A DNA stretch of 64,000 bases from Halogeometricum sp. S1BR25-6. Lineage in GTDB: Archaea; Halobacteriota; Halobacteria; Halobacteriales; Haloferacaceae. Shown piece by piece: positions 1 through 64,000 of this stretch. Both the position numbers and the translations under genes were made by a program. The stretch is taken from NCBI RefSeq assembly GCF_031624495.1, contig NZ_JAMQOP010000001.1, positions 1,674,001 through 1,738,000 of the forward strand. The letters are read 5' to 3'. Every line of letters begins with the position of its first letter. Position 1 is the stretch's first letter. The notes below the pieces were generated by a model. It was not told where the DNA came from. It did not search any database and saw only the letters and a program-made list of their open reading frames with translations.

Positions 1-351
1 GTTCGTCGCCCCCGGCCCCGAGGTGGCGAGGCAGACGCCGGGTTCGTTCCGGACGACGCCGAACGCGTCCGCGGCGTGGGCGGCGCCCTGTTCGTGCGCC
101 ATCGTGACGTGTCGGATGTCCGAATCGTACAGCGCGTCGTAGATGGGCATGATGGCCCCGCCCTGCACGCCGAACGCCGCCTCGACGCCGGCGTTCTCCA
201 GGGCGCGGATGACCGATGAGGCGCCCGTCGTCACCGGCGTCGGGTCGGTCGACTCCGACTCCGACTCCGACTCCGGTTCGGACTCTCCGGTGGCGTCGGT
301 CGCCCCGTCGGCCTCGTCGTCGTCGCGCGTCGGCGGCGCTGGTTCGCTCAT
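1..351 (-). CDS. ilvB: Acetolactate synthase large subunit, N-terminal part (gene cut by left edge)
   Basis: This is the thiamine-diphosphate enzyme that condenses two pyruvates, or pyruvate with 2-oxobutyrate, in valine, leucine and isoleucine synthesis. It normally works with the small subunit IlvN. Only the first 117 codons are visible. From about residue 40 they show the start of the cofactor-binding domain: FGVQGG near 60, then AHEQGAAHAADAF with Glu87 as the expected cofactor-activating glutamate, and SGPGATN at the edge. Residues 1-38 are an acidic low-complexity tail with an alternating Ser-Glu run. The ATG at 351 is chosen because a GGAGG ribosome binding site lies six bases upstream (362-358). 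That is unusual here, where most genes look leaderless. It lies downstream of leuA on the same strand. Confidence 0.93.
   Translation of the reverse strand, partial: MSEPAPPTRDDDEADGATDATGESEPESESESESTDPTPVTTGASSVIRALENAGVEAAFGVQGGAIMPIYDALYDSDIRHVTMAHEQGAAHAADAFGVVRNEPGVCLATSGPGATN
251..274. repeat. Hexanucleotide tandem repeat inside ilvB
   Basis: The + strand reads gactcc four times in a row. On the coding strand this gives alternating Glu and Ser codons in the acidic N-terminal tail of IlvB. The unit is a multiple of three, so a change in copy number would alter tail length without shifting the frame. Confidence 0.7.
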
Positions 352-428
352 CGGTCGCCTCCGTGCGGTCTGGTCGTCGCTCGATGCGGTCGTCGGTCGG
401 ATGTGCGGTCGTGGTCGTTGAACTCCAT
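348..428 (-). CDS. Short ORF overlapping the ilvB start (possible translational-coupling leader)
   Basis: A 26-codon ORF starts with ATG at 428 and stops at a TGA that overlaps the ilvB ATG in the form ATGA. Its peptide begins MEFNDHDRTSDRR and is rich in Arg, His and Thr, with no recognisable domain. The four-base overlap is the classic geometry for coupled translation. The ilvB ribosome binding site lies inside the end of this ORF. It may be chance in a GC-rich leader, as no homology can be judged from sequence alone. Confidence 0.3.
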   Translation of the reverse strand: MEFNDHDRTSDRRPHRATTRPHGGDR

Positions 429-529
429 CGTAAGGGTGCTCGCCGTCTGGGTGGTGGTGGAATCTCTCGGTCTCGGCGGTCGCCCGCCGGGCGAAGCGTC
501 GACGGTCGCGAGGAGAGGGATGTGAGGGG

Positions 530-640
530 CTAGGCGGCCCCTACGATACCGAGCGTCCGAATCGCGACCACGTCGTCCGCGCGGCGTCCCGACTCCGCGT
601 CCGGGGAGGCGGGCGGCCGCTGGCGCGTCTGTCGTCGCAT
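530..640 (-). CDS. Short leader-peptide candidate upstream of ilvB, rich in branched-chain residues
   Basis: The ATG at 640 opens a 36-codon ORF between leuA (ends 761) and ilvB (starts 351). Its C-terminus reads VVAIRTLGIVGAA, so six of ten consecutive residues (VVAIRTLGIV) are Val, Ile or Leu, the end products of the pathway it precedes. Downstream on the same RNA lie short GC-rich inverted repeats: GGGGC/GCCCC around the stop codon, and CGCCC-GGC-GGGCG at 493-481. This resembles an attenuation leader of bacterial ilv operons, but no run of U follows the hairpin. It could also be an ordinary small protein or chance. Confidence 0.35.
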   Translation of the reverse strand: MRRQTRQRPPASPDAESGRRADDVVAIRTLGIVGAA

Positions 641-760
641 TCTGTTCGGGTGATTTCCTCGGAACGTAATGAACGTTTCGCGGCGCGCAACGATTGCGGC
701 GACGGCGCCGCGGGGCGCGCACCCGCGGCTCACCGTCGTGAGCGAACGGGGCGCGGGGCA

Positions 761-2006
761 TCAGGCCCGGACCTCCTCGTTCTCGTCGTCCTCGTGGTCG
801 ACGCCGACTTCGCCGGCGAAGCGGGTGAGCACGTCGTCGGTGACGCGCTCTTTCTCCGCGCCGAAGTCCTTGACCTTGCGAGTCACCGCGCGGACCTCGT
901 CGTCGTCCGGCGTGAACCCGGCCTCCTCCAGCCGTTTCCGGACGGAGTGGGCGCCGGTGTGCTTGCCGAGCACGAACTCGCGCTGAGCGCCGACCATCTC
1001 GGGGGTCATCACGCCCGGCTCGAACGTGTCCGTGTTCTCGATGACGCCCGCGGCGTGGATGCCGCTCTCGTGGCTGAAGGCGTTGCGCCCGACGACCGGC
1101 TTGTTCGCCGGCGTCGAGATGTCGCTGGCCTCCTCGACCAGACGGGAGAGTTCGGTGATGCGCTTCGTATCGATGCCGGTGTCCACGTCGTACAGCGACT
1201 CGGCGGACATGACGACCTCCTCGTAGGCGGCGTTGCCGGCGCGTTCGCCGATGCCGTTGACCGATACCTGCGCCTGCGCGGCCCCCGCCTCGAAGCCCGC
1301 CATGGCGTTCGCGGTGGCCAGTCCGAAGTCGTCGTGGGCGTGCACGTCGATGTGCGCGTCGGTGTGCTCTCGCACCTCCCGGATGAGGCTCGCGAAGCGC
1401 GTCGGCGTCGCGACGCCGCAGGTGTCCGGGATGTTCACCCAGTCGACGCCGGCGTCGTCGACGGCCGACAGTATCTCCCCGAGGAACTCGACGTCCGTTC
1501 GCGTCGCGTCCATGGGCGAGAACATGACGTCGACGCCCGCCTCTTTCACTCGTTCGACGCACGCCACCGCGCGCTCGACGGCCTCCTCCTTGGAGGCGTG
1601 CATCGAGTCGGCCAACTGCACGTCGCTGGTGCTGACGAAGACGTGGACCAACTCCACCCCCGCGTCGAGAGCGGCCTCCACGTCCTTGTCGACGACGCGG
1701 GCGAGGCCGCAGACGTCCGTGTCCGTGGCCGCGGCGATGTCGCTGACGGCCTCGAACTCCGCGTCCGAGTTGACCGGGAAGCCCGCCTCGATGACGTGCG
1801 TCCCCATCTCGTCCAGCGTCGCCGCGATGTCGCGCTTCTCCTCGTAGCTGAACGAGGTGCGTGGCGACTGCTCGCCGTCGCGCAGCGTCGTGTCGAAAAT
1901 CCGTACACCGTCTATCTCGGATTCAGTAATGTGGGCTAACGTGCCCTGGAAGAACTCGACCCGCCGGGGAGCCCGACGAAGTGTCCTCCGTGTGTCGTTG
2001 AGACAT
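761..2006 (-). CDS. 2-isopropylmalate / (R)-citramalate synthase family protein, 5' end apparently frameshifted
   Basis: Members of this HMGL-like family condense acetyl-CoA with a 2-oxo acid: 2-oxoisovalerate for leucine (LeuA) or pyruvate for isoleucine (CimA). The frame shows FDTTLRDGEQSPRTSFSY at the start of the barrel, metal-binding HAHDDFGLA, SVNGIGERAGNAAYEE, and SHESGIHAAGV. At roughly 390 residues it lacks the C-terminal LeuA allosteric domain, so LeuA, CimA and homocitrate-synthase-like roles cannot be separated here. The coding frame stays open back to 2113. However, the promoter TATA at 2031-2040 points to transcription starting near the ATG at 2006, which is in another frame. 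That short frame runs to a stop at 1923. A skip of one base near 1960 would join it to the conserved VEFFQGTLA segment. Confidence 0.85.
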
Positions 2007-2030
2007 CGTATCCCGATTGAGACCCGGAAG

Positions 2031-2040
2031 AGTATAAAAC
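2031..2040 (-). promoter_or_regulatory. TATA box of the leuA-type gene
   Basis: On the minus strand the sequence GTTTTATACT lies about 26 bases upstream of the ATG at 2006. This is the normal archaeal spacing for a leaderless transcript. It places the transcription start downstream of the GTG at 2113, the first possible start of the leuA frame. Confidence 0.6.
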
Positions 2041-2137
2041 CGTTTCCCTGTGAGCGTGTCACGAACGTCGCGTGCTCTCTCACCTCGCCGCCGCCGAAGC
2101 GCCGAAACCGCACGACGTAAACGGGATGGAACGGTTC

Positions 2138-2156
2138 AAGGTGTGAATATCACCTT
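2138..2156. promoter_or_regulatory. Inverted repeat with adjoining TATA-like sequence
   Basis: AAGGTG, seven bases, then CACCTT form a perfect 6-7-6 palindrome, followed directly by cttatatcg on the + strand. It lies in the divergent gap between the leuA-type gene (starting near 2006) and the small gene at 2351. It may be an operator or promoter element. No gene starts at the expected distance on the + strand, so its target is unclear. Confidence 0.35.
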
Positions 2157-2350
2157 ATATCGCGACCGGGGGAAAGTAGTCAGTAGCCCTTCACGAACGT
2201 TATTTTCAACCACGAAAGTTTCGGATTGATGGGTTCGGCGGCTCGCGCGCGCCGCCGATTGGACGAACGTGGAGCGCAGAAGCGTGACGGGGCGCGCGGT
2301 GCCGGGGTCGCACCGAACCCTTTTCGTCTCCCTCCGCGTTGTCGGCGGAT

Positions 2351-2647
2351 ATGAGCGATTTCAACCTCGACCTCTCCTCGGCGGAGGAGCATCTCGACGA
2401 GGAGGGGGAGTTGACCGGCGACGTCATCCTCGGCGTCCTCGACGGGGAGACGGACCCCGAGGTGTGGGTCCGCGCCGTCGAGAACGGAAACGCCCTGTTC
2501 CTCGCCGTCGAGGGCGACCTGAACGAACTGGCGACCGGGTTCGCCCGCGAGATAAAGGACATGGACGGACAGATGATGCATTTCCGACGATTCCTCGTCG
2601 TGACGCCGCCGGGCGTCGACATCGACACGAACCGCCTCTCCTCCTGA
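2351..2647 (+). CDS. Small conserved haloarchaeal protein (DUF5779-like)
   Basis: This is a 98-residue acidic soluble protein starting MSDFNLDLSSAEEHL and ending in GVDIDTNRL. The central part (VILGVLDGETDPEVWVRAV, then LFLAVEGDLNELATGFAREIK) alternates hydrophobic strands with an amphipathic helix, which suggests a small single-domain alpha/beta fold. I recognise the pattern as that of a family of unknown function confined to haloarchaea, probably DUF5779, but cannot confirm it. The ATG at 2351 is preferred over the TTG at 2339 in the same frame. No function is known. It stands alone, divergent from leuA. Confidence 0.75.
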   Translation: MSDFNLDLSSAEEHLDEEGELTGDVILGVLDGETDPEVWVRAVENGNALFLAVEGDLNELATGFAREIKDMDGQMMHFRRFLVVTPPGVDIDTNRLSS

Positions 2648-2681
2648 GGGCGGGCGCGCCGTCGACGCACGGAAGCGGAAC

Positions 2682-3446
2682 TCAGCAGTCGGCGAGGAAC
2701 GTCAGGACGTGACCGTCCACGTCGCGGACGCGGAGGCCCCCGTCGACCGCCTCCGGACCGTCGACCCACGGTCCCCCGGCCTCGACGGCCGCCGCCGGGT
2801 CGGCCGTCTCGAACGCGAGGTCAACGTGCAGACCCCCGCGGGCGTCGGCGATGCCCAACTGCGGTTCCCACAGTTCCAGGTCGACCGGTCCCGCGAGGCG
2901 CACCCGCGGTCGCTCCTCCCCCCGGTCGACCACCTCGAATCCGAGCGCGCGGAACTGCGCCTCCGCACGGTCGAGATCCGTCACCTCCAGCACTACCTCG
3001 AAGATGCCCGTCAGCGGACGCCCGGTCGACAGCGGCGGGTCCCTGCTCTCGTCTCCCCCGCCGTCTCCGCCTTCCACCCCGTCCGCACTCCCGTCAGCCG
3101 GAGCGTCCTCGCCGACGCCGCCGATTTCGACGCAGTTGCCGTCGGGGTCGTAGACGTACAGCGACCGGGAGGACCCGAAGGAGAACTCGACGGGGTCGAG
3201 GTCAGACAGCGACGACAGCCAGTCGTCGTAGTCGTCCCGCGCGGTGGCGAAGGCGTAGTGCGTGTGGACGCCCCCGCGGGGGGGTCCCACCGGTCGCCGG
3301 AGGACGACGCTCGTCTCTCCGACGGTGTAAGAGACGGCCGTGTCGGACTCGTCCCCGGGGACGAGTCCGAGCCGCGTCTCGTAGAACTCCCGGGCCGCGC
3401 CGAGGTATTTGACTTCCAGTCCGAGTCGGCAGAGGCGAGTGAGCAT
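2682..3446 (-). CDS. VOC (glyoxalase/dioxygenase superfamily) protein, two modules
   Basis: This is a 254-residue protein with two vicinal-oxygen-chelate modules, roughly residues 1-110 and 125-254. They are joined by a Gly/Asp-rich linker (GGVGEDAPADGSADG). Each has the beta-alpha-beta-beta-beta pattern. The first keeps His in VHTHYAFATA and Glu in DPDGNCVEIGG; the second keeps His in GGLHVDLAFET. The usual N-terminal metal ligands are not clear in either. The family includes glyoxalase I, ring-cleaving dioxygenases and antibiotic-binding proteins, so the substrate cannot be named. It is convergent with the gene at 2351 and divergent from the one at 3542. Confidence 0.82.
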   Translation of the reverse strand: MLTRLCRLGLEVKYLGAAREFYETRLGLVPGDESDTAVSYTVGETSVVLRRPVGPPRGGVHTHYAFATARDDYDDWLSSLSDLDPVEFSFGSSRSLYVYDPDGNCVEIGGVGEDAPADGSADGVEGGDGGGDESRDPPLSTGRPLTGIFEVVLEVTDLDRAEAQFRALGFEVVDRGEERPRVRLAGPVDLELWEPQLGIADARGGLHVDLAFETADPAAAVEAGGPWVDGPEAVDGGLRVRDVDGHVLTFLADC

Positions 3447-3541
3447 GGCCCTCCTACGAATGGAGGGGTCAAAACCGTCCTCCCCGGAGCGCCTTGCCGC
3501 CGGCGACTGGATTTATCCGCGCTCCATCCTACGTCTCGACC

Positions 3542-4228
3542 ATGCCGATGAAGGGAGACGGGACGGCCGAGTACCGAACGATAGACCGGTGGGACGGCGG
3601 CGTCGGCTGGCTCGCGTATCCCAACGAAGAGATGCAACGGGCGAGTCACGCCCTCGTCGGCGACGACGGCGGCGTCTGGGTGTTCGACCCGGTGGACGCT
3701 CCCGGCCTCGACGACCTGTTCGCGGAGTACGGCGAGGTGTCGGGCGTCGTCGTCGGACTGGACCGCCACACGCGCGACGCCGCCCGGGTGGCGAACCGCC
3801 ACGACGCGCCCGTCTACGTCGCCGACTGGATGACCGGCGTGGCCGACGACATAAACGCGCCCGTCGAGCGGTTCGGTCGCCGACTGGGCGACTCCGGGTT
3901 CGACGCGTTCACCGTCAAGGACTCCTCGCTCCCGCCGTGGCAGGAGGTCGGATTCTACCACGAGGAGTCGGGCACCCTGCTCGTTCCCGAAGCCGTCGGG
4001 ACGGCGCCGTACTTCCACGCGCCCGGTGAACGCCTCGGCGTCCACCCGATGCTCCGCCCGCTACCGCCGCGCCGTCCCCTCCGCCGCTACGACCCCGAAC
4101 GCGTCCTCGTCGGCCACGGCGAGGGCGTAATGGACGGCGCCGGCACCGCCCTGCGAGCGGCGCTGGCCGGGGCGCGGAAGAACCTCCCCGCGGCGTACGG
4201 GAAGGTCCTCAGAGAGATGCTGTCCTGA
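3542..4228 (+). CDS. Metallo-beta-lactamase-fold-like protein, degenerate metal site
   Basis: This is a 228-residue protein that begins with a strand-rich region typical of MBL folds (ALVGDDGGVWVFDPVDAPGLDDLF). It continues with VVVGLDRHTRDAARVANRHDAPVYV, where an MBL enzyme would carry its HxHxDH motif. Here only HTRDAA remains, so metal binding and hydrolysis are doubtful. A further VLVGHGEGV near the C-terminus matches the late His of the fold. The start is the ATG at 3542, since a TATA-like atttatcc lies about 30 bases upstream and implies a leaderless message. The substrate is unknown. Confidence 0.7.
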   Translation: MPMKGDGTAEYRTIDRWDGGVGWLAYPNEEMQRASHALVGDDGGVWVFDPVDAPGLDDLFAEYGEVSGVVVGLDRHTRDAARVANRHDAPVYVADWMTGVADDINAPVERFGRRLGDSGFDAFTVKDSSLPPWQEVGFYHEESGTLLVPEAVGTAPYFHAPGERLGVHPMLRPLPPRRPLRRYDPERVLVGHGEGVMDGAGTALRAALAGARKNLPAAYGKVLREMLS

Positions 4229-4312
4229 ACGGTCGCGGGCCGGCGCTCCGCTCTCTTCGTCGCTCCCTTTTCCTCGCGGTCACTTTTTACAACCCGGCGT
4301 CGTAGATACCCC

Positions 4313-4732
4313 GTGGTCCACATCACGCGCGGGTTGCGCGACGCGCTGTTGGAGATGGCGGCCGAGGCAGAGCCAGAACGGGTCTCCGTCGTCCTCGCGT
4401 CGACGCCCGCCGAGGAGTTCGAGTCCGAACTCCGGCTTGACCCGGAGACGCCCGTGCTGACGCACTTTTATCTCCCGGAGGCCGGCGGGTCGGTCCGGGC
4501 CGTGTTCGGCATGGACCTCGGGACGCCGGCGGGCCGCGGGCGCGCCCGGTTCGTCTCGCACCCGCAGGGACCGGCCGAACCGACGCGCGAGGACGACTTC
4601 GCGGCGGCCGTCATCGTCGCCGTCCCGCCGTGGGAGCCCTCGTCGGTGGCCGCGTTCGACCGCTCGCACAAGCGACTCTCGCTCGACGTCGTCGACGCCG
4701 ACCCGCCGAACGAGTCGCTGGCGAACGAGTGA
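4313..4732 (+). CDS. Conserved hypothetical protein, 139 residues
   Basis: The start is GTG at 4313, because cttttta lies about 27 bases upstream (4282-4289) as a TATA box and no ATG fits. The protein starts with an amphipathic helix (RGLRDALLEMAAEAEP) and goes on through alternating strands (SVVLASTPAEEFE, VLTHFYLPEAGGSVRAVFGMDLG). It ends in FAAAVIVAVPPWEPSSVAAFDRSHKRL. There is no signal peptide or membrane segment. I do not recognise a named family. The domain looks compact and cytoplasmic, and no partner is obvious from the neighbours. Confidence 0.7.
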   Translation: MVHITRGLRDALLEMAAEAEPERVSVVLASTPAEEFESELRLDPETPVLTHFYLPEAGGSVRAVFGMDLGTPAGRGRARFVSHPQGPAEPTREDDFAAAVIVAVPPWEPSSVAAFDRSHKRLSLDVVDADPPNESLANE

Positions 4733-4795
4733 GTCGGTGGAGGGACGGAAACGGAGCGAGAACGGTAGTCGACCGGGCGGACGCGACGCGGGTCG

Positions 4796-5008
4796 TCAGC
4801 GGTCGAGATACCCCAGGTCGGCGAGTTGCTCGGCGATATCCTCGAACTGCGCCTCCGTGAGTTTGCCCTCCCGCTGGTGCTGGATGACGATGCTCCGCAG
4901 GAGGAACCGGACGAGGTCGCTCGTGCTGGAGAAACTCGTGCCTTCGATGGTTGTTTCGACGCGTTCGGCGAGGTCTTTCGGAATCGACACGGTGGTGTAC
5001 TCCGTCAT
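4796..5008 (-). CDS. Ribbon-helix-helix (CopG-type) DNA-binding protein
   Basis: This is a 70-residue protein. The beginning, TEYTTVSIPKDLAERVETTI, has the strand plus first helix of a ribbon-helix-helix domain. SSTSDLVRFLLRSIVIQHQ supplies the second helix with the usual Ser-Asp-Leu-Val-Arg signature. A short C-terminal helix (KLTEAQFEDIAEQLADLGY) follows. Such proteins bind DNA as dimers and often repress their own gene. The ATG at 5008 is chosen because the family starts right before this strand. No toxin gene adjoins it, so an antitoxin role is not supported. Confidence 0.8.
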   Translation of the reverse strand: MTEYTTVSIPKDLAERVETTIEGTSFSSTSDLVRFLLRSIVIQHQREGKLTEAQFEDIAEQLADLGYLDR

Positions 5009-5163
5009 CGTCGTCCCGTCCGAGGGACTCCGGAAGGATAACAGATGCGGACGCCGCCGTGCGTCCGGCGAGGCCGCCCGCCGGCGCAGATTCGACGCGG
5101 ATGCTCGAACCGTGCCGTCCGTAGTCGGGGGTTTTTCAACGTGCGACGTCCTACCGAGGGGTG

Positions 5164-5490
5164 ATGGCCGCACGACCACCACCGCAGGGCGGGGACGAAC
5201 CGGACACGCTCGAGTTCGGCATCGCCGCACTCGCCGAAGACCTCTCGAAGGCGGACGTGTCGTACCCGGTGACCGAGGAGGAACTCGTCCGCCGACTCAA
5301 CGACGTCGCCGTCCCCTACAACGCCGCCGGCGGGACGGTTCGGCTGAGCGAGGCGCTCGAGTCGGTGCCGCAGTCCCGGTTCGCCAGCAAGGCTGAACTG
5401 CTCGACCAACTCCACCCCGTCTTCGAGGAGTACCGGCGCTCGTCGTCGAACAACATCCTCGGCCAACTGCGCGCCATGCTGCCCTTCTAA
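5164..5490 (+). CDS. Small conserved haloarchaeal protein (DUF5789-like)
   Basis: This is a 108-residue protein. SYPVTEEELVRRLNDVAVPYNAAG, then GTVRLSEALESV and FASKAELLDQL, repeat a pattern of short helices with conserved Tyr-Pro and Leu. It resembles small haloarchaeal families such as DUF5789 (and DUF2795), whose function is unknown. The ATG at 5164 is preferred over the GTG just before it. It is divergent from the ribbon-helix-helix gene and convergent with aglJ. The family assignment is from memory and tentative. Confidence 0.68.
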   Translation: MAARPPPQGGDEPDTLEFGIAALAEDLSKADVSYPVTEEELVRRLNDVAVPYNAAGGTVRLSEALESVPQSRFASKAELLDQLHPVFEEYRRSSSNNILGQLRAMLPF

Positions 5491-5569
5491 GCCGTCCTCC
5501 CCGCCGCCGCGTCGTCCCTCCGAGAGCGGCCGGACCGGCCAATCCGACCCCTCCGACCGGTCCGACCGC

Positions 5570-6481
5570 TCAGTCGGACTCCTCGTCTATCTTCCTGAGC
5601 GTGTCTCTGTGCAACGTCAGGATGAGGTCCGAGAGGACGCCGAACATGAGCAACTGGACGCCGACGATGATGGCGAACGCGGCGACGACGGCGAGCACCT
5701 CGTGGGAGACGCGGACGGTCACCCACTCGACGGCGACGTACGCGGCGATGAGGAATCCGAAGATGGTCGAGACGCCGCCGACGCTCCCGAAGTAGAACAG
5801 GGGGTTGTTCGTCTTCGCCCGCCGGTAGAGTTCGAGGAAGATGATTCCCCCATCGCGAATCGGTCTGAGGTTCGTGTCCGACCCGTTGGGCCGCGGCAGG
5901 TAAGTGACCGGAACCACCGTCGTCCGGATGTTCCGCTTGACGCACTCGACGGCCATCTCCGTCTCGACGCCGAAGCCGTCGGCGGTGAGCGTCATCCGAC
6001 CGAACGAGGACCGCGTGAACGCGCGGTAGCCCGAGAGGATGTCCCGGAAGTCGTGCCCGTGGATAGTGGCGAACCCGCCGTTGACGACGCGGTTTCCGAG
6101 CCGGTTGAACCGCGTCATCGCGCCGTTCTTCATATCGGCGAAGCGGTCGCCGATGACGTGTTCGTACCCCTCGTCCAACGGCGCGAGCATGTTCTCGGCG
6201 TCCTCGGCGCGGTACGTCGCGTCGCCGTCGAGCATCAGGACGTACTCGGCGTCGACGTGGTACTCCATCGCCTCTCTGATGGCCTGTCCCTTGCCCGACC
6301 CCGACTGCATGACGACGCGCGCGCCGTGTTCTTGGGCAATGTCGGGGGTGCCGTCCTCGGAACCCCCGTCGATGACGAGGATGTTCTCGAAGCCCTCCCT
6401 GTGGAAGTCGTTGACGACGTCGCCGATGGTCTCGGCCTCGTTGAAGGTGGGGACGAGGACGCAGACTTCGGCGTACTCCAT
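5570..6481 (-). CDS. aglJ: AglJ-type dolichyl-phosphate glycosyltransferase
   Basis: This is a family-2 glycosyltransferase that places the first sugar of the S-layer N-glycan on dolichyl phosphate at the membrane (known for Haloferax AglJ). The catalytic domain shows VCVLVPTFNEAETIGDVV at the N-terminus, VIDGGSEDGT, and the metal-binding DGDATY near residue 92. Two or three membrane helices close the protein (FYFGSVGGVSTIFGFLIAAYVAVEW and VLAVVAAFAIIVGVQLLMF, roughly 215-290). At 303 residues it has the family length. The ATG at 6481 is chosen since family members start MEY. It is the first gene of the glycosylation locus, and the AT-rich segment begins directly upstream. Confidence 0.9.
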   Translation of the reverse strand: MEYAEVCVLVPTFNEAETIGDVVNDFHREGFENILVIDGGSEDGTPDIAQEHGARVVMQSGSGKGQAIREAMEYHVDAEYVLMLDGDATYRAEDAENMLAPLDEGYEHVIGDRFADMKNGAMTRFNRLGNRVVNGGFATIHGHDFRDILSGYRAFTRSSFGRMTLTADGFGVETEMAVECVKRNIRTTVVPVTYLPRPNGSDTNLRPIRDGGIIFLELYRRAKTNNPLFYFGSVGGVSTIFGFLIAAYVAVEWVTVRVSHEVLAVVAAFAIIVGVQLLMFGVLSDLILTLHRDTLRKIDEESD

Positions 6482-6820
6482 TGGACAGAAGAGGGAAAGT
6501 GTATTGGTAAAATGCTTCGCATCTTGTTCGCTCGCAGTGTGTTGCATCTATAGGCGGGGCCAACTGTGAGTCGCTGATCCGGTCCACTAATAAGGCTTCG
6601 ATAAGCTACCGAGCGTGAAATTTGGAGTAGAGAATGTCTGGGAAGATTCCCTACCTCTTCGTCGAATTCAGACAACGATCTATTCCTGATAGATCCTACG
6701 TGTATATCGACATCTCACCCGTAGTACCCTTGATTAGCCCATTCTGTATGACCAAATCAGCCGCTATCAGTGTTAAATAGTTGTTTCATTGGATTGAAGA
6801 CCAGCCGTAAAGTGCGTGCC
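6482..6820. other. AT-rich intergenic stretch without a gene
   Basis: These 339 bases separate aglJ from the flippase. No ORF with coding character, tRNA or convincing hairpin is seen. The base composition drops sharply in G+C compared with the left side. The aglJ promoter is probably at its left end, where the minus strand reads ATTTTACCAA upstream of the ATG at 6481. Confidence 0.6.
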
Positions 6821-8245
6821 CTATCGCAATGGGGCAACGTTATCGCGGACCACTCGCCGGAATCGCGGCGAGAAGGTGACGAGTGAGATAAAGAAGGTTA
6901 TCGCCCCGAGACCAACCAAGAGGACGGTCACGACGTACGAGGGAAGGGGTAGCGTCGTTGACTCAACAGATAGGAGTATTGTCCAAATGACGCCACCCAT
7001 CACCGCCGCCGCGCCGACCTGCCTCAAGAGTTCGTGGTAGGGAATTGAGAACGAGACGATGTCATCGATATACCGATAGGTGACCCCAAGCGCGAACGCC
7101 GACGCAATGAGGCTCCCCACTGCTGCACCGAGCCACCCGAGTTGCCAAACTAGGAGAACGTTTAATCCGATATTCGCGCTGATGAACGCAGCGTTTGAGC
7201 GGAATGCGAGTTCGGGACGATTAACGGCTGTCAGCGCGGTGAGCAACTGCTTGAAGTAGCCATTGACGAGCAATGCCGCAACTAAGAGTATGAGTGCAGA
7301 ATGTCCGGTCGGAAACTCCGGACCGTAGAACAGGAGAATCCGGTCTCCGAGAAGAAGAGTACCGACAAGTCCCGGAATGAGGAAGAGTCCGGTGAACGCA
7401 AGTGTGTCAGAGATCAGGCCACCGATCTGGTCAAAGTCACCTTTTGAAGACATTTCACTCATTTCCGGGAAAAAACTTGATGCGACGGCATTTCCGAATG
7501 CAAGGAACGAAGCAACGTTCCACGCCGCGTTGTAGATACCAACCAATGCCGATGGGACAAAAAAACCGAGTACAAAAATGTCCATCCAAGTAAATGAGCG
7601 TCCTCTTAGAGAGTCAAGCCATGAAAACTGCGCAAACGACAACAGTGATTTGAAATGTTCTCGCGCGGGCGGAACATACGACAGATGGATCTTCATCCCC
7701 CCGAGAATAGCCGAGAAAACGATGCCTGCGACGGCGCCAATGAGCATCCCTGTGAGTCCAAAGCCAGCCGCCAGGAGGCCGATTTGAACGGCGCTCTGAC
7801 CGAACCGCTGGAGCGGTTCTAACGCGCCGGCAAAATGAACCTTATGTTGGCCTTCAAGAACAGTCCGGACGAACGACTGGAGTACTTTTGCCCCGAGGAG
7901 TACGAGAATGAGCGCGGTAGCATCAATACCGATGTAACTCGTGAGTTGAGGTGCGACAGCGATCACAATGAGAGCGGTGGCAGCAAAGAATATCGACATA
8001 CTTACAGCTCCTGCGACGAGGAACGGGGCGCTATCGCCTCTCTCGCTTAGACGTTTTTTGAGCGCGGCGGTCATCCCGAGTTCGCCGCCGAACTCCAGCC
8101 AGGCGACGACGACAATTATCAGGGAGTAGGTTCCGAAGACTTCTGGTCCGAGGAGTTGAGTGAAGTAGATGGTCGCAGCGAACCCCAGAAGCGATGCTAT
8201 GAGGTTGGAAGCATAGTGGAAGAAGGACGTTTGTCCCAACCTCAT
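6821..8245 (-). CDS. Polysaccharide/oligosaccharide flippase of the MOP superfamily
   Basis: This is a 474-residue integral membrane protein with about 12-14 hydrophobic helices. It starts MRLGQTSFFHYASNLIASLL and contains the usual Wzx-like opening with TQLLGPEVFGTYSLI. Members of this family move lipid-linked sugars across the membrane; Haloferax AglR has this role for dolichyl-phosphate-mannose. Its place between aglJ and the other glycosylation genes supports flipping the dolichyl-linked glycan to the outside. Codon use is less GC-biased than in the neighbours (many ATA, TTA and AGA codons), which suggests transfer. The symbol aglR is not given, because orthology cannot be judged. Confidence 0.85.
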   Translation of the reverse strand: MRLGQTSFFHYASNLIASLLGFAATIYFTQLLGPEVFGTYSLIIVVVAWLEFGGELGMTAALKKRLSERGDSAPFLVAGAVSMSIFFAATALIVIAVAPQLTSYIGIDATALILVLLGAKVLQSFVRTVLEGQHKVHFAGALEPLQRFGQSAVQIGLLAAGFGLTGMLIGAVAGIVFSAILGGMKIHLSYVPPAREHFKSLLSFAQFSWLDSLRGRSFTWMDIFVLGFFVPSALVGIYNAAWNVASFLAFGNAVASSFFPEMSEMSSKGDFDQIGGLISDTLAFTGLFLIPGLVGTLLLGDRILLFYGPEFPTGHSALILLVAALLVNGYFKQLLTALTAVNRPELAFRSNAAFISANIGLNVLLVWQLGWLGAAVGSLIASAFALGVTYRYIDDIVSFSIPYHELLRQVGAAAVMGGVIWTILLSVESTTLPLPSYVVTVLLVGLGAITFFISLVTFSPRFRRVVRDNVAPLR

Positions 8246-8371
8246 ACTAAAGAGTAATCATTCAGCTGACGAGTCAAGGGTGAGATGTAGGTTTCTTGGT
8301 TTCGATAGTTAAGGAAAAAGATGGTTAATCCCTACTAAGAAGTCGTAGTTATTTCTTGACGACTATGTTTT

Positions 8372-8908
8372 CTATTCGTTAGCGGAACTTAACTCTCCCC
8401 GTTCGATTCTCTGGAACTTAGCAGTGAGTTCTCCTGCATAACAACGGTGAGCAGCCCACGGTGGATAAATATTCGCTAGAGGGCGGAAAATTGGCATTAG
8501 GAAACGTTCGGGACCGGAAAGCCATACACGAAGTCTGCGCGATTGAAGCACGAATGGGACTTCTGGATCCCATGGCCTTCGATTCTCTGCACAAAATTGT
8601 TCTGGGGTAGCGAAACGCCACTCAGAGACGTGGGTATGATCTGTCTTTGCATCTTCACCTAATGGGACGGTAACCTCTAAGATACCTTCGTTCGTGAGAA
8701 TCCGTGCAGCTTCGTTGAAGAAGTGTTCGGGGTCAGCGATATGCTCGAGGACATGATTTGCTACAATTAGCTGAACTGATGAGTCTTCAAATGGCCACTT
8801 CCCTTCAAGATCCGCAACATGGTCTGCAGGCGGCTGTATATCGAGGGTTTCTGTGGCCCGAGGGTCGGGGTTTGTGCCTGCCCCGACATCTACAATGCGC
8901 TCGCTCAT
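8372..8908 (-). CDS. Class I SAM-dependent methyltransferase in the glycosylation locus
   Basis: This is a 178-residue protein. IVDVGAGTNPDPRA is the SAM-binding glycine loop, LDIQPPADHVADLEG carries the ribose-binding acid, and VANHVLEHIADPEHFFNEAARIL is the typical post-motif of class I enzymes. It overlaps the upstream glycosyltransferase by four bases (ATGA), so the two are probably translated together. The substrate is likely a glycan or lipid-linked sugar. Haloferax AglP methylates a hexuronic acid in the same pathway, but this protein is shorter and I do not claim orthology. It shares the AT-rich composition of the segment. Confidence 0.8.
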   Translation of the reverse strand: MSERIVDVGAGTNPDPRATETLDIQPPADHVADLEGKWPFEDSSVQLIVANHVLEHIADPEHFFNEAARILTNEGILEVTVPLGEDAKTDHTHVSEWRFATPEQFCAENRRPWDPEVPFVLQSRRLRVWLSGPERFLMPIFRPLANIYPPWAAHRCYAGELTAKFQRIERGELSSANE

Positions 8909-10098
8909 TTGATGTTCCCATCCTGCTGGAGTTGCTCTCTTGAGATTTCGTCTCGCCCTCCCTCTCCCCAGGGTGTAACAATTTTATTCTCTCTTTGGAC
9001 CTTAGAGACAATTCCTCGCATTTCGCGGGCGAACCGCTCAAACGAGAATCGATCAGCAAAGTTCTCGATTTCCTCTTCTGTCCATTGTACTCCGTCACGG
9101 TCAATCCGATAAAGAGCATCAGAAAGTTCTCCACGAACGTAGGTCACACCTCGTTCTTCTCCGACTAGATACTCGGTGAACCCTTCTCGAACGCCTATCA
9201 CGGGAGTACCAGATGCTAGAGCTTCTACGGTAGTAATCCCAAAGTCCTCAGCTTCCGCGTTCACAACGAAGCCTTTCGCTCGGCTCATAAGTTGTCGTTT
9301 CTCCGATTCAGAGACGTAGCCTACAAATTTCACGTTATCAGGCGCAATTTTTTCAAGACGGCCACGTTCACTCCCATCGCCTGCAACGACAAGAGTTTTA
9401 TTGGGGTGTTGGCTGAATGCGGTGACAACCTCGTCTATGCGTTTATGCCCATCAAGACGGGACAATGAGAGGTAAATATCGTCCGTTTCTGCGAGCGTAC
9501 GGGAGTATTTCTCAACATTAACCGCGGGGTAGACAACGCTGATATTTTGCTTGGGAACTCCCCAATAACGGCGAACACGACGAGCAACCACCTCGGAATT
9601 AACGACTATTCTATCCGGCTTTTGTGCATAGCTAGAGTATATATGTCGCTCCGCCTTTCGGATTCCTCGAAAGGCGATTTTCTTCGGACCTTCCAGAGGG
9701 CCAGATATTTTGGATACCGCTTGTTCCAGTAAGTCGGTTGCATACCTTGATGTGTGATGAATGTAGGCAATCCAAGTTTGGCCGTCGGGTGGTACGTAGG
9801 CGAGCGGCTCATTCCCAGATGTAATGACTATCTCAAAGTCTCGAAGGGGAGCAGCCTTTTCCCACAGAAATTGGTAGCCAATCATTTGACCGACTCCACC
9901 ATGATCTACGAGGCGTTGAAGAACCCCGTCTTTGGAGATAGCCTCCGAGCTAATGTCGTCTGGCCCGATATCCGGATCTTTCGAGCCAACGAACAAAGGG
10001 GCGTCGAAGGTTCGAGCGAGATCCCACGCGACGCGTTCGCCGCCACCGTTGCAGTGTTCTCCCCAGTGTGCTATCGCAGTATTTCCAGTATGGTCCAT
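8905..10098 (-). CDS. Family 4 glycosyltransferase
   Basis: This is a 397-residue GT-B enzyme. The N-terminal domain carries the glycine-rich acceptor loop (WGEHCNGGGERVAWDLA). The C-terminal domain carries the GT4 hallmark AEDFGITTVEALASGTPVIG followed by EGFTEYL, with the nucleotide-sugar-binding EX7E pattern. ISVVYPAVNVEKY and YLSLSRLDGHKRIDEVV mark the domain border. It probably adds one sugar to the growing dolichyl-linked glycan from the cytoplasmic side. The ATG at 10098 is preferred over the GTG at 10110. The first gene of an operon with the methyltransferase, it is AT-rich like its neighbours and divergent from aglF. Confidence 0.85.
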   Translation of the reverse strand: MDHTGNTAIAHWGEHCNGGGERVAWDLARTFDAPLFVGSKDPDIGPDDISSEAISKDGVLQRLVDHGGVGQMIGYQFLWEKAAPLRDFEIVITSGNEPLAYVPPDGQTWIAYIHHTSRYATDLLEQAVSKISGPLEGPKKIAFRGIRKAERHIYSSYAQKPDRIVVNSEVVARRVRRYWGVPKQNISVVYPAVNVEKYSRTLAETDDIYLSLSRLDGHKRIDEVVTAFSQHPNKTLVVAGDGSERGRLEKIAPDNVKFVGYVSESEKRQLMSRAKGFVVNAEAEDFGITTVEALASGTPVIGVREGFTEYLVGEERGVTYVRGELSDALYRIDRDGVQWTEEEIENFADRFSFERFAREMRGIVSKVQRENKIVTPWGEGGRDEISREQLQQDGNIK

Positions 10099-10270
10099 GC
10101 GTGTTCTCACATTCGTCTAGCAACGTAAGTAACGGTTACGCTAACGAACACAATCATATAGACAGAGCGAGAACAAATATAGCCGCCCTCATTTTAGAAG
10201 GATGACAAGCTGAGCGTGTGGTTTTCTTACGTCGAAAACCAGCCTGGTCAACAACCCTTCCCACACCTGA

Positions 10271-10280
10271 AGATATATAC
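10271..10280 (+). promoter_or_regulatory. TATA box of aglF
   Basis: agatatatac lies about 26 bases upstream of the ATG at 10305, the expected archaeal spacing for a leaderless message. This decides that ATG over the upstream in-frame ATG at 10287. Confidence 0.6.
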
Positions 10281-10304
10281 AGACTCATGCAAAACCAGCC
10301 AGAC

Positions 10305-11030
10305 ATGCAAGCTGTCGTCCTCGCCGCCGGCAAAGGAACCAGACTCCGACCGCTCACCGAAGACAAACCCAAGGGAATGGTCGAAGTCGACGGTAAACCC
10401 ATCCTCACGCACTGTTTCGACCAACTCGTCGACCTCGGCGCCGAGAAACTCGTCGTCGTCGTCGGCTACAAAAAAGAAGTCATCATCAGCCACTACGACG
10501 ACGAATACAGGGGAGTGCCAATCACCTACGCACACCAGCGAGAGCAGAAGGGACTTGCGCACGCCCTCCTGACCGTCGAGGACCACGTCGACGAGGACTT
10601 CATGCTGATGCTCGGCGACAACATTTTCAACGCGAACTTACAGGACGTCGTCAAACGACAGCGCGAGGACCGCGCGGACGCGGCATTCCTCGTCGAGGAA
10701 GTGCCGTGGGAGGAGGCCTCGCGCTACGGCGTCTGCGTCACGAACGACTACGGGGAGATAATCGAAGTCGTCGAGAAGCCCGACGAACCCGAGTCGAACC
10801 TCGTGATGACCGGCTTCTACACGTTCACGCCCGAAATTTTCCACGCCTGCCACCTCGTCCAGCCCTCTAACCGCGGCGAGTACGAGATCAGCGAGGCCGT
10901 CGACCTGCTCATCCGGTCGGGCCGGACCATCGACGCCATCGGCATCGACGGCTGGCGGATGGATATCGGCTATCCCGAGGACCGCGACGAGGCCGAGAAG
11001 CGGTTACAAGCGGAAGTTGAGGAGGCATAG
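10305..11030 (+). CDS. aglF: AglF-type glucose-1-phosphate uridylyltransferase
   Basis: This sugar-nucleotide enzyme makes UDP-glucose, the precursor of UDP-glucuronate, for protein N-glycosylation. The 241 residues open with the nucleotidyltransferase signature MQAVVLAAGKGTRLRPLTE and KPKGMVEVDGKPIL. LMLGDNIF carries the metal-binding Asp, and GWRMDIGYPEDRDEA closes the fold. The sequence closely resembles Haloferax AglF as I remember it. GC content returns to the genome norm from here on, so this gene marks the right border of the AT-rich segment. Confidence 0.92.
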   Translation: MQAVVLAAGKGTRLRPLTEDKPKGMVEVDGKPILTHCFDQLVDLGAEKLVVVVGYKKEVIISHYDDEYRGVPITYAHQREQKGLAHALLTVEDHVDEDFMLMLGDNIFNANLQDVVKRQREDRADAAFLVEEVPWEEASRYGVCVTNDYGEIIEVVEKPDEPESNLVMTGFYTFTPEIFHACHLVQPSNRGEYEISEAVDLLIRSGRTIDAIGIDGWRMDIGYPEDRDEAEKRLQAEVEEA

Positions 11031-11064
11031 AGAGACAGACACATACGGAGAGTCAGTAGGAGGG

Positions 11065-12006
11065 CTACTCGTTCACTTTCTCGACTAGATTCGGGGTTAA
11101 TACCCCGTACAGGTACCCGAATCCCACAGCAGCAGTAAACACGAATATCGCGACCAACTGCTGTACTTTCGCCGCAGACGGGCGCTTGGCGAGTTCGTAC
11201 AGTCGGTCGGGAATGTAGGCGGTCAAGAGGTCCTTCAGGTACTCGTTCTTTCCTCCGGAGGCCTGCGGGAGGATGAGGTCCATGACGCGTTTGGAGTAGC
11301 CCTGCCAGAACGACCGGAAGACGAGCCACCGGAAGTCGGTCCGGTACTCAAACAGTTTGTGGTGGACGCGGGCGCGCTTGTTGTAGATGACGCGTTTGCC
11401 GGTGTTCTCGTAGATGCGGACGCAAACCGGCGCCTCGTGGGCTTGGATGTGCCGGTCACCCTTTCGGCCGGTGTTCTCGTCGTAGCCGCCGGCCTTCAGG
11501 AACGCGTCGCGTCTGAACGAGATGTTCGAACCGTACGTGTTGCGCACCTCGTCGAGATGGTTCCCGAAGCCGCGTTCGTCGCAACCGACGAGCCAGTAGA
11601 ACTCCGAAGGGAAGAAGTCGGGCTTCTCGGCCACCCAGTCAGGGACCACGTTCCCGCCGACGGCGACGGCTTCGGGGTTGTCCTCGTACGTCTCGACGAG
11701 TTTCTCGATCCAGTCGGGTTCGGCGGTGGCGTCGTCGTCGATCATGGCAACGACGTCACCCGAGGCGAGTTTCGCTCCCTTCGTTCGACTGTAGGAGATG
11801 CCGCGATTCTCGTCGTTGCAGTGGAGGACAACTCCCTCACGGTCGCCGAAGTCCGCTTGCACTCGTGAGAAGACGTCCTCGTTGCCGTCGACGACGAGGA
11901 CGACTTCGAGGTCGTCGTAGGTCTGTGCGAGGACGCTCTCCACGCACTCGCTGAAGGGGGAATACCGTTCCATCGAGTACGTACAGACGACTACGGAAAC
12001 CTTCAT
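11065..12006 (-). CDS. aglG: AglG-type hexuronosyltransferase
   Basis: This family-2 glycosyltransferase, like Haloferax AglG, is expected to add glucuronic acid as the second sugar on dolichyl phosphate. The 313 residues begin MKVSVVVCTYSMERYSPFSE and carry VLVVDGN and the catalytic metal motif AMIDDDATAEPDW near residue 90. GSNISFRRDAFLKAGGYDE forms the acceptor side, and one C-terminal membrane helix follows (VQQLVAIFVFTAAVGFGYLYG). The length equals that of AglG. It is convergent with aglF and divergent from aglB. It depends on AglM for its donor UDP-glucuronate. Confidence 0.9.
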   Translation of the reverse strand: MKVSVVVCTYSMERYSPFSECVESVLAQTYDDLEVVLVVDGNEDVFSRVQADFGDREGVVLHCNDENRGISYSRTKGAKLASGDVVAMIDDDATAEPDWIEKLVETYEDNPEAVAVGGNVVPDWVAEKPDFFPSEFYWLVGCDERGFGNHLDEVRNTYGSNISFRRDAFLKAGGYDENTGRKGDRHIQAHEAPVCVRIYENTGKRVIYNKRARVHHKLFEYRTDFRWLVFRSFWQGYSKRVMDLILPQASGGKNEYLKDLLTAYIPDRLYELAKRPSAAKVQQLVAIFVFTAAVGFGYLYGVLTPNLVEKVNE

Positions 12007-12126
12007 CTGCGGAGGCTATCTCCGGGCGCCCGATAAACGTTGTCCTTCAACGACCGCGTCAGCGGGTCAGACCCGCCAAAACGTGCATCACAAGGCTTAT
12101 CAGCATATTCCCAGTCGGTGGAGACG

Positions 12127-15100
12127 ATGAGCGACTCGCAGAGAGAGGATTCGCCCTCCGTAGCGGATTCCCTCCGGAATCACTACCCCAAAGCCGTCCT
12201 CGCCGGGATTTTCGCCGTCATGCTGTGGATACGACTCCGCAGTTACGACCGATTCATCGTCGACGGCGAAGTGTTCTTCTCCGGAAACGACGCGTGGTAC
12301 CACCTCCGACAAGTGAACTACACGGTCAGAAACTGGCCGTTCACGATGCCGTTCGACCCGTGGACCGGATTCCCGTACGGCGTCCTCGCCGGCCAGTTCG
12401 GCACGCTGTACGACCAACTGATCGCGACCGCCGCCCTGATTCTCGGTCTCGGCGACCCCTCGCAGATGCTCGTCGGCAAGACGCTGTTGGTCGCCCCCGC
12501 CGTGTTCGGCGCCCTCACCGTTATCCCGACGTACCTCATCGGAAAGCGCCTCGGCGGGCGCATCGGCGGTCTGTTCGGCGCTATCGTCCTCATGCTCCTG
12601 CCGGGCACGTTCCTCCGTCGTGGCCTCGTCGGCTTCGCCGACCACAACGTCGCCGAACCGCTGTTCATGGCGTTGGCCGTCTTCGCGATGATGGTCGCGC
12701 TCACGGTCGCGGCACGGGAACGACCGATCTGGGAACTGGTCGCCCAACGTGACACGGGAGCGCTCCGTCGTCCGACCGTCTGGTCGGTCGTCGCCGGACT
12801 TGCCGTCGCGGCGTACATGGCCGTCTGGCCGCCGGGTATCCTCCTCGTCGGTATCGTCGGCGTCTACTTCGTCCTCCAGATGGTCAACGACTCCCTGCAC
12901 GGCGAATCCCCGGAACACGTCGCCTACGTCGCCGCGGTCTCGATGGCGGTCACGACCGTTATCATGGTCGCACTCATCGAGGAACCCGGATTCGGCGTGA
13001 CCGGGTTCTCGCTGCTACAGCCGCTTCTCTCGCTCGGCGTCGGCGCCGGCGCGGTCGTGCTCGCGGCCCTCGCCCGGGCGATGGAGGGACGCGACGTCGA
13101 CGAGTCGCTCTACCCCGCTGCAGTCGGTGGCTTGATTCTCGTCTCCGTCGGACTGTTCGCGATCGTCCTTCCGTCTGTGTTCGACAGCATCGCACACAAC
13201 CTCCTTCGAACCGTCGGTTTCAGCGCCGGCGCGGAAACGCGCACCATCGGCGAGGCGCAACCGTTCCTCGCCGGGTCGGTGACAGGCGCGAACGCCGTCA
13301 TCCTGGAGTACGGGTTCACCTTCTTCACCGGCCTCCTCGCCATCATCTGGCTGACGGTCAAACCCCTCGTCCGCGACGGGAGTTCACGGAAGATCGGATA
13401 CGTCGTCGGCGCGCTCGCCGTCATCGGTCTCATCCTCCTGGTGCCGGCTCTCACCGGTCTCATCGGGAACGCCATCGGAATCGCGCCCTCGCTGATCGGT
13501 CTGTTCATCGTCACGGCGCTTATCGTCGGGGCTATCCTGCAGGCGCGCTACGAACCCGAGCGACTGTTCGTCCTCGTCTGGCTGGCGTTCATCACCGCGG
13601 CGGCGTTCACACAGGTGCGTTTCAACTACTACCTCGCCGTCGGCGTCGCCGTCGCCAACGCCTACCTCATCGGCGAACTCGTCGGGTCGAGCTACCTCGG
13701 CCTCCGGTCGGTCGAGCGCGTGAACGACGTTTCGGGCTATCAGGTTCTCGCCGTCGTCGCGGCGATTCTGCTCATCCTCGCGCCCGCGCTCGTCGTCCCG
13801 ATATCGGTGAGCACCGCGTCGGGCGGTAGCGCGAGCACGAGCACCGCGTGGCAGGTGGGCAACTCCACCTCTCCGGGAGAAGTGCTCGTCTGGGAGGAAT
13901 CGCTGGAGTGGATGAACCAGTCGACGCCCGCCGAGGGCAACTTCGGCGGCGCGGGTAACGCCGACCAACTCCAACTGTACGAGTCCTACGAGTACACGGA
14001 AGACTTCGACTACCCCGAGGGCGCCTACGGCGTGATGTCGTGGTGGGACTACGGCCACTGGATCACCGTCGAAGGCGAGCGCATCCCGAACGCCAACCCG
14101 TTCCAGCAGGGGGCGACGACGGCGGCGAACTTCCTGCTCGCTCCCAACGAGAGCCAGGCGCGGGACGTCCTCGCCTCGCAGAGCACCGAGGGCGAGCAGA
14201 CCCGCTACGTGATGGTCGACTGGAAGATGGTCACGCCGGGGTCGAAGTTCAGCGCTCCCACCGTCTTCTACGACGCCGAGAACATCTCGCAGGACGACTT
14301 CTTCGCGACGCGCGTCTACCGCTTCGGCAGCGACGGCTCGTACGCCGGCCAGAACTTCCTGGTCCGCGACCAGCGCTACTACGATAGCCTGATGACCCGC
14401 CTGTACTACTACCACGGGAGTTCGCAGTCGGCGGCGCCGGTCGTCCTCGACTGGGAGCCCCGGTCGGTGCAGACGGGAAGCGGTACCGCCTCGGTCCCCG
14501 GTAATCCCTCCGGGAACGCGTCGCTCGTCCGCCAGTTCGACAACATGAGCGCGGCGCGACAGTTCGTCGAGCGCGACGGGACCGCTCAAGTCGGCGGTAT
14601 CGGCGGCTATCCCGAGGAGGACGTGCCGGCCCTGCAGCACTATCGGCTCGTCCACGCGACGCAGACGTCGGCGCTGACCTCGTCGAACACCTACCTGCAA
14701 CTGGCCGTCGGTGACGCCCGAGCGGCCGGGTTCAACGTTCGGCAGATCAGCGACCTCCAACCCGTCCTCCCGCGCGACAGTTCGTGGGTCAAGACGTTCG
14801 AACGCGTCCCAGGCGCGACGGTGCAGGGAAGCGGCGCGCCCGCCGACAGCACCGTCACCGCGAGCGTGCGGATGCAGATGGCCGGGTCGAACAGCACGTT
14901 CACCTACACGCAGGAGGCCCAGACTGACCAGAACGGCGAGTTCACCATGACGCTGCCGTACTCGACGACGGGCTACGACGAGTACGGCCCCGAGAACGGG
15001 TACACGGACGTCAACGTCCGGGCGGCCGGACCCTACACCATATCCACCGGCGCGAGCGTCAACGAGAGCGGCTACGTCGTGCGCGAGAGCGCGAACCTCT

Positions 15101-15384
15101 CGGTGCCGGAGGGACAGGTGAACGGCGCCCAGAACGACACGCTCACGGTCGAACTGGAGCGGAGCGCACAGCAACTGCAGACGCAGACGTCGAACAGTTC
15201 GTCGGGCGCTTCGGGCAACGCCTCGGCCTCGGGCGCGTCCGAGACGGCGACCGAGTCGGGCGACTCGTCCGAATCGAGCGACACGTCGTCCGACACCGCC
15301 GGTACGCCGACGGCATCAGGTGCAGTGGAGTCCCCGTCGCTCGTCGCCCCGGACTCGACGTTCGCGGCGAAGTCGTCGGTATAG
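12127..15384 (+). CDS. aglB: Dolichyl-phosphate-oligosaccharide-protein glycotransferase (oligosaccharyltransferase)
   Basis: This archaeal STT3 homolog transfers the finished glycan from dolichyl phosphate to Asn in Asn-X-Ser/Thr of S-layer and archaellum proteins on the outer face of the membrane. The 1085 residues show an N-terminal membrane part (about 13 helices, residues 25-590) with the catalytic GNDAWYH loop near 54. An extracellular domain follows with the invariant WWDYG at 639-643. The end is a Ser/Thr/Asn-rich tail from about 1010. The ATG at 12127 is chosen over 12040 because ggcttatcag lies about 30 bases upstream as a TATA box. It acts with aglJ, aglG, aglM and the flippase. 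Confidence 0.95.
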   Translation: MSDSQREDSPSVADSLRNHYPKAVLAGIFAVMLWIRLRSYDRFIVDGEVFFSGNDAWYHLRQVNYTVRNWPFTMPFDPWTGFPYGVLAGQFGTLYDQLIATAALILGLGDPSQMLVGKTLLVAPAVFGALTVIPTYLIGKRLGGRIGGLFGAIVLMLLPGTFLRRGLVGFADHNVAEPLFMALAVFAMMVALTVAARERPIWELVAQRDTGALRRPTVWSVVAGLAVAAYMAVWPPGILLVGIVGVYFVLQMVNDSLHGESPEHVAYVAAVSMAVTTVIMVALIEEPGFGVTGFSLLQPLLSLGVGAGAVVLAALARAMEGRDVDESLYPAAVGGLILVSVGLFAIVLPSVFDSIAHNLLRTVGFSAGAETRTIGEAQPFLAGSVTGANAVILEYGFTFFTGLLAIIWLTVKPLVRDGSSRKIGYVVGALAVIGLILLVPALTGLIGNAIGIAPSLIGLFIVTALIVGAILQARYEPERLFVLVWLAFITAAAFTQVRFNYYLAVGVAVANAYLIGELVGSSYLGLRSVERVNDVSGYQVLAVVAAILLILAPALVVPISVSTASGGSASTSTAWQVGNSTSPGEVLVWEESLEWMNQSTPAEGNFGGAGNADQLQLYESYEYTEDFDYPEGAYGVMSWWDYGHWITVEGERIPNANPFQQGATTAANFLLAPNESQARDVLASQSTEGEQTRYVMVDWKMVTPGSKFSAPTVFYDAENISQDDFFATRVYRFGSDGSYAGQNFLVRDQRYYDSLMTRLYYYHGSSQSAAPVVLDWEPRSVQTGSGTASVPGNPSGNASLVRQFDNMSAARQFVERDGTAQVGGIGGYPEEDVPALQHYRLVHATQTSALTSSNTYLQLAVGDARAAGFNVRQISDLQPVLPRDSSWVKTFERVPGATVQGSGAPADSTVTASVRMQMAGSNSTFTYTQEAQTDQNGEFTMTLPYSTTGYDEYGPENGYTDVNVRAAGPYTISTGASVNESGYVVRESANLSVPEGQVNGAQNDTLTVELERSAQQLQTQTSNSSSGASGNASASGASETATESGDSSESSDTSSDTAGTPTASGAVESPSLVAPDSTFAAKSSV

Positions 15385-15538
15385 GTTCGAGAATCGACGC
15401 GGTCTTTCTCTTCGAGTTCGCTGCCGCATTTCCAGTCGGAGAGCGACGGCTACGGCGGAGCGGAACGGAAGAGAGAAACGACGAATCGGAGAGAAGGGAT
15501 ACGAGAGGAATCGGAGAGGGGACCGATGCGCGCCGGCC

Positions 15539-16831
15539 TCAGACGAGCGACTCGTAAACGATGTCGTCGCGGCGCGTGACGATGCTGCGGCCGTCGACCA
15601 CTATCGGGTCGTTCATCGCGTCGAACTCGTCGTAGAGGGCGGCGAACTCGTCCCAGTCGGTGACGACGAGAGCGGCGTCCGCACCGTCGAGGGCGGCGGC
15701 CGCGGAGTCGGCGTAGTCGATGTCGGGGAACCGCTCCCGGAAGTTCTCGGTCGCGACGGGGTCGTAGCCGACCACGTCCGCGCCGGCGTCGAGGAGGGCG
15801 TCGATGAGCGGAATCGCGCGAGAGTTGCGCACGTCGTCGGTGCCGGGTTTGAACGCGAGGCCGAGGACGGCGACGCGCGCGCCCGACGGGTCGACGTGGT
15901 CGCGGAGGATGTCGAGCATCCGGACGGGTTGGCGGTCGTTCACCGCGACGGCGGCCTCCAGCATCGCCGGTTCGTAACCCACGTCGCGCGCGGCGGCGAT
16001 GATGGCGGCGACGTCCTTCGGGAAGCAACTGCCGCCCCACCCGACGCCCGCGCCGAGGAACTCCGAACCGATGCGGGAGTCGAGACCGATGGCGTCTAGT
16101 ACCTCCGAGGAGTCGACGCCGTACTCCTTGCAGATGTTCGCGAGGTCGTTCACGAGCGATATCTTCGCCGCGAGGAACGCGTTGTTGGCGTACTTTATCA
16201 TCTCGGCCTCGCGGATGCCCGTCTCGACGACGGCGGCGTCGGAGGCCTGTTCGACGAGGGGGTCGAACACGGCGCGGAGCGTCTCGGCCGCGCGGTCGGT
16301 GTGCGACCCGAGGACGACTTTGTCGGGGTCGAGGAAGTCCTCGACGGCGCTGCCCTCGCGCAGGAACTCGGGATTCATGCCCACGTCGAACTCCTCGCCG
16401 ACCGTCTTCCCCGACGCCTCTTCGAGGACGGGCGCGATGACCTCCTCCGTCGTCGTCGGGACGACCGTGCTCTTCGTGACGACGAGGTGGTAGTCGTCCT
16501 TCTCTGCCAGCGTCGCTCCGAGCGACTCCGCCGCGGCCTCCATGATGGAGAGGTCGATGTGGCCGTCGTCGGTGGAGGGCGTCGACAGGGCGAGGAACGT
16601 CGCGTCGGTGTCGAGGACCGCCTCGTAGTCCGTCGTCGCGCGGAGTCGGTCGCCGGCGTGCTCCTCGATGAGGTCGTCGAGGCCGGGTTCGTGGATGGGC
16701 GACTCGCCGCTGTTCAGCGTCGCCACGACGTCCTCGTCGATGTCGACGTTGACCACCTCGTGTCCGACCTCGGCGAAGCAGGCCGCGATGGTTGTCCCGA
16801 CGTAGCCGCTGCCGATGATGCTCAGTCTCAT
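15539..16831 (-). CDS. aglM: UDP-glucose 6-dehydrogenase
   Basis: The enzyme oxidises UDP-glucose twice with NAD+ to UDP-glucuronate, the donor used by AglG. The 430 residues begin with the Rossmann motif LSIIGSGYVGTTIAACFAE. They continue with FLALSTPSTDDG, the central MIKYANNAFLAAKISLVND, and the catalytic cysteine in GVGWGGSCFPKD near residue 250. VAVLGLAFKPGTDDVRNSRA follows in the C-terminal domain. The length matches Haloferax AglM. It is convergent with aglB and divergent from the DUF368 gene. Confidence 0.93.
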   Translation of the reverse strand: MRLSIIGSGYVGTTIAACFAEVGHEVVNVDIDEDVVATLNSGESPIHEPGLDDLIEEHAGDRLRATTDYEAVLDTDATFLALSTPSTDDGHIDLSIMEAAAESLGATLAEKDDYHLVVTKSTVVPTTTEEVIAPVLEEASGKTVGEEFDVGMNPEFLREGSAVEDFLDPDKVVLGSHTDRAAETLRAVFDPLVEQASDAAVVETGIREAEMIKYANNAFLAAKISLVNDLANICKEYGVDSSEVLDAIGLDSRIGSEFLGAGVGWGGSCFPKDVAAIIAAARDVGYEPAMLEAAVAVNDRQPVRMLDILRDHVDPSGARVAVLGLAFKPGTDDVRNSRAIPLIDALLDAGADVVGYDPVATENFRERFPDIDYADSAAAALDGADAALVVTDWDEFAALYDEFDAMNDPIVVDGRSIVTRRDDIVYESLV

Positions 16832-16981
16832 TGTCGGATTTCACTCGTCGTGCGCGCTTCAACGTTCTCCTCCGTCCCGAGAACTGACACCGGACGGCGT
16901 CGAGTCGCACCGACTCCGGGCGAGTCGCACGCGTCCGCGGAGAACGAAACAAGGGAATACCCCCGTGACGAACGGGAGAGC

Positions 16982-18004
16982 ATGTCGAAGGCTTCCGACG
17001 ACGCGAGGGGGGCGGTCACCGCCTCGTGGTTCGTCGTATTCCTCAAAGGCGTCTGCATGGGCGCCGCCGACGCCGTCCCCGGCGTCTCCGGCGGCACCAT
17101 CGCGCTCGTCACCGGAGTCTACGAGCGCCTCATCGCGGCCGTCACGGCCGTCTCACCCGGTCGAATCGTCGACGTCCTCGGCGGCGTCACCCCCGGCGGT
17201 CGCGCCGACGCCGTCGCGGCCCTCCGCGAGATGGACGTCCGCTTTCTCCTCGCCCTCGGCGCCGGAATCGCCGCCGCCGTCGTCAGCATCACCCGCGTCG
17301 TCCACGTGGGCATCACCGACTTTCCCGTCCCGACGTTCGGGTTCTTCTTCGGTCTCATCGCCGCCTCGGCGTGGGTGCTGTTCTCCGAAGTCGAGGTGGA
17401 CACCCCCGGACGCATCGGGGCCGCCGTCGCCGGGTTCGTCTTCGCGTTCGTCGTCTCCGGACAGGCCGCCTCGTCGCTGGGAACGAGCGCCCCGGTCACG
17501 TTCGTCGCGGGCGCCATCGCCATCAGCGCGATGATACTCCCCGGCATCTCCGGGTCGCTCTTGCTCATCCTCCTCGGGCAGTACGAGTACATGACGGGGA
17601 CGCTGAAGGCGTTCGTCGACGGTCTCATCGGACTCGTTCTCGGCGGACCGGTCGCCCCCGTCGTCGAGAGCGGCGTCGTCGTCACCGCGTTCATGCTCGG
17701 CGCCCTCGTCGGCCTGTTCACCGTCGCGCACGCGGTCCGCTGGGCGCTCGAACACTACCGCGAACCGACGCTCGCCTTCCTCGTCGCCCTCATCGTCGGC
17801 GCCCTCCGCGCCCCGGTGGAGAGCACGGCGAACCAACTCGCGGAACTCGGCCGCACGTGGACGACGGAGGGGTACGTTGTCTTCGCCGTCGCGGCCGTCT
17901 TCGGCGCCGTCGCCGTCCTCCTCGTGGACCGCTACGCCGGACTGGCGGAGATAGACGACGAGGAGCCGGAAACAGAGGACGCCGCGGCCCGCAGCGTCGA
18001 CTGA
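16982..18004 (+). CDS. DUF368 membrane protein, probable polyprenyl-phosphate transporter
   Basis: This is a 340-residue membrane protein with about eight hydrophobic helices. The family signature is KGVCMGAADAVPGVSGGTIA near residue 20, and an inverted second half contains AMILPGISGSLLLILLGQYEYM. In bacteria DUF368 proteins (PopT) have been linked to carrying undecaprenyl phosphate back across the membrane. The position beside aglM and aglB suggests the same job here for dolichyl phosphate released by AglB, closing the glycosylation cycle. The ATG at 16982 directly precedes the family domain. The family is certain; the role is inferred. Confidence 0.88.
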   Translation: MSKASDDARGAVTASWFVVFLKGVCMGAADAVPGVSGGTIALVTGVYERLIAAVTAVSPGRIVDVLGGVTPGGRADAVAALREMDVRFLLALGAGIAAAVVSITRVVHVGITDFPVPTFGFFFGLIAASAWVLFSEVEVDTPGRIGAAVAGFVFAFVVSGQAASSLGTSAPVTFVAGAIAISAMILPGISGSLLLILLGQYEYMTGTLKAFVDGLIGLVLGGPVAPVVESGVVVTAFMLGALVGLFTVAHAVRWALEHYREPTLAFLVALIVGALRAPVESTANQLAELGRTWTTEGYVVFAVAAVFGAVAVLLVDRYAGLAEIDDEEPETEDAAARSVD

Positions 18005-18086
18005 ACGGCGGGCGCGACGCTCCGGGCGACGAATCGAGCGAAGAGCAGTCGAACTCGGACCGGCGGCTCCGATCCGCGAGTCGCAG

Positions 18087-18242
18087 TTACTCTCGGGAGA
18101 CCGAGATGTTGAACACGGCGTCGCTGCCGCACTCCTCGCACGTCGTGATTCCCGTTCCCGAGATGCGCGCGTCGCAGTCGCGGCACTCGTAGTAGCCCTC
18201 CGCGGGAGAGTACGGGTCGACTTCCGCGTGGTTCATTACCAT
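18087..18242 (-). CDS. Rubrerythrin-like zinc-ribbon mini-protein
   Basis: This 51-codon gene is easily missed because of its size. Two Cys pairs (CRDC and CEEC) 15 residues apart form a rubredoxin/zinc-ribbon knuckle: GYYECRDCDARISGTGITTCEECGSDAVF. Haloarchaea have many such one-domain proteins, annotated as rubrerythrin-like; the role may be metal or redox sensing, or protein binding. The start is ATG at 18242 or the in-frame ATG at 18236. The TATA-like TTTTTTAGCC on the minus strand about 26 bases upstream favours 18242. The promoter lies inside a perfect palindrome, so the gene is probably tightly regulated. Confidence 0.75.
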   Translation of the reverse strand: MVMNHAEVDPYSPAEGYYECRDCDARISGTGITTCEECGSDAVFNISVSRE

Positions 18243-18254
18243 GTGAGTTGGTAT

Positions 18255-18279
18255 CACAACTTTGGCTAAAAAAGTTGTG
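18255..18279. promoter_or_regulatory. Perfect palindrome over the promoter of the zinc-ribbon gene
   Basis: cacaacttt, seven bases, then aaagttgtg: nine matching bases in each arm. It overlaps the TATA-like element of the minus-strand gene starting at 18242. A dimeric repressor bound here would block TBP, so this is a probable operator. Confidence 0.6.
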
Positions 18280-18378
18280 CTAGTACATCCTATGTCGCAA
18301 TAGAGTCCTAGAACCTACTAGTACTTCTCCGAAACAATCGACGTTCGTCAGTATCGAGGCGCAGACGACCTCGAACGT

Positions 18379-18936
18379 TCACCGCCGCCGCGCGACGCAG
18401 ACGAACGTCTCGCCCCGCGTCGTCGCCGAGACGACGTCGAACCCGTTCGCCTCGACGGCGGCGACGCAGTCGCCGAGTCCGAATCGTTCGTCCATCGGCG
18501 GGCCGTCCGCGCCGTCGCCCGCTTTCGACCAGTCGACGGTGACGAGTCGGCCGCCGGGGCGAATCGCGCGCGCGAGTTCCGCGAACGCCTCCTCGCTCGC
18601 GAACTCGTGGTAGACCATCGTCGAGAACGCCGCGTCGAGTTCGCCGTCTTCGAAGGGAAGCGACGCCACGTCGGCGGTCACGAACTCGACGTTGTCGGGC
18701 GCGCCCTTCTCCCGATAGAACTCGTGCATCTCCGCCTGCACGTCGACGGCGTGGCAGACGCCGACGTGCGGGGCCACGTCGTCGGTGTAAAAGCCCGTCC
18801 CGCTTCCCAAATCGGCCACGACGGCGTCCGGGTCCGGGTCGAGCAACGAGAGCAGTTCCTCCCGCGAGCAGTAGCGGTAGCGCCCCTCGTCGTTAAGGGC
18901 GTCGGCGCGTTCGACGTCGAACGTGTGGAATCCCAT
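18379..18936 (-). CDS. Class I SAM-dependent methyltransferase
   Basis: This is a 185-residue protein with VVADLGSGTGFYTDDVAPHVG as the SAM loop (about residue 40). HAVDVQAEMHEFYRE carries the acidic ribose ligand, FVTADVASLPFEDGELDAAF is motif II, and RPGGRLVTVDWSK is motif III. The C-terminal part (GFDVVSATTRGETFVCVARR) is the typical last hairpin. It resembles the UbiE/methyltransferase-11 group, whose substrates range from quinones to small metabolites or arsenite, so no substrate is named. No operon partner is evident. Confidence 0.82.
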   Translation of the reverse strand: MGFHTFDVERADALNDEGRYRYCSREELLSLLDPDPDAVVADLGSGTGFYTDDVAPHVGVCHAVDVQAEMHEFYREKGAPDNVEFVTADVASLPFEDGELDAAFSTMVYHEFASEEAFAELARAIRPGGRLVTVDWSKAGDGADGPPMDERFGLGDCVAAVEANGFDVVSATTRGETFVCVARRR

Positions 18937-19072
18937 ACCGAGCGTTCGCGCGAGTGCTCAAAACGGCGGCGGTCGCGACGGGTCCGGTCTCCCTCGCTTC
19001 GTTCCTCCTCCTTCGCCGCGTGGCCGCCGCGGGAGCAAGCTTAATTTCCCCGGCGACGACACTCCCGTACTA

Positions 19073-19282
19073 ATGACCGAACCGACACTCCGCACGCCGA
19101 CGGAGCGGACCTGCGAGCGGTGCGGCCGAGTCGAGCGATGGGACGGCGTCGAGACAACGTGGACGGTGGCCGAAGAAGACGGCAAAAAGCGGGTCGGAAG
19201 CCGCTACTGCATCCACGAGTGGGACATCAACGGCACGTTCGCGCCGTTCGAGGACGACGGCGCCGACGGGGCGGAAGTCTGA
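19073..19282 (+). CDS. HEWD family small protein
   Basis: This is a 69-residue protein conserved in haloarchaea and named after its motif, seen here as YCIHEWDINGTFAPF. An N-terminal CERCGR pair together with the later Cys may bind zinc. A strand pair (WTVAEEDGKKRVG) lies between them. The function is unknown. The ATG at 19073 follows cttaatttcc about 28 bases upstream, so the message is probably leaderless. It is convergent with the phosphatase gene 12 bases downstream. Confidence 0.8.
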   Translation: MTEPTLRTPTERTCERCGRVERWDGVETTWTVAEEDGKKRVGSRYCIHEWDINGTFAPFEDDGADGAEV

Positions 19283-19294
19283 GTCGGGGGGCGG

Positions 19295-19972
19295 TCACTC
19301 CAGAATCCGGCTCAGCAGCGAGAGCGTCCCGTCCATGTACGACTCCTCCAGCACCTCGTCGGCGGCCGAGCGCGCCGCCTCGTCGGCGTTGGCAACGGCG
19401 AACGAGCGGCCGGCGACGCCGAACGTCGACGCGTCGTTGACGCTGTCGCCGACGGCGACGAATGCCTCGGGGTCCATCCCCAGCGTCTCGCAGAGGCGCT
19501 CGAAGCCGACGCCCTTCTCGACGCCCGGCGTCTTGACGTGGTAGGCGTAGCCGGTGTCGATGACCTCCATCTCGTGCTCCTCCGCCACCGCGCGGAGCAA
19601 CGCCTCGTCGGCCGTCCGCTCGACGGCTATCTCCGTCTCCCGCCAGTAGTTGATGTCGTCGAACGACCCCCAGCCGAGGTCGCCGCCGCGTTCGGCGAAC
19701 TCGTCCGCGACGGCCTGCGCGCGCGCTCTATCGCCGGTGTACGTCACCTCGCCGTCCGCGAGGACGACCCCGCCGTTCTCCGCGACGACGTTCTTCTCGA
19801 TGCCGAGGTAGTGACAGAGGCTCACGGGGTAGGGGAACGCCTTCCCGGTGGCGAGCACGACCGGCGCCTCCCACGCCGAGAGCGCGTCGCACGCCCGCGG
19901 GTCGAGGCGGCCGGGTTCGTCGGTGAGCGTCCCGTCGATGTCGAGGACCAGCGGCGGCGCGTCGGTGTCCAT
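19295..19972 (-). CDS. Phosphoglycolate phosphatase, archaeal HAD type
   Basis: This 225-residue HAD-superfamily phosphatase removes phosphate from 2-phosphoglycolate, a by-product of oxygenase activity and DNA repair. Motif I is LDIDGTLTDEPGRLD with nucleophile Asp near residue 10. Motif II is VVLATGK. FAVAVGDSVNDASTF near the end is motif IV with its two acidic metal ligands. The type IIB cap lies between them (about residues 80-150), with VKTPGVEKGVGFERL carrying the conserved Lys. The ATG at 19972 is preferred because the family starts directly before motif I. Confidence 0.85.
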   Translation of the reverse strand: MDTDAPPLVLDIDGTLTDEPGRLDPRACDALSAWEAPVVLATGKAFPYPVSLCHYLGIEKNVVAENGGVVLADGEVTYTGDRARAQAVADEFAERGGDLGWGSFDDINYWRETEIAVERTADEALLRAVAEEHEMEVIDTGYAYHVKTPGVEKGVGFERLCETLGMDPEAFVAVGDSVNDASTFGVAGRSFAVANADEAARSAADEVLEESYMDGTLSLLSRILE

Positions 19973-20007
19973 GGTATGGCCGCGGTTCGGCGCACGCCGG
20001 CAAAGAG

Positions 20008-21201
20008 TCACCGCTCGGGGTGAGTGCCGCCGGCGTCCGCCGAGCCGAGGCGCTCGAAGACGAGCGTGGGGAAGTTGGGCTCCGGACGCGTGGGGGGGCG
20101 GCCGGGGCCGTCGCCGTCGGCAGCCGTCTCCACCCGGCGGACGAGTCCGGACTCCGCGAGTTCGTAGAGGACGCGCTTGACCGTCGCCGCCGAGAGGTTC
20201 ACGGAGGAGTCCGCGGCGACGGCGTCCGCCGCAACGGTTACCGACGAGCGGTCGGCCGAGTTCAGCGACACGAGCGACGCGAGAACCCGTCGGCGACTCG
20301 CCGAGAGCGCGAACACCCGACCGAGCGAACAGCAGTCCGCCGGCACCGCGTCACACCCCGCGTCGACGTGCGAGGCGTCGATACGGGCGGCGCCGTCGTC
20401 GACGGCGGCGGCCGCCGCGCCGAACAGGGCCGCGAGGCCGTCGTGCGCGTCGCCGTCGGCCCACGCGGCCACCTCGCTCACCGTCTCGTGGCCGAGGGCG
20501 TCGCGCGCGAGGCCGTCGGATACGCGTTCGGTCAGCATGTCGACGAGGGCGTGCCGTTCGTACGCCGGTATCTCGGCCGTCGCGTCGGCGACGTCCGTCT
20601 CCGGGCCGGGAGCACCGCGGCCGACGGCGACGTACGAGAGCGCGTCGGCCACCGGGTCGAATGCGGCGTCCACGGCCGCGAGGTCCGGCGTGCCGGGTTC
20701 GCCGACGTGGTCGACGGCGACCACCAGTCGGCGCGAACGGTCGAGTTCCGCGCGGAGTCGGTCGCGGAGGGCCGCGGTGCCGACGCCCTGTTCGGGCACC
20801 GAATCGTCGACGACGGCCGCGAGGACGGCCCGAAGGAGGGCGAACTCCGTCGGCGCGACGCGCGCGTCGACGAACGCGAACCGGGTGACCGCCGGCGCGG
20901 CCGCCCGCGTGGTCGTCCGGATGGCGCCTCGGCGACCCGGCGTTGTCGCCGCGAGGTGAGCGAACAGCGCGGAGACGACAGCCGACTTGCCCGCCCCTTT
21001 CGGTCCGTGAACGTAGAGGTCCTCGGGTAGGCGACCGTCGAACGCCGGGTCCAGTCGGTCGAGCAGGCGTTCGAGCGTCGGTCCGCGACCGACGGGTTCG
21101 TCGAGGTGGTGCGTGGGGTCCAGCGCAGACAGGTCCCGGATGGGGTGGCGGGAGCCGTCTCCGCGGCGTCGGCGTCTGTCGATTCTGTCGGTGAGTCGCA
21201 T
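20008..21201 (-). CDS. Orc1/Cdc6-like AAA+ ATPase with winged-helix domain
   Basis: This is a 397-residue protein. PTHHLDEPVGRGPTLERLLD is the Orc1/Cdc6 entry motif, and YVHGPKGAGKSAVVSALF is Walker A near residue 69. LVVAVDHVGEPGT stands at Walker B, where the usual Asp-Glu is Asp-His, so ATP hydrolysis may be slow or absent. A winged helix closes the protein (about 300-397, VNLSAATVKRVLYELAESGLVRRV). It may be an origin-binding factor paralog or a DNA-binding regulator. I see no origin repeats beside it. On the minus strand a TATA box (GTTTTTATCGG) lies about 45 bases upstream and a GGAGG stands before the ATG. Confidence 0.78.
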   Translation of the reverse strand: MRLTDRIDRRRRRGDGSRHPIRDLSALDPTHHLDEPVGRGPTLERLLDRLDPAFDGRLPEDLYVHGPKGAGKSAVVSALFAHLAATTPGRRGAIRTTTRAAAPAVTRFAFVDARVAPTEFALLRAVLAAVVDDSVPEQGVGTAALRDRLRAELDRSRRLVVAVDHVGEPGTPDLAAVDAAFDPVADALSYVAVGRGAPGPETDVADATAEIPAYERHALVDMLTERVSDGLARDALGHETVSEVAAWADGDAHDGLAALFGAAAAAVDDGAARIDASHVDAGCDAVPADCCSLGRVFALSASRRRVLASLVSLNSADRSSVTVAADAVAADSSVNLSAATVKRVLYELAESGLVRRVETAADGDGPGRPPTRPEPNFPTLVFERLGSADAGGTHPER

Positions 21202-21550
21202 GGCGTCCTCCGGGAGTCGTTACTTCGTTCTCCGAGGACCGATAAAAACACCCGGTCTCGGCGCGCTCGACGAACGGGTTTCTTTCGCGCTCTCGCGCCG
21301 TCTGACCGACGGCGGTTCGGCGTCACTCTCGCCTCGGGGAACACGTGGCAACCACCAGTAACTATTATAATCGTTCGTGCTCGTGTCGCCGAGGCACGGC
21401 GCCGTACCGGGGGAAATATGCTGTTTCAGGAACTCTCCACCTGACGAATGCGCACGAACGTTACTCCGGACCCGATAGCGGAATAATTTACGCTCGGCCC
21501 CGGATGAGAGGTAAAATAAAGTACGGGCGGTCCCACCACTCGAAGGTGAG
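21202..21550. promoter_or_regulatory. Divergent promoter region of the Cdc6-like gene and glpA
   Basis: These 349 bases hold no gene. On the right, ggtaaaataaagtac (21511-21525) sits about 30 bases before the glpA ATG and is the likely glpA TATA box. On the left the minus strand has GTTTTTATCGG and GGAGG for the Cdc6-like gene. Two more AT-rich spots (attataatcg near 21363 and gaataatttac near 21480) could be further TATA or activator sites. I found no origin-type repeats. Confidence 0.5.
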
Positions 21551-23314
21551 ATGACCGAAACGCCGAGCGTCCTCGTCATCGGCGGCGGGTCGACCGGGTG
21601 CGGCATCGTGCGCGACCTCGCGATGCGCGGACTCGACGTCACCCTCGTCGAAAAGGGGAACTTAACACACGGGACGACGGGCCGGATGCACGGCCTACTC
21701 CACAGCGGCGGGCGGTACGCGGTCTCGGACCAACCGTCCGCGCGGGAGTGCATCGAGGAGAACCGCGTCCTGCGGAGAATCGCCACCCACTGCGTGGAGA
21801 TGACGGGCGGTCTGTTCGTCCAGCGACCGGAGGACGACGACGAGTACTTCGAAGAGAAGTTGCAGGGCTGTCGCGACTGCGGCATCCCCGCGGAGGTGCT
21901 CTCGGGCGAGGAGGCCCGCGAGATGGAACCGTACCTCGCGAAGGACGTCAAGCGGGCCATTCGCGTGCCCGACGGCGCCATCGACCCGTTCCGCCTCTGC
22001 GTCGCCAACGCCGCCGACGCCATCGACCGCGGCGCGCGCGTCGAGACGCACGCCGAAGTCGTCGACGTCCTCGTCGAGAACGGCGAGATAGTCGGCGTCG
22101 AGGTCGAACACGGCGAGAAGGACATCGGCATCGGGAAGGGCGAACCGGGTACCCGAGAGAAACTGTACGCCGACTACGTCGTGAACGCGACGGGCGCGTG
22201 GGCCGGTCAGATCGGCGATATGGCCGGCGTCGACGTCGCCGTCCGCCCCTCGAAAGGCGTCATGACCATCATGAACGTCCGGCAGGTCGACACGGTAGTG
22301 AACCGCTGTCGGCCCAAGGGGGACGCCGACATCATCGTCCCGCACGAGACCACCTGCATCCTCGGCACGACCGACGAGGAGGTCGAGGACCCCGAGGATT
22401 ACCCCGAGGAGGGCTGGGAGGTCGACCTGATGATAGACACGCTCTCCGAACTCGTTCCGATGCTCTCGGAGGCGCGGACCATCCGCTCGTTCTGGGGCGT
22501 CCGCCCGCTCTACGAACCGCCGGGAACCGGCACGGTCGACCCGACGGACATCACGCGCGATTTCTTCCTCCTCGACCACGCCGACCGGGACGGCCTGCCG
22601 GGCATGGCCTCCATCGTCGGCGGGAAACTGACCACCTACCGCATGATGGCCGAGAAGATATCGAACCACGTCTGCGAGAAACTCGGCGTCGAGGCGACGT
22701 GCCGGACGGCCGAAGAGCCGCTTCCGGGGTCGTCTGACTTCTCCGTCCTCCGCGAGTGGATGGATGAGTTCGGCATTCGCTCGCCCGTCGGTCGCCGGAG
22801 CGCGCAGCGACTCGGGTCGCGCACCGACGACGTCCTCGGAGGGTGGGACGGCCCGAACCCGGTCGTCTGCGACTGCGAGGCGGTCACCCGCGCGGAGATT
22901 CACGACGCCATCGACCACTCCGGCACCGACCTCAACGCCGTCCGCATCCGCACTCGCTCCTCGATGGGCAACTGTCAGGGCGCGTTCTGCTGTCACCGGA
23001 TGGCGAACGAACTGATACACGACCACGACGAACTCGTCGTCCGCGACTCCTTGGACGAACTCTACCAGGAACGCTGGAAGGGCGAGCGACACGCCCTCTG
23101 GGGCGAGCAACTGTCTCAGGCCATGTTGAAGCACATGCTCCACGCGACGACGATGAACCGCGACGGCGACCCCGCCGCCTCCGATTCGGCGGTCGACTTC
23201 GCCGCGTTCGACGTGGGCGCGTCGCCGTCGGCCGCGGCCGGCGGGACGACCGGGGACGACCCGGACCGCGCAGCGACGGACGGGGGACGGGAGGGAGAGA
23301 ATGCCGATTCGTGA
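21551..23314 (+). CDS. glpA: Anaerobic-type glycerol-3-phosphate dehydrogenase subunit A
   Basis: The FAD subunit of the membrane-linked GlpABC complex oxidises glycerol 3-phosphate to dihydroxyacetone phosphate. The 587 residues open with the dinucleotide motif [37 protein letters not shown] and [18 protein letters not shown] follow, then [13 protein letters not shown]. The C-terminal BFD-like [2Fe-2S] domain is present with [16 protein letters not shown] and [16 protein letters not shown] Ala/Asp/Gly-rich tail ends the protein. The stop overlaps the glpB start by 14 bases. It is the first gene of glpABC, which in haloarchaea is induced by glycerol. Confidence 0.95.
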
Positions 23315-24566
23315 GGACGTGCTCGTCGTCGGCGGCGGCCTCGCCGCCGCGACGGCGGCCCTCGCGGCGCGGGAGACCGGAAAGTCCGTCCGCCTCGTCG
23401 CGCACAAGAAGAGCACGCTCCGGCAGGCCAGCGGGCTGATAGACGTGCTCGGCTACGTCGACGGCGACGGCCCCCGCGCGGACCCCTACGGCGCGATGGC
23501 CGACCTGCCCGACGACCACCCGTACCGCCTCGTCGGCGAGGAGGGCGTCAGAGAGGGCCTGCGCATCTTCGACGACGCCGTCGGCGACGCGTACGCCGGC
23601 GGTCACACCGATACGAACGCCCTCGTTCCGACCTACGGCGGGACGGTCAAACCGACGGCCCGATACCCGAACTCGGTCGCCCCCGGCCTCGCCAGCATCG
23701 ACGAGGACGCCCTGTTCGTCGGCTTCGAGTCGACGACCGACTTCTCTGCGCCCGTCGTCGCCGACCACGTCGTCGCCGCGGGCGTCCCGTTCGAGGCGCG
23801 CGGCGTCACGATTCCGTTCCCCATTCGGTTCCGGGACGACGCCCGGGCGTCGCGGTTCGCCCGGGCGCTGGACCGGGACGAGACGACCGACGACGGCCGC
23901 GGCGTCCGCCGCGTCCTCGCGGAGGCCGTCGAGGAGCACCTGACGGACGAGGAGCGGGTCGGCTTCCCGGCGATGCTCGGCGACGACCACGACGCGGAGG
24001 TGCGCGAGGAACTCGAAAGTCGACTCGGCGTCTCCGTGTTCGAGGTGCCGACGGGGCCGCCGAGCCTCCTCGGTCTCAAACTGGAGGACCGACTGTTCGA
24101 GGCCCTCGACGAGGCGGGCGTCCGCCTGTCGACGGGCAACCCCGCGGTCGGCTACGAGGCCGACGGCGACCGCATCGAGGCGGTGTATGTCGACCGGAAG
24201 AGAAAGGAGATACCGTACCACGCCGAGCAGTTCGTCCTCGCGACGGGCGGACTCGTCGGCAAGGGCATCGGCTCCGACCGCGAACGCGTCACCGAACCCG
24301 TCTTCGACTGCTACGTCCCCCACTCGGAGGACCGGTACGACTGGTCGGAGTCGGCGGCGTTCGGCGACCACGCGTTCGCGCGGTTCGGCGTCGTCCCCGA
24401 CGAGGAGATGCGACCCACGACGGCGAGTGGCGAACCGGAGTTCGCGAACCTCCGCGCGGCGGGCGGCGTCGTCGGCGGCGCGGACGTGGCCCGCGAGAAG
24501 TCCGCCAGCGGCGTCTCGCTGGCGACGGCCGCCGTCGCCGGCGGCCGCGCGGGCGAGGAGGCTTGA
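23301..24566 (+). CDS. glpB: Anaerobic-type glycerol-3-phosphate dehydrogenase subunit B
   Basis: This FMN/FAD flavoprotein passes electrons from GlpA toward GlpC. The 421 residues start at ATG 23301 inside the end of glpA. They show [21 protein letters not shown] as the nucleotide-binding motif, then [16 protein letters not shown], typical of Glp[15 protein letters not shown] and [29 protein letters not shown] form the C-terminal flavin contacts. The length agrees with other GlpB proteins. The overlap with glpA and the 11-base gap to glpC indicate one transcript. Confidence 0.93.
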
Positions 24567-24577
24567 GTACACATCAC

Positions 24578-25879
24578 ATGAGCGACGCAGAGAACCCATC
24601 GAACCCGACGCCAGACGAACAGACCGACTTCGAACCCGTGCAGGTGTTCGACGACGAGACAGAGATGGACCTCCGCCCCGGCGCCGACAACTGTTACAAG
24701 TGCACGTCGTGCGACACCTCCTGCCCCGTCGCGGAGGTGGACGACGACTTCCCGGGGCCGAAGTTCCAAGGCCCGGAACAGTGGCGCCTCAAGCGCAAGG
24801 ACGACGAGGACATCGACGACTCCATCACCTCCTGTTCGAACTGCATGCGCTGCGACAACGCCTGCCCGTCGAGCGTCCCCCTGAGCCAGATGCACAACAC
24901 GGCCCGCGGGGAGTACGTCGACGAGCAGATGGACAAACTGTCGCGGGAGTACCTGAGAAATAGACTGCTCTCGAACTACCGCATCATGGCGGAGATAGGC
25001 AGCAAGGTGCCCCGACTGACGAACTTCGCGCTCAACAACTCGCTCGTCCAGAAGTTCAACGAGAAGGTGCTCGGCATCACCGCCGAGCGCGACTTCCCCG
25101 CGTTCGCAGAACAGACGTTCCGCGAGTGGTGGCACGAACGCGGCGGCGCGCAGGTGTCCTCCGAGGAGAAGAAAATCGCCTACTTCCACGGCTGCTACTC
25201 GAACTACAACACGCCCGAGGTAGCGAAGGCGCTGGTGCGGGTATTCGAGAAGTTCGGCTACGAGATAGCCGTTCCCAGACAACGGTGTTCGGGCACGCCG
25301 ATGTTCGCCAACGGGATGCTCGACGACGCCGGACGGGCCGCCGAGGTGAACGTCTCGGAGTTCTCGGACCTTATCGACGAGGGCTACGACGTTATCGCCT
25401 CCTGCACCTCCTGTTCGATGTCGCTGCGGCAGGAGTACCCCGAACTGTTCGAGTTCCACGGCACCGCCGAGGTGTCGGCGCACACCTACGAGGCGATGGA
25501 GTACCTCCGCATCCACGAGGACCTCGAAGCCGAAATCGAAAACGCCTCCGTGGAGGAGCAGTCGTTCGCCTACCACGCGCCGTGTCACGCCCGGAACCAG
25601 GGACTGGAGCACCAGGCGGTCGAACTGTTCCGCGAACTCGACGGCGTGAACATCGAGGACGTCGGCGACTCCTGCTCCGGAATCTCGGGGACGTACGGCT
25701 GGAAGGAGGAGAAGTACGACACCTCGATGAAAATCGGCGAGGAGATGTTCGACCACATGGAACACGCCGAGGGGAACGTCGGCATGACCGAGTGCCCGAC
25801 GTGTTCGATGCAGATGGAGCACGGCACCGGCTACGACATCAAACACCCCCTCCAACTGCTCGAAGAAGCGCTGGTCTAG
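24578..25879 (+). CDS. glpC: Anaerobic-type glycerol-3-phosphate dehydrogenase subunit C
   Basis: The iron-sulfur subunit anchors GlpAB to the membrane and hands electrons to menaquinone. The 433 residues carry two 4Fe-4S motifs, CYKCTSCDTSCPVAE near 45 and CSNCMRCDNACPSSVPL near 88. Two cysteine-rich CCG domains follow: HGCYSNYNTPEVAKAL with RCSGTPMFANG and CTSCSMSL, then YHAPCHARNQGLEH with SCSGISGTYG and ECPTCSMQME. The ATG at 24578 is used, since a TTG at 24563 is less likely. A short pyrimidine-rich stretch follows the stop. Confidence 0.94.
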   Translation: MSDAENPSNPTPDEQTDFEPVQVFDDETEMDLRPGADNCYKCTSCDTSCPVAEVDDDFPGPKFQGPEQWRLKRKDDEDIDDSITSCSNCMRCDNACPSSVPLSQMHNTARGEYVDEQMDKLSREYLRNRLLSNYRIMAEIGSKVPRLTNFALNNSLVQKFNEKVLGITAERDFPAFAEQTFREWWHERGGAQVSSEEKKIAYFHGCYSNYNTPEVAKALVRVFEKFGYEIAVPRQRCSGTPMFANGMLDDAGRAAEVNVSEFSDLIDEGYDVIASCTSCSMSLRQEYPELFEFHGTAEVSAHTYEAMEYLRIHEDLEAEIENASVEEQSFAYHAPCHARNQGLEHQAVELFRELDGVNIEDVGDSCSGISGTYGWKEEKYDTSMKIGEEMFDHMEHAEGNVGMTECPTCSMQMEHGTGYDIKHPLQLLEEALV

Positions 25880-25906
25880 CGCTCCGCGCCTCTTTCTCGT
25901 TCGCTT

Positions 25907-27130
25907 TTACTGCCGAACGACGTCCTCGTCCGTCGGCCCCGCGCCGCCGAACTCGGCCACGAGGGAGTCAAGCGTCTCCGGGTCGTCCGCGCCGGGCAGT
26001 TGCTCCTCGGCGGTTCGGCAGTCGGCCTCGACGCCGAGACTCTCGCAGACGCGGTCGGCCGTCGCCTCGGCCATCTGCCGGTACGTCGTCAGTTTCCCGC
26101 CGACGACGCTCGTGAAGTTCTCGACGCCCTCCTCGGCGTGGTCGAGGACGAAGAACCCCCGTGAGATGCCGCGGGCGCCGTCGCGGGAATCCTCGTCAGG
26201 CGCGTAGAGGGGGCGGACGCCCCACCACGTCCGCACCTCGGAGGCGTCGCGGACGGCCGGGAGCATCGTCGCGCACTCCGCTCTGGACTGTTCGACCTCC
26301 CACTCCGCCGTCTCGTAGTCGTCGGGGTCGTCGACTTCGACGCTCGTCGTCCCGAGGACGACTTCGCCGTCGTGCGGGACGACGATGTCGCCGTCGTCGG
26401 GGTCGCGGGTACGATTGAGCACCGGTCCGAGACCCTCGTGTTCGACCGACACCATGACTCCCCGCGTCGGGCGCATCTCGACGTCGACGCCGGCCATCGC
26501 GGCGAGTTCGCCCGCCCACGCGCCGGCGGCGTTGACGACCCGTTCGGCCCGAATCTCCTCGTCGACGGCGCCGCCGACGTCGACGCCGACTACCTCCCCG
26601 TCCTCGACGCGCAGGTCTTCGACGGGCGCGTCCGTCAGAATTGTCGCGCCGTTCGCGCGGGCGTCGGCCGCGTTGGCCGCGACGAGGCGGGAGGGGTAGA
26701 CGACGGCGTCGGGCACCTCCATCGCTCGGACGACGTCCTCGGACAGACCCGGCGCCGCCTCGCGGGCCTCCTCGGGCGAGAGCGTCTCGACCGGGATACC
26801 GATCTCCTCGCAGGCGGCGCGCTTGGCCTCGAAGTAGTCCGGGTCGTCGTCCGGGAGTTGGACGAACAGGCCGCCGGTGTCCCGAACGCACTCCCCGGCG
26901 ACGTCCCTGAGGATTCGGTTCTCCTCGATACATTCGCGGGCGCCCACCTCGTCGGCCTCGGCGTACCGGGCACCGCTGTGGAGCAAACCGTGCGACCGGC
27001 CCGACGTCCCCGAGGAGAGACCGCCGCGTTCGACCAGCGTCACGTCGACGCCGCGGAGCGCCAAGTCGCGGGCGACGCCCGCGCCCGTCGCTCCGCCGCC
27101 CACCACGACAACGTCCGTGTTTCGCGTCAT
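25907..27130 (-). CDS. GlpA paralog without the C-terminal iron-sulfur domain
   Basis: This is a 407-residue FAD-dependent oxidoreductase very similar to the first 400 residues of the GlpA at 21551: [74 protein letters not shown]. It stops after TDEDVVRQ, just where the BFD-like [2Fe-2S] domain would begin, so it may work without GlpB/GlpC or with another electron acceptor. The ATG at 27130 is chosen; frames further upstream lack family similarity. It sits on the opposite strand between glpABC and glpK, and its start region faces the glpK promoter. Confidence 0.85.
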   Translation of the reverse strand: MTRNTDVVVVGGGATGAGVARDLALRGVDVTLVERGGLSSGTSGRSHGLLHSGARYAEADEVGARECIEENRILRDVAGECVRDTGGLFVQLPDDDPDYFEAKRAACEEIGIPVETLSPEEAREAAPGLSEDVVRAMEVPDAVVYPSRLVAANAADARANGATILTDAPVEDLRVEDGEVVGVDVGGAVDEEIRAERVVNAAGAWAGELAAMAGVDVEMRPTRGVMVSVEHEGLGPVLNRTRDPDDGDIVVPHDGEVVLGTTSVEVDDPDDYETAEWEVEQSRAECATMLPAVRDASEVRTWWGVRPLYAPDEDSRDGARGISRGFFVLDHAEEGVENFTSVVGGKLTTYRQMAEATADRVCESLGVEADCRTAEEQLPGADDPETLDSLVAEFGGAGPTDEDVVRQ

Positions 27131-27215
27131 CACTAGTCGTTCGTCCGGACGGGTATGTGCCTGACGGCGCCGGCGACGCTCCGAGCGCGGCCGGTTCTGA
27201 CGGCCGCCTTGACTG

Positions 27216-27236
27216 TCTCGAACACATAGTTCGAGA
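27216..27236. promoter_or_regulatory. Perfect palindrome in the glpK promoter region
   Basis: tctcgaac, five bases, gttcgaga: eight matching bases in each arm. It ends three bases before the TATA-like cacttatgc (27239-27247) on the + strand. The position over the BRE side of the promoter suggests an operator for glpK. It could also control the divergent glpA paralog starting at 27130. The binding protein is unknown; a glycerol regulator such as GlpR is a guess. Confidence 0.6.
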
Positions 27237-27329
27237 AACACTTATGCGATTTCTTGGGCTATGTTAACTGTTCGACGCAGTGGCGGCGTCGGCGGTGGGA
27301 TTCGACCCACGATACGGAGTTATTCACAG

Positions 27330-28871
27330 ATGACAGAAGACACGTACATCGGCGCGGTAGACCAGGGTACGACGGGCACCCGTTTCATGGTGTTCGACCA
27401 CGGCGGGCGGGTCGTGGCCAGCGCGTACAAGAAGCACGAACAGATCTATCCCGAACCCGGCTGGGTCGAACACGACCCCGAGGAGATCTGGGAGAACACC
27501 GAGGCGGTCATCCACGACGCTCTCGACGACGGGAACCTCGACGCCTCGCAGTTGGAGGCCATCGGCATCACCAACCAGCGCGAAACCACCCTCGTGTGGG
27601 ACCGCGAGAGCGGCCGTCCCATCGCCAACGCCATCGTCTGGCAGGACCGACGCACCACCGACCGCGTCGAAGCCCTCCAGGACGAGGGCAAAGAAGAGTG
27701 GGTTCGCGAGAAAACGGGCTTAGAGCCGGACGCGTACTTCTCCGCGACCAAAGCCGAGTGGCTCCTCGACAACACCGACCAGATTAAACTCGCCCGCATG
27801 CGCCCCGACGACGTCCGCGATAGGGCCGAAGCCGGCGAGTTGATGCTCGGCACCATCGACTCCTGGCTCATCTACAACCTCACCGGCGAGCACATCACCG
27901 ACGTCACCAACGCCTCCCGCACCATGTTGTTCAACATCCACGACATGGACTGGGACGAAGAGCTCTTAGAGGAGTTCAACGTTCCCGCCGAGATGCTCCC
28001 CGAAGTTCGTCCCTCTTCGGACGAGGCGACGTACGGGTCGACGAACGCCGACGGGTTCTTGGGAGCCGAGATTCCGGTCGCGGGGGCGCTCGGCGACCAG
28101 CAGGCCGCCCTGTTCGGCCAGACCTGCTACGACGCCGGCGACGCCAAAAACACCTACGGCACCGGCTCGTTCATGCTCATGAACACCGGCGAGGAAGCCG
28201 TCAGCAGCGAAAACGGTCTGCTCACCACTGTGGGCTTCCAGCGCTCGGGCGAACCCGTTCAGTACGCCCTCGAAGGCTCCATCTTCATCACGGGCGCGGC
28301 AATCGAGTGGCTCGAAGACATGACCCTCATCGAGGACGCCGCCGAAACCGAGGAACTCGCCCGCTCGGTGGACTCGACGGACGGGGTGTACTTCGTCCCC
28401 GCATTCACGGGCCTCGGCGCGCCCCACTGGGACCAGCGCGCCCGCGGCACCATCGTCGGGATGACCCGCGGCACCCGCCGCGAGCACGTCGTTCGCGCCA
28501 CTTTGGAATCCATCGCCTTCCAAACCCGCGACGTCGCCGAAGCCATGGAGTCCGACAGCGGTATCGACCTCTCCTCGCTCCGCGTCGACGGCGGCGCGGT
28601 CAAGAACAACTACCTCTGTCAACTCCAAGCGAACATCCTCGATACGGATATCGTTCGGCCGCAAGTGGACGAGACGACGGCGCTGGGGTCGGCGTACGCG
28701 GCGGGGCTGGCGGTCGGCTACTGGAGCGACCTCGACGAACTCCGCGACAACTGGCAGGTCGACCGCGAGTTCTCCCCCGATGAGGGCGCCGAGAACGTCG
28801 ACGAGCGGTACGGACGCTGGATCGACGCCGTCGAACGCTCCCGTGACTGGGCGCGCGACGGGGGCGAGTGA
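27330..28871 (+). CDS. glpK: Glycerol kinase
   Basis: The enzyme phosphorylates glycerol with ATP to glycerol 3-phosphate, the entry step before GlpABC. The 513 residues show the FGGY-kinase opening YIGAVDQGTTGTRFMVFD and ITNQRETTLVWDRESGRPI. LMLGTIDSWLIYNLTG, YGTGSFMLMNTGEE and VDGGAVKNNYLCQLQANIL complete the pattern. GGAG stands 10 bases upstream of the ATG at 27330, and the TATA box at 27240 leaves a leader of about 60 bases. So this gene, unlike most here, is probably leadered. It is followed one base later by the membrane gene at 28873, forming an operon. Confidence 0.96.
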   Translation: MTEDTYIGAVDQGTTGTRFMVFDHGGRVVASAYKKHEQIYPEPGWVEHDPEEIWENTEAVIHDALDDGNLDASQLEAIGITNQRETTLVWDRESGRPIANAIVWQDRRTTDRVEALQDEGKEEWVREKTGLEPDAYFSATKAEWLLDNTDQIKLARMRPDDVRDRAEAGELMLGTIDSWLIYNLTGEHITDVTNASRTMLFNIHDMDWDEELLEEFNVPAEMLPEVRPSSDEATYGSTNADGFLGAEIPVAGALGDQQAALFGQTCYDAGDAKNTYGTGSFMLMNTGEEAVSSENGLLTTVGFQRSGEPVQYALEGSIFITGAAIEWLEDMTLIEDAAETEELARSVDSTDGVYFVPAFTGLGAPHWDQRARGTIVGMTRGTRREHVVRATLESIAFQTRDVAEAMESDSGIDLSSLRVDGGAVKNNYLCQLQANILDTDIVRPQVDETTALGSAYAAGLAVGYWSDLDELRDNWQVDREFSPDEGAENVDERYGRWIDAVERSRDWARDGGE

Positions 28872-28872
28872 G

Positions 28873-29931
28873 ATGGCGCTCGCCGACCTCTGGACGATAG
28901 AGCTTCTCATCGCCGCCTTCGCGGGCGGCGCGTTCGGGGCCGCTCTGGGGGCGCTTCCGGCGTTCATCTTCACCGGCTTCCTCGTCGTCGCCGGCGAGGC
29001 GGCGGCGCTCGCGAACGCCGAGGCCGGGAGCATCACCGGCTCCGTCGCCTTCGGCGCGCCGTTTTCTCCTGCTATCAGCTTCGCCGGCGGCGCGGCCGCG
29101 GCGGCGTACGCGGCGAAGAAGGGCTACATGAACTCGGGGTTCGACTACTACGAGGCGAAGAACATCGGGTTCGCCCTCGGAACCAAACCGGACGTGCTGG
29201 CCGTCGGGGGCGCCTTCGGTATCGTCGGCTACTGGCTGACGGTCCTCTCGGGGACGTTCGCCATGCCGTACGACCACATCGCAATGGGCGTCACGCTCTC
29301 GGCGCTCATCCACCGCGTCGCGTTCGGCTACGACCTGGTCGGAAAGCGCCGCGGGAAGAGCCTCCTCGACATGTCGCCGTTCGAACGAGAGGAGATGCGC
29401 GTCATCGGCGACGCGGCGACGGACGGCGGGGGCGGGAACGTGAAGACGGACGGAGGGACGGCGGCGGCGCCGTCCCGCCTCGCCGTCGAACCGTGGCTCC
29501 CCCACCAGTACAAGTGGGCGAACGTGGCGATGGTCAGCCTCGTCGTCGGCATCCTCGGCGCCTACATCGCCATGGTGACGGGCAGCGCGTTCCTCGCGTT
29601 CGGCATCAGCGCCGCCTCGCTCCTCTTTCTCAACCTCGGCGTCGAGCGCATCCCGGTGACGCACCACATGGCGCTCCCGGCCAGCACGGCGGCGCTCGCG
29701 GTAACCAACGGCGGCGAGGGGTCGCTCCTCGTCGCCCTCGTCGTCGGCGCCGTCTTCGGCGTCGTCTGCGGCCTGTTCGGCGAGATGTTCCAGCGCATCT
29801 TCTACGCGCACGGCGACACCCACTGGGACCCGCCGGCGGCCGCCATCGTCTTCGGGACGTTCCTCGTCGCGGTGCTGTACATCGCCGGCGTCTTCCCGAG
29901 TTCCTCGTGGGTCGCCACGCTCGGCCTCTGA
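28873..29931 (+). CDS. Membrane protein linked to glycerol kinase (putative glycerol facilitator, GlpX-like of haloarchaea)
   Basis: This is a 352-residue protein with about eight hydrophobic segments, rich in Gly and Ala (LIAAFAGGAFGAALGALPAFIF, AFGAPFSPAISFAGGAAAAAYAA). A hydrophilic loop of about 50 residues in the middle (ERE...DGGTAAAP) is followed by PHQYKWANVAMVSLVVGIL. It is translated directly after glpK (one base gap). In Haloferax, a membrane protein in this place, called GlpX there, was proposed as a glycerol facilitator. It is unrelated to bacterial fructose-bisphosphatase GlpX. It lacks the NPA boxes of aquaporins, so transport of glycerol is inference from context. Confidence 0.75.
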   Translation: MALADLWTIELLIAAFAGGAFGAALGALPAFIFTGFLVVAGEAAALANAEAGSITGSVAFGAPFSPAISFAGGAAAAAYAAKKGYMNSGFDYYEAKNIGFALGTKPDVLAVGGAFGIVGYWLTVLSGTFAMPYDHIAMGVTLSALIHRVAFGYDLVGKRRGKSLLDMSPFEREEMRVIGDAATDGGGGNVKTDGGTAAAPSRLAVEPWLPHQYKWANVAMVSLVVGILGAYIAMVTGSAFLAFGISAASLLFLNLGVERIPVTHHMALPASTAALAVTNGGEGSLLVALVVGAVFGVVCGLFGEMFQRIFYAHGDTHWDPPAAAIVFGTFLVAVLYIAGVFPSSSWVATLGL

Positions 29932-29943
29932 AAATAGCGTCGA

Positions 29944-29956
29944 TACCTCTTTTTTA
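29944..29956 (+). terminator. T-run after the glpK operon
   Basis: tacctctttttta follows the stop of the membrane gene at 29931 by about 15 bases on the + strand. Archaeal polymerase stops at such T-runs, and the converging dhaM gene ends at 29962. Confidence 0.45.
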
Positions 29957-29961
29957 CGTTC

Positions 29962-30357
29962 TCAGTCGTTCAGCTTGTGGTACTCGCGCGCGTCCTCCGC
30001 GGACTCGACTACCGAGTCGAGCGTCGCCTTCGACGACGTTGCCTCGACGGCGGCGTTCAGCGCTCCTTCGAGGACGGGCGCATCGGCGATGACCGCCTCG
30101 GCGTCGGTCATTTCCAAGGCGAGTTCGGTGTTCATCACGGCGCTGCCGAGGTCGACGAGGACGACGACGCCGTCGCCGTCGTCCGCGGCGTCGATGGCCT
30201 CGCCGATGCGGTTGGCGTTCGTGCCTATCTCCCCGCCGTCGTCGCCGTCGCCGCCGGCGGGTTCGATGCGGGCGTCGCCGCCGCCCATCTGCGCGGCGAT
30301 GTCGCGGATGCCCTCCGCCGCCTTCGCGCTGTGCGAGACGACGACGAGTCCGATCAT
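29962..30357 (-). CDS. dhaM: PTS-dependent dihydroxyacetone kinase, phosphotransferase subunit
   Basis: DhaM receives phosphate from the PTS and passes it to ADP bound on DhaL. The 131 residues form one EIIA-Man-type domain: IGLVVVSHSAKAAEGIRDIAAQM with the phosphorylated His near residue 9. VVVLVDLGSAVMNTELALEM follows and a helical end. Bacterial relatives often carry extra HPr- and EI-like domains that are absent here. Its start overlaps the stop of dhaL by four bases. No HPr gene lies next to it. Confidence 0.92.
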   Translation of the reverse strand: MIGLVVVSHSAKAAEGIRDIAAQMGGGDARIEPAGGDGDDGGEIGTNANRIGEAIDAADDGDGVVVLVDLGSAVMNTELALEMTDAEAVIADAPVLEGALNAAVEATSSKATLDSVVESAEDAREYHKLND

Positions 30358-31067
30358 TCCTGCGCCTCCTCGGGGTCCTCGTCGGGAACCGACTCGGCGA
30401 CCGCTTCGGCGTCCGTCTCACCCTCCAGATACTCCGAGGCGGTGTCGAGAATCTCCTCCAAGATGAACAGCGTGCTCGTCGCGCCGGGGTCCTGGTGGCC
30501 GACCGACCGCCACCCGAGGAACGACGCGCGGCCCTTCGACGCCCGTAGCGGGACGGTGAAGTTGACGCCGCGTTCGGCCGCGTCGACGGCCTTCGCGAGG
30601 GCCGTCAGCGGCGGCAGGTCGTCGTGCTCGATGGACTTTTTGTACGTGTGCACGGCGGGCGTCAGCGCGTCGACCATCGTCTTCGCGCCGACGGGCGCGT
30701 CGCCGCGGTCTTTCACCTTCTCCAAGTACGCCTCCGCGAAGGCGACGGAGGTTTCGGCGGTGATGCCGCCTTCGAGTTCCTGGCTCGCGGTCATGATGGA
30801 CCCGCCGTACAGCGGACCGGCCGCGCCGCCGACGTTGCCGATGATGGTCGTCCCGATGGTCTTGACGAGTTCGTCGACGTCCATCCCCTCGAACTCGTCT
30901 GTCTTCTCCGCGACGGCCTGGAAGCCCCGGTGCATGTTGTTGCCGTGGTCGGCGTCGCCGATTGCCGAATCGAGGTCCGTGAGGTGGGACTTCTCCGACT
31001 CGATGCGCGCCGCCACGTTCTCGACGGCGGCCACGAGCGCCTCTCGCTGAACGGATTCGTCTACCAT
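30354..31067 (-). CDS. dhaL: Dihydroxyacetone kinase, ADP-binding subunit
   Basis: DhaL holds ADP/ATP and transfers phosphate to dihydroxyacetone on DhaK. The 237 residues show the metal-binding Asp cluster in LDSAIGDADHGNNMHRG near residue 35, then GNVGGAAGPLYGGSIMTAS around 80. ASKGRASFLGWRSVGHQDPG carries the nucleotide contacts. A C-terminal tail of about 25 acidic residues extends beyond the family core. It is the second gene of dhaKLM, 101 bases after dhaK, and overlaps dhaM. Confidence 0.93.
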   Translation of the reverse strand: MVDESVQREALVAAVENVAARIESEKSHLTDLDSAIGDADHGNNMHRGFQAVAEKTDEFEGMDVDELVKTIGTTIIGNVGGAAGPLYGGSIMTASQELEGGITAETSVAFAEAYLEKVKDRGDAPVGAKTMVDALTPAVHTYKKSIEHDDLPPLTALAKAVDAAERGVNFTVPLRASKGRASFLGWRSVGHQDPGATSTLFILEEILDTASEYLEGETDAEAVAESVPDEDPEEAQE

Positions 31068-31168
31068 ACCGGGTGAACGGCGCCGGTCGGCTTGAAACTA
31101 CGGCGAACGGAAAAGTAGTCGTGTCGGTCGGTTTTCGTCTCGGCGTCGGCGTCGGCGTCGGCGAGCGC

Positions 31169-32164
31169 TCAGCGCTTCAGCGCCGGCGTGTCCGCCTCGG
31201 CCTCGAACAGGTCCTTCAGTTCGTCGTCGACGCGGCAGACGGTTACCGAACAGCCCATCATGTCGAGGGAGGTCATGTAGTCGCCGACCCACGCGTCCCA
31301 CGTCTCAACGCCCTCCTCGTCGAGTATCTGCTGGACCCGCCGGTTGACGATGAACAGTTCCGACTGCGGGGTGCCGCCCATCCCGTTGACGATGGTGACG
31401 ACTTCCTCCCCGGACTCGACGTCGAGGTCCTCCAGCACCTTCCCGGTGAGGTGGTCGGCCACCTCGTCGGCGGTCATCATCCCGGTGCGTTCGGTTCCGG
31501 GTTCGCCGTGGATGCCGATGCCGAGTTCTATCTCCTCGTCTCCCAAATCGAACGTCGGTTCGCCCTTCTCGGGGGTCACACAGGAGGTGAGCGCCACGCC
31601 CATCGTCCCCACGTTCTCGACGACCTTCTCGCCGACGGCCTGTACCTCCTCCAAGGACGCGCCCGCGGCGGCCTTCGCGCCGACGGCCTTGTGGACGAGG
31701 ATGGTGCCGCAGACGCCGCGGCGACCCGAGGTGTACAGCGAGTCTTCCACCGCGACGTCGTCGTCGACGACTACCTGCGCCACCTCGGCGTCCTCCATCT
31801 CGGCCATCTCCGCGGCCGTGTCGAAGTTCATCACGTCGCCCTCGTAGTTCTTCACGACGCAGAGGACGCCCTCGCCGGCGTCGCAGGCCTGCACCATCTC
31901 GTTCAGTTCGTTCGCCGTCGGGGAGGTGAACACCTCGCCCGCCGCCGCGCCGTCGAGCATCCCGTCGCCGATGTAGCCCGCGTGCGTCGGTTCGTGGCCG
32001 CTCCCGCCCCCGGAGACGACGCCCACCTTCCCGTCCACCGGCGCGTCGGCGCGGACGAGCACCTTCGTCCCGTCGAGACGACGGAGCCTATCGGGATGCG
32101 CCGCCAGCATCCCGTCGAGCATCTCGTCCACGTAGTCCGATGGGTCGTTAACGAGTTTCTTCAT
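31169..32164 (-). CDS. dhaK: Dihydroxyacetone kinase, substrate-binding subunit
   Basis: DhaK binds dihydroxyacetone covalently through a His, and the kinase makes dihydroxyacetone phosphate, which joins the product of GlpABC. The 331 residues start MKKLVNDPSDYVDEMLDG. GVVSGGGSGHEPTHAGYIGDGMLDGA is near residue 50. GIGIHGEPGTER near 220 carries the substrate-linking His, and EVVTIVNGMGGTPQSELFI follows. The ATG at 32164 matches the family start. It is the first gene of dhaKLM, and dihydroxyacetone is released in salterns by algae and Salinibacter. Confidence 0.95.
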   Translation of the reverse strand: MKKLVNDPSDYVDEMLDGMLAAHPDRLRRLDGTKVLVRADAPVDGKVGVVSGGGSGHEPTHAGYIGDGMLDGAAAGEVFTSPTANELNEMVQACDAGEGVLCVVKNYEGDVMNFDTAAEMAEMEDAEVAQVVVDDDVAVEDSLYTSGRRGVCGTILVHKAVGAKAAAGASLEEVQAVGEKVVENVGTMGVALTSCVTPEKGEPTFDLGDEEIELGIGIHGEPGTERTGMMTADEVADHLTGKVLEDLDVESGEEVVTIVNGMGGTPQSELFIVNRRVQQILDEEGVETWDAWVGDYMTSLDMMGCSVTVCRVDDELKDLFEAEADTPALKR

Positions 32165-32268
32165 ACACGTGTAGGTCGTCAGAAGACGGCAAAAGCTTTC
32201 GCCGTACTCCAGGTTTCGGAGAACGACACTCGGGAAGAAACGCGGGGGCCGCGACGGGGTCTCCCTCG

Positions 32269-35200
32269 CTACTCGGTCCGCGCGACGCCGATGACGACGG
32301 TGACGCCCTCGACGTCCCACTCCTCGGTTAGGTCGGCGTCGTCGCCGTCCGAATCGAGCGTGGTCGCCCGAACCTCCTCCGCGACGAGGCTATCGTGCCG
32401 CGCCACGAGGTCCGCCACTCGGTCGTCCTGCACGTCCAGCGAGACGGCTATCTCCTCTTCGACGTCGAGGTCGAGGCGCTTGCGCATCTCCTGGATGCGG
32501 CGGATGACGTCGCGGGCGTAGCCCTCAGCCTCTATCTCCTCGGTGAGCGAGGTGTCGACGTAGACGACGCCGCCGTCGGCGCCGTCGACGTCGAAGTCGG
32601 CTCCGTGGACGTTCTCCGGCGGTTCGGCGCGGTACTCGACCATCTCGTCGTCGAGGTCGACCGTCTCGCCGTCGACGTCGATTCCGGCCTCTACCTCCTC
32701 GCGGGAGGCGCCCTTGACGCCCTCCATCACCTTCTGCGCCTCGCCGCCGAAGGCGGGGCCGATGACGCCCATCTGCGGGTCGGCGTACTCGACGAGTTCG
32801 TCGAACGTCTCCACCACCTCGACCTCGCGGGCGTTCACCCGGTCGGCCAGGAGGTCGGAGAGCGCCTCGACGGCCTCGGCGACGCCCTCGTCCTCGCTGG
32901 CGACGACGACGCGCGGGACGGGCCACCGGAGTTTGCGCTCGCCCTGTTGGCGGGCGTTCGCGGCCGCCTCCTCGACGCTCCGGAGGACGGCCATGTTTCG
33001 CTCCAGTTCCTCGTCGCGCCACTCCTCGTCGGCGGCCGGGTAGTCGAGGGCGTGAACCGTCGTCTCGCCGCCGTCGATGCGCTGGTACATCCGCTCTGCG
33101 ACGTACGGGGTGAAGGGCGCGAGCAGTCGCACCGTCTCGTTCATCACCGTCGCCAGCGTGGCGTACGCGCCGCGCTTGGAGTCAGAATCCTCCTCCTCCC
33201 ACATCCGTTCGCGGATGGCCTTCACGTAGAAGCGCGAGACGTCGCCCGTGACGAACTCCAATACCGCGTTGAGGGCGTCGTGGACCTCGTACTCCTCCCA
33301 CGCCTCGGCCACCTCGGCCTTCACCGTCTGCAGACGCGAGAGCACCCACTCGTCGACGACGGTGAGTTCGCCCTCGTCGAGGTCCGGCGTCGCCGGGTCG
33401 TAGCCGTCCAGTTCCATGTACGGCAGGGGGAAGCGGAAGACGTTCCAGAGGATGTTAAGCGACGACTGCGTGTCGGAGAGGCCGTCCCACTCGAACGAGA
33501 GGTCGACGCCCTGTTGGTCGTGGCTCAGGAGGTACGCGCGCAGGGGGTCCCGACCGGCGCGGTCGATGGCCTCCTCGGGCGTGACGATGTTGCCTAACGA
33601 TTTGGACATCTTCCGGCCGTTCTCGTCGTTGGCGAACCCGTGCATCAGCACCGAGTCGTAGGGACTCTCGCCGAACGCGGCGGTGCTCATCCCCAGTTGC
33701 GACCAGAACCACCCGCGGGTCTGGTCGTGCGCCTCGACGATGAGGTCCGCGGGCCAGAGGTCCTCGAACGCCTCCGTCTCGCCGGGGTAGTCGAGCGTCC
33801 CCCACGTCGCTACGGAAGAGTCGATCCAGACGTCGAACACGTCCGGCACGCGTTCGTACGTCGTGCCGTCCTCGGTGATGGTCAGGGGGTCGACGGAGGG
33901 TCGGTGCAGGTCAAGCGTCTCGGGGTCGACGTCCTGGTCGGCCCGCTCTGCGAGTTCCTCGCGCGTGCCGACGACGACGAAGTCCTCGCCGTCCGGCGAC
34001 TCCCAGATGGGAAGCGGGATGCCCCAGTAGCGCTGCCGAGAGACGTTCCAGTCGGGCGCGTCGCTGACGAAATCGCGGAAGCGGTTGTCCCGCGCCCACT
34101 GCGGGTGCCACTCGGACTCCTCGATGTTGTCGAGCAGTTCCTCCTTGATGTCGGTGACCGTGATGAACCACTGGTCGGTGGCGAGGAAGATGATGTCCGT
34201 GTCGCACCGCCAGCAGTGGCCGTAGCGGTGGCTGTGCTCGCCGGAGTGCAGGAGGCTACCGTTCGCCTCCAAGTCCTCGATTATCTCGGGATTCGCGTCG
34301 CGGACGAACGTGCCCGCGTACTCGCCGGCCTGTTCGGTGAACTCGCCGCGGCCGTCGACGGGGACGTAGATATCGAGTCCGAGTTCCTGCCCGCGGGCGA
34401 AGTCCTCCTGCCCGTGGCCGGGCGCGGAGTGGACGAGTCCCGTCCGGTCGGCCTCGACGTAGTCGGCGGTGTACACCTCGCGGGCGCCCTCGAAGTCGGC
34501 GTACTTGGTCAGGTGCTCGGCGAGGGGGTTGTCGTACTCCCAGCCCACCATCTCCTCGCCCGTGACCTCCTCTACGACCTCGTAATCCTCGTAGCGGCCC
34601 TTCTTCAGGACGTCCTCGACGCACGGTTCCGCGAGGTAGAGCACCTCGCTTTCTCCGTCTTTCTCGGCGCGGACCGCCTGATACGTCATCTCGCCGTCGA
34701 CGGCGACGAACGTGTTCGCGGGGAGGGTCCACGGCGTCGTCGTCCAGATGACGAGGCTTCCTTCTCTCCCTTTCAGCGGGAGTTTCACGTAGATAGAGGG
34801 CGACTCTATTTCGTCGTACTCCACCTCGTTGGCGGCGATGGCGGTCTGACAGCGGGGGCAGTAGTTGACCGAGCGCTTCCCCCGTTCGACCAAGTCGCGT
34901 TCGGCAACCCGTTGGAACGCCCACCACGCGGCCTCCATGTACTCCGGCGAGATAGTCTGGTAAGGGTTCTCCCAGTCCATCCAGACGCCGATGGATTTGA
35001 AATCCTCGTCCATCGCCTCGCGGTTACGCTCGGCGAACGACTTGCACTCCTCGATGAACGACTCCATGCCGTACTCCTCGATGTCCCGCTTGGTCTCGAA
35101 GCCGAGTTCCTCCTCGACTTTGACCTCGATGGGGAGGCCGTGCATGTCGTAGCCGGGGCGGTCGGTGACGCTGTGGCCCGTCATGCGCTTGTGGCGGATG

Positions 35201-35400
35201 ATGGCGTCCTTCAGCGTCTTGTTCCACGCCGTTCCGAGGTGCATCTGGCCGGAGGTGTACGGCGGCCCGTCGACGAAGAAGAAGGACGGGTCGTCCGCGT
35301 GCGCCTCCTTCGCCGCCTCGTAGGCGTTCTCCTCGTCCCAGTAGTCGCCGACGACGGACTCCACGTCCCCCGGCGTATACTGGTCGCTTAGGTCGTCCAT
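32269..35400 (-). CDS. ileS: Isoleucyl-tRNA synthetase
   Basis: This class I synthetase charges tRNA-Ile. The 1043 residues begin MDDLSDQYTPGDVESVV. The HIGH motif appears as SGQMHLGTAWN at 54-57, followed by PGYDMHGLPIEVKVEEELG. The editing domain lies at about 190-400, and KMSKSLGN stands near 597. TRGWFWSQLGMSTAAFG and LWNVFRF mark the later catalytic part and the anticodon domain. The ATG at 35400 is chosen, as extensions upstream to 35604 have no family match. It is a housekeeping gene and probably monocistronic. Confidence 0.96.
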   Translation of the reverse strand: MDDLSDQYTPGDVESVVGDYWDEENAYEAAKEAHADDPSFFFVDGPPYTSGQMHLGTAWNKTLKDAIIRHKRMTGHSVTDRPGYDMHGLPIEVKVEEELGFETKRDIEEYGMESFIEECKSFAERNREAMDEDFKSIGVWMDWENPYQTISPEYMEAAWWAFQRVAERDLVERGKRSVNYCPRCQTAIAANEVEYDEIESPSIYVKLPLKGREGSLVIWTTTPWTLPANTFVAVDGEMTYQAVRAEKDGESEVLYLAEPCVEDVLKKGRYEDYEVVEEVTGEEMVGWEYDNPLAEHLTKYADFEGAREVYTADYVEADRTGLVHSAPGHGQEDFARGQELGLDIYVPVDGRGEFTEQAGEYAGTFVRDANPEIIEDLEANGSLLHSGEHSHRYGHCWRCDTDIIFLATDQWFITVTDIKEELLDNIEESEWHPQWARDNRFRDFVSDAPDWNVSRQRYWGIPLPIWESPDGEDFVVVGTREELAERADQDVDPETLDLHRPSVDPLTITEDGTTYERVPDVFDVWIDSSVATWGTLDYPGETEAFEDLWPADLIVEAHDQTRGWFWSQLGMSTAAFGESPYDSVLMHGFANDENGRKMSKSLGNIVTPEEAIDRAGRDPLRAYLLSHDQQGVDLSFEWDGLSDTQSSLNILWNVFRFPLPYMELDGYDPATPDLDEGELTVVDEWVLSRLQTVKAEVAEAWEEYEVHDALNAVLEFVTGDVSRFYVKAIRERMWEEEDSDSKRGAYATLATVMNETVRLLAPFTPYVAERMYQRIDGGETTVHALDYPAADEEWRDEELERNMAVLRSVEEAAANARQQGERKLRWPVPRVVVASEDEGVAEAVEALSDLLADRVNAREVEVVETFDELVEYADPQMGVIGPAFGGEAQKVMEGVKGASREEVEAGIDVDGETVDLDDEMVEYRAEPPENVHGADFDVDGADGGVVYVDTSLTEEIEAEGYARDVIRRIQEMRKRLDLDVEEEIAVSLDVQDDRVADLVARHDSLVAEEVRATTLDSDGDDADLTEEWDVEGVTVVIGVARTE

Positions 35401-35514
35401 ACAGGAGGAAATCCGGGAACGTATATCAAGTCCGTGGAACCGTGCGAACGGTTCGGCGCGGCGGTCGCGCGTTCGGCGAGTAGCTTCGAGTGTTCGGAGA
35501 ACGAACCCCGACCC

Positions 35515-35781
35515 GTGCTCGAACTGTACCAAGCCGAGAGCTGTCCGTACAGCGAGAAAGTCCGCAGCACACTCACCGACCTCGGCGTCTCCTACGTCGT
35601 CCACAACCCGCGGCTACCCGGCGACGAGGGCGGCGACGTGCTCAACGAACAGACGCACGAAGAACTGACCGCTATCGGCGGCGAGGACGCGATTCCGTTC
35701 CTCCTCGACAGGGAGCGAGAGGAGGCGGTGTACGACGCCGAGGACATCGTCGACTACCTCGAAGAACACTACGGCCGATAA
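35515..35781 (+). CDS. Glutaredoxin-like protein
   Basis: This is an 88-residue thioredoxin-fold protein. LELYQAESCPYSEKVRSTLTDLG carries the CPYS active site (Cys at about 10), and IGGEDAIPFLLDRE holds the cis-proline. The fold ends with AEDIVDYLEEHYG. The single active-site cysteine is typical of monothiol glutaredoxins or the N-terminal part of glutathione transferases. Haloarchaea use gamma-glutamylcysteine instead of glutathione. GTG at 35515 is chosen because it starts right before the first strand; the ATG at 35434 would add an unmatched tail. Confidence 0.8.
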   Translation: MLELYQAESCPYSEKVRSTLTDLGVSYVVHNPRLPGDEGGDVLNEQTHEELTAIGGEDAIPFLLDREREEAVYDAEDIVDYLEEHYGR

Positions 35782-35785
35782 GGAG

Positions 35786-36385
35786 TCAGGACCGAGACCA
35801 CGGCCTCGCGGTCGTCTCTCGGACCACGCCGCCGCGCTCCTCGTCGTAGACGGTCACCGTCGCCGTCGACGGCGACGATTCGGCCTCGTAGCGCGCGAGC
35901 ATCGTACAGAGCAGTTCGTCCGCGTCGCGGAGGTGGTCCGGGAGTCCGGCGCCGTCCCCGTAGGGCCGACGCCGAAGGGGGAGCGAAACCGAATCCCACT
36001 CGGCCCACCCCTCCTCGCCGTCCCCGCCCGGAAGAACCGTGTACGCCTCCGCTCGCGGCATCTTCGCCTCCGCGAGGAGCGAAAATCCCGCCGAGTAGTC
36101 GTCGTTGCGAACGTCGTTGTCGAACGAACGCGGCTTCCGCGGGTAGTCGTCGGTGAACACCTCGTAGACGTCGTCGGGTGCCTCGGTGAACAGTTCGGCG
36201 TGGAAAGCGCGGTCGGAGTCGGCCGAGAGGCCGCCGCGAATCCACGGGTCGTCGGCGGAGTGCATCACCGCCGTCGCGTGACTCGCGGTCACCCGACCGC
36301 TCACCCGCCGTCGGACGTCGCCGAGACAGCCCGAGAGGCCGGCGAGCGAGAGGACCGATGCGGAGAGGAGGGCGCGTCGTCGCAT
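35786..36385 (-). CDS. Predicted secreted lipoprotein
   Basis: This is a 199-residue protein starting MRRRALLSASVLSLAGLSGC. Twin arginines, a hydrophobic stretch and the lipobox LSGC with Cys20 point to Tat export and lipid anchoring on the outer face, the usual route in haloarchaea. The mature part (ATAVMHSADDPWIRGGLSAD, FTEAPDDVYEVFTDDY, SLPLRRRPYGDGAG) has no motif I recognise. It is probably a small beta-rich domain of unknown role. It ends five bases from the converging glutaredoxin-like gene. Confidence 0.75.
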   Translation of the reverse strand: MRRRALLSASVLSLAGLSGCLGDVRRRVSGRVTASHATAVMHSADDPWIRGGLSADSDRAFHAELFTEAPDDVYEVFTDDYPRKPRSFDNDVRNDDYSAGFSLLAEAKMPRAEAYTVLPGGDGEEGWAEWDSVSLPLRRRPYGDGAGLPDHLRDADELLCTMLARYEAESSPSTATVTVYDEERGGVVRETTARPWSRS

Positions 36386-36449
36386 ACGAGAAACCTATTC
36401 GTCTGTCGACAAGTGTCTTCTCACTCGCGAGGGGAATCCGCGACGCGAC

Positions 36450-36908
36450 TCAGAAGTCCGGCAGGTCGTCCGGCGCCTCGTACTCGGATTCCCAGTCGAT
36501 GTAGTCGTCTTTCAGCACGTCACAGGCCGTCTGGCCTAACTCGGTGAGGCCGGCGTTGATGCTGGAGACTTGCTTCCACGAGTTCAACTCCGGGTGGACC
36601 TCCCGCTCCTTCCAGTCCTGCGGGAGGCCCGGCGCGTGATAACCGACGCGCCCGGCGAAGTCGTCCCAGAAGAAATCGAAATCCGACCCGAGACCGAGGT
36701 CGGTCACGATGTCCCACTCCTCGGCGGTGACCTGCGTCTCGGCGGCCCACGCCGCGAACGCCTCCTCCCACGCGCCCTCGGCGAGAAACGCGCCGAGTTC
36801 CTCGCGGCGGTAGTCGCTGTCGCCGACGACGTCGGCGTCGTCGTACTCGTTGGGGTCGACGTTCGGGCTGAGCTCCGGCGGCGACGGGGGGTCCACGTCG
36901 AGCGTCAT
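36450..36908 (-). CDS. Conserved hypothetical protein, 152 residues
   Basis: This is an acidic soluble protein starting MTLDVDPPSPPELSPNVDPNEYDDADV. Many Trp residues stand out (AWEEAFAAWAAE, DIVTDLGLGSDFDFFWDDFAG, PQDWKEREVH, ELNSWKQVSSI). It ends with a helical part (GLTELGQTACDVLKDDYIDW). There is no signal peptide or membrane helix. I do not recognise the family. It stands between the lipoprotein and the bifunctional nuclease genes on the same strand, but gaps of 64 and 71 bases make an operon uncertain. Confidence 0.7.
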   Translation of the reverse strand: MTLDVDPPSPPELSPNVDPNEYDDADVVGDSDYRREELGAFLAEGAWEEAFAAWAAETQVTAEEWDIVTDLGLGSDFDFFWDDFAGRVGYHAPGLPQDWKEREVHPELNSWKQVSSINAGLTELGQTACDVLKDDYIDWESEYEAPDDLPDF

Positions 36909-36979
36909 GACTCAAGGTTGGTCGGCCGACGGTAAAAGCGTGGAAGTCTCACGGCGCCCCGTTTCGTTCGTCCCGCCCC

Positions 36980-37447
36980 TCAGAAGTCCAGGTCGTCGTG
37001 TTCGTCGGACTGTTCGCCCAGGTCGAAGCGCTCGGGCGGTTGGCCGGCTTCGTCCAGCACCTCGTCGGAGACGACGATGGGGCAGTCGACGCGGACGGCC
37101 AGCGAGACGGCGTCGCTCGGGCGGGCGTCGAAGACGAACGTCTTCGGTTCGCCGTCCTCGTAGCGCTCGGCGTCTATCTTGGCGAAGAACGTCCCGTCGG
37201 CGAGGTCGTCGATGCGGATGGAGTCGATGGCGCCGCCGAACTCCGTTATCATGTCCACGAGCAGGTCGTGAGTCAGGGGTCGCTCGAACGGTTCGCCCGA
37301 GAGGGCGAGTTGGATCGCCTGCGCTTGGTCGGAGGTGATGACGATGGGCAGATACTCCTCGCGGGCTTGGAGGACCACCGCCGGGACGTTCCCGCCCTCG
37401 GCGTCGACGCCGACGCCGATTCCCTTCACCTCGGCCCGGTGATTCAT
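36980..37447 (-). CDS. Bifunctional nuclease (BFN/DUF151) family protein
   Basis: This is a 155-residue protein with the DUF151 pattern. VPAVVLQAREEYLPIVITSDQAQAIQLAL is followed by PFERPLTHDLLVDMI, then FVFDARPSDAVSLAVRVDCPIVVSDEVLDEAG. The family is named after a plant protein with RNase and DNase activity, and the bacterial and archaeal members are poorly studied. The acidic C-terminal tail (EQSDEHDDLDF) is a haloarchaeal addition. The ATG at 37447 is used. Confidence 0.87.
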   Translation of the reverse strand: MNHRAEVKGIGVGVDAEGGNVPAVVLQAREEYLPIVITSDQAQAIQLALSGEPFERPLTHDLLVDMITEFGGAIDSIRIDDLADGTFFAKIDAERYEDGEPKTFVFDARPSDAVSLAVRVDCPIVVSDEVLDEAGQPPERFDLGEQSDEHDDLDF

Positions 37448-37517
37448 GCGCAGTGGTTCGAGCGCGAGGTATGAATACCTACGGGGAAGTCGACACCCCT
37501 CGACGGAATCGGATGAC

Positions 37518-38132
37518 TCAGTCGCGGCGGCGGTACCAAATGAACGACCAGACGACGAGGACGCTCAGCCCCCCGAGGAAGAAGAGCAGTCCCGGCGGGA
37601 GTCCGGCGGCCGTCGCCGCCTCGTCCGCGACGCGCGTCGCCTCCATCGTCGCCGCGTCGCCGCCGGCACTTCCCGACTGGGCGACGAACGGGAGCGTCGC
37701 CCCCGTGGCCGCCCACTGGACGAGGAGGCTGGCGACGCCGACGACGCCGACGGCCCCGAGGAGGCGGCGCAGGGCGGCGCGCAGACCGGTCGTCTCCTCC
37801 TGATCCGCGGCGACGACGACCAGCGGTCGGTCCGAGGGCGCGTACACCTTCATCTCGCGGCCCTTCTCGGAGTAGACGGTATCGACGACTTCGACGGCGC
37901 CGGCGTCTTCGAGGCGGCCGAGGTGGTACTGGACGTTCTGCAGGGAGGTGTCGACGGCGTCGGCGAGGGCGGCCGGGTTCGCGGGTTCCTCGTGGAGGGT
38001 CGAGAGGACCCGTCGGGCCGTCGCGGAGGAGAGCGCCGACAGCAGACCGTCGGCGTCGTCGTCGTCGAGGCCGATGACGCGCGGCGAGGCGTCGACCTCG
38101 GTCTTCGACGAGGAGGGCAGGAGGCGTGCCAT
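37518..38132 (-). CDS. Membrane-anchored winged-helix regulator
   Basis: This is a 204-residue protein. Residues 25-95 form an ArsR/TrmB-like winged helix: ALSSATARRVLSTLHEEP, ALADAVDTSLQNVQYHLGRLEDAGAVEVV, then the wing VYSEKGREMKVYAPSD. Two hydrophobic segments follow, AVGVVGVASLLVQWAATGA (about 130) and LLFFLGGLSVLVVWSFIWY (about 180), so the DNA-binding head is fixed to the membrane. Such proteins are common in haloarchaea and may sense envelope signals. Targets are unknown. It is followed on the same strand by the nuclease gene. Confidence 0.82.
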   Translation of the reverse strand: MARLLPSSSKTEVDASPRVIGLDDDDADGLLSALSSATARRVLSTLHEEPANPAALADAVDTSLQNVQYHLGRLEDAGAVEVVDTVYSEKGREMKVYAPSDRPLVVVAADQEETTGLRAALRRLLGAVGVVGVASLLVQWAATGATLPFVAQSGSAGGDAATMEATRVADEAATAAGLPPGLLFFLGGLSVLVVWSFIWYRRRD

Positions 38133-38175
38133 AGCGGCCGATAGGGCGCCACGGGATACAAGCTTTCCCGTCTTT

Positions 38176-39546
38176 TTACTCTCCGCGCGCGTCCACAGCG
38201 TCCCCCGGTCCGTCTCCCTCCACGACGGCGACCCGAAGGTCGTTCACGTTGGTTCCGGTCGGTCCCGTCCGAATCAGCGCGTCCCGGTCGCGGAGGAACG
38301 GCAGGGCGTCGTTGTCGGCGAGTGCGGCGGCAGCCTCGCGGCCGGCGTCGACGCCGGCCGCCGTCTCCGCGTCGACCACCGCGCCGGCCACGCCCGTCCC
38401 GCCGTCCTCGCCGTCGCTGTCGAGGGCGGCCAGGACGGCGTCGGTTTCGAGTTCCCGCGCCGCGGAGAGACAGAACTCCAAGTTCGGTCCGCCCTCGCCG
38501 TCGCCGCGGACGGTGACGGTGCACTCGCCGCCGGTGAGGAACACGGCGGGGGCGTCGACCGGGTCGCCCGTGGCGGCCGCCTCCTCGGCGACGGCGGCGT
38601 GCGTCTTGGCCGCCTCGCGCGCCTCGCCGCGCACGCGCGAGGAGAGGATGACCGGTTCGTACCCCCGTTCTCGGGCCGTCTCCCGCGCCGCCGACAGCGC
38701 CGAGTGGCCGTCGGCGAGGACGTGGTTCCGCACCCGGTCGAACGCCGGGTCGCCCGGTTTCGGCGTCTCCGCCAACTCGCCCCGAGCGCCGCGTTCGAGT
38801 CGCTCGCGGACGCTCGCGGGCACGTCGAGGTCGTAGCGGTCGAGCACCGAGAGCGCGTCGTCGTACGTCGTCTCGTCGGGGGCCGTCGGCCCGGAGGCGA
38901 TGACGCCGAGGTCGTTCCCGACGACGTCGCTGAGGACGAGGCCGGCCACCGTCGCAGGCGCGGCGAGGCGGGCCAGACCGCCGCCCTTCAGCGTCGAGAG
39001 ATGCTTGCGGACCGCGTTCAGTTCGCCGATGTGCGCGCCCGACCGGAGGAGGGCGTCGGTCGTCGACTGGAGGTCTTTGAGGGCGATACCCTCGGCGGGC
39101 GTCGGGATGACGGCGCTGGCCCCGCCGGTGACGACGGCCAGAACGAGCGTTCGTTCGTCGGCGTCGGCGAGGAGGTCGACGATTCGCTCCGCACTGTCGA
39201 CGCCCTCCTGCGAGGGGACGGGATGGGCGCCCGGCAGTCGGTCGATTCGCTCGCTCGCGCCGGGGTCGGGCGTGACGACGACGCCGGCGTCGATGCGGTC
39301 GCCGAGGACCGATTCGAGGGCGTCCGCGACGCCGTCGCCCGCCTTCCCGCCGCCGACGACGAGGAGGCGGTCGAACGCCGAGAGGTCGTAGGTCGTCTCC
39401 GAAATCGAGAGGTCGTCGCCGTCGAGCGAGACGGCGTCGCGGACGACGCGGTCCGGAAGGACCGCCTCGACGGCGTCTTTGAGACACGCCACGGCGGTCT
39501 CGTGTGCTGTCGTCGGCGTCTCGGCGTCGAACGTGAGGTCGGACAT
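38176..39546 (-). CDS. Glycerate 2-kinase (type 2, MOFRL family)
   Basis: The enzyme phosphorylates glycerate at C2, feeding lower glycolysis. The 456 residues show DRLLVVGGGKAGDGVADAL near 60, VVVTPDPGASERIDRLPGAHPVPSQEG, and VLAVVTGGASAVIPTPAEG. LKGGGLARLAAPATVAGLVLSDVVGNDLG forms the glycine-rich core. The MOFRL end is FLTGGECTVTVRGDGEGGPNLEF. The ATG at 39546 has a TATA box (CTTTTTACC) about 28 bases upstream. It is divergent from the TraB gene with only 52 bases between the starts. In haloarchaea the enzyme serves semi-phosphorylated sugar degradation. Confidence 0.88.
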   Translation of the reverse strand: MSDLTFDAETPTTAHETAVACLKDAVEAVLPDRVVRDAVSLDGDDLSISETTYDLSAFDRLLVVGGGKAGDGVADALESVLGDRIDAGVVVTPDPGASERIDRLPGAHPVPSQEGVDSAERIVDLLADADERTLVLAVVTGGASAVIPTPAEGIALKDLQSTTDALLRSGAHIGELNAVRKHLSTLKGGGLARLAAPATVAGLVLSDVVGNDLGVIASGPTAPDETTYDDALSVLDRYDLDVPASVRERLERGARGELAETPKPGDPAFDRVRNHVLADGHSALSAARETARERGYEPVILSSRVRGEAREAAKTHAAVAEEAAATGDPVDAPAVFLTGGECTVTVRGDGEGGPNLEFCLSAARELETDAVLAALDSDGEDGGTGVAGAVVDAETAAGVDAGREAAAALADNDALPFLRDRDALIRTGPTGTNVNDLRVAVVEGDGPGDAVDARGE

Positions 39547-39598
39547 ACCCGCGAGATGCTCCGACAAGGGTAAAAAGCGTGGCCCGAAATCGGGGGTA

Positions 39599-41278
39599 AT
39601 GAGTCAGGAAGCGGCCGGCGAAGGTCGCGTCCGCGTCGTCGGGACGGCCCACGTCTCCGAGGACAGCGTCCGCGAGGTCGAAGAGGTCGTCGCGGAGGAG
39701 CGCCCGGACGTGGTCGCCGTCGAACTCGACGAGGGTCGGTACCGCCAGATGAAGGGCGGGACGCCCGACGACATCGAACCCGGCGACCTCCTCCGGGGGA
39801 ACACCGTCTTCCAGTTCATCGCCTACTGGATGCTCTCCTACGTACAGGCGCAACTCGGCGAGAAGTTCGACGTGGAACCGGGCGCGGACATGCTCGCGGC
39901 CGTCGAGACGGCCGAGGAACTGGGCATCGACGTCGCCCTCGTCGACCGTGACATCAACGAGACGATGCGGCGGTTCTGGTCGCGGATGTCGTTCGTCGAG
40001 AAACTGCGGATGGTCGGCGGCCTCGCCTTCGGCCTCGGCGACAGTCGCGGCGTGGCCGTCGTCCTCGGTCTGTTCGTCGGCCTCCTCGTCGGCCCCGCCG
40101 TCGGCCTGTTCGGCGGCGCTGTCGGCATCGGTCTCGACGTGCTGGCCCGCGTCACCGGCGGCCTGTTCGTCTTCGCCGCCGTCGCCGCCGCCCTCTGGGT
40201 CGTCGCCGGGTCCGTCCTCCCGACGGGCGAACGCGCCGCCGTCTCCGTCGGCGTCGGCGTCGCCGCCGGCCTCGTGGGGGGCGTCGCCTTCGGTCTCGCG
40301 GACCCGCTCGTCGCCCGACTGGGTCCGTTCACCGTCCGCGTCCTCGGCAGTCTCACGGTCGGCGTCGGCGGCGGACTGCTCTTGGGGGGACTCGCCCTCA
40401 CGCTGGCGACGGCCTTCGCGAAGAATCCCGACGACGAGGTGGACGAACTAGAGGAGTTCGACATGAGCGAGATGACCGATACGGACGCCGTCAGCGCGAT
40501 GATGGAGGAGTTCCGGGAATTCTCGCCGGGCGGCGCGCAGGCGCTCATCGACGAGCGTGACGCCTACATCGCCCACCAACTAGTCGGCCTCCGCCGGACC
40601 GGCCGGGACGTCGTCGCCGTCGTCGGCGCGGGTCACCGCGCGGGCATCGAACGCTATCTCACCAACCCCGAGGAACTGCCGCCGATGGAGTCGCTGGTCG
40701 GGACGGCCGACGACGGCCTCGGCGGCGTTCCGTGGGCGAAGATAGTGGGCACGGCCATCTCCGTCGCCGTCGTCGTGTTCTTCGGCCTGCTGGCGCTCTC
40801 GACGGCCGGCAACGACACCCTGCTCCGCCTGTTCGCCGCGTGGTTCCTCATCAACGGCGTCTTCGCCGCCGGACTGGCGAAGGCCGCCGGGGCGCGGTGG
40901 CCCTCCGCCCTCGTCGGCGGCGCCGTCGCGTGGATGACCTCCATCAACCCGTTCCTCGCACCCGGGTGGTTCACCGGCTACATGGAACTGCAGTACCGCC
41001 CGGTAAACGTCGGCGACATCGGTCGCCTGAACGAACTCCTCGCCGACGAGGAGACGCCCGTCGGCGAACTGGTTTCGGACATGTTCGAGGTGCCGCTGTT
41101 CCGCCTCATCGTCGTCGTCGCGGCGACGAACATCGGGAGCATCGTCGCCTCGGCGCTGTTCATCGGCTACGTCCTCCCCCTGTTCGCGGTCGACCTCGGC
41201 GGACCGGCGGGCATCATCGACCTGATGTTCGAGGGCGCGCGCAACGGGTGGGACGTCCTCGTCGGCCTCCTCACCTGA
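39599..41278 (+). CDS. TraB-domain membrane protein
   Basis: This is a 559-residue protein. The N-terminal TraB/GumN domain begins VRVVGTAHVSEDSVREVEEVV with the GTAH signature, then VVAVELDEGRYRQMKGG and the helical part with ALIDERDAYIAHQL and VVAVVGAGHRAGI. Between residues 145 and 280, and again after 380, hydrophobic segments form about eight membrane helices. The TraB domain is related to pheromone-shutdown and Tiki proteases (EreA/ChaN-like fold), so membrane-linked peptidase activity is possible but unproven. It stands 106 bases before a site-2 protease gene on the same strand. Confidence 0.85.
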   Translation: MSQEAAGEGRVRVVGTAHVSEDSVREVEEVVAEERPDVVAVELDEGRYRQMKGGTPDDIEPGDLLRGNTVFQFIAYWMLSYVQAQLGEKFDVEPGADMLAAVETAEELGIDVALVDRDINETMRRFWSRMSFVEKLRMVGGLAFGLGDSRGVAVVLGLFVGLLVGPAVGLFGGAVGIGLDVLARVTGGLFVFAAVAAALWVVAGSVLPTGERAAVSVGVGVAAGLVGGVAFGLADPLVARLGPFTVRVLGSLTVGVGGGLLLGGLALTLATAFAKNPDDEVDELEEFDMSEMTDTDAVSAMMEEFREFSPGGAQALIDERDAYIAHQLVGLRRTGRDVVAVVGAGHRAGIERYLTNPEELPPMESLVGTADDGLGGVPWAKIVGTAISVAVVVFFGLLALSTAGNDTLLRLFAAWFLINGVFAAGLAKAAGARWPSALVGGAVAWMTSINPFLAPGWFTGYMELQYRPVNVGDIGRLNELLADEETPVGELVSDMFEVPLFRLIVVVAATNIGSIVASALFIGYVLPLFAVDLGGPAGIIDLMFEGARNGWDVLVGLLT

Positions 41279-41384
41279 GACGACACCGGCGCCGCGCCGA
41301 TACCCAACCCGGTACCGCACCGACCCGCGACCGCATCCGCAAGGCCCATCCGCCCGCCGTCCGAACGGTCGCTGATTCGACCTC

Positions 41385-42023
41385 ATGAGTACGAACACCT
41401 CGCTCAGTTTTAGCTCCCGCGAACTCCGCGACCTGGCCGTCGCGTGGGCCGCACTCGGTCTCGCCTTCGCCATCTTCTTCGCCGGCGGCGGCACCCGCGC
41501 CGTCGCCGCCGTCACCGAGGGCGGCCTCCTCGGCCCCCTGCTCGTCAGCCTCCTGACCGCGGGCGTCGGCTTCCTCCTGCACGAACTCGCGCACAAGGTG
41601 GTCGCCGTCCGCTTCGGGCAGCGAGCGGAGTTCCGCGCCGACTACGGCATGCTCTTTTTCGCCGTGATGAGTGCGATCCTCGGCTTCATCTTCGCCGCGC
41701 CCGGCGCCGTCTACCACCGCGGCCGTATCACGGAGCGCGAACACGGCCTCATCGCCCTCGCCGGCCCCGTGACGAACCTCCTCTTGGCCGCGATATTCCT
41801 CCCGCTGCTCTTCCTCGGGGCGTTCGGCGGGTCGGAGTTCGTCGGCCTCGTCGGCTCTCGCGGCGTCACCATCAACGTGTTTCTCGCCGCGTTCAACATG
41901 CTCCCGTTCGGGTCGCTCGACGGCAAGACGGTGTTCTCCTGGAGTAAAATCGTCTTTCTCGTCGTGTTCGTGCCGTCGGTGCTGCTAACGCTCGGTCTGT
42001 TCGTCTTCGGCGGACTGTTCTGA
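41385..42023 (+). CDS. Site-2-protease-like (M50) membrane metalloprotease
   Basis: This is a 212-residue membrane protein with about five helices. The zinc motif HELAHK (about residue 66) lies inside the second or third helix (LLVSLLTAGVGFLLHELAHKVVAVRFG). The second signature, FLAAFNMLPFGSLDGKTVFSW near 170, carries the metal-binding Asp of this family. It may cut membrane-spanning substrates such as anchored regulators. There is no PDZ or cystathionine-synthase domain, so it is a minimal form. The ATG at 41385 directly precedes the fold. Confidence 0.9.
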   Translation: MSTNTSLSFSSRELRDLAVAWAALGLAFAIFFAGGGTRAVAAVTEGGLLGPLLVSLLTAGVGFLLHELAHKVVAVRFGQRAEFRADYGMLFFAVMSAILGFIFAAPGAVYHRGRITEREHGLIALAGPVTNLLLAAIFLPLLFLGAFGGSEFVGLVGSRGVTINVFLAAFNMLPFGSLDGKTVFSWSKIVFLVVFVPSVLLTLGLFVFGGLF

Positions 42024-42112
42024 CCGAGAGACGACGGCGCGGGGACCTGCCGTCCGGACGCGGACGGCGGCGACGTCGGAGTCCGGTCGCTCTCCTCGAC
42101 GGACGCCGAACG

Positions 42113-42361
42113 TCAGTCGCGGCCGTAGCCGTGGCCGGCGACCAGCGCGAACGCGTTGCAGGCGAGCAACCCCGCGAACCGGAGCGTCTCGGCCTGTTCG
42201 AGGCCGCCGTGGAGGAGGGGGAGGTACGTTAGCGGGAGTAGGACGGCTGCCCAGAACGTCACCGTCTGCGCCGAGCGGACGGTGAGGCGGGCGGCGTTGC
42301 TTGCGAGGCCGATACTACGTCGGACCGGCGTTCGTTCGAGGGTGGAGGTGGCGCTTGACAT
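42113..42361 (-). CDS. Small membrane protein, 82 residues
   Basis: This protein of two hydrophobic helices (TVTFWAAVLLPLTYLPLLHGG and FAGLLACNAFALVAGHGYG) follows a basic N-terminal region (RTPVRRSIGLASNAARLTVRS). I do not recognise the family. It faces a 366-base gap with repeated TTACCGTC boxes upstream of its start, which suggests regulated expression. The frame has the codon character of real haloarchaeal genes (G or C in third positions). Confidence 0.6.
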   Translation of the reverse strand: MSSATSTLERTPVRRSIGLASNAARLTVRSAQTVTFWAAVLLPLTYLPLLHGGLEQAETLRFAGLLACNAFALVAGHGYGRD

Positions 42362-42727
42362 CGGTGGTTACCGTCACTCTGTCCTACGTGTTCTTCTCCC
42401 ATATAATCAGTCGAGCATTACCGTCATTTTCGGACCGTTTACCGTCTTCCACGACAGTTTAGTGATGTTTCACGAACGCCTCAGAGGCGGTTAGATTCTT
42501 CACGAACGGTTCTACGCGCGTCTCGCCGAACCGTGCGAAGACGTGTCTCGACCGGCGTCCGAAATCCGGTTTCGCGGCTCCTACCGGAGGTGTTGGCGCC
42601 GACTACCAAAGACCCCCCGCCGTTCGGGAGCGCCGGGACCGACGCCGCGGCGATTCCGTGCGTCGCGGAGGCCTCGCGCGCGCGGCGGACGGGCACCTTT
42701 TTGCCCTCCCACCGCGCGCGTTCGGAC
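42362..42727. promoter_or_regulatory. Divergent gap with three TTACCGTC boxes
   Basis: No gene is seen in these 366 bases. ttaccgtc occurs at 42368-42375, 42418-42425 and 42439-42446 in the same orientation. ttcacgaacg occurs twice further on (near 42469 and 42499). catataatc at 42400 is a TATA-like element, and cacctttttgcc near 42695 is the likely purM TATA box. The boxes may bind a regulator of the small membrane gene at 42361. Confidence 0.4.
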
Positions 42728-43735
42728 ATGACCGGCACCGGCGCGGGCGGGGACCCCGCGGACGATGCGACCGAGGACGACGAACTGACCTACGCGGACG
42801 CGGGCGTCGACATCGACGCCAGCGAGGCGGCGACGGCGGCGCTGGTGGGCGCCGTCGGAGAGAGCGAGGGCGACTACGCGGGCCTGTTGGACATCGGCGA
42901 CCGCTATCTCGCCTTGGCCACCGACGGCGTGGGGACGAAACTCATCGTCGCCGACGCCCTCGACGACTACTCGACGGTCGGCATCGACTGCATCGCCATG
43001 AACGCCAACGACCTCGTGGCGGCGGGCGTCCGCCCCGTCGCGTTCGTCGACTACCTCGCCGTCGACAGCCCCGACGAACGGTTCGCAGAGCAGGTCGGAC
43101 GGGGTCTCTCGGCGGGCGCGGAAGCCGCCGGCGTCGAACTCGTCGGCGGCGAGACGGCCGTCATGCCCGAGGTGGTCAACGGGCTAGACCTCGCGGGCAC
43201 GTGTGCGGGACTGGCGCGAAAGGACGCGCTGTTCCCCGGCGAGGCCGAGGCGGGCGACGCGCTGGTCGGCTTCCGCTCGTCGGGCATCCACTCGAACGGC
43301 CTCACCCTCGCGCGGAAGGCGACGACGCGCAACCACGAGTACGGCGACGACTGCCCGTTCGAGGGCTACGACACCGTCGGCGAGGCGCTGCTCGAACCGA
43401 CCCGCATCTACACCGACCTGCTCGACCCGATGCGCGAACACGGCGTCAACGCGGCGGCGCACGTCACCGGCGGCGGGTGGACGAACCTCGAACGCATGGG
43501 CGAGTTCCGGTACGTCGTCGAGGACGCGTTCGAGCCCCAGCCTGTGTTCGAGTTCGTGCAGGAGGAAGGCAACGTCTCGGACGAAGAGATGCACCGCACG
43601 TTCAACATGGGCACCGGATTCGTCGCCGCGCTGGCACCCGAGGACGCGGAGGCGCTGGCGGCGGAGACGGAGGGCCGTATCATCGGCCGCGTCGAGGAGG
43701 GCTCCGGCGTCTCGGTTCGCGGACTCGACCTCTGA
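42728..43735 (+). CDS. purM: Phosphoribosylformylglycinamidine cyclo-ligase (AIR synthetase)
   Basis: PurM closes the imidazole ring of purines with ATP. The 335 residues begin with an acidic tail, then LTYADAGVDIDASEAATAAL. LALATDGVGTKLIVADALDDYSTVGID and MNANDLVAAGVRPVAFVDYLAVD carry the ATP site. FRSSGIHSNGLTLARK, HVTGGGWTNLERMG and MHRTFNMGTGFVAAL complete the pattern. The ATG at 42728 lies about 28 bases after a TATA-like ctttttgcc and is leaderless. No other purine gene adjoins it. Confidence 0.95.
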   Translation: MTGTGAGGDPADDATEDDELTYADAGVDIDASEAATAALVGAVGESEGDYAGLLDIGDRYLALATDGVGTKLIVADALDDYSTVGIDCIAMNANDLVAAGVRPVAFVDYLAVDSPDERFAEQVGRGLSAGAEAAGVELVGGETAVMPEVVNGLDLAGTCAGLARKDALFPGEAEAGDALVGFRSSGIHSNGLTLARKATTRNHEYGDDCPFEGYDTVGEALLEPTRIYTDLLDPMREHGVNAAAHVTGGGWTNLERMGEFRYVVEDAFEPQPVFEFVQEEGNVSDEEMHRTFNMGTGFVAALAPEDAEALAAETEGRIIGRVEEGSGVSVRGLDL

Positions 43736-43807
43736 ACGGTCTCGCGGCGGGTCGAGGGGAAGGAGGGAGTTTCGGAAGGAACGAACTGCGTGAAGGAACC
43801 GACGAAC

Positions 43808-44347
43808 TCAGAGCCGCGCGGCCACGTCGGCCTCGGTGACGATGCCGACGGTCTGCCCCCCTTCGACGACGAGAACGGCCGAGTGGTGGTCCAGCGAGGA
43901 GTCTATTTCCTCCAGCGTGGCGGCCGGTTCGACCGTCGTGACCGCCTCGCGCATCACCTCGGCGACGGGGAGGTCACCCACGTCGTCGTCGCCGACGCGG
44001 CGGATGTCGCCGTTCGAGATGATGCCGACCGGACGGCCGTCGCGGATGACCGGCAGTTGGGAGAACCCCTCGTCGAGCATCCGGTCGCGGGCCGTCCGGA
44101 CGGAATCGTCGGGCGAGACGCTCACGACGGTCGTGTTCATCAGGTCGTCGGCCCGGACGACGCTTCCCTCGGCCTCGTCGAGAGCGTTGACGATGCGCCG
44201 GAGGGTCGAGAGGCGCGGGTCGACGTCGCCCCCCTCGATGCGGGCGATGAGGGGCTGGGAGACGCCCGCCATCTCGGCGAGCGTGCTCTGCGTGAGGTCG
44301 AGTTCCTTCCGCCGTTCGCGCAGGTCGTGCGGGGTCGGCAGTTCCAT
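43808..44347 (-). CDS. HTH-CBS transcriptional regulator
   Basis: This is a 179-residue protein. The XRE-type helix-turn-helix is LRERRKELDLTQSTLAEMAGVSQPLIARIE (residues 8-55). Two CBS domains follow from residue 65 (DDLMNTTVVSVSPDDSVRTARDRML, FSQLPVIRDGRPVGIISNGDI, then VAEVMREAVTTVEPAATLEEIDSSL and AVLVVEGGQTVGIVTEADVAA). CBS pairs bind adenine nucleotides or SAM, so the protein may tie transcription to energy or SAM state. The ATG at 44347 is chosen by the TATA box about 25 bases upstream. A direct repeat and palindrome at its start suggest it represses itself. Confidence 0.88.
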   Translation of the reverse strand: MELPTPHDLRERRKELDLTQSTLAEMAGVSQPLIARIEGGDVDPRLSTLRRIVNALDEAEGSVVRADDLMNTTVVSVSPDDSVRTARDRMLDEGFSQLPVIRDGRPVGIISNGDIRRVGDDDVGDLPVAEVMREAVTTVEPAATLEEIDSSLDHHSAVLVVEGGQTVGIVTEADVAARL

Positions 44348-44370
44348 ACCCCGAGATAACCCGAGGTTAT
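44346..44370. promoter_or_regulatory. Operator candidate at the start of the HTH-CBS gene
   Basis: ataccccgag and ataacccgag stand in tandem (44346-44365), and ataacc-cga-ggttat is a perfect palindrome (44356-44370). The minus-strand TATA-like TTCATATAACC (44377-44367) overlaps it. A protein bound here would cover the transcription start and start codon, fitting autoregulation. Confidence 0.5.
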
Positions 44371-44390
44371 ATGAAAAGCTTTCCGGAGAA

Positions 44391-44762
44391 CTACGCTTCG
44401 GCTTCTTCCTCCTCGTCACCCTCCGTCTCGACGACGTCGATGACCGAGAGGGGGACGTCGCGGAGGGCGCCGCCGACTTCGCTCTTGGCGATGCGGGAGG
44501 CGTGCTTCTCGCCGTCGGCGTTGAACACGTCGATTTCCAGAAGTAGCCCCACCAGCGCCGTGTCGGCGGCGATGAACGCCGAGTCGAACGGCTCCCCGCA
44601 GGCGGGACAGCCTGTCACGCCGACTTCCACCTCGACGTACTCCTTGTCTTTGTCGTTCAGTCGCTTGCCCGCCTCGCTGACGGCGACGCCGATGGCGTCG
44701 TCGATGTCCTCGACGTCGCGGACCAGCCACGCGGCCTCCATGGCGACGAGATAGTTGCTCAT
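44391..44762 (-). CDS. UPF0212 / DUF555 family protein
   Basis: This is a 123-residue archaeal protein starting NYLVAMEAAWLVRDVEDIDDAIGVAVSEAGKRLN. One Cys pair is present (VTGCPACGEP, about residue 52), followed by SAFIAADTALVGLLLEIDVFNADGEKHASRIAKSEVG. A Glu-rich tail ends it. The family is widespread in archaea and without known function; the Cys pair may bind metal. It lies 43 bases upstream of the HTH-CBS gene on the same strand, so the two may share a transcript. Confidence 0.85.
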   Translation of the reverse strand: MSNYLVAMEAAWLVRDVEDIDDAIGVAVSEAGKRLNDKDKEYVEVEVGVTGCPACGEPFDSAFIAADTALVGLLLEIDVFNADGEKHASRIAKSEVGGALRDVPLSVIDVVETEGDEEEEAEA

Positions 44763-45020
44763 ACCTCTCGGTAGCGCTACGGGGTTTCGTGTCTTGCGGT
44801 TCCGTCGTCCGCTCGCCGACACCGGCACACATTGTCACGCAGTGCTGACTGTCAGTCGCGGATGCAACTCGAATCCATCTCGTAACTTATAGCGACGAGC
44901 GGGAGCAGTGACGGGACTCCTACGCCGTGAGCGCGCCGGACGAGAGTTTCGGTGGGCGGAACGCAAGCTAGCTTTAATCGACAGACAGCGCCGGGGTCGA
45001 CTGCTTGCCGTCGGCGGAAC

Positions 45021-45030
45021 GTATATATAC
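45021..45030 (+). promoter_or_regulatory. Strong TATA box upstream of the small membrane gene
   Basis: gtatatatac lies 28-37 bases before the ATG at 45058, an unusually good match to the archaeal TATA consensus. It predicts a very short leader. Confidence 0.55.
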
Positions 45031-45057
45031 ACCTGGCGCACCTCCTCAGTCGACGCG

Positions 45058-45243
45058 ATGTTCCACGCGATGCACCGGACCGCCACGTTCGCCCTCTACC
45101 AGTTGACGATCGCCCTCGGCATCCTGCTGATGCCCGTCGCACTCCTCGCGCGCCGCGTCGGCGTGCGCCTGCCCGTCGACCGGATGGTCGAGGCGGCCGG
45201 CGCCGCCTACGAACGCGCCGGCGTCGAGCGCCGAACCGACTGA
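45058..45243 (+). CDS. Small membrane protein upstream of psmB
   Basis: This is a 61-residue protein with one hydrophobic helix (FALYQLTIALGILLMPVALLARRVG) and a hydrophilic end (PVDRMVEAAGAAYERAGVERR). It has its own strong TATA box at 45021 and reads toward psmB, 161 bases downstream, which has its own promoter. I do not recognise the family. Good codon character and promoter support it as a real gene. A role with the proteasome is not supported beyond position. Confidence 0.6.
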   Translation: MFHAMHRTATFALYQLTIALGILLMPVALLARRVGVRLPVDRMVEAAGAAYERAGVERRTD

Positions 45244-45404
45244 ACCGTCGTCGGCCGACTCCGTTCTCGGGACACTCGCTTCGGAGCGGCCGCGTCGGGT
45301 ACATCGAAACGTCCCTATCGGCCCGCTATCTGCCGAAACGCCGGGAACTGGCAACAGGGGAGGGAAGGGTGGCATTTATCAGCGCCGGACTTCAAAAGGG
45401 GGTA

Positions 45405-46136
45405 ATGCGTACTCCCACGAACGACGATGCCTCCGGCCGCCTCGACCCCTTGAACGGCGACCACTCGGGCGTGTTCGCCCCCGAACTCGGCGAGTTCCCG
45501 AACGCCGATGAACGCGCGGGCGAGTCGGCACCGCAGGAGACGAAGACGGGAACGACGACGGTCGGTCTCAAGACCGAAGACGGCGTCGTCCTCGCGACGG
45601 ACATGCGGGCCAGTCTCGGCTACATGGTCTCTTCGAAGGACGTCCAGAAGGTCGAAGAGATTCACCCGACGGGCGCGCTCACCATCGCGGGGTCGGTCTC
45701 CGCCGCCCAGTCGCTCATCCGTTCCATCCGCGCTGAGGTCCGTCTGTACGAGTCCCGTCGCGGCGAGAACATGAGCATGACCGCGCTGTCGACGCTCCTC
45801 GGTAACTTCCTCCGCTCGGGCGCGTTCTACGTCGTCCAACCCATCCTCGGCGGCGTCGACGAGGACGGCCCCCACATCTACAGCATCGACCCCGCCGGCT
45901 CCATCCTCGAAGAGGAGTACACGGTCACCGGGTCCGGCAGCCAGTACGCCCTCGGTGTGCTCGAACAGGAGTACGGCGACTCGCTGTCCATCGACGAGGC
46001 GAAGACCGTCGCCGCCCGCGCCGTCAAGAGCGCCGTCGAACGCGACCTGGCCTCCGGCAACGGCATCAACATCTGCGTCGTCACCGAGGACGGCGTCGAG
46101 ATAACCCAGCACAAGGAGTTCGAGGGTCTCCTCTAA
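45405..46136 (+). CDS. psmB: Proteasome beta subunit
   Basis: This is the catalytic subunit of the 20S proteasome, a threonine protease that degrades unfolded or SAMP-tagged proteins. The 243 residues carry a 49-residue propeptide ending KTG; cleavage before Thr50 in TGTTTVGLKTEDGVVLATD frees the active-site Thr. The catalytic Asp and Lys lie in LATDMRASLGYMVSSKDVQKV, and VTGSGSQYALGVLEQEY carries the late Ser. The ATG at 45405 follows gcatttatc by about 28 bases. The propeptide length agrees with the Haloferax beta subunit. The alpha subunits are not in this window. Confidence 0.96.
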   Translation: MRTPTNDDASGRLDPLNGDHSGVFAPELGEFPNADERAGESAPQETKTGTTTVGLKTEDGVVLATDMRASLGYMVSSKDVQKVEEIHPTGALTIAGSVSAAQSLIRSIRAEVRLYESRRGENMSMTALSTLLGNFLRSGAFYVVQPILGGVDEDGPHIYSIDPAGSILEEEYTVTGSGSQYALGVLEQEYGDSLSIDEAKTVAARAVKSAVERDLASGNGINICVVTEDGVEITQHKEFEGLL

Positions 46137-46235
46137 CGGCGAACTCGCGCGCCGATTCCGGTTCCTTCTCCTTTCGATACTCGATTTCGAGCGGCGGGGC
46201 CGTCACCGAGACGAGAGCGAGGCCGCCCCGCTTCG

Positions 46236-47765
46236 CTACACCCAGTCGGCGAACGAGCCTTCCAGGAGCGTCTCGGTCTGCCGTCCGATGTAGTCCCGTT
46301 GCGTCTCGTAGACGGCCGTCTCGAAGTCCGCGCCGTCGCTGAGTCGGTTGCGGACGCGGTCGACCTTCCACCCGGCGGGCGTCTGTCCCGTCTCGGCGCG
46401 GACGCGCAGGGGGGCGACGTACCGGTCGGCCTCGGCCTCCGAACAGCCGGCGGATTTCAGGCCGTCGACGGCGTGCGCGAGGATGTCGTCGTAGACTTCG
46501 ACGGGATTCGTCGTCTCGTGGCCGTCGTTCGCGACCCAGCGCTGCCCGCTGTCGAACCCGTCGCGCATCGCCGCGTAGAAGTTCTCCTTCGCCGTCGCCC
46601 AATCCTGATTGATGACCGGGTGCTCGCGCTTCGGGAGGCTCTCCATCAGGCCGGCGAACGCCGCTTGGAACGCGACGGAGTCGCGGACCGTCGGTTGGGC
46701 GGCGATGGGCCGGAACTCGATGCGGGCGTTCGCCGAGGAGCGCGTCGCCCCGTCGAACACCGGGCGGACCCACCGCCAGAAGGTGCCGTGCTTGCGGCGG
46801 AGCGTGGCGAAGGAGTCGTCGAAGCGGTCGCCGCGCGGGACCGGCATCGGCACGATGGTCGCGTCGGCGGCCACCCGGTCGACGGCCGTCTCCACGTCCG
46901 GCAGGTCGTCGGGAAACCGCACCTTCTCCGCGTCCTCGCCGTTGAGAACCGACTCGAAGACGGCGATGCGGTTCTCCATGTGGGCGTCCGCGATAATCTC
47001 CGAGGGGTCGGCGTCGTCGTAGAGGTCCGGGGGGAAGAACGGCGAGTTGACGCCGAGCGCGAGGAGCGGGCCGGCGATGCGGAGCGCGTAGTTGAAGTAG
47101 AGGGGTAGGTCCGCGGCGTGAGCGACTTGGTAGTGCGGTTGGATGGAGGTGATGAGCGACTCGGGCATCACCGTGTCGGCGTCGAGTTCGACGTGCGGAG
47201 CGTCGACGGACATCTGCTCGACCGGGTGTTCGCCGTTCGCCATCGCGTGGTAGCGGACGGCGTCGGTCATGTTCGTGGCGATGCGGATGCCGCCGTCGGA
47301 GATGCTGTCGGTGAGGTACCCCCTCGCCGTCTCCCCGCGGGGTGGGATGGTCCAGAGGCCGTCGCTGACGAGGCGCATTCCCTCGGAGGAGGTGCACTGG
47401 AGGGCGGCGGTGAGGCGGGCGAGCACCTCGGACTCCTGGGCGCGGAGCCCGTGGGGGTTCAGCGGTTGCGGGCTCGTCGTCATCTCGGCGTTGTGGAGGC
47501 CGAGTTCCTTCTCGAAGCCGATGAGTTCGAGCAGTCGACGGGGGACCCGCATCAGACCGTTGCTCTCGGTCTCCTCGGAGGCCCACCGGCCGTCCGCGAC
47601 CGCGTAGAACTCGTACTCCAGTCCGACGATGGACTGGTGGTTGTCGAACGTGCCGGCCGCCAACTCCGATTTCACTACCTCCGCGTCAGCCTCCGCCTGC
47701 GCTTGGTACTCCTCGGGGTCGACGGCGAGCACGTCGCGGACTCTGTCCGCAAGCTCGTCGCTCAT
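46236..47765 (-). CDS. GCS2-like carboxylate-amine ligase family protein
   Basis: This is a 509-residue protein. IVGLEYEFYAVADGRW carries the first metal- and glutamate-binding acids of the GCS2 (glutamate-cysteine ligase type 2) fold. LGLHNAEMTTSPQPLNPHG, VDAPHVELDADTV, SIQPHYQVAHAADLPLYFNYALRIAGPLLALG, and SSANARIEFRPIAAQPT continue the pattern. It is longer than the roughly 360-residue haloarchaeal GshA, so it probably joins other substrates. No partner gene hints at which. The ATG at 47765 is used. It is divergent from the DNA ligase gene. Confidence 0.78.
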   Translation of the reverse strand: MSDELADRVRDVLAVDPEEYQAQAEADAEVVKSELAAGTFDNHQSIVGLEYEFYAVADGRWASEETESNGLMRVPRRLLELIGFEKELGLHNAEMTTSPQPLNPHGLRAQESEVLARLTAALQCTSSEGMRLVSDGLWTIPPRGETARGYLTDSISDGGIRIATNMTDAVRYHAMANGEHPVEQMSVDAPHVELDADTVMPESLITSIQPHYQVAHAADLPLYFNYALRIAGPLLALGVNSPFFPPDLYDDADPSEIIADAHMENRIAVFESVLNGEDAEKVRFPDDLPDVETAVDRVAADATIVPMPVPRGDRFDDSFATLRRKHGTFWRWVRPVFDGATRSSANARIEFRPIAAQPTVRDSVAFQAAFAGLMESLPKREHPVINQDWATAKENFYAAMRDGFDSGQRWVANDGHETTNPVEVYDDILAHAVDGLKSAGCSEAEADRYVAPLRVRAETGQTPAGWKVDRVRNRLSDGADFETAVYETQRDYIGRQTETLLEGSFADWV

Positions 47766-47895
47766 ACCGCCTCCTGCGCTCCCGGCGGGCTTGAATCCCG
47801 CGACTACGCGGCGACACCGTCACGCGTTCACGAACCGACGTCTCGGGGGCGGCGATTCGAGACGCTTTTTCCCTCGCGGAGACCACGGATGGACG

Positions 47896-49749
47896 ATGCA
47901 GTTCGCCGAGTTCGCCGCGCGCGCGTCGGAGATGGAGGCCGAACCCGCGGACCTCGCCACCGTCGCTCTGGTCCGCGACCTGTTCCGCGAGAGCGGCGAG
48001 GAGTTGGACACCGTCGCCCGATTCGTGCAGGGTCGCGTCTTCCCGGCGTGGGACACCACGACGCTCGATATCGGGCCGCGTCTCCTCCGGGAGGCGCTCG
48101 CTCGCGCCGCCGAGCGAAACGTCACCGCCGACGACGTCGAGGAGCGACTCGCCGAGGAGGGTGAGATAGGCGCCGTCGCCGCCGGCTACGACTTCGGCGG
48201 CCAGCGGGGGCTGGCGGCGTTCGGGAGCGGGGGCGACGGGGACGAGAGCGACGACCTGACCGTTCGCGAGGTGGACGAGACGCTCCGCGAACTCGCCGCC
48301 GCGACCGGGGCCGGCAGCGAGGACCGCAAGCTCAACACCCTTTTCGGCCTGTTCAACCGGGCGAATCCGGAGGAGGCGAAGTTCCTCGCCCGCCTCGTCC
48401 TCGGAGAGATGCGAATCGGCGTCGGCGAGGGCGCCGTCCGCGACGCGATAGCCGAGGCGTTCCTCGCCGACGAGGAGGAGGAAGACGAGTCCGAACGGGA
48501 GAAGGGAGGTGGGAGAGCCGATTGCGAAGAAGACGGGGACGGAGAGAGCGAACCCGAACCCGAACCCACCGTCCGCGCAACCGACGAGCACCTCGCGGCC
48601 GTCGAACGCGCCCTGCAGGTGTCGAACGACTACGGCATGGTCGCCGTCATGGCCCGCGAACTCGGTATCGAGGGTCTCGGCGCGGTCCGCCTCGACGTCG
48701 GGCGCCCCGTGCAGGCGATGCTGGCGCAGGCGGGCACCGTCACCGACGCCCTCGACGAGTGGGGGGCGGTCGCGGTCGAACGGAAGTTCGACGGCGCCCG
48801 CGTGCAGGTGCACGTCGACGGCGGGACGGACGAGGGCGGGGCGAACGACGAGGACGACGGAGACGACGTCTCGGTGTCGGTGTTCTCGCGAAACATGGAC
48901 GACGTGACGGACGCGCTCCCCGAAATCGCGGAGTTCGCTGCCGAACACGTCGAGGCGCCGGCCATCCTCGACGGCGAAGTCGTCGCCGTCGACGACGACG
49001 GGTCGCCGCGCCCCTTCCAAGAGGTGCTGCGGCGCTTCCGCCGCAAGCACGACGTCGACCGGATGCGCGAGGAGGTCGAACTCGAACTCCACGCGTTCGA
49101 CTGCCTGCACGCCGACGGTGAGGACCTGCTCGACGCGCCGGTCACCGAACGGCACGCCCGCCTCGTCGAGATACTACCCGAAGACGCCGTCTCGGACCTC
49201 CTCGTCACCGACGACGAGGAGGAGATAGCCGCCTTCGAGGCGGATTCCCTCGACGCCGGTCACGAGGGTATCATGCTGAAGAATCCCGACTCGACCTACT
49301 CGCCCGGCGACCGGGGGAAGAACTGGCTGAAGCGCAAGCCCGACGTAGAGACGGTCGACCTCGCGGTGACCGGCGCGGAGTGGGGCGAGGGCCGCCGCGC
49401 GAACCATCTCGGGACGTTCCTGCTGTCGGCCCGGCGGAGCGGGGGAGACGGAGACGGGAGCGACAGCGAGTACGTTACCATCGGGAAGGTCGCCACCGGC
49501 ATCACCGACGAGAAACTGGCCGAACTCTCCGAACTGCTCGAACCGGAGATAGCGAGCGAAGACGGTCAAACGGTCGAACTGAACCCCTCGGTCGTCTTCG
49601 AGGTGGGGTACGAGGAGATACAGCGCTCGCCGACATACTCCTCGGGGTACGCGCTCCGGTTCCCGCGGTTCGTCGCGGTCCGGGCGGACAAAGACGCCGC
49701 GGACGCCGACTCCTTGGAGCGAATCGAGCGGTTGGCCGAGTCGCAGTAA
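47896..49749 (+). CDS. lig: ATP-dependent DNA ligase
   Basis: This archaeal-eukaryal ligase seals Okazaki fragments and repair nicks. The 617 residues comprise an N-terminal DNA-binding domain (from FAEFAARASEMEAEP) and the adenylation motif VERKFDGARVQVHVDGG with the AMP-binding Lys near 297. ILDGEVVAVDDDGSPRPFQE, LMLKNPDSTYSPGDRGKNWLKRKP-type motifs and TIGKVATGITDEKLAELSELLEP follow. An acidic Glu/Asp insertion at about 195-225 is a haloarchaeal addition. The ATG at 47896 is used. The NAD+-dependent LigA, if present, lies elsewhere. Confidence 0.95.
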   Translation: MQFAEFAARASEMEAEPADLATVALVRDLFRESGEELDTVARFVQGRVFPAWDTTTLDIGPRLLREALARAAERNVTADDVEERLAEEGEIGAVAAGYDFGGQRGLAAFGSGGDGDESDDLTVREVDETLRELAAATGAGSEDRKLNTLFGLFNRANPEEAKFLARLVLGEMRIGVGEGAVRDAIAEAFLADEEEEDESEREKGGGRADCEEDGDGESEPEPEPTVRATDEHLAAVERALQVSNDYGMVAVMARELGIEGLGAVRLDVGRPVQAMLAQAGTVTDALDEWGAVAVERKFDGARVQVHVDGGTDEGGANDEDDGDDVSVSVFSRNMDDVTDALPEIAEFAAEHVEAPAILDGEVVAVDDDGSPRPFQEVLRRFRRKHDVDRMREEVELELHAFDCLHADGEDLLDAPVTERHARLVEILPEDAVSDLLVTDDEEEIAAFEADSLDAGHEGIMLKNPDSTYSPGDRGKNWLKRKPDVETVDLAVTGAEWGEGRRANHLGTFLLSARRSGGDGDGSDSEYVTIGKVATGITDEKLAELSELLEPEIASEDGQTVELNPSVVFEVGYEEIQRSPTYSSGYALRFPRFVAVRADKDAADADSLERIERLAESQ

Positions 49750-49756
49750 CTGGCAG

Positions 49757-50602
49757 TTACACGTAGCGTTCGAGCGCTTCGAATGCCCGTCTCGCGGCCT
49801 CGTCCGGTCGGTCCGGGTAGGTGTACAGTTCTAGGGTGACGAAGCCGTCGTAGCCGATATCGTCGAGGGCGTCGAACGCCTCGGCGAAGTCCAAGTCGCC
49901 GTCGCCGGGGACGAGGTGGTAGTGCTTCCCGCGGACGCCGCCGGCGATGTCTTCGAGGTGGACGCCGGTGATGTGTCCCGCCGCCTTCTCTATCGTGTCG
50001 CGCAGTTGTTCGCCGTAAACGGCCGAGTGACCGAGGTCGAGATTGATGCCGAACCCCTCTCGACCCACGTCGTCGACGAGTTCGAGCGCCTCGTCCGTGC
50101 ACTCGACGAGGAGTTCGGGTTCGAACTCGATGCCGACGTCGACGCCGCGCGGTTCGGCGTAGTCGAGAATCTCGTCCAGCGACGAGAGCAGGTGTTCGTA
50201 CGCCGCCTCGGGTAGCGTCCCCGGCAGAGGGGAACCCGAGGCGAGACAGACCGCCGGCGCGCCCGTGGCCTCGGCGAGGTCGACGGCCCGCTTCGTGTAC
50301 TCGACGCGCCACGCGCGCAGGTCCGGGTCGGGGTTGATGACGCTCGGTTCGAAGAAGGCCGTCTCGGGCGCGTCCCCGTAATACCCCATCGCGGTGTTCG
50401 CGTTGACGTTCGAGACGGCGATGCCCGTCTCGTCGAGAGCGTCGGCGAGTGCGGCCTCGTCGTCGGAATCGAACTCGGGGAAGTACGCGTGCGGCGTATC
50501 GCCGAGCAGTTCGACTCCCGCGTAACCGTGGTCGGCGATGCGACGCACGGCCTCGGGGAGCGTGTAGTTCGTGTACGCGTTGGTGGAGAATGCCAGTTTC
50601 AT
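49757..50602 (-). CDS. Sugar-phosphate isomerase/epimerase-like TIM barrel (EboE-like candidate, copy 1)
   Basis: This is a 281-residue xylose-isomerase/endonuclease-IV-type barrel starting MKLAFSTNAYTNYTLPEAVRRIADHGYAGVE. Expected metal ligands are visible: Glu in GIEFEPELLVE, Asp/His in INLDLGHSAVYG, His in TGVHLEDIAGG, Glu in FVTLELYTYP. An additional GKHYHLVPGDGDLDF loop is typical of sugar isomerases. It is a paralog of the protein at 51557. It is the last gene of a four-gene minus-strand operon with UbiA, TIM-barrel and TatD genes. Its 3' end meets the ligase gene head-on. The substrate is unknown, perhaps a cyclitol or sugar made by the inositol-phosphate synthase. Confidence 0.83.
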   Translation of the reverse strand: MKLAFSTNAYTNYTLPEAVRRIADHGYAGVELLGDTPHAYFPEFDSDDEAALADALDETGIAVSNVNANTAMGYYGDAPETAFFEPSVINPDPDLRAWRVEYTKRAVDLAEATGAPAVCLASGSPLPGTLPEAAYEHLLSSLDEILDYAEPRGVDVGIEFEPELLVECTDEALELVDDVGREGFGINLDLGHSAVYGEQLRDTIEKAAGHITGVHLEDIAGGVRGKHYHLVPGDGDLDFAEAFDALDDIGYDGFVTLELYTYPDRPDEAARRAFEALERYV

Positions 50603-50618
50603 AGTGTGTACCGTAAGT

Positions 50619-51551
50619 TCAGCTCATGTCGAAGCGTTCGGAGAGCACGTGCGTCGGAACCGCGAACGCCGCGGCGGCGACGGCGAACCACGGCCCGGCG
50701 ACGACGGCGACGGCGCCGTCGAGGAGGACGATGCCGAGGACGCAGGTGCCGACGGCCGGTCCGACCTTCGAGGGGACGGGGTCGGCCATCGCCGGACCGA
50801 GCGCGTGCCAGTCCCACGCGAGGAAACACGCGGCGAGGACGGTGGCGGCGAGTCCGAGGGTCGGCGTTCCGAGGACAGTGGCGACGACGGGAACGACCAT
50901 CGCCGCGAACGTCGCGCCCGCGGCGGCGACGGCGACTTCGGACCCCTCGCCGCCGCCCGTCTCCGACTCCGCCATCCGGGTGAACGCCGCCACGTAGACG
51001 ACGACCCCGATCGGAAACAACAGCGCGACGGCGTCGAAGGCGGCGGCGCCGGCGACGGCGAGGCCGAGGCAGACGTTCAGTCCGCGGGCGGCGCCCATAG
51101 CGAGGAAGCCGGCCGGACCGCCCTTCAGCAGGCCGTCGTAGAGGACGACGGTGAGGGCGAGGGCCGCCGCGACCAGTCCGGGGAGCGCGCCCCCGGTCGC
51201 CGCGGCGACGCCGACGCCGGCGAGGAGGAGCGCCCCGCCGAAGACGAGCGCGCTCCCTCGACCGATTCGACCGGAGGGAATCGGCCGCTCGGGGCGCTCT
51301 CGTTCGTCCTCGGCGACGTCGGCCGCGTCGTTCAGCGTCGTCCCCGCGGCGTAGACGCACGCGGAGGCGACGCAGAGACCGGCGATTGTCGGGAGCGAGG
51401 CCGGCGCTCCGAGGGCGACGGCGAGGGCGGCGCCGGCGAGCACGTCGGGCGGCGCGGTGAACAGGTTCGGCAGTCGGACGAGTTCGGCGTAGTCCGTCGC
51501 CACTCGTCGAACCCGCTCGAACCCGAACGCGTCGCCGACGCCCGCGGCCAT
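50619..51551 (-). CDS. UbiA-family prenyltransferase (EboC-like)
   Basis: This is a 310-residue membrane enzyme with about eight helices. The first Asp-rich motif is TTLNDAADVAEDERERPERPIPSGRI (near 75), which binds Mg-prenyl diphosphate. The second acidic motif is less clear (VLYDGLLKGGPAG near 150), as in atypical UbiA proteins. It may attach a prenyl or geranylgeranyl chain to a cyclitol or other acceptor. Another reading is a scaffold role, as proposed for EboC in bacteria. The ATG at 51551 is preferred to the GTG at 51566. It lies between two TIM-barrel genes with gaps of 5 and 16 bases. Confidence 0.85.
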   Translation of the reverse strand: MAAGVGDAFGFERVRRVATDYAELVRLPNLFTAPPDVLAGAALAVALGAPASLPTIAGLCVASACVYAAGTTLNDAADVAEDERERPERPIPSGRIGRGSALVFGGALLLAGVGVAAATGGALPGLVAAALALTVVLYDGLLKGGPAGFLAMGAARGLNVCLGLAVAGAAAFDAVALLFPIGVVVYVAAFTRMAESETGGGEGSEVAVAAAGATFAAMVVPVVATVLGTPTLGLAATVLAACFLAWDWHALGPAMADPVPSKVGPAVGTCVLGIVLLDGAVAVVAGPWFAVAAAAFAVPTHVLSERFDMS

Positions 51552-51556
51552 CGACC

Positions 51557-52393
51557 TCAGGCCCACCCGCGTTCGCGGAGGTAGTCCATGGCGCCCTGTG
51601 CCGTCTCGGCGGCCGTCTCCTGGTACGGGTAGAGTTCGACCGTGACGTAGCCGTCGTAGCCGGAGTCCTCGACCGCCTGCAGGAAGCCATCGATGTCCAT
51701 CGCGCCGTCGCCGAGTTGGGTGTGCTCGTGCGAGCGGTCCTCGGGGATGTCCTCGAGGTGATAGTGGCGCGTGTAGGGGGCGAGCGTCTCGACCAGTTCC
51801 GCGGGGTCCTCGCCCATGCAGAACAGGTGACCGGCGTCGAAATTGCAGGTGATGCGCTCGGAGTCGACGCGGTCCATCAGGTCGAGGTATTCGTCAGAAG
51901 TCTCGATAAGCAGGTCGGGTTCGGGTTCGACCATCACGTCGACGCCCTTCCGTTCCGCTCGCTCGGCGAGTTCGTCCAGACCCTCGACGAACGTGTCCAT
52001 CGCCCACTCGCGGGACTTCTCTTCGGGGACGGGTCCGCCGGGTTCGATGGAGATGCGGTCGCAGCCGAGTTCCGCGGCGGCGTCGATGGTGTCGAGCGTG
52101 TAGTCGACGCGGCGGCGGCGGTAGTCCTCGTCGGGTTCGATAAACGAGGGGTGGTGGAAGTCCTCGATGGCCGTCAGCATGAACGCGTTGCAGTTGCTGA
52201 TGGCGATGTCGTTCGTGTCGAGAGCCGACTCCACCTCGTCGTACTCCTCGCCCGTCGCCGTCGGCGGGTAGAGGAACGGTTCGTCGAACAGCAGTTCGAT
52301 GCCGTCGTACCCGGCGTCGGCGACGGCCTCGATGGCGCCGACCGTCGAGTACTCCCGGAAGGCGTTCATCGAGAAACCGAACTGGAGCGACAT
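51557..52393 (-). CDS. Sugar-phosphate isomerase/epimerase-like TIM barrel (EboE-like candidate, copy 2)
   Basis: This is a 278-residue barrel homologous to the product at 49757, starting MSLQFGFSMNAFREYSTVGAIEAVADAGYDGIE. Metal ligands appear in VMVEPEPDLLIE (Glu), ITCNFDAGHLFCMG (Asp, His), HYHLEDIPEDRSHEH (His, Glu) and YVTVELYPYQ (Glu). The TatD-like gene ends exactly where this gene starts (stop at 52394-52396, ATG at 52393), so the two are probably translated together. The function is unknown. A member of the cluster in each copy suggests two related steps or a heterodimer. Confidence 0.84.
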   Translation of the reverse strand: MSLQFGFSMNAFREYSTVGAIEAVADAGYDGIELLFDEPFLYPPTATGEEYDEVESALDTNDIAISNCNAFMLTAIEDFHHPSFIEPDEDYRRRRVDYTLDTIDAAAELGCDRISIEPGGPVPEEKSREWAMDTFVEGLDELAERAERKGVDVMVEPEPDLLIETSDEYLDLMDRVDSERITCNFDAGHLFCMGEDPAELVETLAPYTRHYHLEDIPEDRSHEHTQLGDGAMDIDGFLQAVEDSGYDGYVTVELYPYQETAAETAQGAMDYLRERGWA

Positions 52394-53263
52394 CTACTCG
52401 CCCCCCGACCCGGTCTCGGCCGCTTCGACGGCCGACGCGGCCGTCGACGACTCGGCGGCTACCTCCCGCGCGTAGTCGAAACTCTCGGACTGAGCGAAGA
52501 ACTCCAAGGGGTTCTCGAAGAGGAGTTTCCGGACCTCGCTTCGGTCCCAGCCGGCGTCTATCATCGCGTCGCGGGCCTTCGGAACCGCGAGGGGGTCCGA
52601 GTCGTCCCAGTCGGCCGAGGAGTTGATGATGCGCCTGTCGGTGCCGTACTCCTCCAGCAGGGGCATCACCTCCTCGATGGATATCTTGCCGGGGTAGAGC
52701 GTGAAGCCGAGCCAGCAGTCGGTGGCGGCGGTCGTCTCCATCGTGGCGGGTTCGTTGTGGTCGATGATGATGCGCTCCTGCGTGACGTCCATCTCCTCGA
52801 TGATGTCGACGGTGCGAACCGCGCCCTTCGGTTTCTCCTCGTGGGGGAGGTGGATGATGACGGGCGCCTCGTGCTCCTCGGCGACGCGGAGTTGTTCGCG
52901 GAACGCCCACTCCTCCTCGTCGGTCTGGAGGTTGAACCCGATCTCGCCGACGCCGACCACCCGGTCGCGTTCGAGGTACTCGGGCAGTCGGTCGATGACC
53001 GCCTCAGACATCTCGCGGTCGACCGCCTCCTTCGGGTTGATGGAGACGGTGATGTAGTGGTCCATCCCGGCGATGCGCTCGGCGCGTTCGGTCTCGAAGT
53101 CGTGGATGTGCTCGAAGTAATCGAAAAACGATTCGGGGTAGAGTTTGTCCGACCCCGACCAGAACGAGGGTTCGATAACGCACTCGATGCCCGACCGCCG
53201 CATCTCGCGGTAGTCGTCCGTCGTGCGCGACGTCATGTGAGCGTGAGAGTCGATGAGACGCAT
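52394..53263 (-). CDS. TatD-like metal-dependent hydrolase (EboB-like)
   Basis: This is a 289-residue amidohydrolase-fold protein starting MRLIDSHAHMTSRTTDDYREMRRSG, with the HxH pair of the family. The later ligands lie in VGVGEIGFNLQTDEEEW (Glu), APVIIHLPHEEKP (His), RIIIDHNEPATM (His) and INSSADWDDSDPLA (Asp). TatD enzymes often cut DNA, but this branch resembles the EboB proteins of metabolite clusters. A Ser/Ala/Glu-rich tail follows from about 265. The ATG at 53263 is chosen over the GTG three codons upstream. It is the first gene of the minus arm; its TATA box (GATAACAAAGC) is near 53298. Confidence 0.85.
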   Translation of the reverse strand: MRLIDSHAHMTSRTTDDYREMRRSGIECVIEPSFWSGSDKLYPESFFDYFEHIHDFETERAERIAGMDHYITVSINPKEAVDREMSEAVIDRLPEYLERDRVVGVGEIGFNLQTDEEEWAFREQLRVAEEHEAPVIIHLPHEEKPKGAVRTVDIIEEMDVTQERIIIDHNEPATMETTAATDCWLGFTLYPGKISIEEVMPLLEEYGTDRRIINSSADWDDSDPLAVPKARDAMIDAGWDRSEVRKLLFENPLEFFAQSESFDYAREVAAESSTAASAVEAAETGSGGE

Positions 53264-53389
53264 GTACGACACTGAGGACCATCCCCGCTTTGTTATCGTC
53301 GCCCTACAGGTTCCGGCGCGAGGGAAACGGCTCGATAGCCCCGAGTAGCGGCCAGTTAACGGGTCGTTGAATCGGTCGGCGAGAAGCGA

Positions 53390-53410
53390 TTTACCCGCCG
53401 GTCGGGTAAA
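53390..53410. promoter_or_regulatory. Perfect palindrome between the two arms of the EBO-like cluster
   Basis: tttacccg, five bases, cgggtaaa: eight matching bases per arm. It ends about eight bases before the TATA-like cataactaacc of the + strand arm (ATG 53452), over the BRE or activator zone. It lies about 95 bases from the minus-arm promoter. It is a likely operator for the whole cluster, with the same 8-5-8 layout as the palindrome before glpK. Confidence 0.6.
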
Positions 53411-53451
53411 GCGGACGCATAACTAACCCTGTTCCGTTCTGTGAGGGAGTT

Positions 53452-54768
53452 ATGACGCGAACGCGAACGGGCGTCTGGTTCGTCGGCGCCCGCGGCAACG
53501 TCGCCGCCACGGCTATCTCCGGGGCGCGCGGAATCGCCCGCGGGACGACCGACGACACCGGCATGGTCACGGCCCGCGAACCCTGCACCCGGCTGGATTT
53601 GCCGCCGGTCGACGGGTTCGTCTTCTCCGGCCACGACATCGCCGAACGCCCCCTTCTCCACGCCGCGACCGACCTCGCCGACTCGGGCATCGTCGACCGG
53701 GCGACGCTCGAAGCCGTCGCCGACGACCTGCGCGAGATAGACGAGCGCATCGAGACGGGCACCGCGCGGAACTGCGGCAGCGCCGTCTCGCTCGCCGACG
53801 GCGACACACTCGACAGCGACCACGGCGTGAGCGGAGTAGTCGAACAGATTCGCGCGGACTACGCGGCGTTCGCAGAGGAACACGACGTGGACCGACTGGT
53901 CGTCGTCAACCTCGCCTCCTCGGAACCGCCGATGAGAGACCCCGAGCGGTACGACACGCTGGACGCCTTCGAGGCGGCCCTCGAAGCGGACGACGCGGAC
54001 CTCCCGGCGAGTTCGCTGTACGCCTACGCGGCCCTCGTCGACGGCCACCCGTACGTCAACTTCACACCCTCGACGGGGAGCGAACTCGGCGGCCTGCGCG
54101 AGTTGGCCGACCGCGAGAACGTCCCGCACGTCGGTCGCGACGCCAAGACCGGCGAGACCCTGCTGAAGACGGCGCTCGGGCCGATGTTCGCCGGGCGCAA
54201 CCTCAACGTCATGTCGTGGGATGGCTTCAACATCCTCGGCAACGGCGACGGCAAGGTGCTCGACGACGACGACAACAAGGCCGGCAAGCTACAGAGCAAG
54301 GGCGGCGTGCTCTCGGAAGTGCTCGGGTCGGACGCCCACAACCGCGTCCGCATCGACTACACCCCCTCGCTCGGCGACTGGAAGACGGCGTGGGACCACG
54401 TCCACTTCGAGGGGTTCATGAACACGAAGATGACCCTCCAGTTCACCTGGCAGGGCGCGGACTCCGCCCTCGCCGCCCCTCTCGTGTTGGACCTCGTCCG
54501 CCTCGTCTCCTACGCCGACGAGCACGGGGAAGGCGGAACGCAGACGCACCTCGCGTCGTTCTTCAAAGAGCCGATGGACGTGGACGAACACGACCTCTCC
54601 CGGCAGTTCGCCATGCTTGAATCCTACGTCGAAGCGCACCGTGACGACGCCGCGGCGGAGTCGACCGACCCGGTCCGGACTGACGGCGGCGGGGACGAAG
54701 CCGCCGGTACCGGCGCCGGCACGAACGCAAATTCGGACGCAGACACAGTCAGGGAGGCGGAACGGTGA
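53452..54768 (+). CDS. myo-Inositol-1-phosphate synthase family protein
   Basis: The family converts glucose 6-phosphate to myo-inositol (1D-inositol 3-) phosphate with NAD. The 438 residues open with the Rossmann segment TGVWFVGARGNVAATAISGARGI. They carry VVNLASSEPP and YVNFTPSTGSELGGLREL, then the catalytic part MSWDGFNILGNGDGKVLDDD, KAGKLQSKGGVLSEVLG and HVHFEGFMNTKMTLQFTWQG. The tail from 405 is Ala/Gly/Asp-rich and disordered. The ATG at 53452 has GAGGGAG just upstream. Its last codons overlap the next gene's GTG by four bases. It heads the + arm of the cluster and could supply a cyclitol phosphate for it. Confidence 0.88.
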   Translation: MTRTRTGVWFVGARGNVAATAISGARGIARGTTDDTGMVTAREPCTRLDLPPVDGFVFSGHDIAERPLLHAATDLADSGIVDRATLEAVADDLREIDERIETGTARNCGSAVSLADGDTLDSDHGVSGVVEQIRADYAAFAEEHDVDRLVVVNLASSEPPMRDPERYDTLDAFEAALEADDADLPASSLYAYAALVDGHPYVNFTPSTGSELGGLRELADRENVPHVGRDAKTGETLLKTALGPMFAGRNLNVMSWDGFNILGNGDGKVLDDDDNKAGKLQSKGGVLSEVLGSDAHNRVRIDYTPSLGDWKTAWDHVHFEGFMNTKMTLQFTWQGADSALAAPLVLDLVRLVSYADEHGEGGTQTHLASFFKEPMDVDEHDLSRQFAMLESYVEAHRDDAAAESTDPVRTDGGGDEAAGTGAGTNANSDADTVREAER

Positions 54769-56207
54769 GCGACTCCGAACCGGACCCCGAACCCGAACCG
54801 TCGGCAGCGAGTCGGGTCGTCGTCCTCAACGTGGTGGGCCTCCAACCCGACCACGTCGACCCCGAGTCGACGCCCAACCTCGCCGGCCTGTTCGGGGACG
54901 GCGCGACGACGGGCGCGGTGCCGCCGTTCCCGGCGGTGACCATCCCCTCGCAGACGACGCTCTCGACGGGGGTCTCGCCCTCGACGCACGGCGACGTCTC
55001 GAACGCGGAGTACGACCGCGAGACCGACACCGTCGAACTGTGGGGTCGAAACAGCGGCGACCGCAACCGCGTCTGGGAGGCCGCGCGCGACGCCGACGTG
55101 ACGACGGGTGCGCTGTTCTTCCAGCACCTCTACGGCACCTCGGCGGACGTCGCGGTGACGCCGAAACCCATCGAGGACGAGAACAACAACCTCATCGAGA
55201 TGAACTGCTGGACGAACCCCGACGGCTTCTACGAGGAACTCCGCGAGGAGTACGGCCACTTCCCCCTGCACAACTACTGGGGGCCGGCCGCCAACGCGCA
55301 GGGCAGCGAGTGGATCCTCTCGGCGGCCCGCGAGGCGACGGAACGCTACGACCCGGAGATGCTCTGGACGTACGTCCCGCATCTCGACTACACGGGACAG
55401 AGCCACGGGCCGAACTCCGAGGCGTTCGACGAAGCGCTCTCGGAGGTCGACGAACTCGTCGGCGACTACCTCGACTTTCTCGAAGAGACCGACCAGTGGG
55501 ACGAGACGGCCGTCGTCGTCGTCAGCGAGTACGGCTTCCACGAGGTGTCGAGGCCCGTCTTCCCGAACCGCGCGCTCCGCGAGGCGGGTCTGATGAAGAC
55601 GAGAGACGCCGAGGGCGACGAAGAGGGACAGGTGCCGGACCTCTCCGCCTCCGAGGCGTTCGCCGTCGCCGACCACCAGGTCGCGCACGTCTACTGCGAC
55701 GCCGAGGCCGTCGAGACGGCCCGCGAGGCGCTCGAATCGCTCGACGGCATCGAGCGCATCCTCGACGGCGACGACCAGGCCGCCTACGACATCGATAGCC
55801 AGAGCGCGGGCGACCTCGTCCTCGTCGCCGACCCGGACGCGTGGTTCGCCTACTACTGGTGGGACGACGGCGAGGAGGCGGCGATGCCCCCCTACGCCGA
55901 TAGCGTCGACATCCACGAGAAACCCGGCTACGACCCCTGCGAACTGTTCCTCGGCGAGGACGGGTTCGTCTCGACGGACCCCTCGAAGGTGAAGGGGTCG
56001 CACGGCCGCGTCGACCCCGAGACGACGCCGTTCTTCGGCATTGGCGGCCCCGCCGCCCCGTCGCTGTCCCTCGACGGCGACATCGACATGCGGCAGGTCG
56101 CTCCGACGGTGCTCGACCTCCTCGGCGTCCACGAGGCCGTCGACATGGAGTTCGAGGGCGCGTCCATCCTCGCCCCGTCGAACGAGTTGGGGCCCGCCGA
56201 CGACTGA
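54765..56207 (+). CDS. Alkaline-phosphatase-superfamily protein (EboF-like), altered metal site
   Basis: This is a 480-residue nucleotide-pyrophosphatase-like protein. The nucleophile Thr is kept in PPFPAVTIPSQTTLSTG (near 70), and HLDYTGQSHGPNS and KGSHGRVD keep further metal ligands. However, the first strand reads VVLNVVGLQPDHV with Val-Gly where the family has Asp-Gly, and the usual Ser-Asp-His-Gly is VVVVSEYGFHE. So several zinc ligands are replaced and catalysis may differ. GTG at 54765 overlaps the inositol-phosphate-synthase stop (GTGA), indicating coupled translation. An acidic N-terminal tail has no signal peptide, so it is cytoplasmic. Confidence 0.83.
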   Translation: MSDSEPDPEPEPSAASRVVVLNVVGLQPDHVDPESTPNLAGLFGDGATTGAVPPFPAVTIPSQTTLSTGVSPSTHGDVSNAEYDRETDTVELWGRNSGDRNRVWEAARDADVTTGALFFQHLYGTSADVAVTPKPIEDENNNLIEMNCWTNPDGFYEELREEYGHFPLHNYWGPAANAQGSEWILSAAREATERYDPEMLWTYVPHLDYTGQSHGPNSEAFDEALSEVDELVGDYLDFLEETDQWDETAVVVVSEYGFHEVSRPVFPNRALREAGLMKTRDAEGDEEGQVPDLSASEAFAVADHQVAHVYCDAEAVETAREALESLDGIERILDGDDQAAYDIDSQSAGDLVLVADPDAWFAYYWWDDGEEAAMPPYADSVDIHEKPGYDPCELFLGEDGFVSTDPSKVKGSHGRVDPETTPFFGIGGPAAPSLSLDGDIDMRQVAPTVLDLLGVHEAVDMEFEGASILAPSNELGPADD

Positions 56208-56259
56208 CCGGATTGACGGAGCCGAAACGCGTTATGTCCTCCGCGCGGTAGCGTGCGGC

Positions 56260-56976
56260 ATGACCGTTCCCTTCCGCGACCTCGAAGTCTCGTGGCTCGG
56301 CTACGCCACCGCCAGAATCGAGTCCGAATCCGGCTCCGTCGCCTATCTCGACCCCGGCCGTTACGGCGTCCTCGACGACTACCACGCCCGCGACGGCGAC
56401 GTCGTCTGCGTCACGCACGACCACCACTACGACTCCGACGCGATTCGCTCGGTCGCGAACGAAGACGCCACCGTCGTCGTCTTCGAGGGCGTGAACCCGG
56501 CGAACATCGACCGCGACGTGGAGGCCGTCGAGGACCTGCCGTACGAGGTGATCCGCGTCGGCGAGGAGGAGCACCTGAGCGTCGGCGCCGTCGACGTGTG
56601 GACGCTGCCGGCGTACAACGAGGAGGATAGCCCGCACGCCAGAGACGACGGGAGCCTCGTCCACCCGCGGGGACTCGGCTGCGCGTACCTCCTCTCCGTC
56701 GACGGCGTCAAGGTGTTCTGGCCGGGAGACAGCGACGTACTCGAAGGGTTCGAGCAGTTGTCGGTGGACCTCTTTCTCGCCAACATCGGCGGCAGCGTCG
56801 TGATGGACCGCCACGAGGCGGCCGACCTCGCGGAGGCGCTTGCGCCCGAACTCGTCCTGCCGATTCACTACGACACCATCGACCTCTTGAAGACCGACCC
56901 CGAGGCGTTCGTCGTCGACGTCGCCTCCCGACACATTCCGGTCGTCCTCGAAGACCCGACCGACCACGCGGTCTGA
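56260..56976 (+). CDS. MBL-fold metal-dependent hydrolase
   Basis: This is a 238-residue metallo-beta-lactamase-fold protein of the UlaG/RNase-Z-like short group. LEVSWLGYATARIESESGSVAYLDP is the first hairpin, and VVCVTHDHHYDSDAIR carries the metal motif HxHHxD. VFWPGDSDVLEGFEQL provides Asp, and LVLPIHYDTIDLLKTDP the last His. The substrate is unknown. The ATG at 56260 is used. It lies 52 bases after the alkaline-phosphatase-like gene on the same strand, so it could belong to the same transcript. Confidence 0.83.
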   Translation: MTVPFRDLEVSWLGYATARIESESGSVAYLDPGRYGVLDDYHARDGDVVCVTHDHHYDSDAIRSVANEDATVVVFEGVNPANIDRDVEAVEDLPYEVIRVGEEEHLSVGAVDVWTLPAYNEEDSPHARDDGSLVHPRGLGCAYLLSVDGVKVFWPGDSDVLEGFEQLSVDLFLANIGGSVVMDRHEAADLAEALAPELVLPIHYDTIDLLKTDPEAFVVDVASRHIPVVLEDPTDHAV

Positions 56977-57063
56977 GCCGAGGGGTCGGGGGGCCTGACC
57001 GGCCGGGCGGTCGGTCCGGTCGCGGCAACCGTTTTGCACCGCCGGGCCGTCGACCGACGCGAG

Positions 57064-57882
57064 ATGAGACTCACGACGCCGACGGTCGACCGCGGTCGGT
57101 TCGACGGGCGAATTCCCTACTACCGCGCCGGCGACGGCCCCGAGACGCTGGTCGTCCTCCCCGGACTGAGCGACGCGTTCTCCGGTTCGCGGGCGGCGAC
57201 GGCGGCGCACCTCGCGCGGACGGCGTCTCGCGGCCTCACCGACGACTTCACCGTCTGGACGGTCGGCCGCCCGCGCGACCTCGACCCGGACGCGACGACG
57301 CGCGACCTCGCCGGGGCGGTGGCGACGGCGCTGGACGAATTGGACGGCGGGCACGTTCTCGGCTGTTCGATGGGCGGCCTCGTCGCCCAGCACCTCGCGG
57401 CGGACTACCCGGACCACGTCGACAGACTCGTCCTCGCCGCCGCCGGCGCGCACGTCGGCGACGCCGGCCGGGCGGTCCTCAACGACTGGGAGACGTGGGC
57501 CGCGAGCGAGGAGTGGGGAAAACTGTACGCCTCCGTCGTCCGCGAGACGTACGCGGGGTGGCGGCGGCGGGCGTACCCCGCGCTCCTGCGCGCGGTCGGT
57601 CCGGCGCTGGCGCCGCCGTCCCCGGACGACGTGCTGACGTCGATTCGGGCGGTCCGCGACCACGACGCGAGCGAGAGGCTGGAGGAGGTGACGGCGCCGA
57701 CCCTCGTACTCGGCGGGAGCGAGGACAGACTGTTCCCCGCCGACCTGCTCCGAGAGACGAAGGCGGCGCTCCCGGACGCGACGCTGGCGCTCCTGTCCGG
57801 GGCGGGACACGCCGCCGCCTCCGAGCACCCGAGAGTGTTCGGTCGGGCGGTGAAGCGGTTCCTGCGCGGCGAACAGATATAG
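57064..57882 (+). CDS. Alpha/beta-hydrolase
   Basis: This is a 272-residue hydrolase. The oxyanion loop LVVLPGLSDAFSG is near 40, and the nucleophile elbow GHVLGCSMGGLVAQHLA has Ser near 103. Then come APTLVLGGSEDRLFPADLL with the acidic residue and LLSGAGHAAASEHP with the catalytic His. Esterases, lactonases and acyl hydrolases share this pattern, so the substrate is open. The ATG at 57064 is chosen. It is convergent with top6A, with 14 bases between the stops. Confidence 0.85.
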   Translation: MRLTTPTVDRGRFDGRIPYYRAGDGPETLVVLPGLSDAFSGSRAATAAHLARTASRGLTDDFTVWTVGRPRDLDPDATTRDLAGAVATALDELDGGHVLGCSMGGLVAQHLAADYPDHVDRLVLAAAGAHVGDAGRAVLNDWETWAASEEWGKLYASVVRETYAGWRRRAYPALLRAVGPALAPPSPDDVLTSIRAVRDHDASERLEEVTAPTLVLGGSEDRLFPADLLRETKAALPDATLALLSGAGHAAASEHPRVFGRAVKRFLRGEQI

Positions 57883-57896
57883 GCGACGAGGCGACG

Positions 57897-58991
57897 CTAC
57901 AGCACGCCCATCTCGCCAAGTCGGTCGGGCAGGTACGTGTCGGTCACGAAGTCCAGTCCGCGGGCGGCCAGCGACTGCTGTTCGGCCTTCTTGTTGATGT
58001 CGAGTTGCAGTTCGATCTGCTCCTCCCAGTAGTCGGTCATAAAGCGCGGGTCCTCAAGTTCGGATTCGAGGGCGTTGACGTCCGAGTCCGACAGCGGGTC
58101 CGTCGGCAGGTCGTAGTCGACGATGTCCTGCGGTTGGATGCCGATGAATTTCGCCTCGGGCGTGGCGAGGTACTCCGAGAGGTGCGCGGACTTGATGGAG
58201 CCGTACGCGACGGAGCCGTAGATGCGGTAGGACCACGGGTCGCCGTCGGTGAACACCACGACGGGCAGGTCGAGTTCGTCGTGGAGGCGCTTCGTGAGGC
58301 GGCGCGTCGCCCGCGCCGGTTGGCCGCCGAGGTGGACGACGAGGGCGTCGTGCTTCTCGTCGAAGCCGTTCTCCACGAGTCGGTCGCGCATGCCGCCGGT
58401 CTCCACGCAGAGGACGAACGCGGCGTCGTTGTCGAGGAACTCGATGGTGTCTGGATTGTTCGGAATCTGGTAGCCGCCCTGCCCCACGTCGTCCTGGCAG
58501 TGGATATCACGGTCGCCGCGGCGCGTCTGCTCGCGGAGGTGGAGCGGTCCCATCACCTTCGCGCCGGACTCCTCGGGGCGCATGTGGAAGTCCTCGCGGG
58601 TGACGTGCGAGACGATTTCGAGGTCCTCGATGAGCTGATTCGACTCGCTCTGGTCGTTGAACTGCGCCTCTTCGTTGTCCCACGACTCCGAGAGGTAGTA
58701 CAGTTCACGGAGGGTCGACGAGCGGTTCTCCTCCAGTTGGTTGACGAGGAACTCGATGGCGTAGGCGGCCTTCAGAAGTTTCCGCGCGCCGCGGACGCTG
58801 TTGGCCGACCGCGTGGATTTGCGGTCGCCGTACACCCACACCTTCGACTCCTCGTCGAAGACGATGTTGCTCTTCGTCCGCGTGGGGATGTCCATGTGGG
58901 GGATGTCGCCCGACGCGAACTGGTCGTAGAACTCCGCGGCGAGGTTGATGAGTCGCTCCTGGGCGAGTTCGTCGTTCTGGTTCGTGCTCAT
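57897..58991 (-). CDS. top6A: DNA topoisomerase VI subunit A
   Basis: Top6A (Spo11-like) makes the double-strand break in DNA strand passage. The 364 residues show the active-site tyrosine in [13 protein letters not shown] (near 98) in the winged-helix part. The Toprim domain has [14 protein letters not shown] and [24 protein letters not shown] for Mg. A C-terminal helical part ends in RLGEMGVL. The ATG at 58991 lies five bases after the top6B stop, so the two are one operon. Together they relax supercoils and unlink daughter chromosomes. Confidence 0.96.
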
Positions 58992-58996
58992 GTGTG

Positions 58997-61393
58997 TTAG
59001 GTGTTGACGGTGAGTTTCTCCGCTTCGACGCCGTCGACGTTGATGTCGAACGACGCGTCCGAGGCGACGGTGTAGCTGAGTTCGACGGTGTCGCCCGCCG
59101 ACACCGACGGGTTCCACTTGACGAACCACTCGCCGTCCAAGTCGACGACGGTGGCGCCGTCGGGCACGTCCGTCGGTTCGACCGAGACGATGTCGGTAAT
59201 GTCGGGCGATTCGGTGCGGTCGGAGTAGTTCTCCACGACGAGGGTGACGGTGTCGCCGTCCACCTCGCGGTCGACGCTGAGGTTGTTCATGATGCGGGCC
59301 AGCGCGCCGTCGATGTTCGGCCGTTCGCGGCCCGTAACCTCCGACAGTTTGTCGGCCATCTCCGGCAGGATGCGCCCGAGCACGTCCTGTTTCTTCCGGC
59401 GCTTCTGCATCGAGCGGCGCTTGTTCAGGTACGACTTCAGTTCGCGCGCCGCCTCGCGGATGGCGAGTTCTATCTCGTCTTCTATCTCGGGGATGTTCGC
59501 GAGGGCGTCCTTCGACTCGGAGGTGAACGGGACGTTCGTGGAGGCGACGTGGACCATGATGACCGCCGGACCGCTCGGCATACCGGAGCCGCCGGGTTGG
59601 TCCAAGCCGTAGTTGCGCCAGCCGATGCGCTTGACCACGTCCGTCGTCGCGCAGGCCCCGCGCTGGTAGACGAGGGGGACGCGGTTGGCGAAGCGCAGGA
59701 GGTCGACCGAGCCCTCCGCGGAGAGTTCGCCGCCGTAGGCGATGCCCGCCTCGACGATGAACGGGTCGCCGCCGTGAACCTCGGCGTCGCGGGTCGCAGC
59801 GGCGTAGAAGTCGGCGTCGTACTCCTTGCGGAGGCCGGCCTCGACCAACTCGGCGGTGATGGGCGAGAGGCAGTTCGTCGGCGGCGCGAGGATGTCCGCC
59901 TCGCGCATGGCCTCGAGGAGTTGGGAGGCGATATCGCGGTCGTCGGCCACCTCGTTCACCTTCGGCGCGTCGTCCGGGACGGTGCGCATGACCGCCCACA
60001 GCGCATCGGTGACGTTCTCGCGGGCCGTGTCGCCGAACGTCACGTCCTCTGAGACGAGCACGTCCGCCGAGCGGTCGACGTACTCGCGGACCTGGTCTCT
60101 CGTCGCGCGGTGGCGGTCGTTCGAGCCGAACTTCTCCGCGACGCGGTCGGCGATGCCGCGAACCGTCGCGTCGTCCTTCTGGGTGCTCGTCGCCCCGTCG
60201 ACGACGGCGTACAGGTCTCGTTGCTCACCGAGGACGGCCCACGCGGCCGCGACGGCGTTCTCGCGGACGGTGTCGCCGAACGCGACGTCGTGTTCCTCGC
60301 CGACGTCGTCCGCGACGGTGTCGACGATGTCCTCGAGTTCGAAGTAGGTCGTGCGCTCGCGGTTCCGGAGCGTGTCGCCGACGCGTTCGGCGAGCGCCGC
60401 CGTCGCTTCGGCGCCCTTGTTGGCGATGGCGTCCTCGATTTCGGCGTCGAGGTCGAGTTCGTCGCTCTCGACGACTCCCCACCCCATCTCGCGGCCGAAG
60501 TGTCTGTCGCGGAAGTTGTTCAGTATCTTGTCGGCCGTCTTCGCGCCGACGCGGGTGAACTCTTCCTGCAGGAAACCCGACACCGAGTAGGACTCGGTGC
60601 GCCCGAGCATCTTGATGAGCGTCCCGAGTTCGACGCCGTGGGGGTGCGGACGAATCTCCTCGGTCTCCGCGGGGAGTTCCGCCCCCTCGACCCGTTCGTA
60701 GCGGATGGGCTCTTCGAGGCCGGGTTCGTCGAGGACCAACCGGGCGTGCGGGTTGACGACGGCGGTGTGCTTGACGTAGTCGTGGAGCTGTTGGCGGGCG
60801 CGCATGTTCGCCTCCATCTCCACCTCGATGCGCGTGCCGTGGGTGGGCGAGAGGTCCGACTCGCCGGGTTCGAGTTCGCGTTCGACCTGAATCTCCGGTT
60901 CGTTCGTGTCGGTGTCGATGATGAGTTCGAAGTACTGAGCCGACGAGTCGCCCTGCGTGCGGGAGGTGATCTTCGCGGGCTTCCCGGAGGTGAGTTGGGA
61001 GTAGAGGACCGCCGCGGAGATACCGATACCCTGCTGCCCGCGGGACTGCTCGCGCGCGTGGAACCGCGAGCCGTAGAGCAGTTTCCCGAACACCTTCGGA
61101 ATCTGCTCTTTCGTGATTCCGGGGCCGTTGTCCTCGACCACGAGCGTGTAGTAGTCGCCGGCCTCGCGGATTTCGATGGAGATGTCGGGCTTGATACCGG
61201 CCTCCTCGGTTGCGTCGAGTGCGTTGTCGACCGCCTCCTTCACGGCGGTGACCAAGCCTCGCGCCCCCGAGTCGAACCCGAGCATGTGCTTGTTCTTCTC
61301 GAAGAACTCGGCGATGGATATCGCGCGTTGGCTCTCGGCCAACTCCTCCGCGATACCGGCGTCCTCGCCGAGTGTCGACTGGAACGAGGTCAT
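58997..61393 (-). CDS. top6B: DNA topoisomerase VI subunit B
   Basis: Top6B is the ATP-driven gate of topoisomerase VI. The 798 residues carry the GHKL site: [19 protein letters not shown] (Bergerat N box, about 45), [19 protein letters not shown] and [22 protein letters not shown] helix-two-turn-helix and transducer domain with the switch Lys follow. The middle holds about 100 residues of tandem similar helices ([17 protein letters not shown] and [17 protein letters not shown]), an insertion or domain repeat seen in haloarchaea. The ATG at 61393 is used. The TATA-like TACTTAAGC near 61425 drives the operon. Confidence 0.96.
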
Positions 61394-63555
<2,162 letters not shown>

Positions 63556-64000
63556 ATGAGTTCGGACGCACCAGACGAGTTCAGACCGGGCGCGGGCATC
63601 GCTGCGGAGATAAAGCCCGCGCGCATCGAGCAGGAGATGGAGCAGTCGTACATCGACTACGCGATGTCGGTCATCGCGGGTCGCGCCCTGCCGGACGTGC
63701 GCGACGGCCTCAAACCCGTCCACCGGCGCATCCTCTACGCGATGAACGAGGCGGGCGTCTCCTCCCGTTCGTCGCACCGCAAGTCCTCCTCCATCGTCGG
63801 CGAGACGATGGGGGACTACCACCCGCACGGCGACTCGGCTATCTACGACGCCCTCGCGCGGATGGCGCAGGACTTCTCGATGCGCTACCCCCTCGTGGAC
63901 GGCCAGGGGAACTTCGGCTCCGTCGACGGCGACCCGCCGGCCGCGATGCGGTACACGGAGGCCCGCATGGCCCCCATCGCGGAGGAACTACTCGACGACA
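63556..64000 (+). CDS. gyrA: DNA gyrase subunit A, N-terminal part (cut by right edge)
   Basis: GyrA carries the DNA-cleaving tyrosine. The visible 148 codons include [69 protein letters not shown] and [19 protein letters not shown] with the catalytic Tyr near residue 132. [17 protein letters not shown] is the quinolone-resistance region neighbourhood. It starts directly after the gyrB stop, so the two are co-transcribed. The rest lies outside the window. Confidence 0.97.

Follow-up and report, generated by a model that had tools for sequence, protein, structure and literature searches.

The window, a stretch of 64,000 nucleotides from Halogeometricum sp. S1BR25-6, was confirmed to contain six tightly packed genes at 49757-56207, all of them found where the sequence-only reading had placed a six-gene block (Table 1). 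The minus-strand genes TIM1, UbiA, TIM2 and TatD are separated by intergenic gaps of 0 to ~16 bp, and the divergent plus-strand pair, INO1 and a PF01663 gene, share a 4-bp overlap. The UbiA reading frame spans 50619-51566 with an ATG at ~51551, an alternative GTG start at 51566 being possible; a longer overlapping frame (50599-51690) had no family match and was rejected as the UbiA gene. The most likely start of the TatD protein is the ATG at 53263, which coincides with the starts of its homologues. Within the divergent intergenic region, GCATAACTAACC and GCTTTGTTA are blocks conserved across three same-genus relatives. A perfect palindrome at 53390-53410 was considered as an operator and rejected, as it is not conserved among same-genus relatives. 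Within-genus Ka/Ks values, 0.08-0.37 for intact genes, indicate purifying selection on each of the six genes.

Table 1. Features of the six-gene cluster, numbered by position in the window.
Feature	Position	Strand	Basis
TIM1, PF01261 sugar-phosphate isomerase/epimerase-like TIM barrel	49757..50602	-	Pfam AP_endonuc_2 1.4e-45
EboC-like UbiA prenyltransferase	50619..51551	-	NCBIfam EboC 171.8 bits; NDxxDxxxD kept
TIM2, second PF01261 TIM-barrel paralogue	51557..52393	-	Pfam 3e-50
EboB, TatD-like metal-dependent hydrolase	52394..53263	-	37-43% identity to bacterial EboB, full length
Divergent intergenic region	53264..53451	.	presumed promoters for both operons
INO1, inositol-3-phosphate synthase	53452..54768	+	PF07994 1e-44
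EboF, PF01663 alkaline-phosphatase-like fold	54765..56207	+	PF01663 2.7e-53

The kinship with bacterial EBO clusters that had been proposed for this block was supported through EboB, EboC and EboF. Alignment of the cluster TatD with 12 bacterial and 4 haloarchaeal EboB sequences contained 48 invariant columns, and on the EboB profile the TatD paralogues of the same genome scored no higher than 5 and 48 bits. When plasmids were searched by tblastn with EboB, matches of 38-45% identity corresponded to EBO loci and housekeeping TatD matched at ~24%. By sequence, the cluster TatD is assigned to EboB and not to housekeeping TatD. The UbiA protein matched the NCBIfam EboC family first (171.8 bits, cut-off 250) and the SCO3242 family at 163.3 bits (cut-off 260), all other families scoring <=59; it is placed nearest EboC/SCO3242, close to but below the NCBI equivalog cut-off. 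A quick tree put it on the EboC/SCO3242 side, apart from 22 other haloarchaeal UbiA proteins (support 83). The EboC motif NDxxDxxxD is kept, and the second aspartate motif is not recognisable, with T and E in its place.

The PF01663 protein is 33-41% identical to bacterial EboF, shares the EboF-only motifs and was separated in a tree from three PF01663 paralogues of its own genome, two fragmentary paralogues being badly placed. Its predicted structure (pLDDT 89.7) had Xac NPP as the nearest fold. Residues D54, T59, D208, H214, D257 and H258 of Xac NPP are presumably its zinc ligands; equivalents of T59 and D208 are retained in EboF, and D54, H214, D257 and H258 align with V24, Q212, E255 and Y256. 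Four of the six ligands are lost across the EboF family, which lacks the complete ligand set of a two-zinc PF01663 phosphodiesterase (NPP), making phosphatase activity of EboF doubtful. The PF01663 paralogues in the same genome retain SDHG.

The expectation that one of the TIM barrels would be EboE did not hold. TIM2 was the best match to the EboE profile in the genome, at only ~30 bits; the best matches in that search, at 18.9-30.6 bits, fell far short of the cut-off of 250. It was rejected as EboE, since it lies outside the EboE clade, as does TIM1, which forms a clade of its own in the TIM-barrel tree. The weak similarity of both barrels to IolI, IolO and IolE could suggest an iol-like island for inositol or sugar catabolism. 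However, the IolI, IolO and IolE scores are far under the curated cut-offs, INO1 catalyses synthesis of inositol rather than its breakdown, inositol dehydrogenase, kinase and aldolase are absent from the block, and a membrane prenyltransferase would be out of place in catabolism, leaving such an island very improbable.

INO1 was supported as the cyclase of the cluster. The Archaeoglobus fulgidus inositol-phosphate synthase (1u1i, AF_1794) matched it with an E value of 1e-83, and INO1 keeps the equivalents of D225, N255, D261, K274, K278, K306, D332 and K367, which we take to be the catalytic residues of the A. fulgidus enzyme. These eight positions were identical in 30 of the 30 INO1 sequences aligned. 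The two proteins are of the same enzyme family, with all tested catalytic residues in common, but the A. fulgidus enzyme is known as a stand-alone enzyme whereas INO1 is clustered here. In the INO1 tree, haloarchaeal INO1, the INO1 proteins of EBO clusters and the A. fulgidus enzyme grouped together, apart from two other INO1 types. INO1 matches at four Bacteroidota and alphaproteobacterial loci (L056, L058, L059 and L062) were rejected as EBO and represent other INO1 loci.

The predicted co-occurrence of the genes was borne out among 391 haloarchaeal genomes. INO1 was present in 55, EboB in 56 and both in 53, a count that includes genomes with the two genes far apart; the pair lay <=6 kb apart in 48, and the block is maintained in ~1/7 of these relatives. 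In a first sample, eight of nine other INO1-bearing genomes had the same six genes (TIM1 being relocated in one), the block was split in the ninth, and strong UbiA matches coincided with the INO1-bearing genomes. The block was also found in other haloarchaeal families, both chromosomal and plasmid-borne, with named plasmids from Halobaculum, Halocatena and Natronococcus among the carriers. For plasmids, annotated neighbourhoods were used in place of the UbiA tblastn search, which was nearly blind (one partial match), probably due to low-complexity filtering.

Generic annotations and the adjoining DNA ligase would suit a chance grouping of housekeeping genes near lig, namely a TatD nuclease and AP-endonuclease-like TIM barrels. 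This is refuted by the co-occurrence data: the block is conserved as a unit across several families at different locations, and its TatD groups with EboB apart from housekeeping TatD. The insertion between lig and the downstream genes suggested from the sequence did not happen once in this strain alone, as the ~17 kb surrounding the cluster is common to same-genus relatives and Haloarcula pellucida carries the cluster in the same stretch. The cluster does lie elsewhere in other genomes, and must therefore have moved at some time.

An alternative is that INO1 serves to make an inositol solute or the usual inositol head groups of phospholipids, its EBO-like neighbours being incidental. The Haloferax volcanii INO1 (HVO_B0213) has been placed under polar-lipid head-group biosynthesis (PMC8305020), two genomes have INO1 only, and the INO1 of Halomarina lies beside glycosyltransferases with the cluster absent. 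Yet INO1 is absent from 336 of the 391 genomes while nearly all that possess it have EboB, and head groups could be made without EboB, EboC, EboF or a pair of TIM barrels; we regard this alternative as quite unlikely. H. volcanii itself may carry the cluster, because its genome contains an EboE-profile match in addition to INO1. In five of the 56 EboB-bearing genomes INO1 was absent, truncated or only a fragment, so the INO1 reaction is not strictly needed. In one near relative the core of INO1 is gone and the other five cluster genes remain, so that inositol may be taken up from outside.

The cluster shares EboB and EboF by sequence, an EboC-like UbiA, tight clustering and a single cyclase per cluster with EBO (eboA-F) of cyanobacteria, Bacteroidota, Pseudomonas and eustigmatophyte plastids. 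It differs in its archaeal host, its divergent layout and the presence of INO1 and two PF01261 TIM barrels instead of EboA, EboD and EboE. The lack of EboA and EboD, already apparent to the sequence-only reading, was upheld by profile searches of 10 cluster-bearing haloarchaeal genomes, in which EboA (NF035938) had no match above cut-off and EboD (NF004852) had only weak matches at other loci (<=28.5 bits, cut-off 333). EBO variants without EboA are known in bacteria (PMC5133447).

The idea that replacement of the cyclase by INO1 arose in haloarchaea was not supported, since INO1 also occurs in EBO clusters of Streptomyces and other actinobacteria and of a Gemmatimonadota plasmid; the INO1 version is the usual EBO form in actinobacteria. 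Over 82 EBO loci, INO1 and EboD were mutually exclusive (42 and 11 loci, respectively, and 0 with both). The actinobacterial operons (Streptomyces L054 and L055; S. coelicolor SCO3242/SCO3243) combine INO1, an SCO3242-type UbiA, a PF01261 TIM barrel, EboB and EboF, as here, and likewise lack EboD, but additionally encode EboA and EboE, and the additional TIM barrel they carry falls in a different clade. In L110, a Deltaproteobacteria MAG from groundwater, INO1, TIM, EboB and EboC, all shared with the haloarchaeal cluster, form a minimal operon; its EboB groups with the haloarchaeal counterparts (support 87) and its TIM is nested within the TIM1 clade (98), although L110 is long-branched and, on the contig piece covered, has a single TIM barrel and no EboF. 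With EboB, EboC and EboF accompanied by INO1 and a PF01261 TIM barrel, with the INO1 swap not archaeal, and with INO1 and EboD never at the same locus, the cluster is classified, from gene content and sequence kinship, as a haloarchaeal variant of a previously undescribed INO1-type EBO cluster.

We propose, at about even chances for the model as a whole, that this variant makes a membrane cyclitol lipid. INO1 would cyclise glucose 6-phosphate to inositol 3-phosphate, and one or both of the IolI/epimerase-like TIM barrels would isomerise or epimerise the cyclitol or its keto form. EboB, with its TatD hydrolase fold, may perform a cut or rearrangement. The membrane enzyme EboC would then transfer an isoprenoid to a cyclitol-derived acceptor or a partner carrying it; geranylgeranyl is the probable donor, being the one common in archaea. 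EboF would most likely bind or modify a phosphorylated intermediate rather than act as an ordinary two-zinc phosphatase, and the membrane-held product could serve as a carrier or a membrane lipid. The model is favoured by the INO1-EboB co-occurrence (53/55), the exclusivity of INO1 and EboD, the kept INO1 residues, the INO1 tree, the actinobacterial INO1 operons, the match between genomes with strong UbiA matches and INO1-bearing genomes in the first sample, the minimal L110 set and the in vitro prenylation of substrates by flavobacterial EboC-type enzymes (PMC9235831). Counting against it are the missing second aspartate motif in EboC, the quick-tree support of 83, the INO1-less genomes, and the fact that the only EboC-type enzymes assayed farnesylated quinolines, which are aromatic and not cyclitol acceptors (PMC9235831).

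The latter observation could instead indicate that the acceptor prenylated by EboC is aromatic, an indole or a quinoline. The inositol branch would then supply only a helper or head group, and the cluster would act in metabolite traffic, the role put forward in the case of scytonemin. EboC-type enzymes farnesylate 8-hydroxyquinoline-2-carboxylate (PMC9235831), the EDB cluster yields indole products in E. coli (PMC9655573) and ebo genes are linked to export of the scytonemin monomer (PMC6282210). Aromatic-pathway genes, however, are absent alongside the haloarchaeal cluster. To our knowledge, no scytonemin-type product is known from haloarchaea, and we consider an aromatic acceptor unlikely. 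Extending the cyclitol-lipid model, we tentatively suggest, as one possible and far from assured generalisation, that a single class of prenylated cyclitol membrane lipid is the product of EBO clusters in both Bacteria and Archaea. Either of two unrelated cyclases would supply its ring, heptose-derived with EboD and inositol with INO1, and EboF would have become an atypical, metal-poor phosphodiesterase-fold protein serving that lipid.

These findings add a second domain of life to the range of EBO-type genes, bring into question whether haloarchaeal INO1 is rightly assigned to membrane head groups and suggest that phosphatase function should not be assumed for EboF. EBO clusters are widespread, and the INO1 form narrows the search for their product, the predicted cyclitol being an inositol, which can be purchased in labelled form; haloarchaea are genetically tractable.

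Six genes are packed into the block with small or no spacing. Transcription on the minus strand runs from a TatD-fold hydrolase through the TIM barrel TIM2 and a UbiA prenyltransferase to a second TIM barrel, TIM1, and an inositol-3-phosphate synthase (INO1) and a PF01663 protein, whose genes overlap by 4 bp, diverge from these four across a gap of ~190 bp. A longer overlapping frame was rejected as the UbiA gene in favor of the tabulated one. All six genes are under purifying selection in the same-genus comparison (Ka/Ks 0.08-0.37), and the block is unremarkable in GC content. Between the two operons lies a perfect palindrome, TTTACCCG-CCGGT-CGGGTAAA, with no second match in the window (expectation 0.09 when 3 mismatches are allowed); its conservation was sought in same-genus relatives and not found.

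Features of the block and their best family-scan matches
Feature	Window position	Strand	Family scan
Six-gene block	49757-56207		
TIM1 and TIM2		minus	PF01261 1.4e-45 (TIM1) and 3e-50 (TIM2)
UbiA prenyltransferase	50619-51566	minus	UbiA 3.8e-17
TatD-fold hydrolase (EboB)	52394-53263	minus	PF01026 1.8e-16
Palindrome	53390-53410		
INO1		divergent from minus-strand genes	PF07994 1e-44
PF01663 protein		divergent from minus-strand genes	PF01663 2.7e-53

The bacterial ebo operon is defined by six genes, eboA-F, and variants without eboA or eboD exist (PMC5133447). The sequence-only reading had taken the block for a relative of this operon. Homology to EBO is indeed extremely likely; the kinship holds for EboB, EboC and EboF, but EboA, EboD and EboE are not in the block. 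Judged by sequence, the TatD protein is EboB, with 48 invariant columns in common with, and 37-43% identity to, EBO proteins of Actinomycetota, Bacteroidota, Cyanobacteriota, Deinococcota, Gemmatimonadota and Pseudomonadota; with the EboB profile, this genome's housekeeping TatD paralogues reach 5 and 48 bits. The UbiA protein scored 171.8 bits with the EboC profile and 163.3 with that of the SCO3242 family (both under the curated cut-offs) and 59 with the next family, and in its tree it joined the EboC and SCO3242 proteins and stood separate from 22 further UbiA proteins of haloarchaea. The PF01663 protein carries the EboF-only motifs PHLDY, SEYG, ADHQxxH, IHxKPGxDPxEL and HG and is 33-41% identical to EboF proteins. 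Its tree set it apart from three closer-scoring paralogues of the same genome but misplaced two long, fragmentary paralogues, and the EboF identity therefore rests on the motifs.

Searches upheld the initial impression that EboA (absent from all ten genomes profiled) and EboD are missing. Equating a TIM barrel with EboE proved mistaken, both TIM1 and TIM2 being ruled out by EboE profile scores and a tree. By these homologies the block is an EBO variant with B, C and F retained and not a canonical cluster.

The INO1 swap had been regarded as haloarchaeal. It is older and wider: Streptomyces plasmids carry INO1, a SCO3242-family UbiA, TIM, EboA, TatD, eboE and PF01663 in a single run, and a Gemmatirosa plasmid has EboB, C, E and F with INO1. 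The transferase SCO3242 and the inositol phosphate synthase SCO3243 of S. coelicolor carry successive tag numbers (PMC3610822). A genome scan together with two plasmids gave 82 EBO loci, of which 42 had INO1 and 11 had EboD, and no stretch seen held both; since the sample is actinobacteria-rich, this mutual exclusivity is suggestive and not a corrected test. INO1 probably takes the place of EboD functionally. A groundwater MAG (L110) has INO1, one TIM, EboB and EboC consecutively, and its EboB and TIM, though long-branched, group with the haloarchaeal ones. At 5039-6882 of that locus, a cytochrome c lies upstream of INO1, preceded by a weak sugar-dehydrogenase-like protein. In two Paenibacillus loci (L123, L132) EboC, EboF and EboB are grouped, and neither a cyclase nor EboA or EboE was seen; INO1 was not found in the L123 genome. 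Neither INO1-type nor archaeal EBO clusters were described in the EBO literature searched, which lay mostly outside subscription papers.

In haloarchaea the six genes are a unit, and their expected co-occurrence was borne out. INO1 was present in 10 of 116 genomes of a first sample, and in nine of these the rest of the block adjoined it, in the same order bar one moved TIM1; in the tenth (G020), ~240 kb separate INO1 from EboB, TIM2 and UbiA. Across 391 haloarchaeal genomes, with INO1 counted even as a short fragment (G316, G359) and two very weak matches (G165, G172) excluded, INO1 occurred in 55, EboB in 56 and both in 53 (Fisher p 3e-59, uncorrected for kinship). The pair lay ≤6 kb apart in 48 of the 53, far apart on one contig in two, and on separate contigs in three, which may reflect assembly breaks.

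The insertion suggested beside lig is not a single event in this strain. In four same-genus genomes the block is found between lig and the genes downstream, and Haloarcula pellucida has an INO1-less version in that stretch; the other genomes that were examined, plasmids among them, have it at different sites. Its patchy presence and shifting location point to transfer or repeated loss. Haloarchaeal EboB, EboC and INO1 are each of single origin in trees.

INO1 is not indispensable to the cluster. The genome of Haloarcula pellucida (L106, also G299) lacks INO1 altogether but holds the five remaining genes, G325 and G369 have EboB and no INO1 match, and INO1 of G316 is a short fragment only. In G359, of the same genus (L191, ~5930-6300), INO1 consists of its first ~74 residues and a C-terminal piece, with ~1 kb deleted; the five other genes are whole, and no second INO1 was found elsewhere in the genome. 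An assembly error could account for this deletion. Biologically, the INO1-less genomes are most simply explained if inositol uptake can replace INO1.

INO1 also occurs outside the cluster. Such genes (L074 and L187) occur in Halomarina, where INO1 adjoins glycosyltransferases, and as a second copy in Halorussus aquaticus, and they branch inside the haloarchaeal cluster INO1s. A different INO1 cluster is found on plasmids of Hymenobacter (L056), Methylobacterium (L057) and Roseomonas (L058). Those of L056 and L058 encode a Gfo/Idh/MocA oxidoreductase, a YcaO-like protein, a sugar-phosphate isomerase and a PIG-L deacetylase, with a glycosyltransferase also in L058, and their TIM barrels group with the actinobacterial EBO TIM barrel; L057 is unannotated, its INO1 groups with these two, and a TIM barrel is nearby.

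All catalytic positions compared with the A. fulgidus enzyme are kept in INO1, which makes synthesis of inositol 3-phosphate likely. For both TIM barrels the nearest, though weak, matches are IolI and epimerases. EboB keeps HxH, E, H, H and D, as expected for TatD-fold metal sites; its closest solved relative is AF_1765 (3guw), an uncharacterised TatD-like protein of Archaeoglobus fulgidus. The EboF model has an NPP phosphodiesterase fold (pLDDT 89.7) and matches Xac NPP best, and four of the six zinc ligands are replaced family-wide; PF01663 paralogues of the same genome keep SDHG. EboC keeps NDxxDxxxD and has T and E at the place of the second aspartate motif usual in UbiA enzymes. Its closest solved relative is an archaeal digeranylgeranylglyceryl phosphate synthase, an enzyme whose prenyl acceptor is an alcohol of a phosphorylated backbone, and by this analogy O-prenylation of a cyclitol phosphate by EboC is favored. 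Against such an acceptor, assayed EboC-type enzymes use quinolines (PMC9235831). The product of the cluster may be a prenylated cyclitol, a tentative proposal at somewhat less than even chance, and a carrier role would be rather unlikely.
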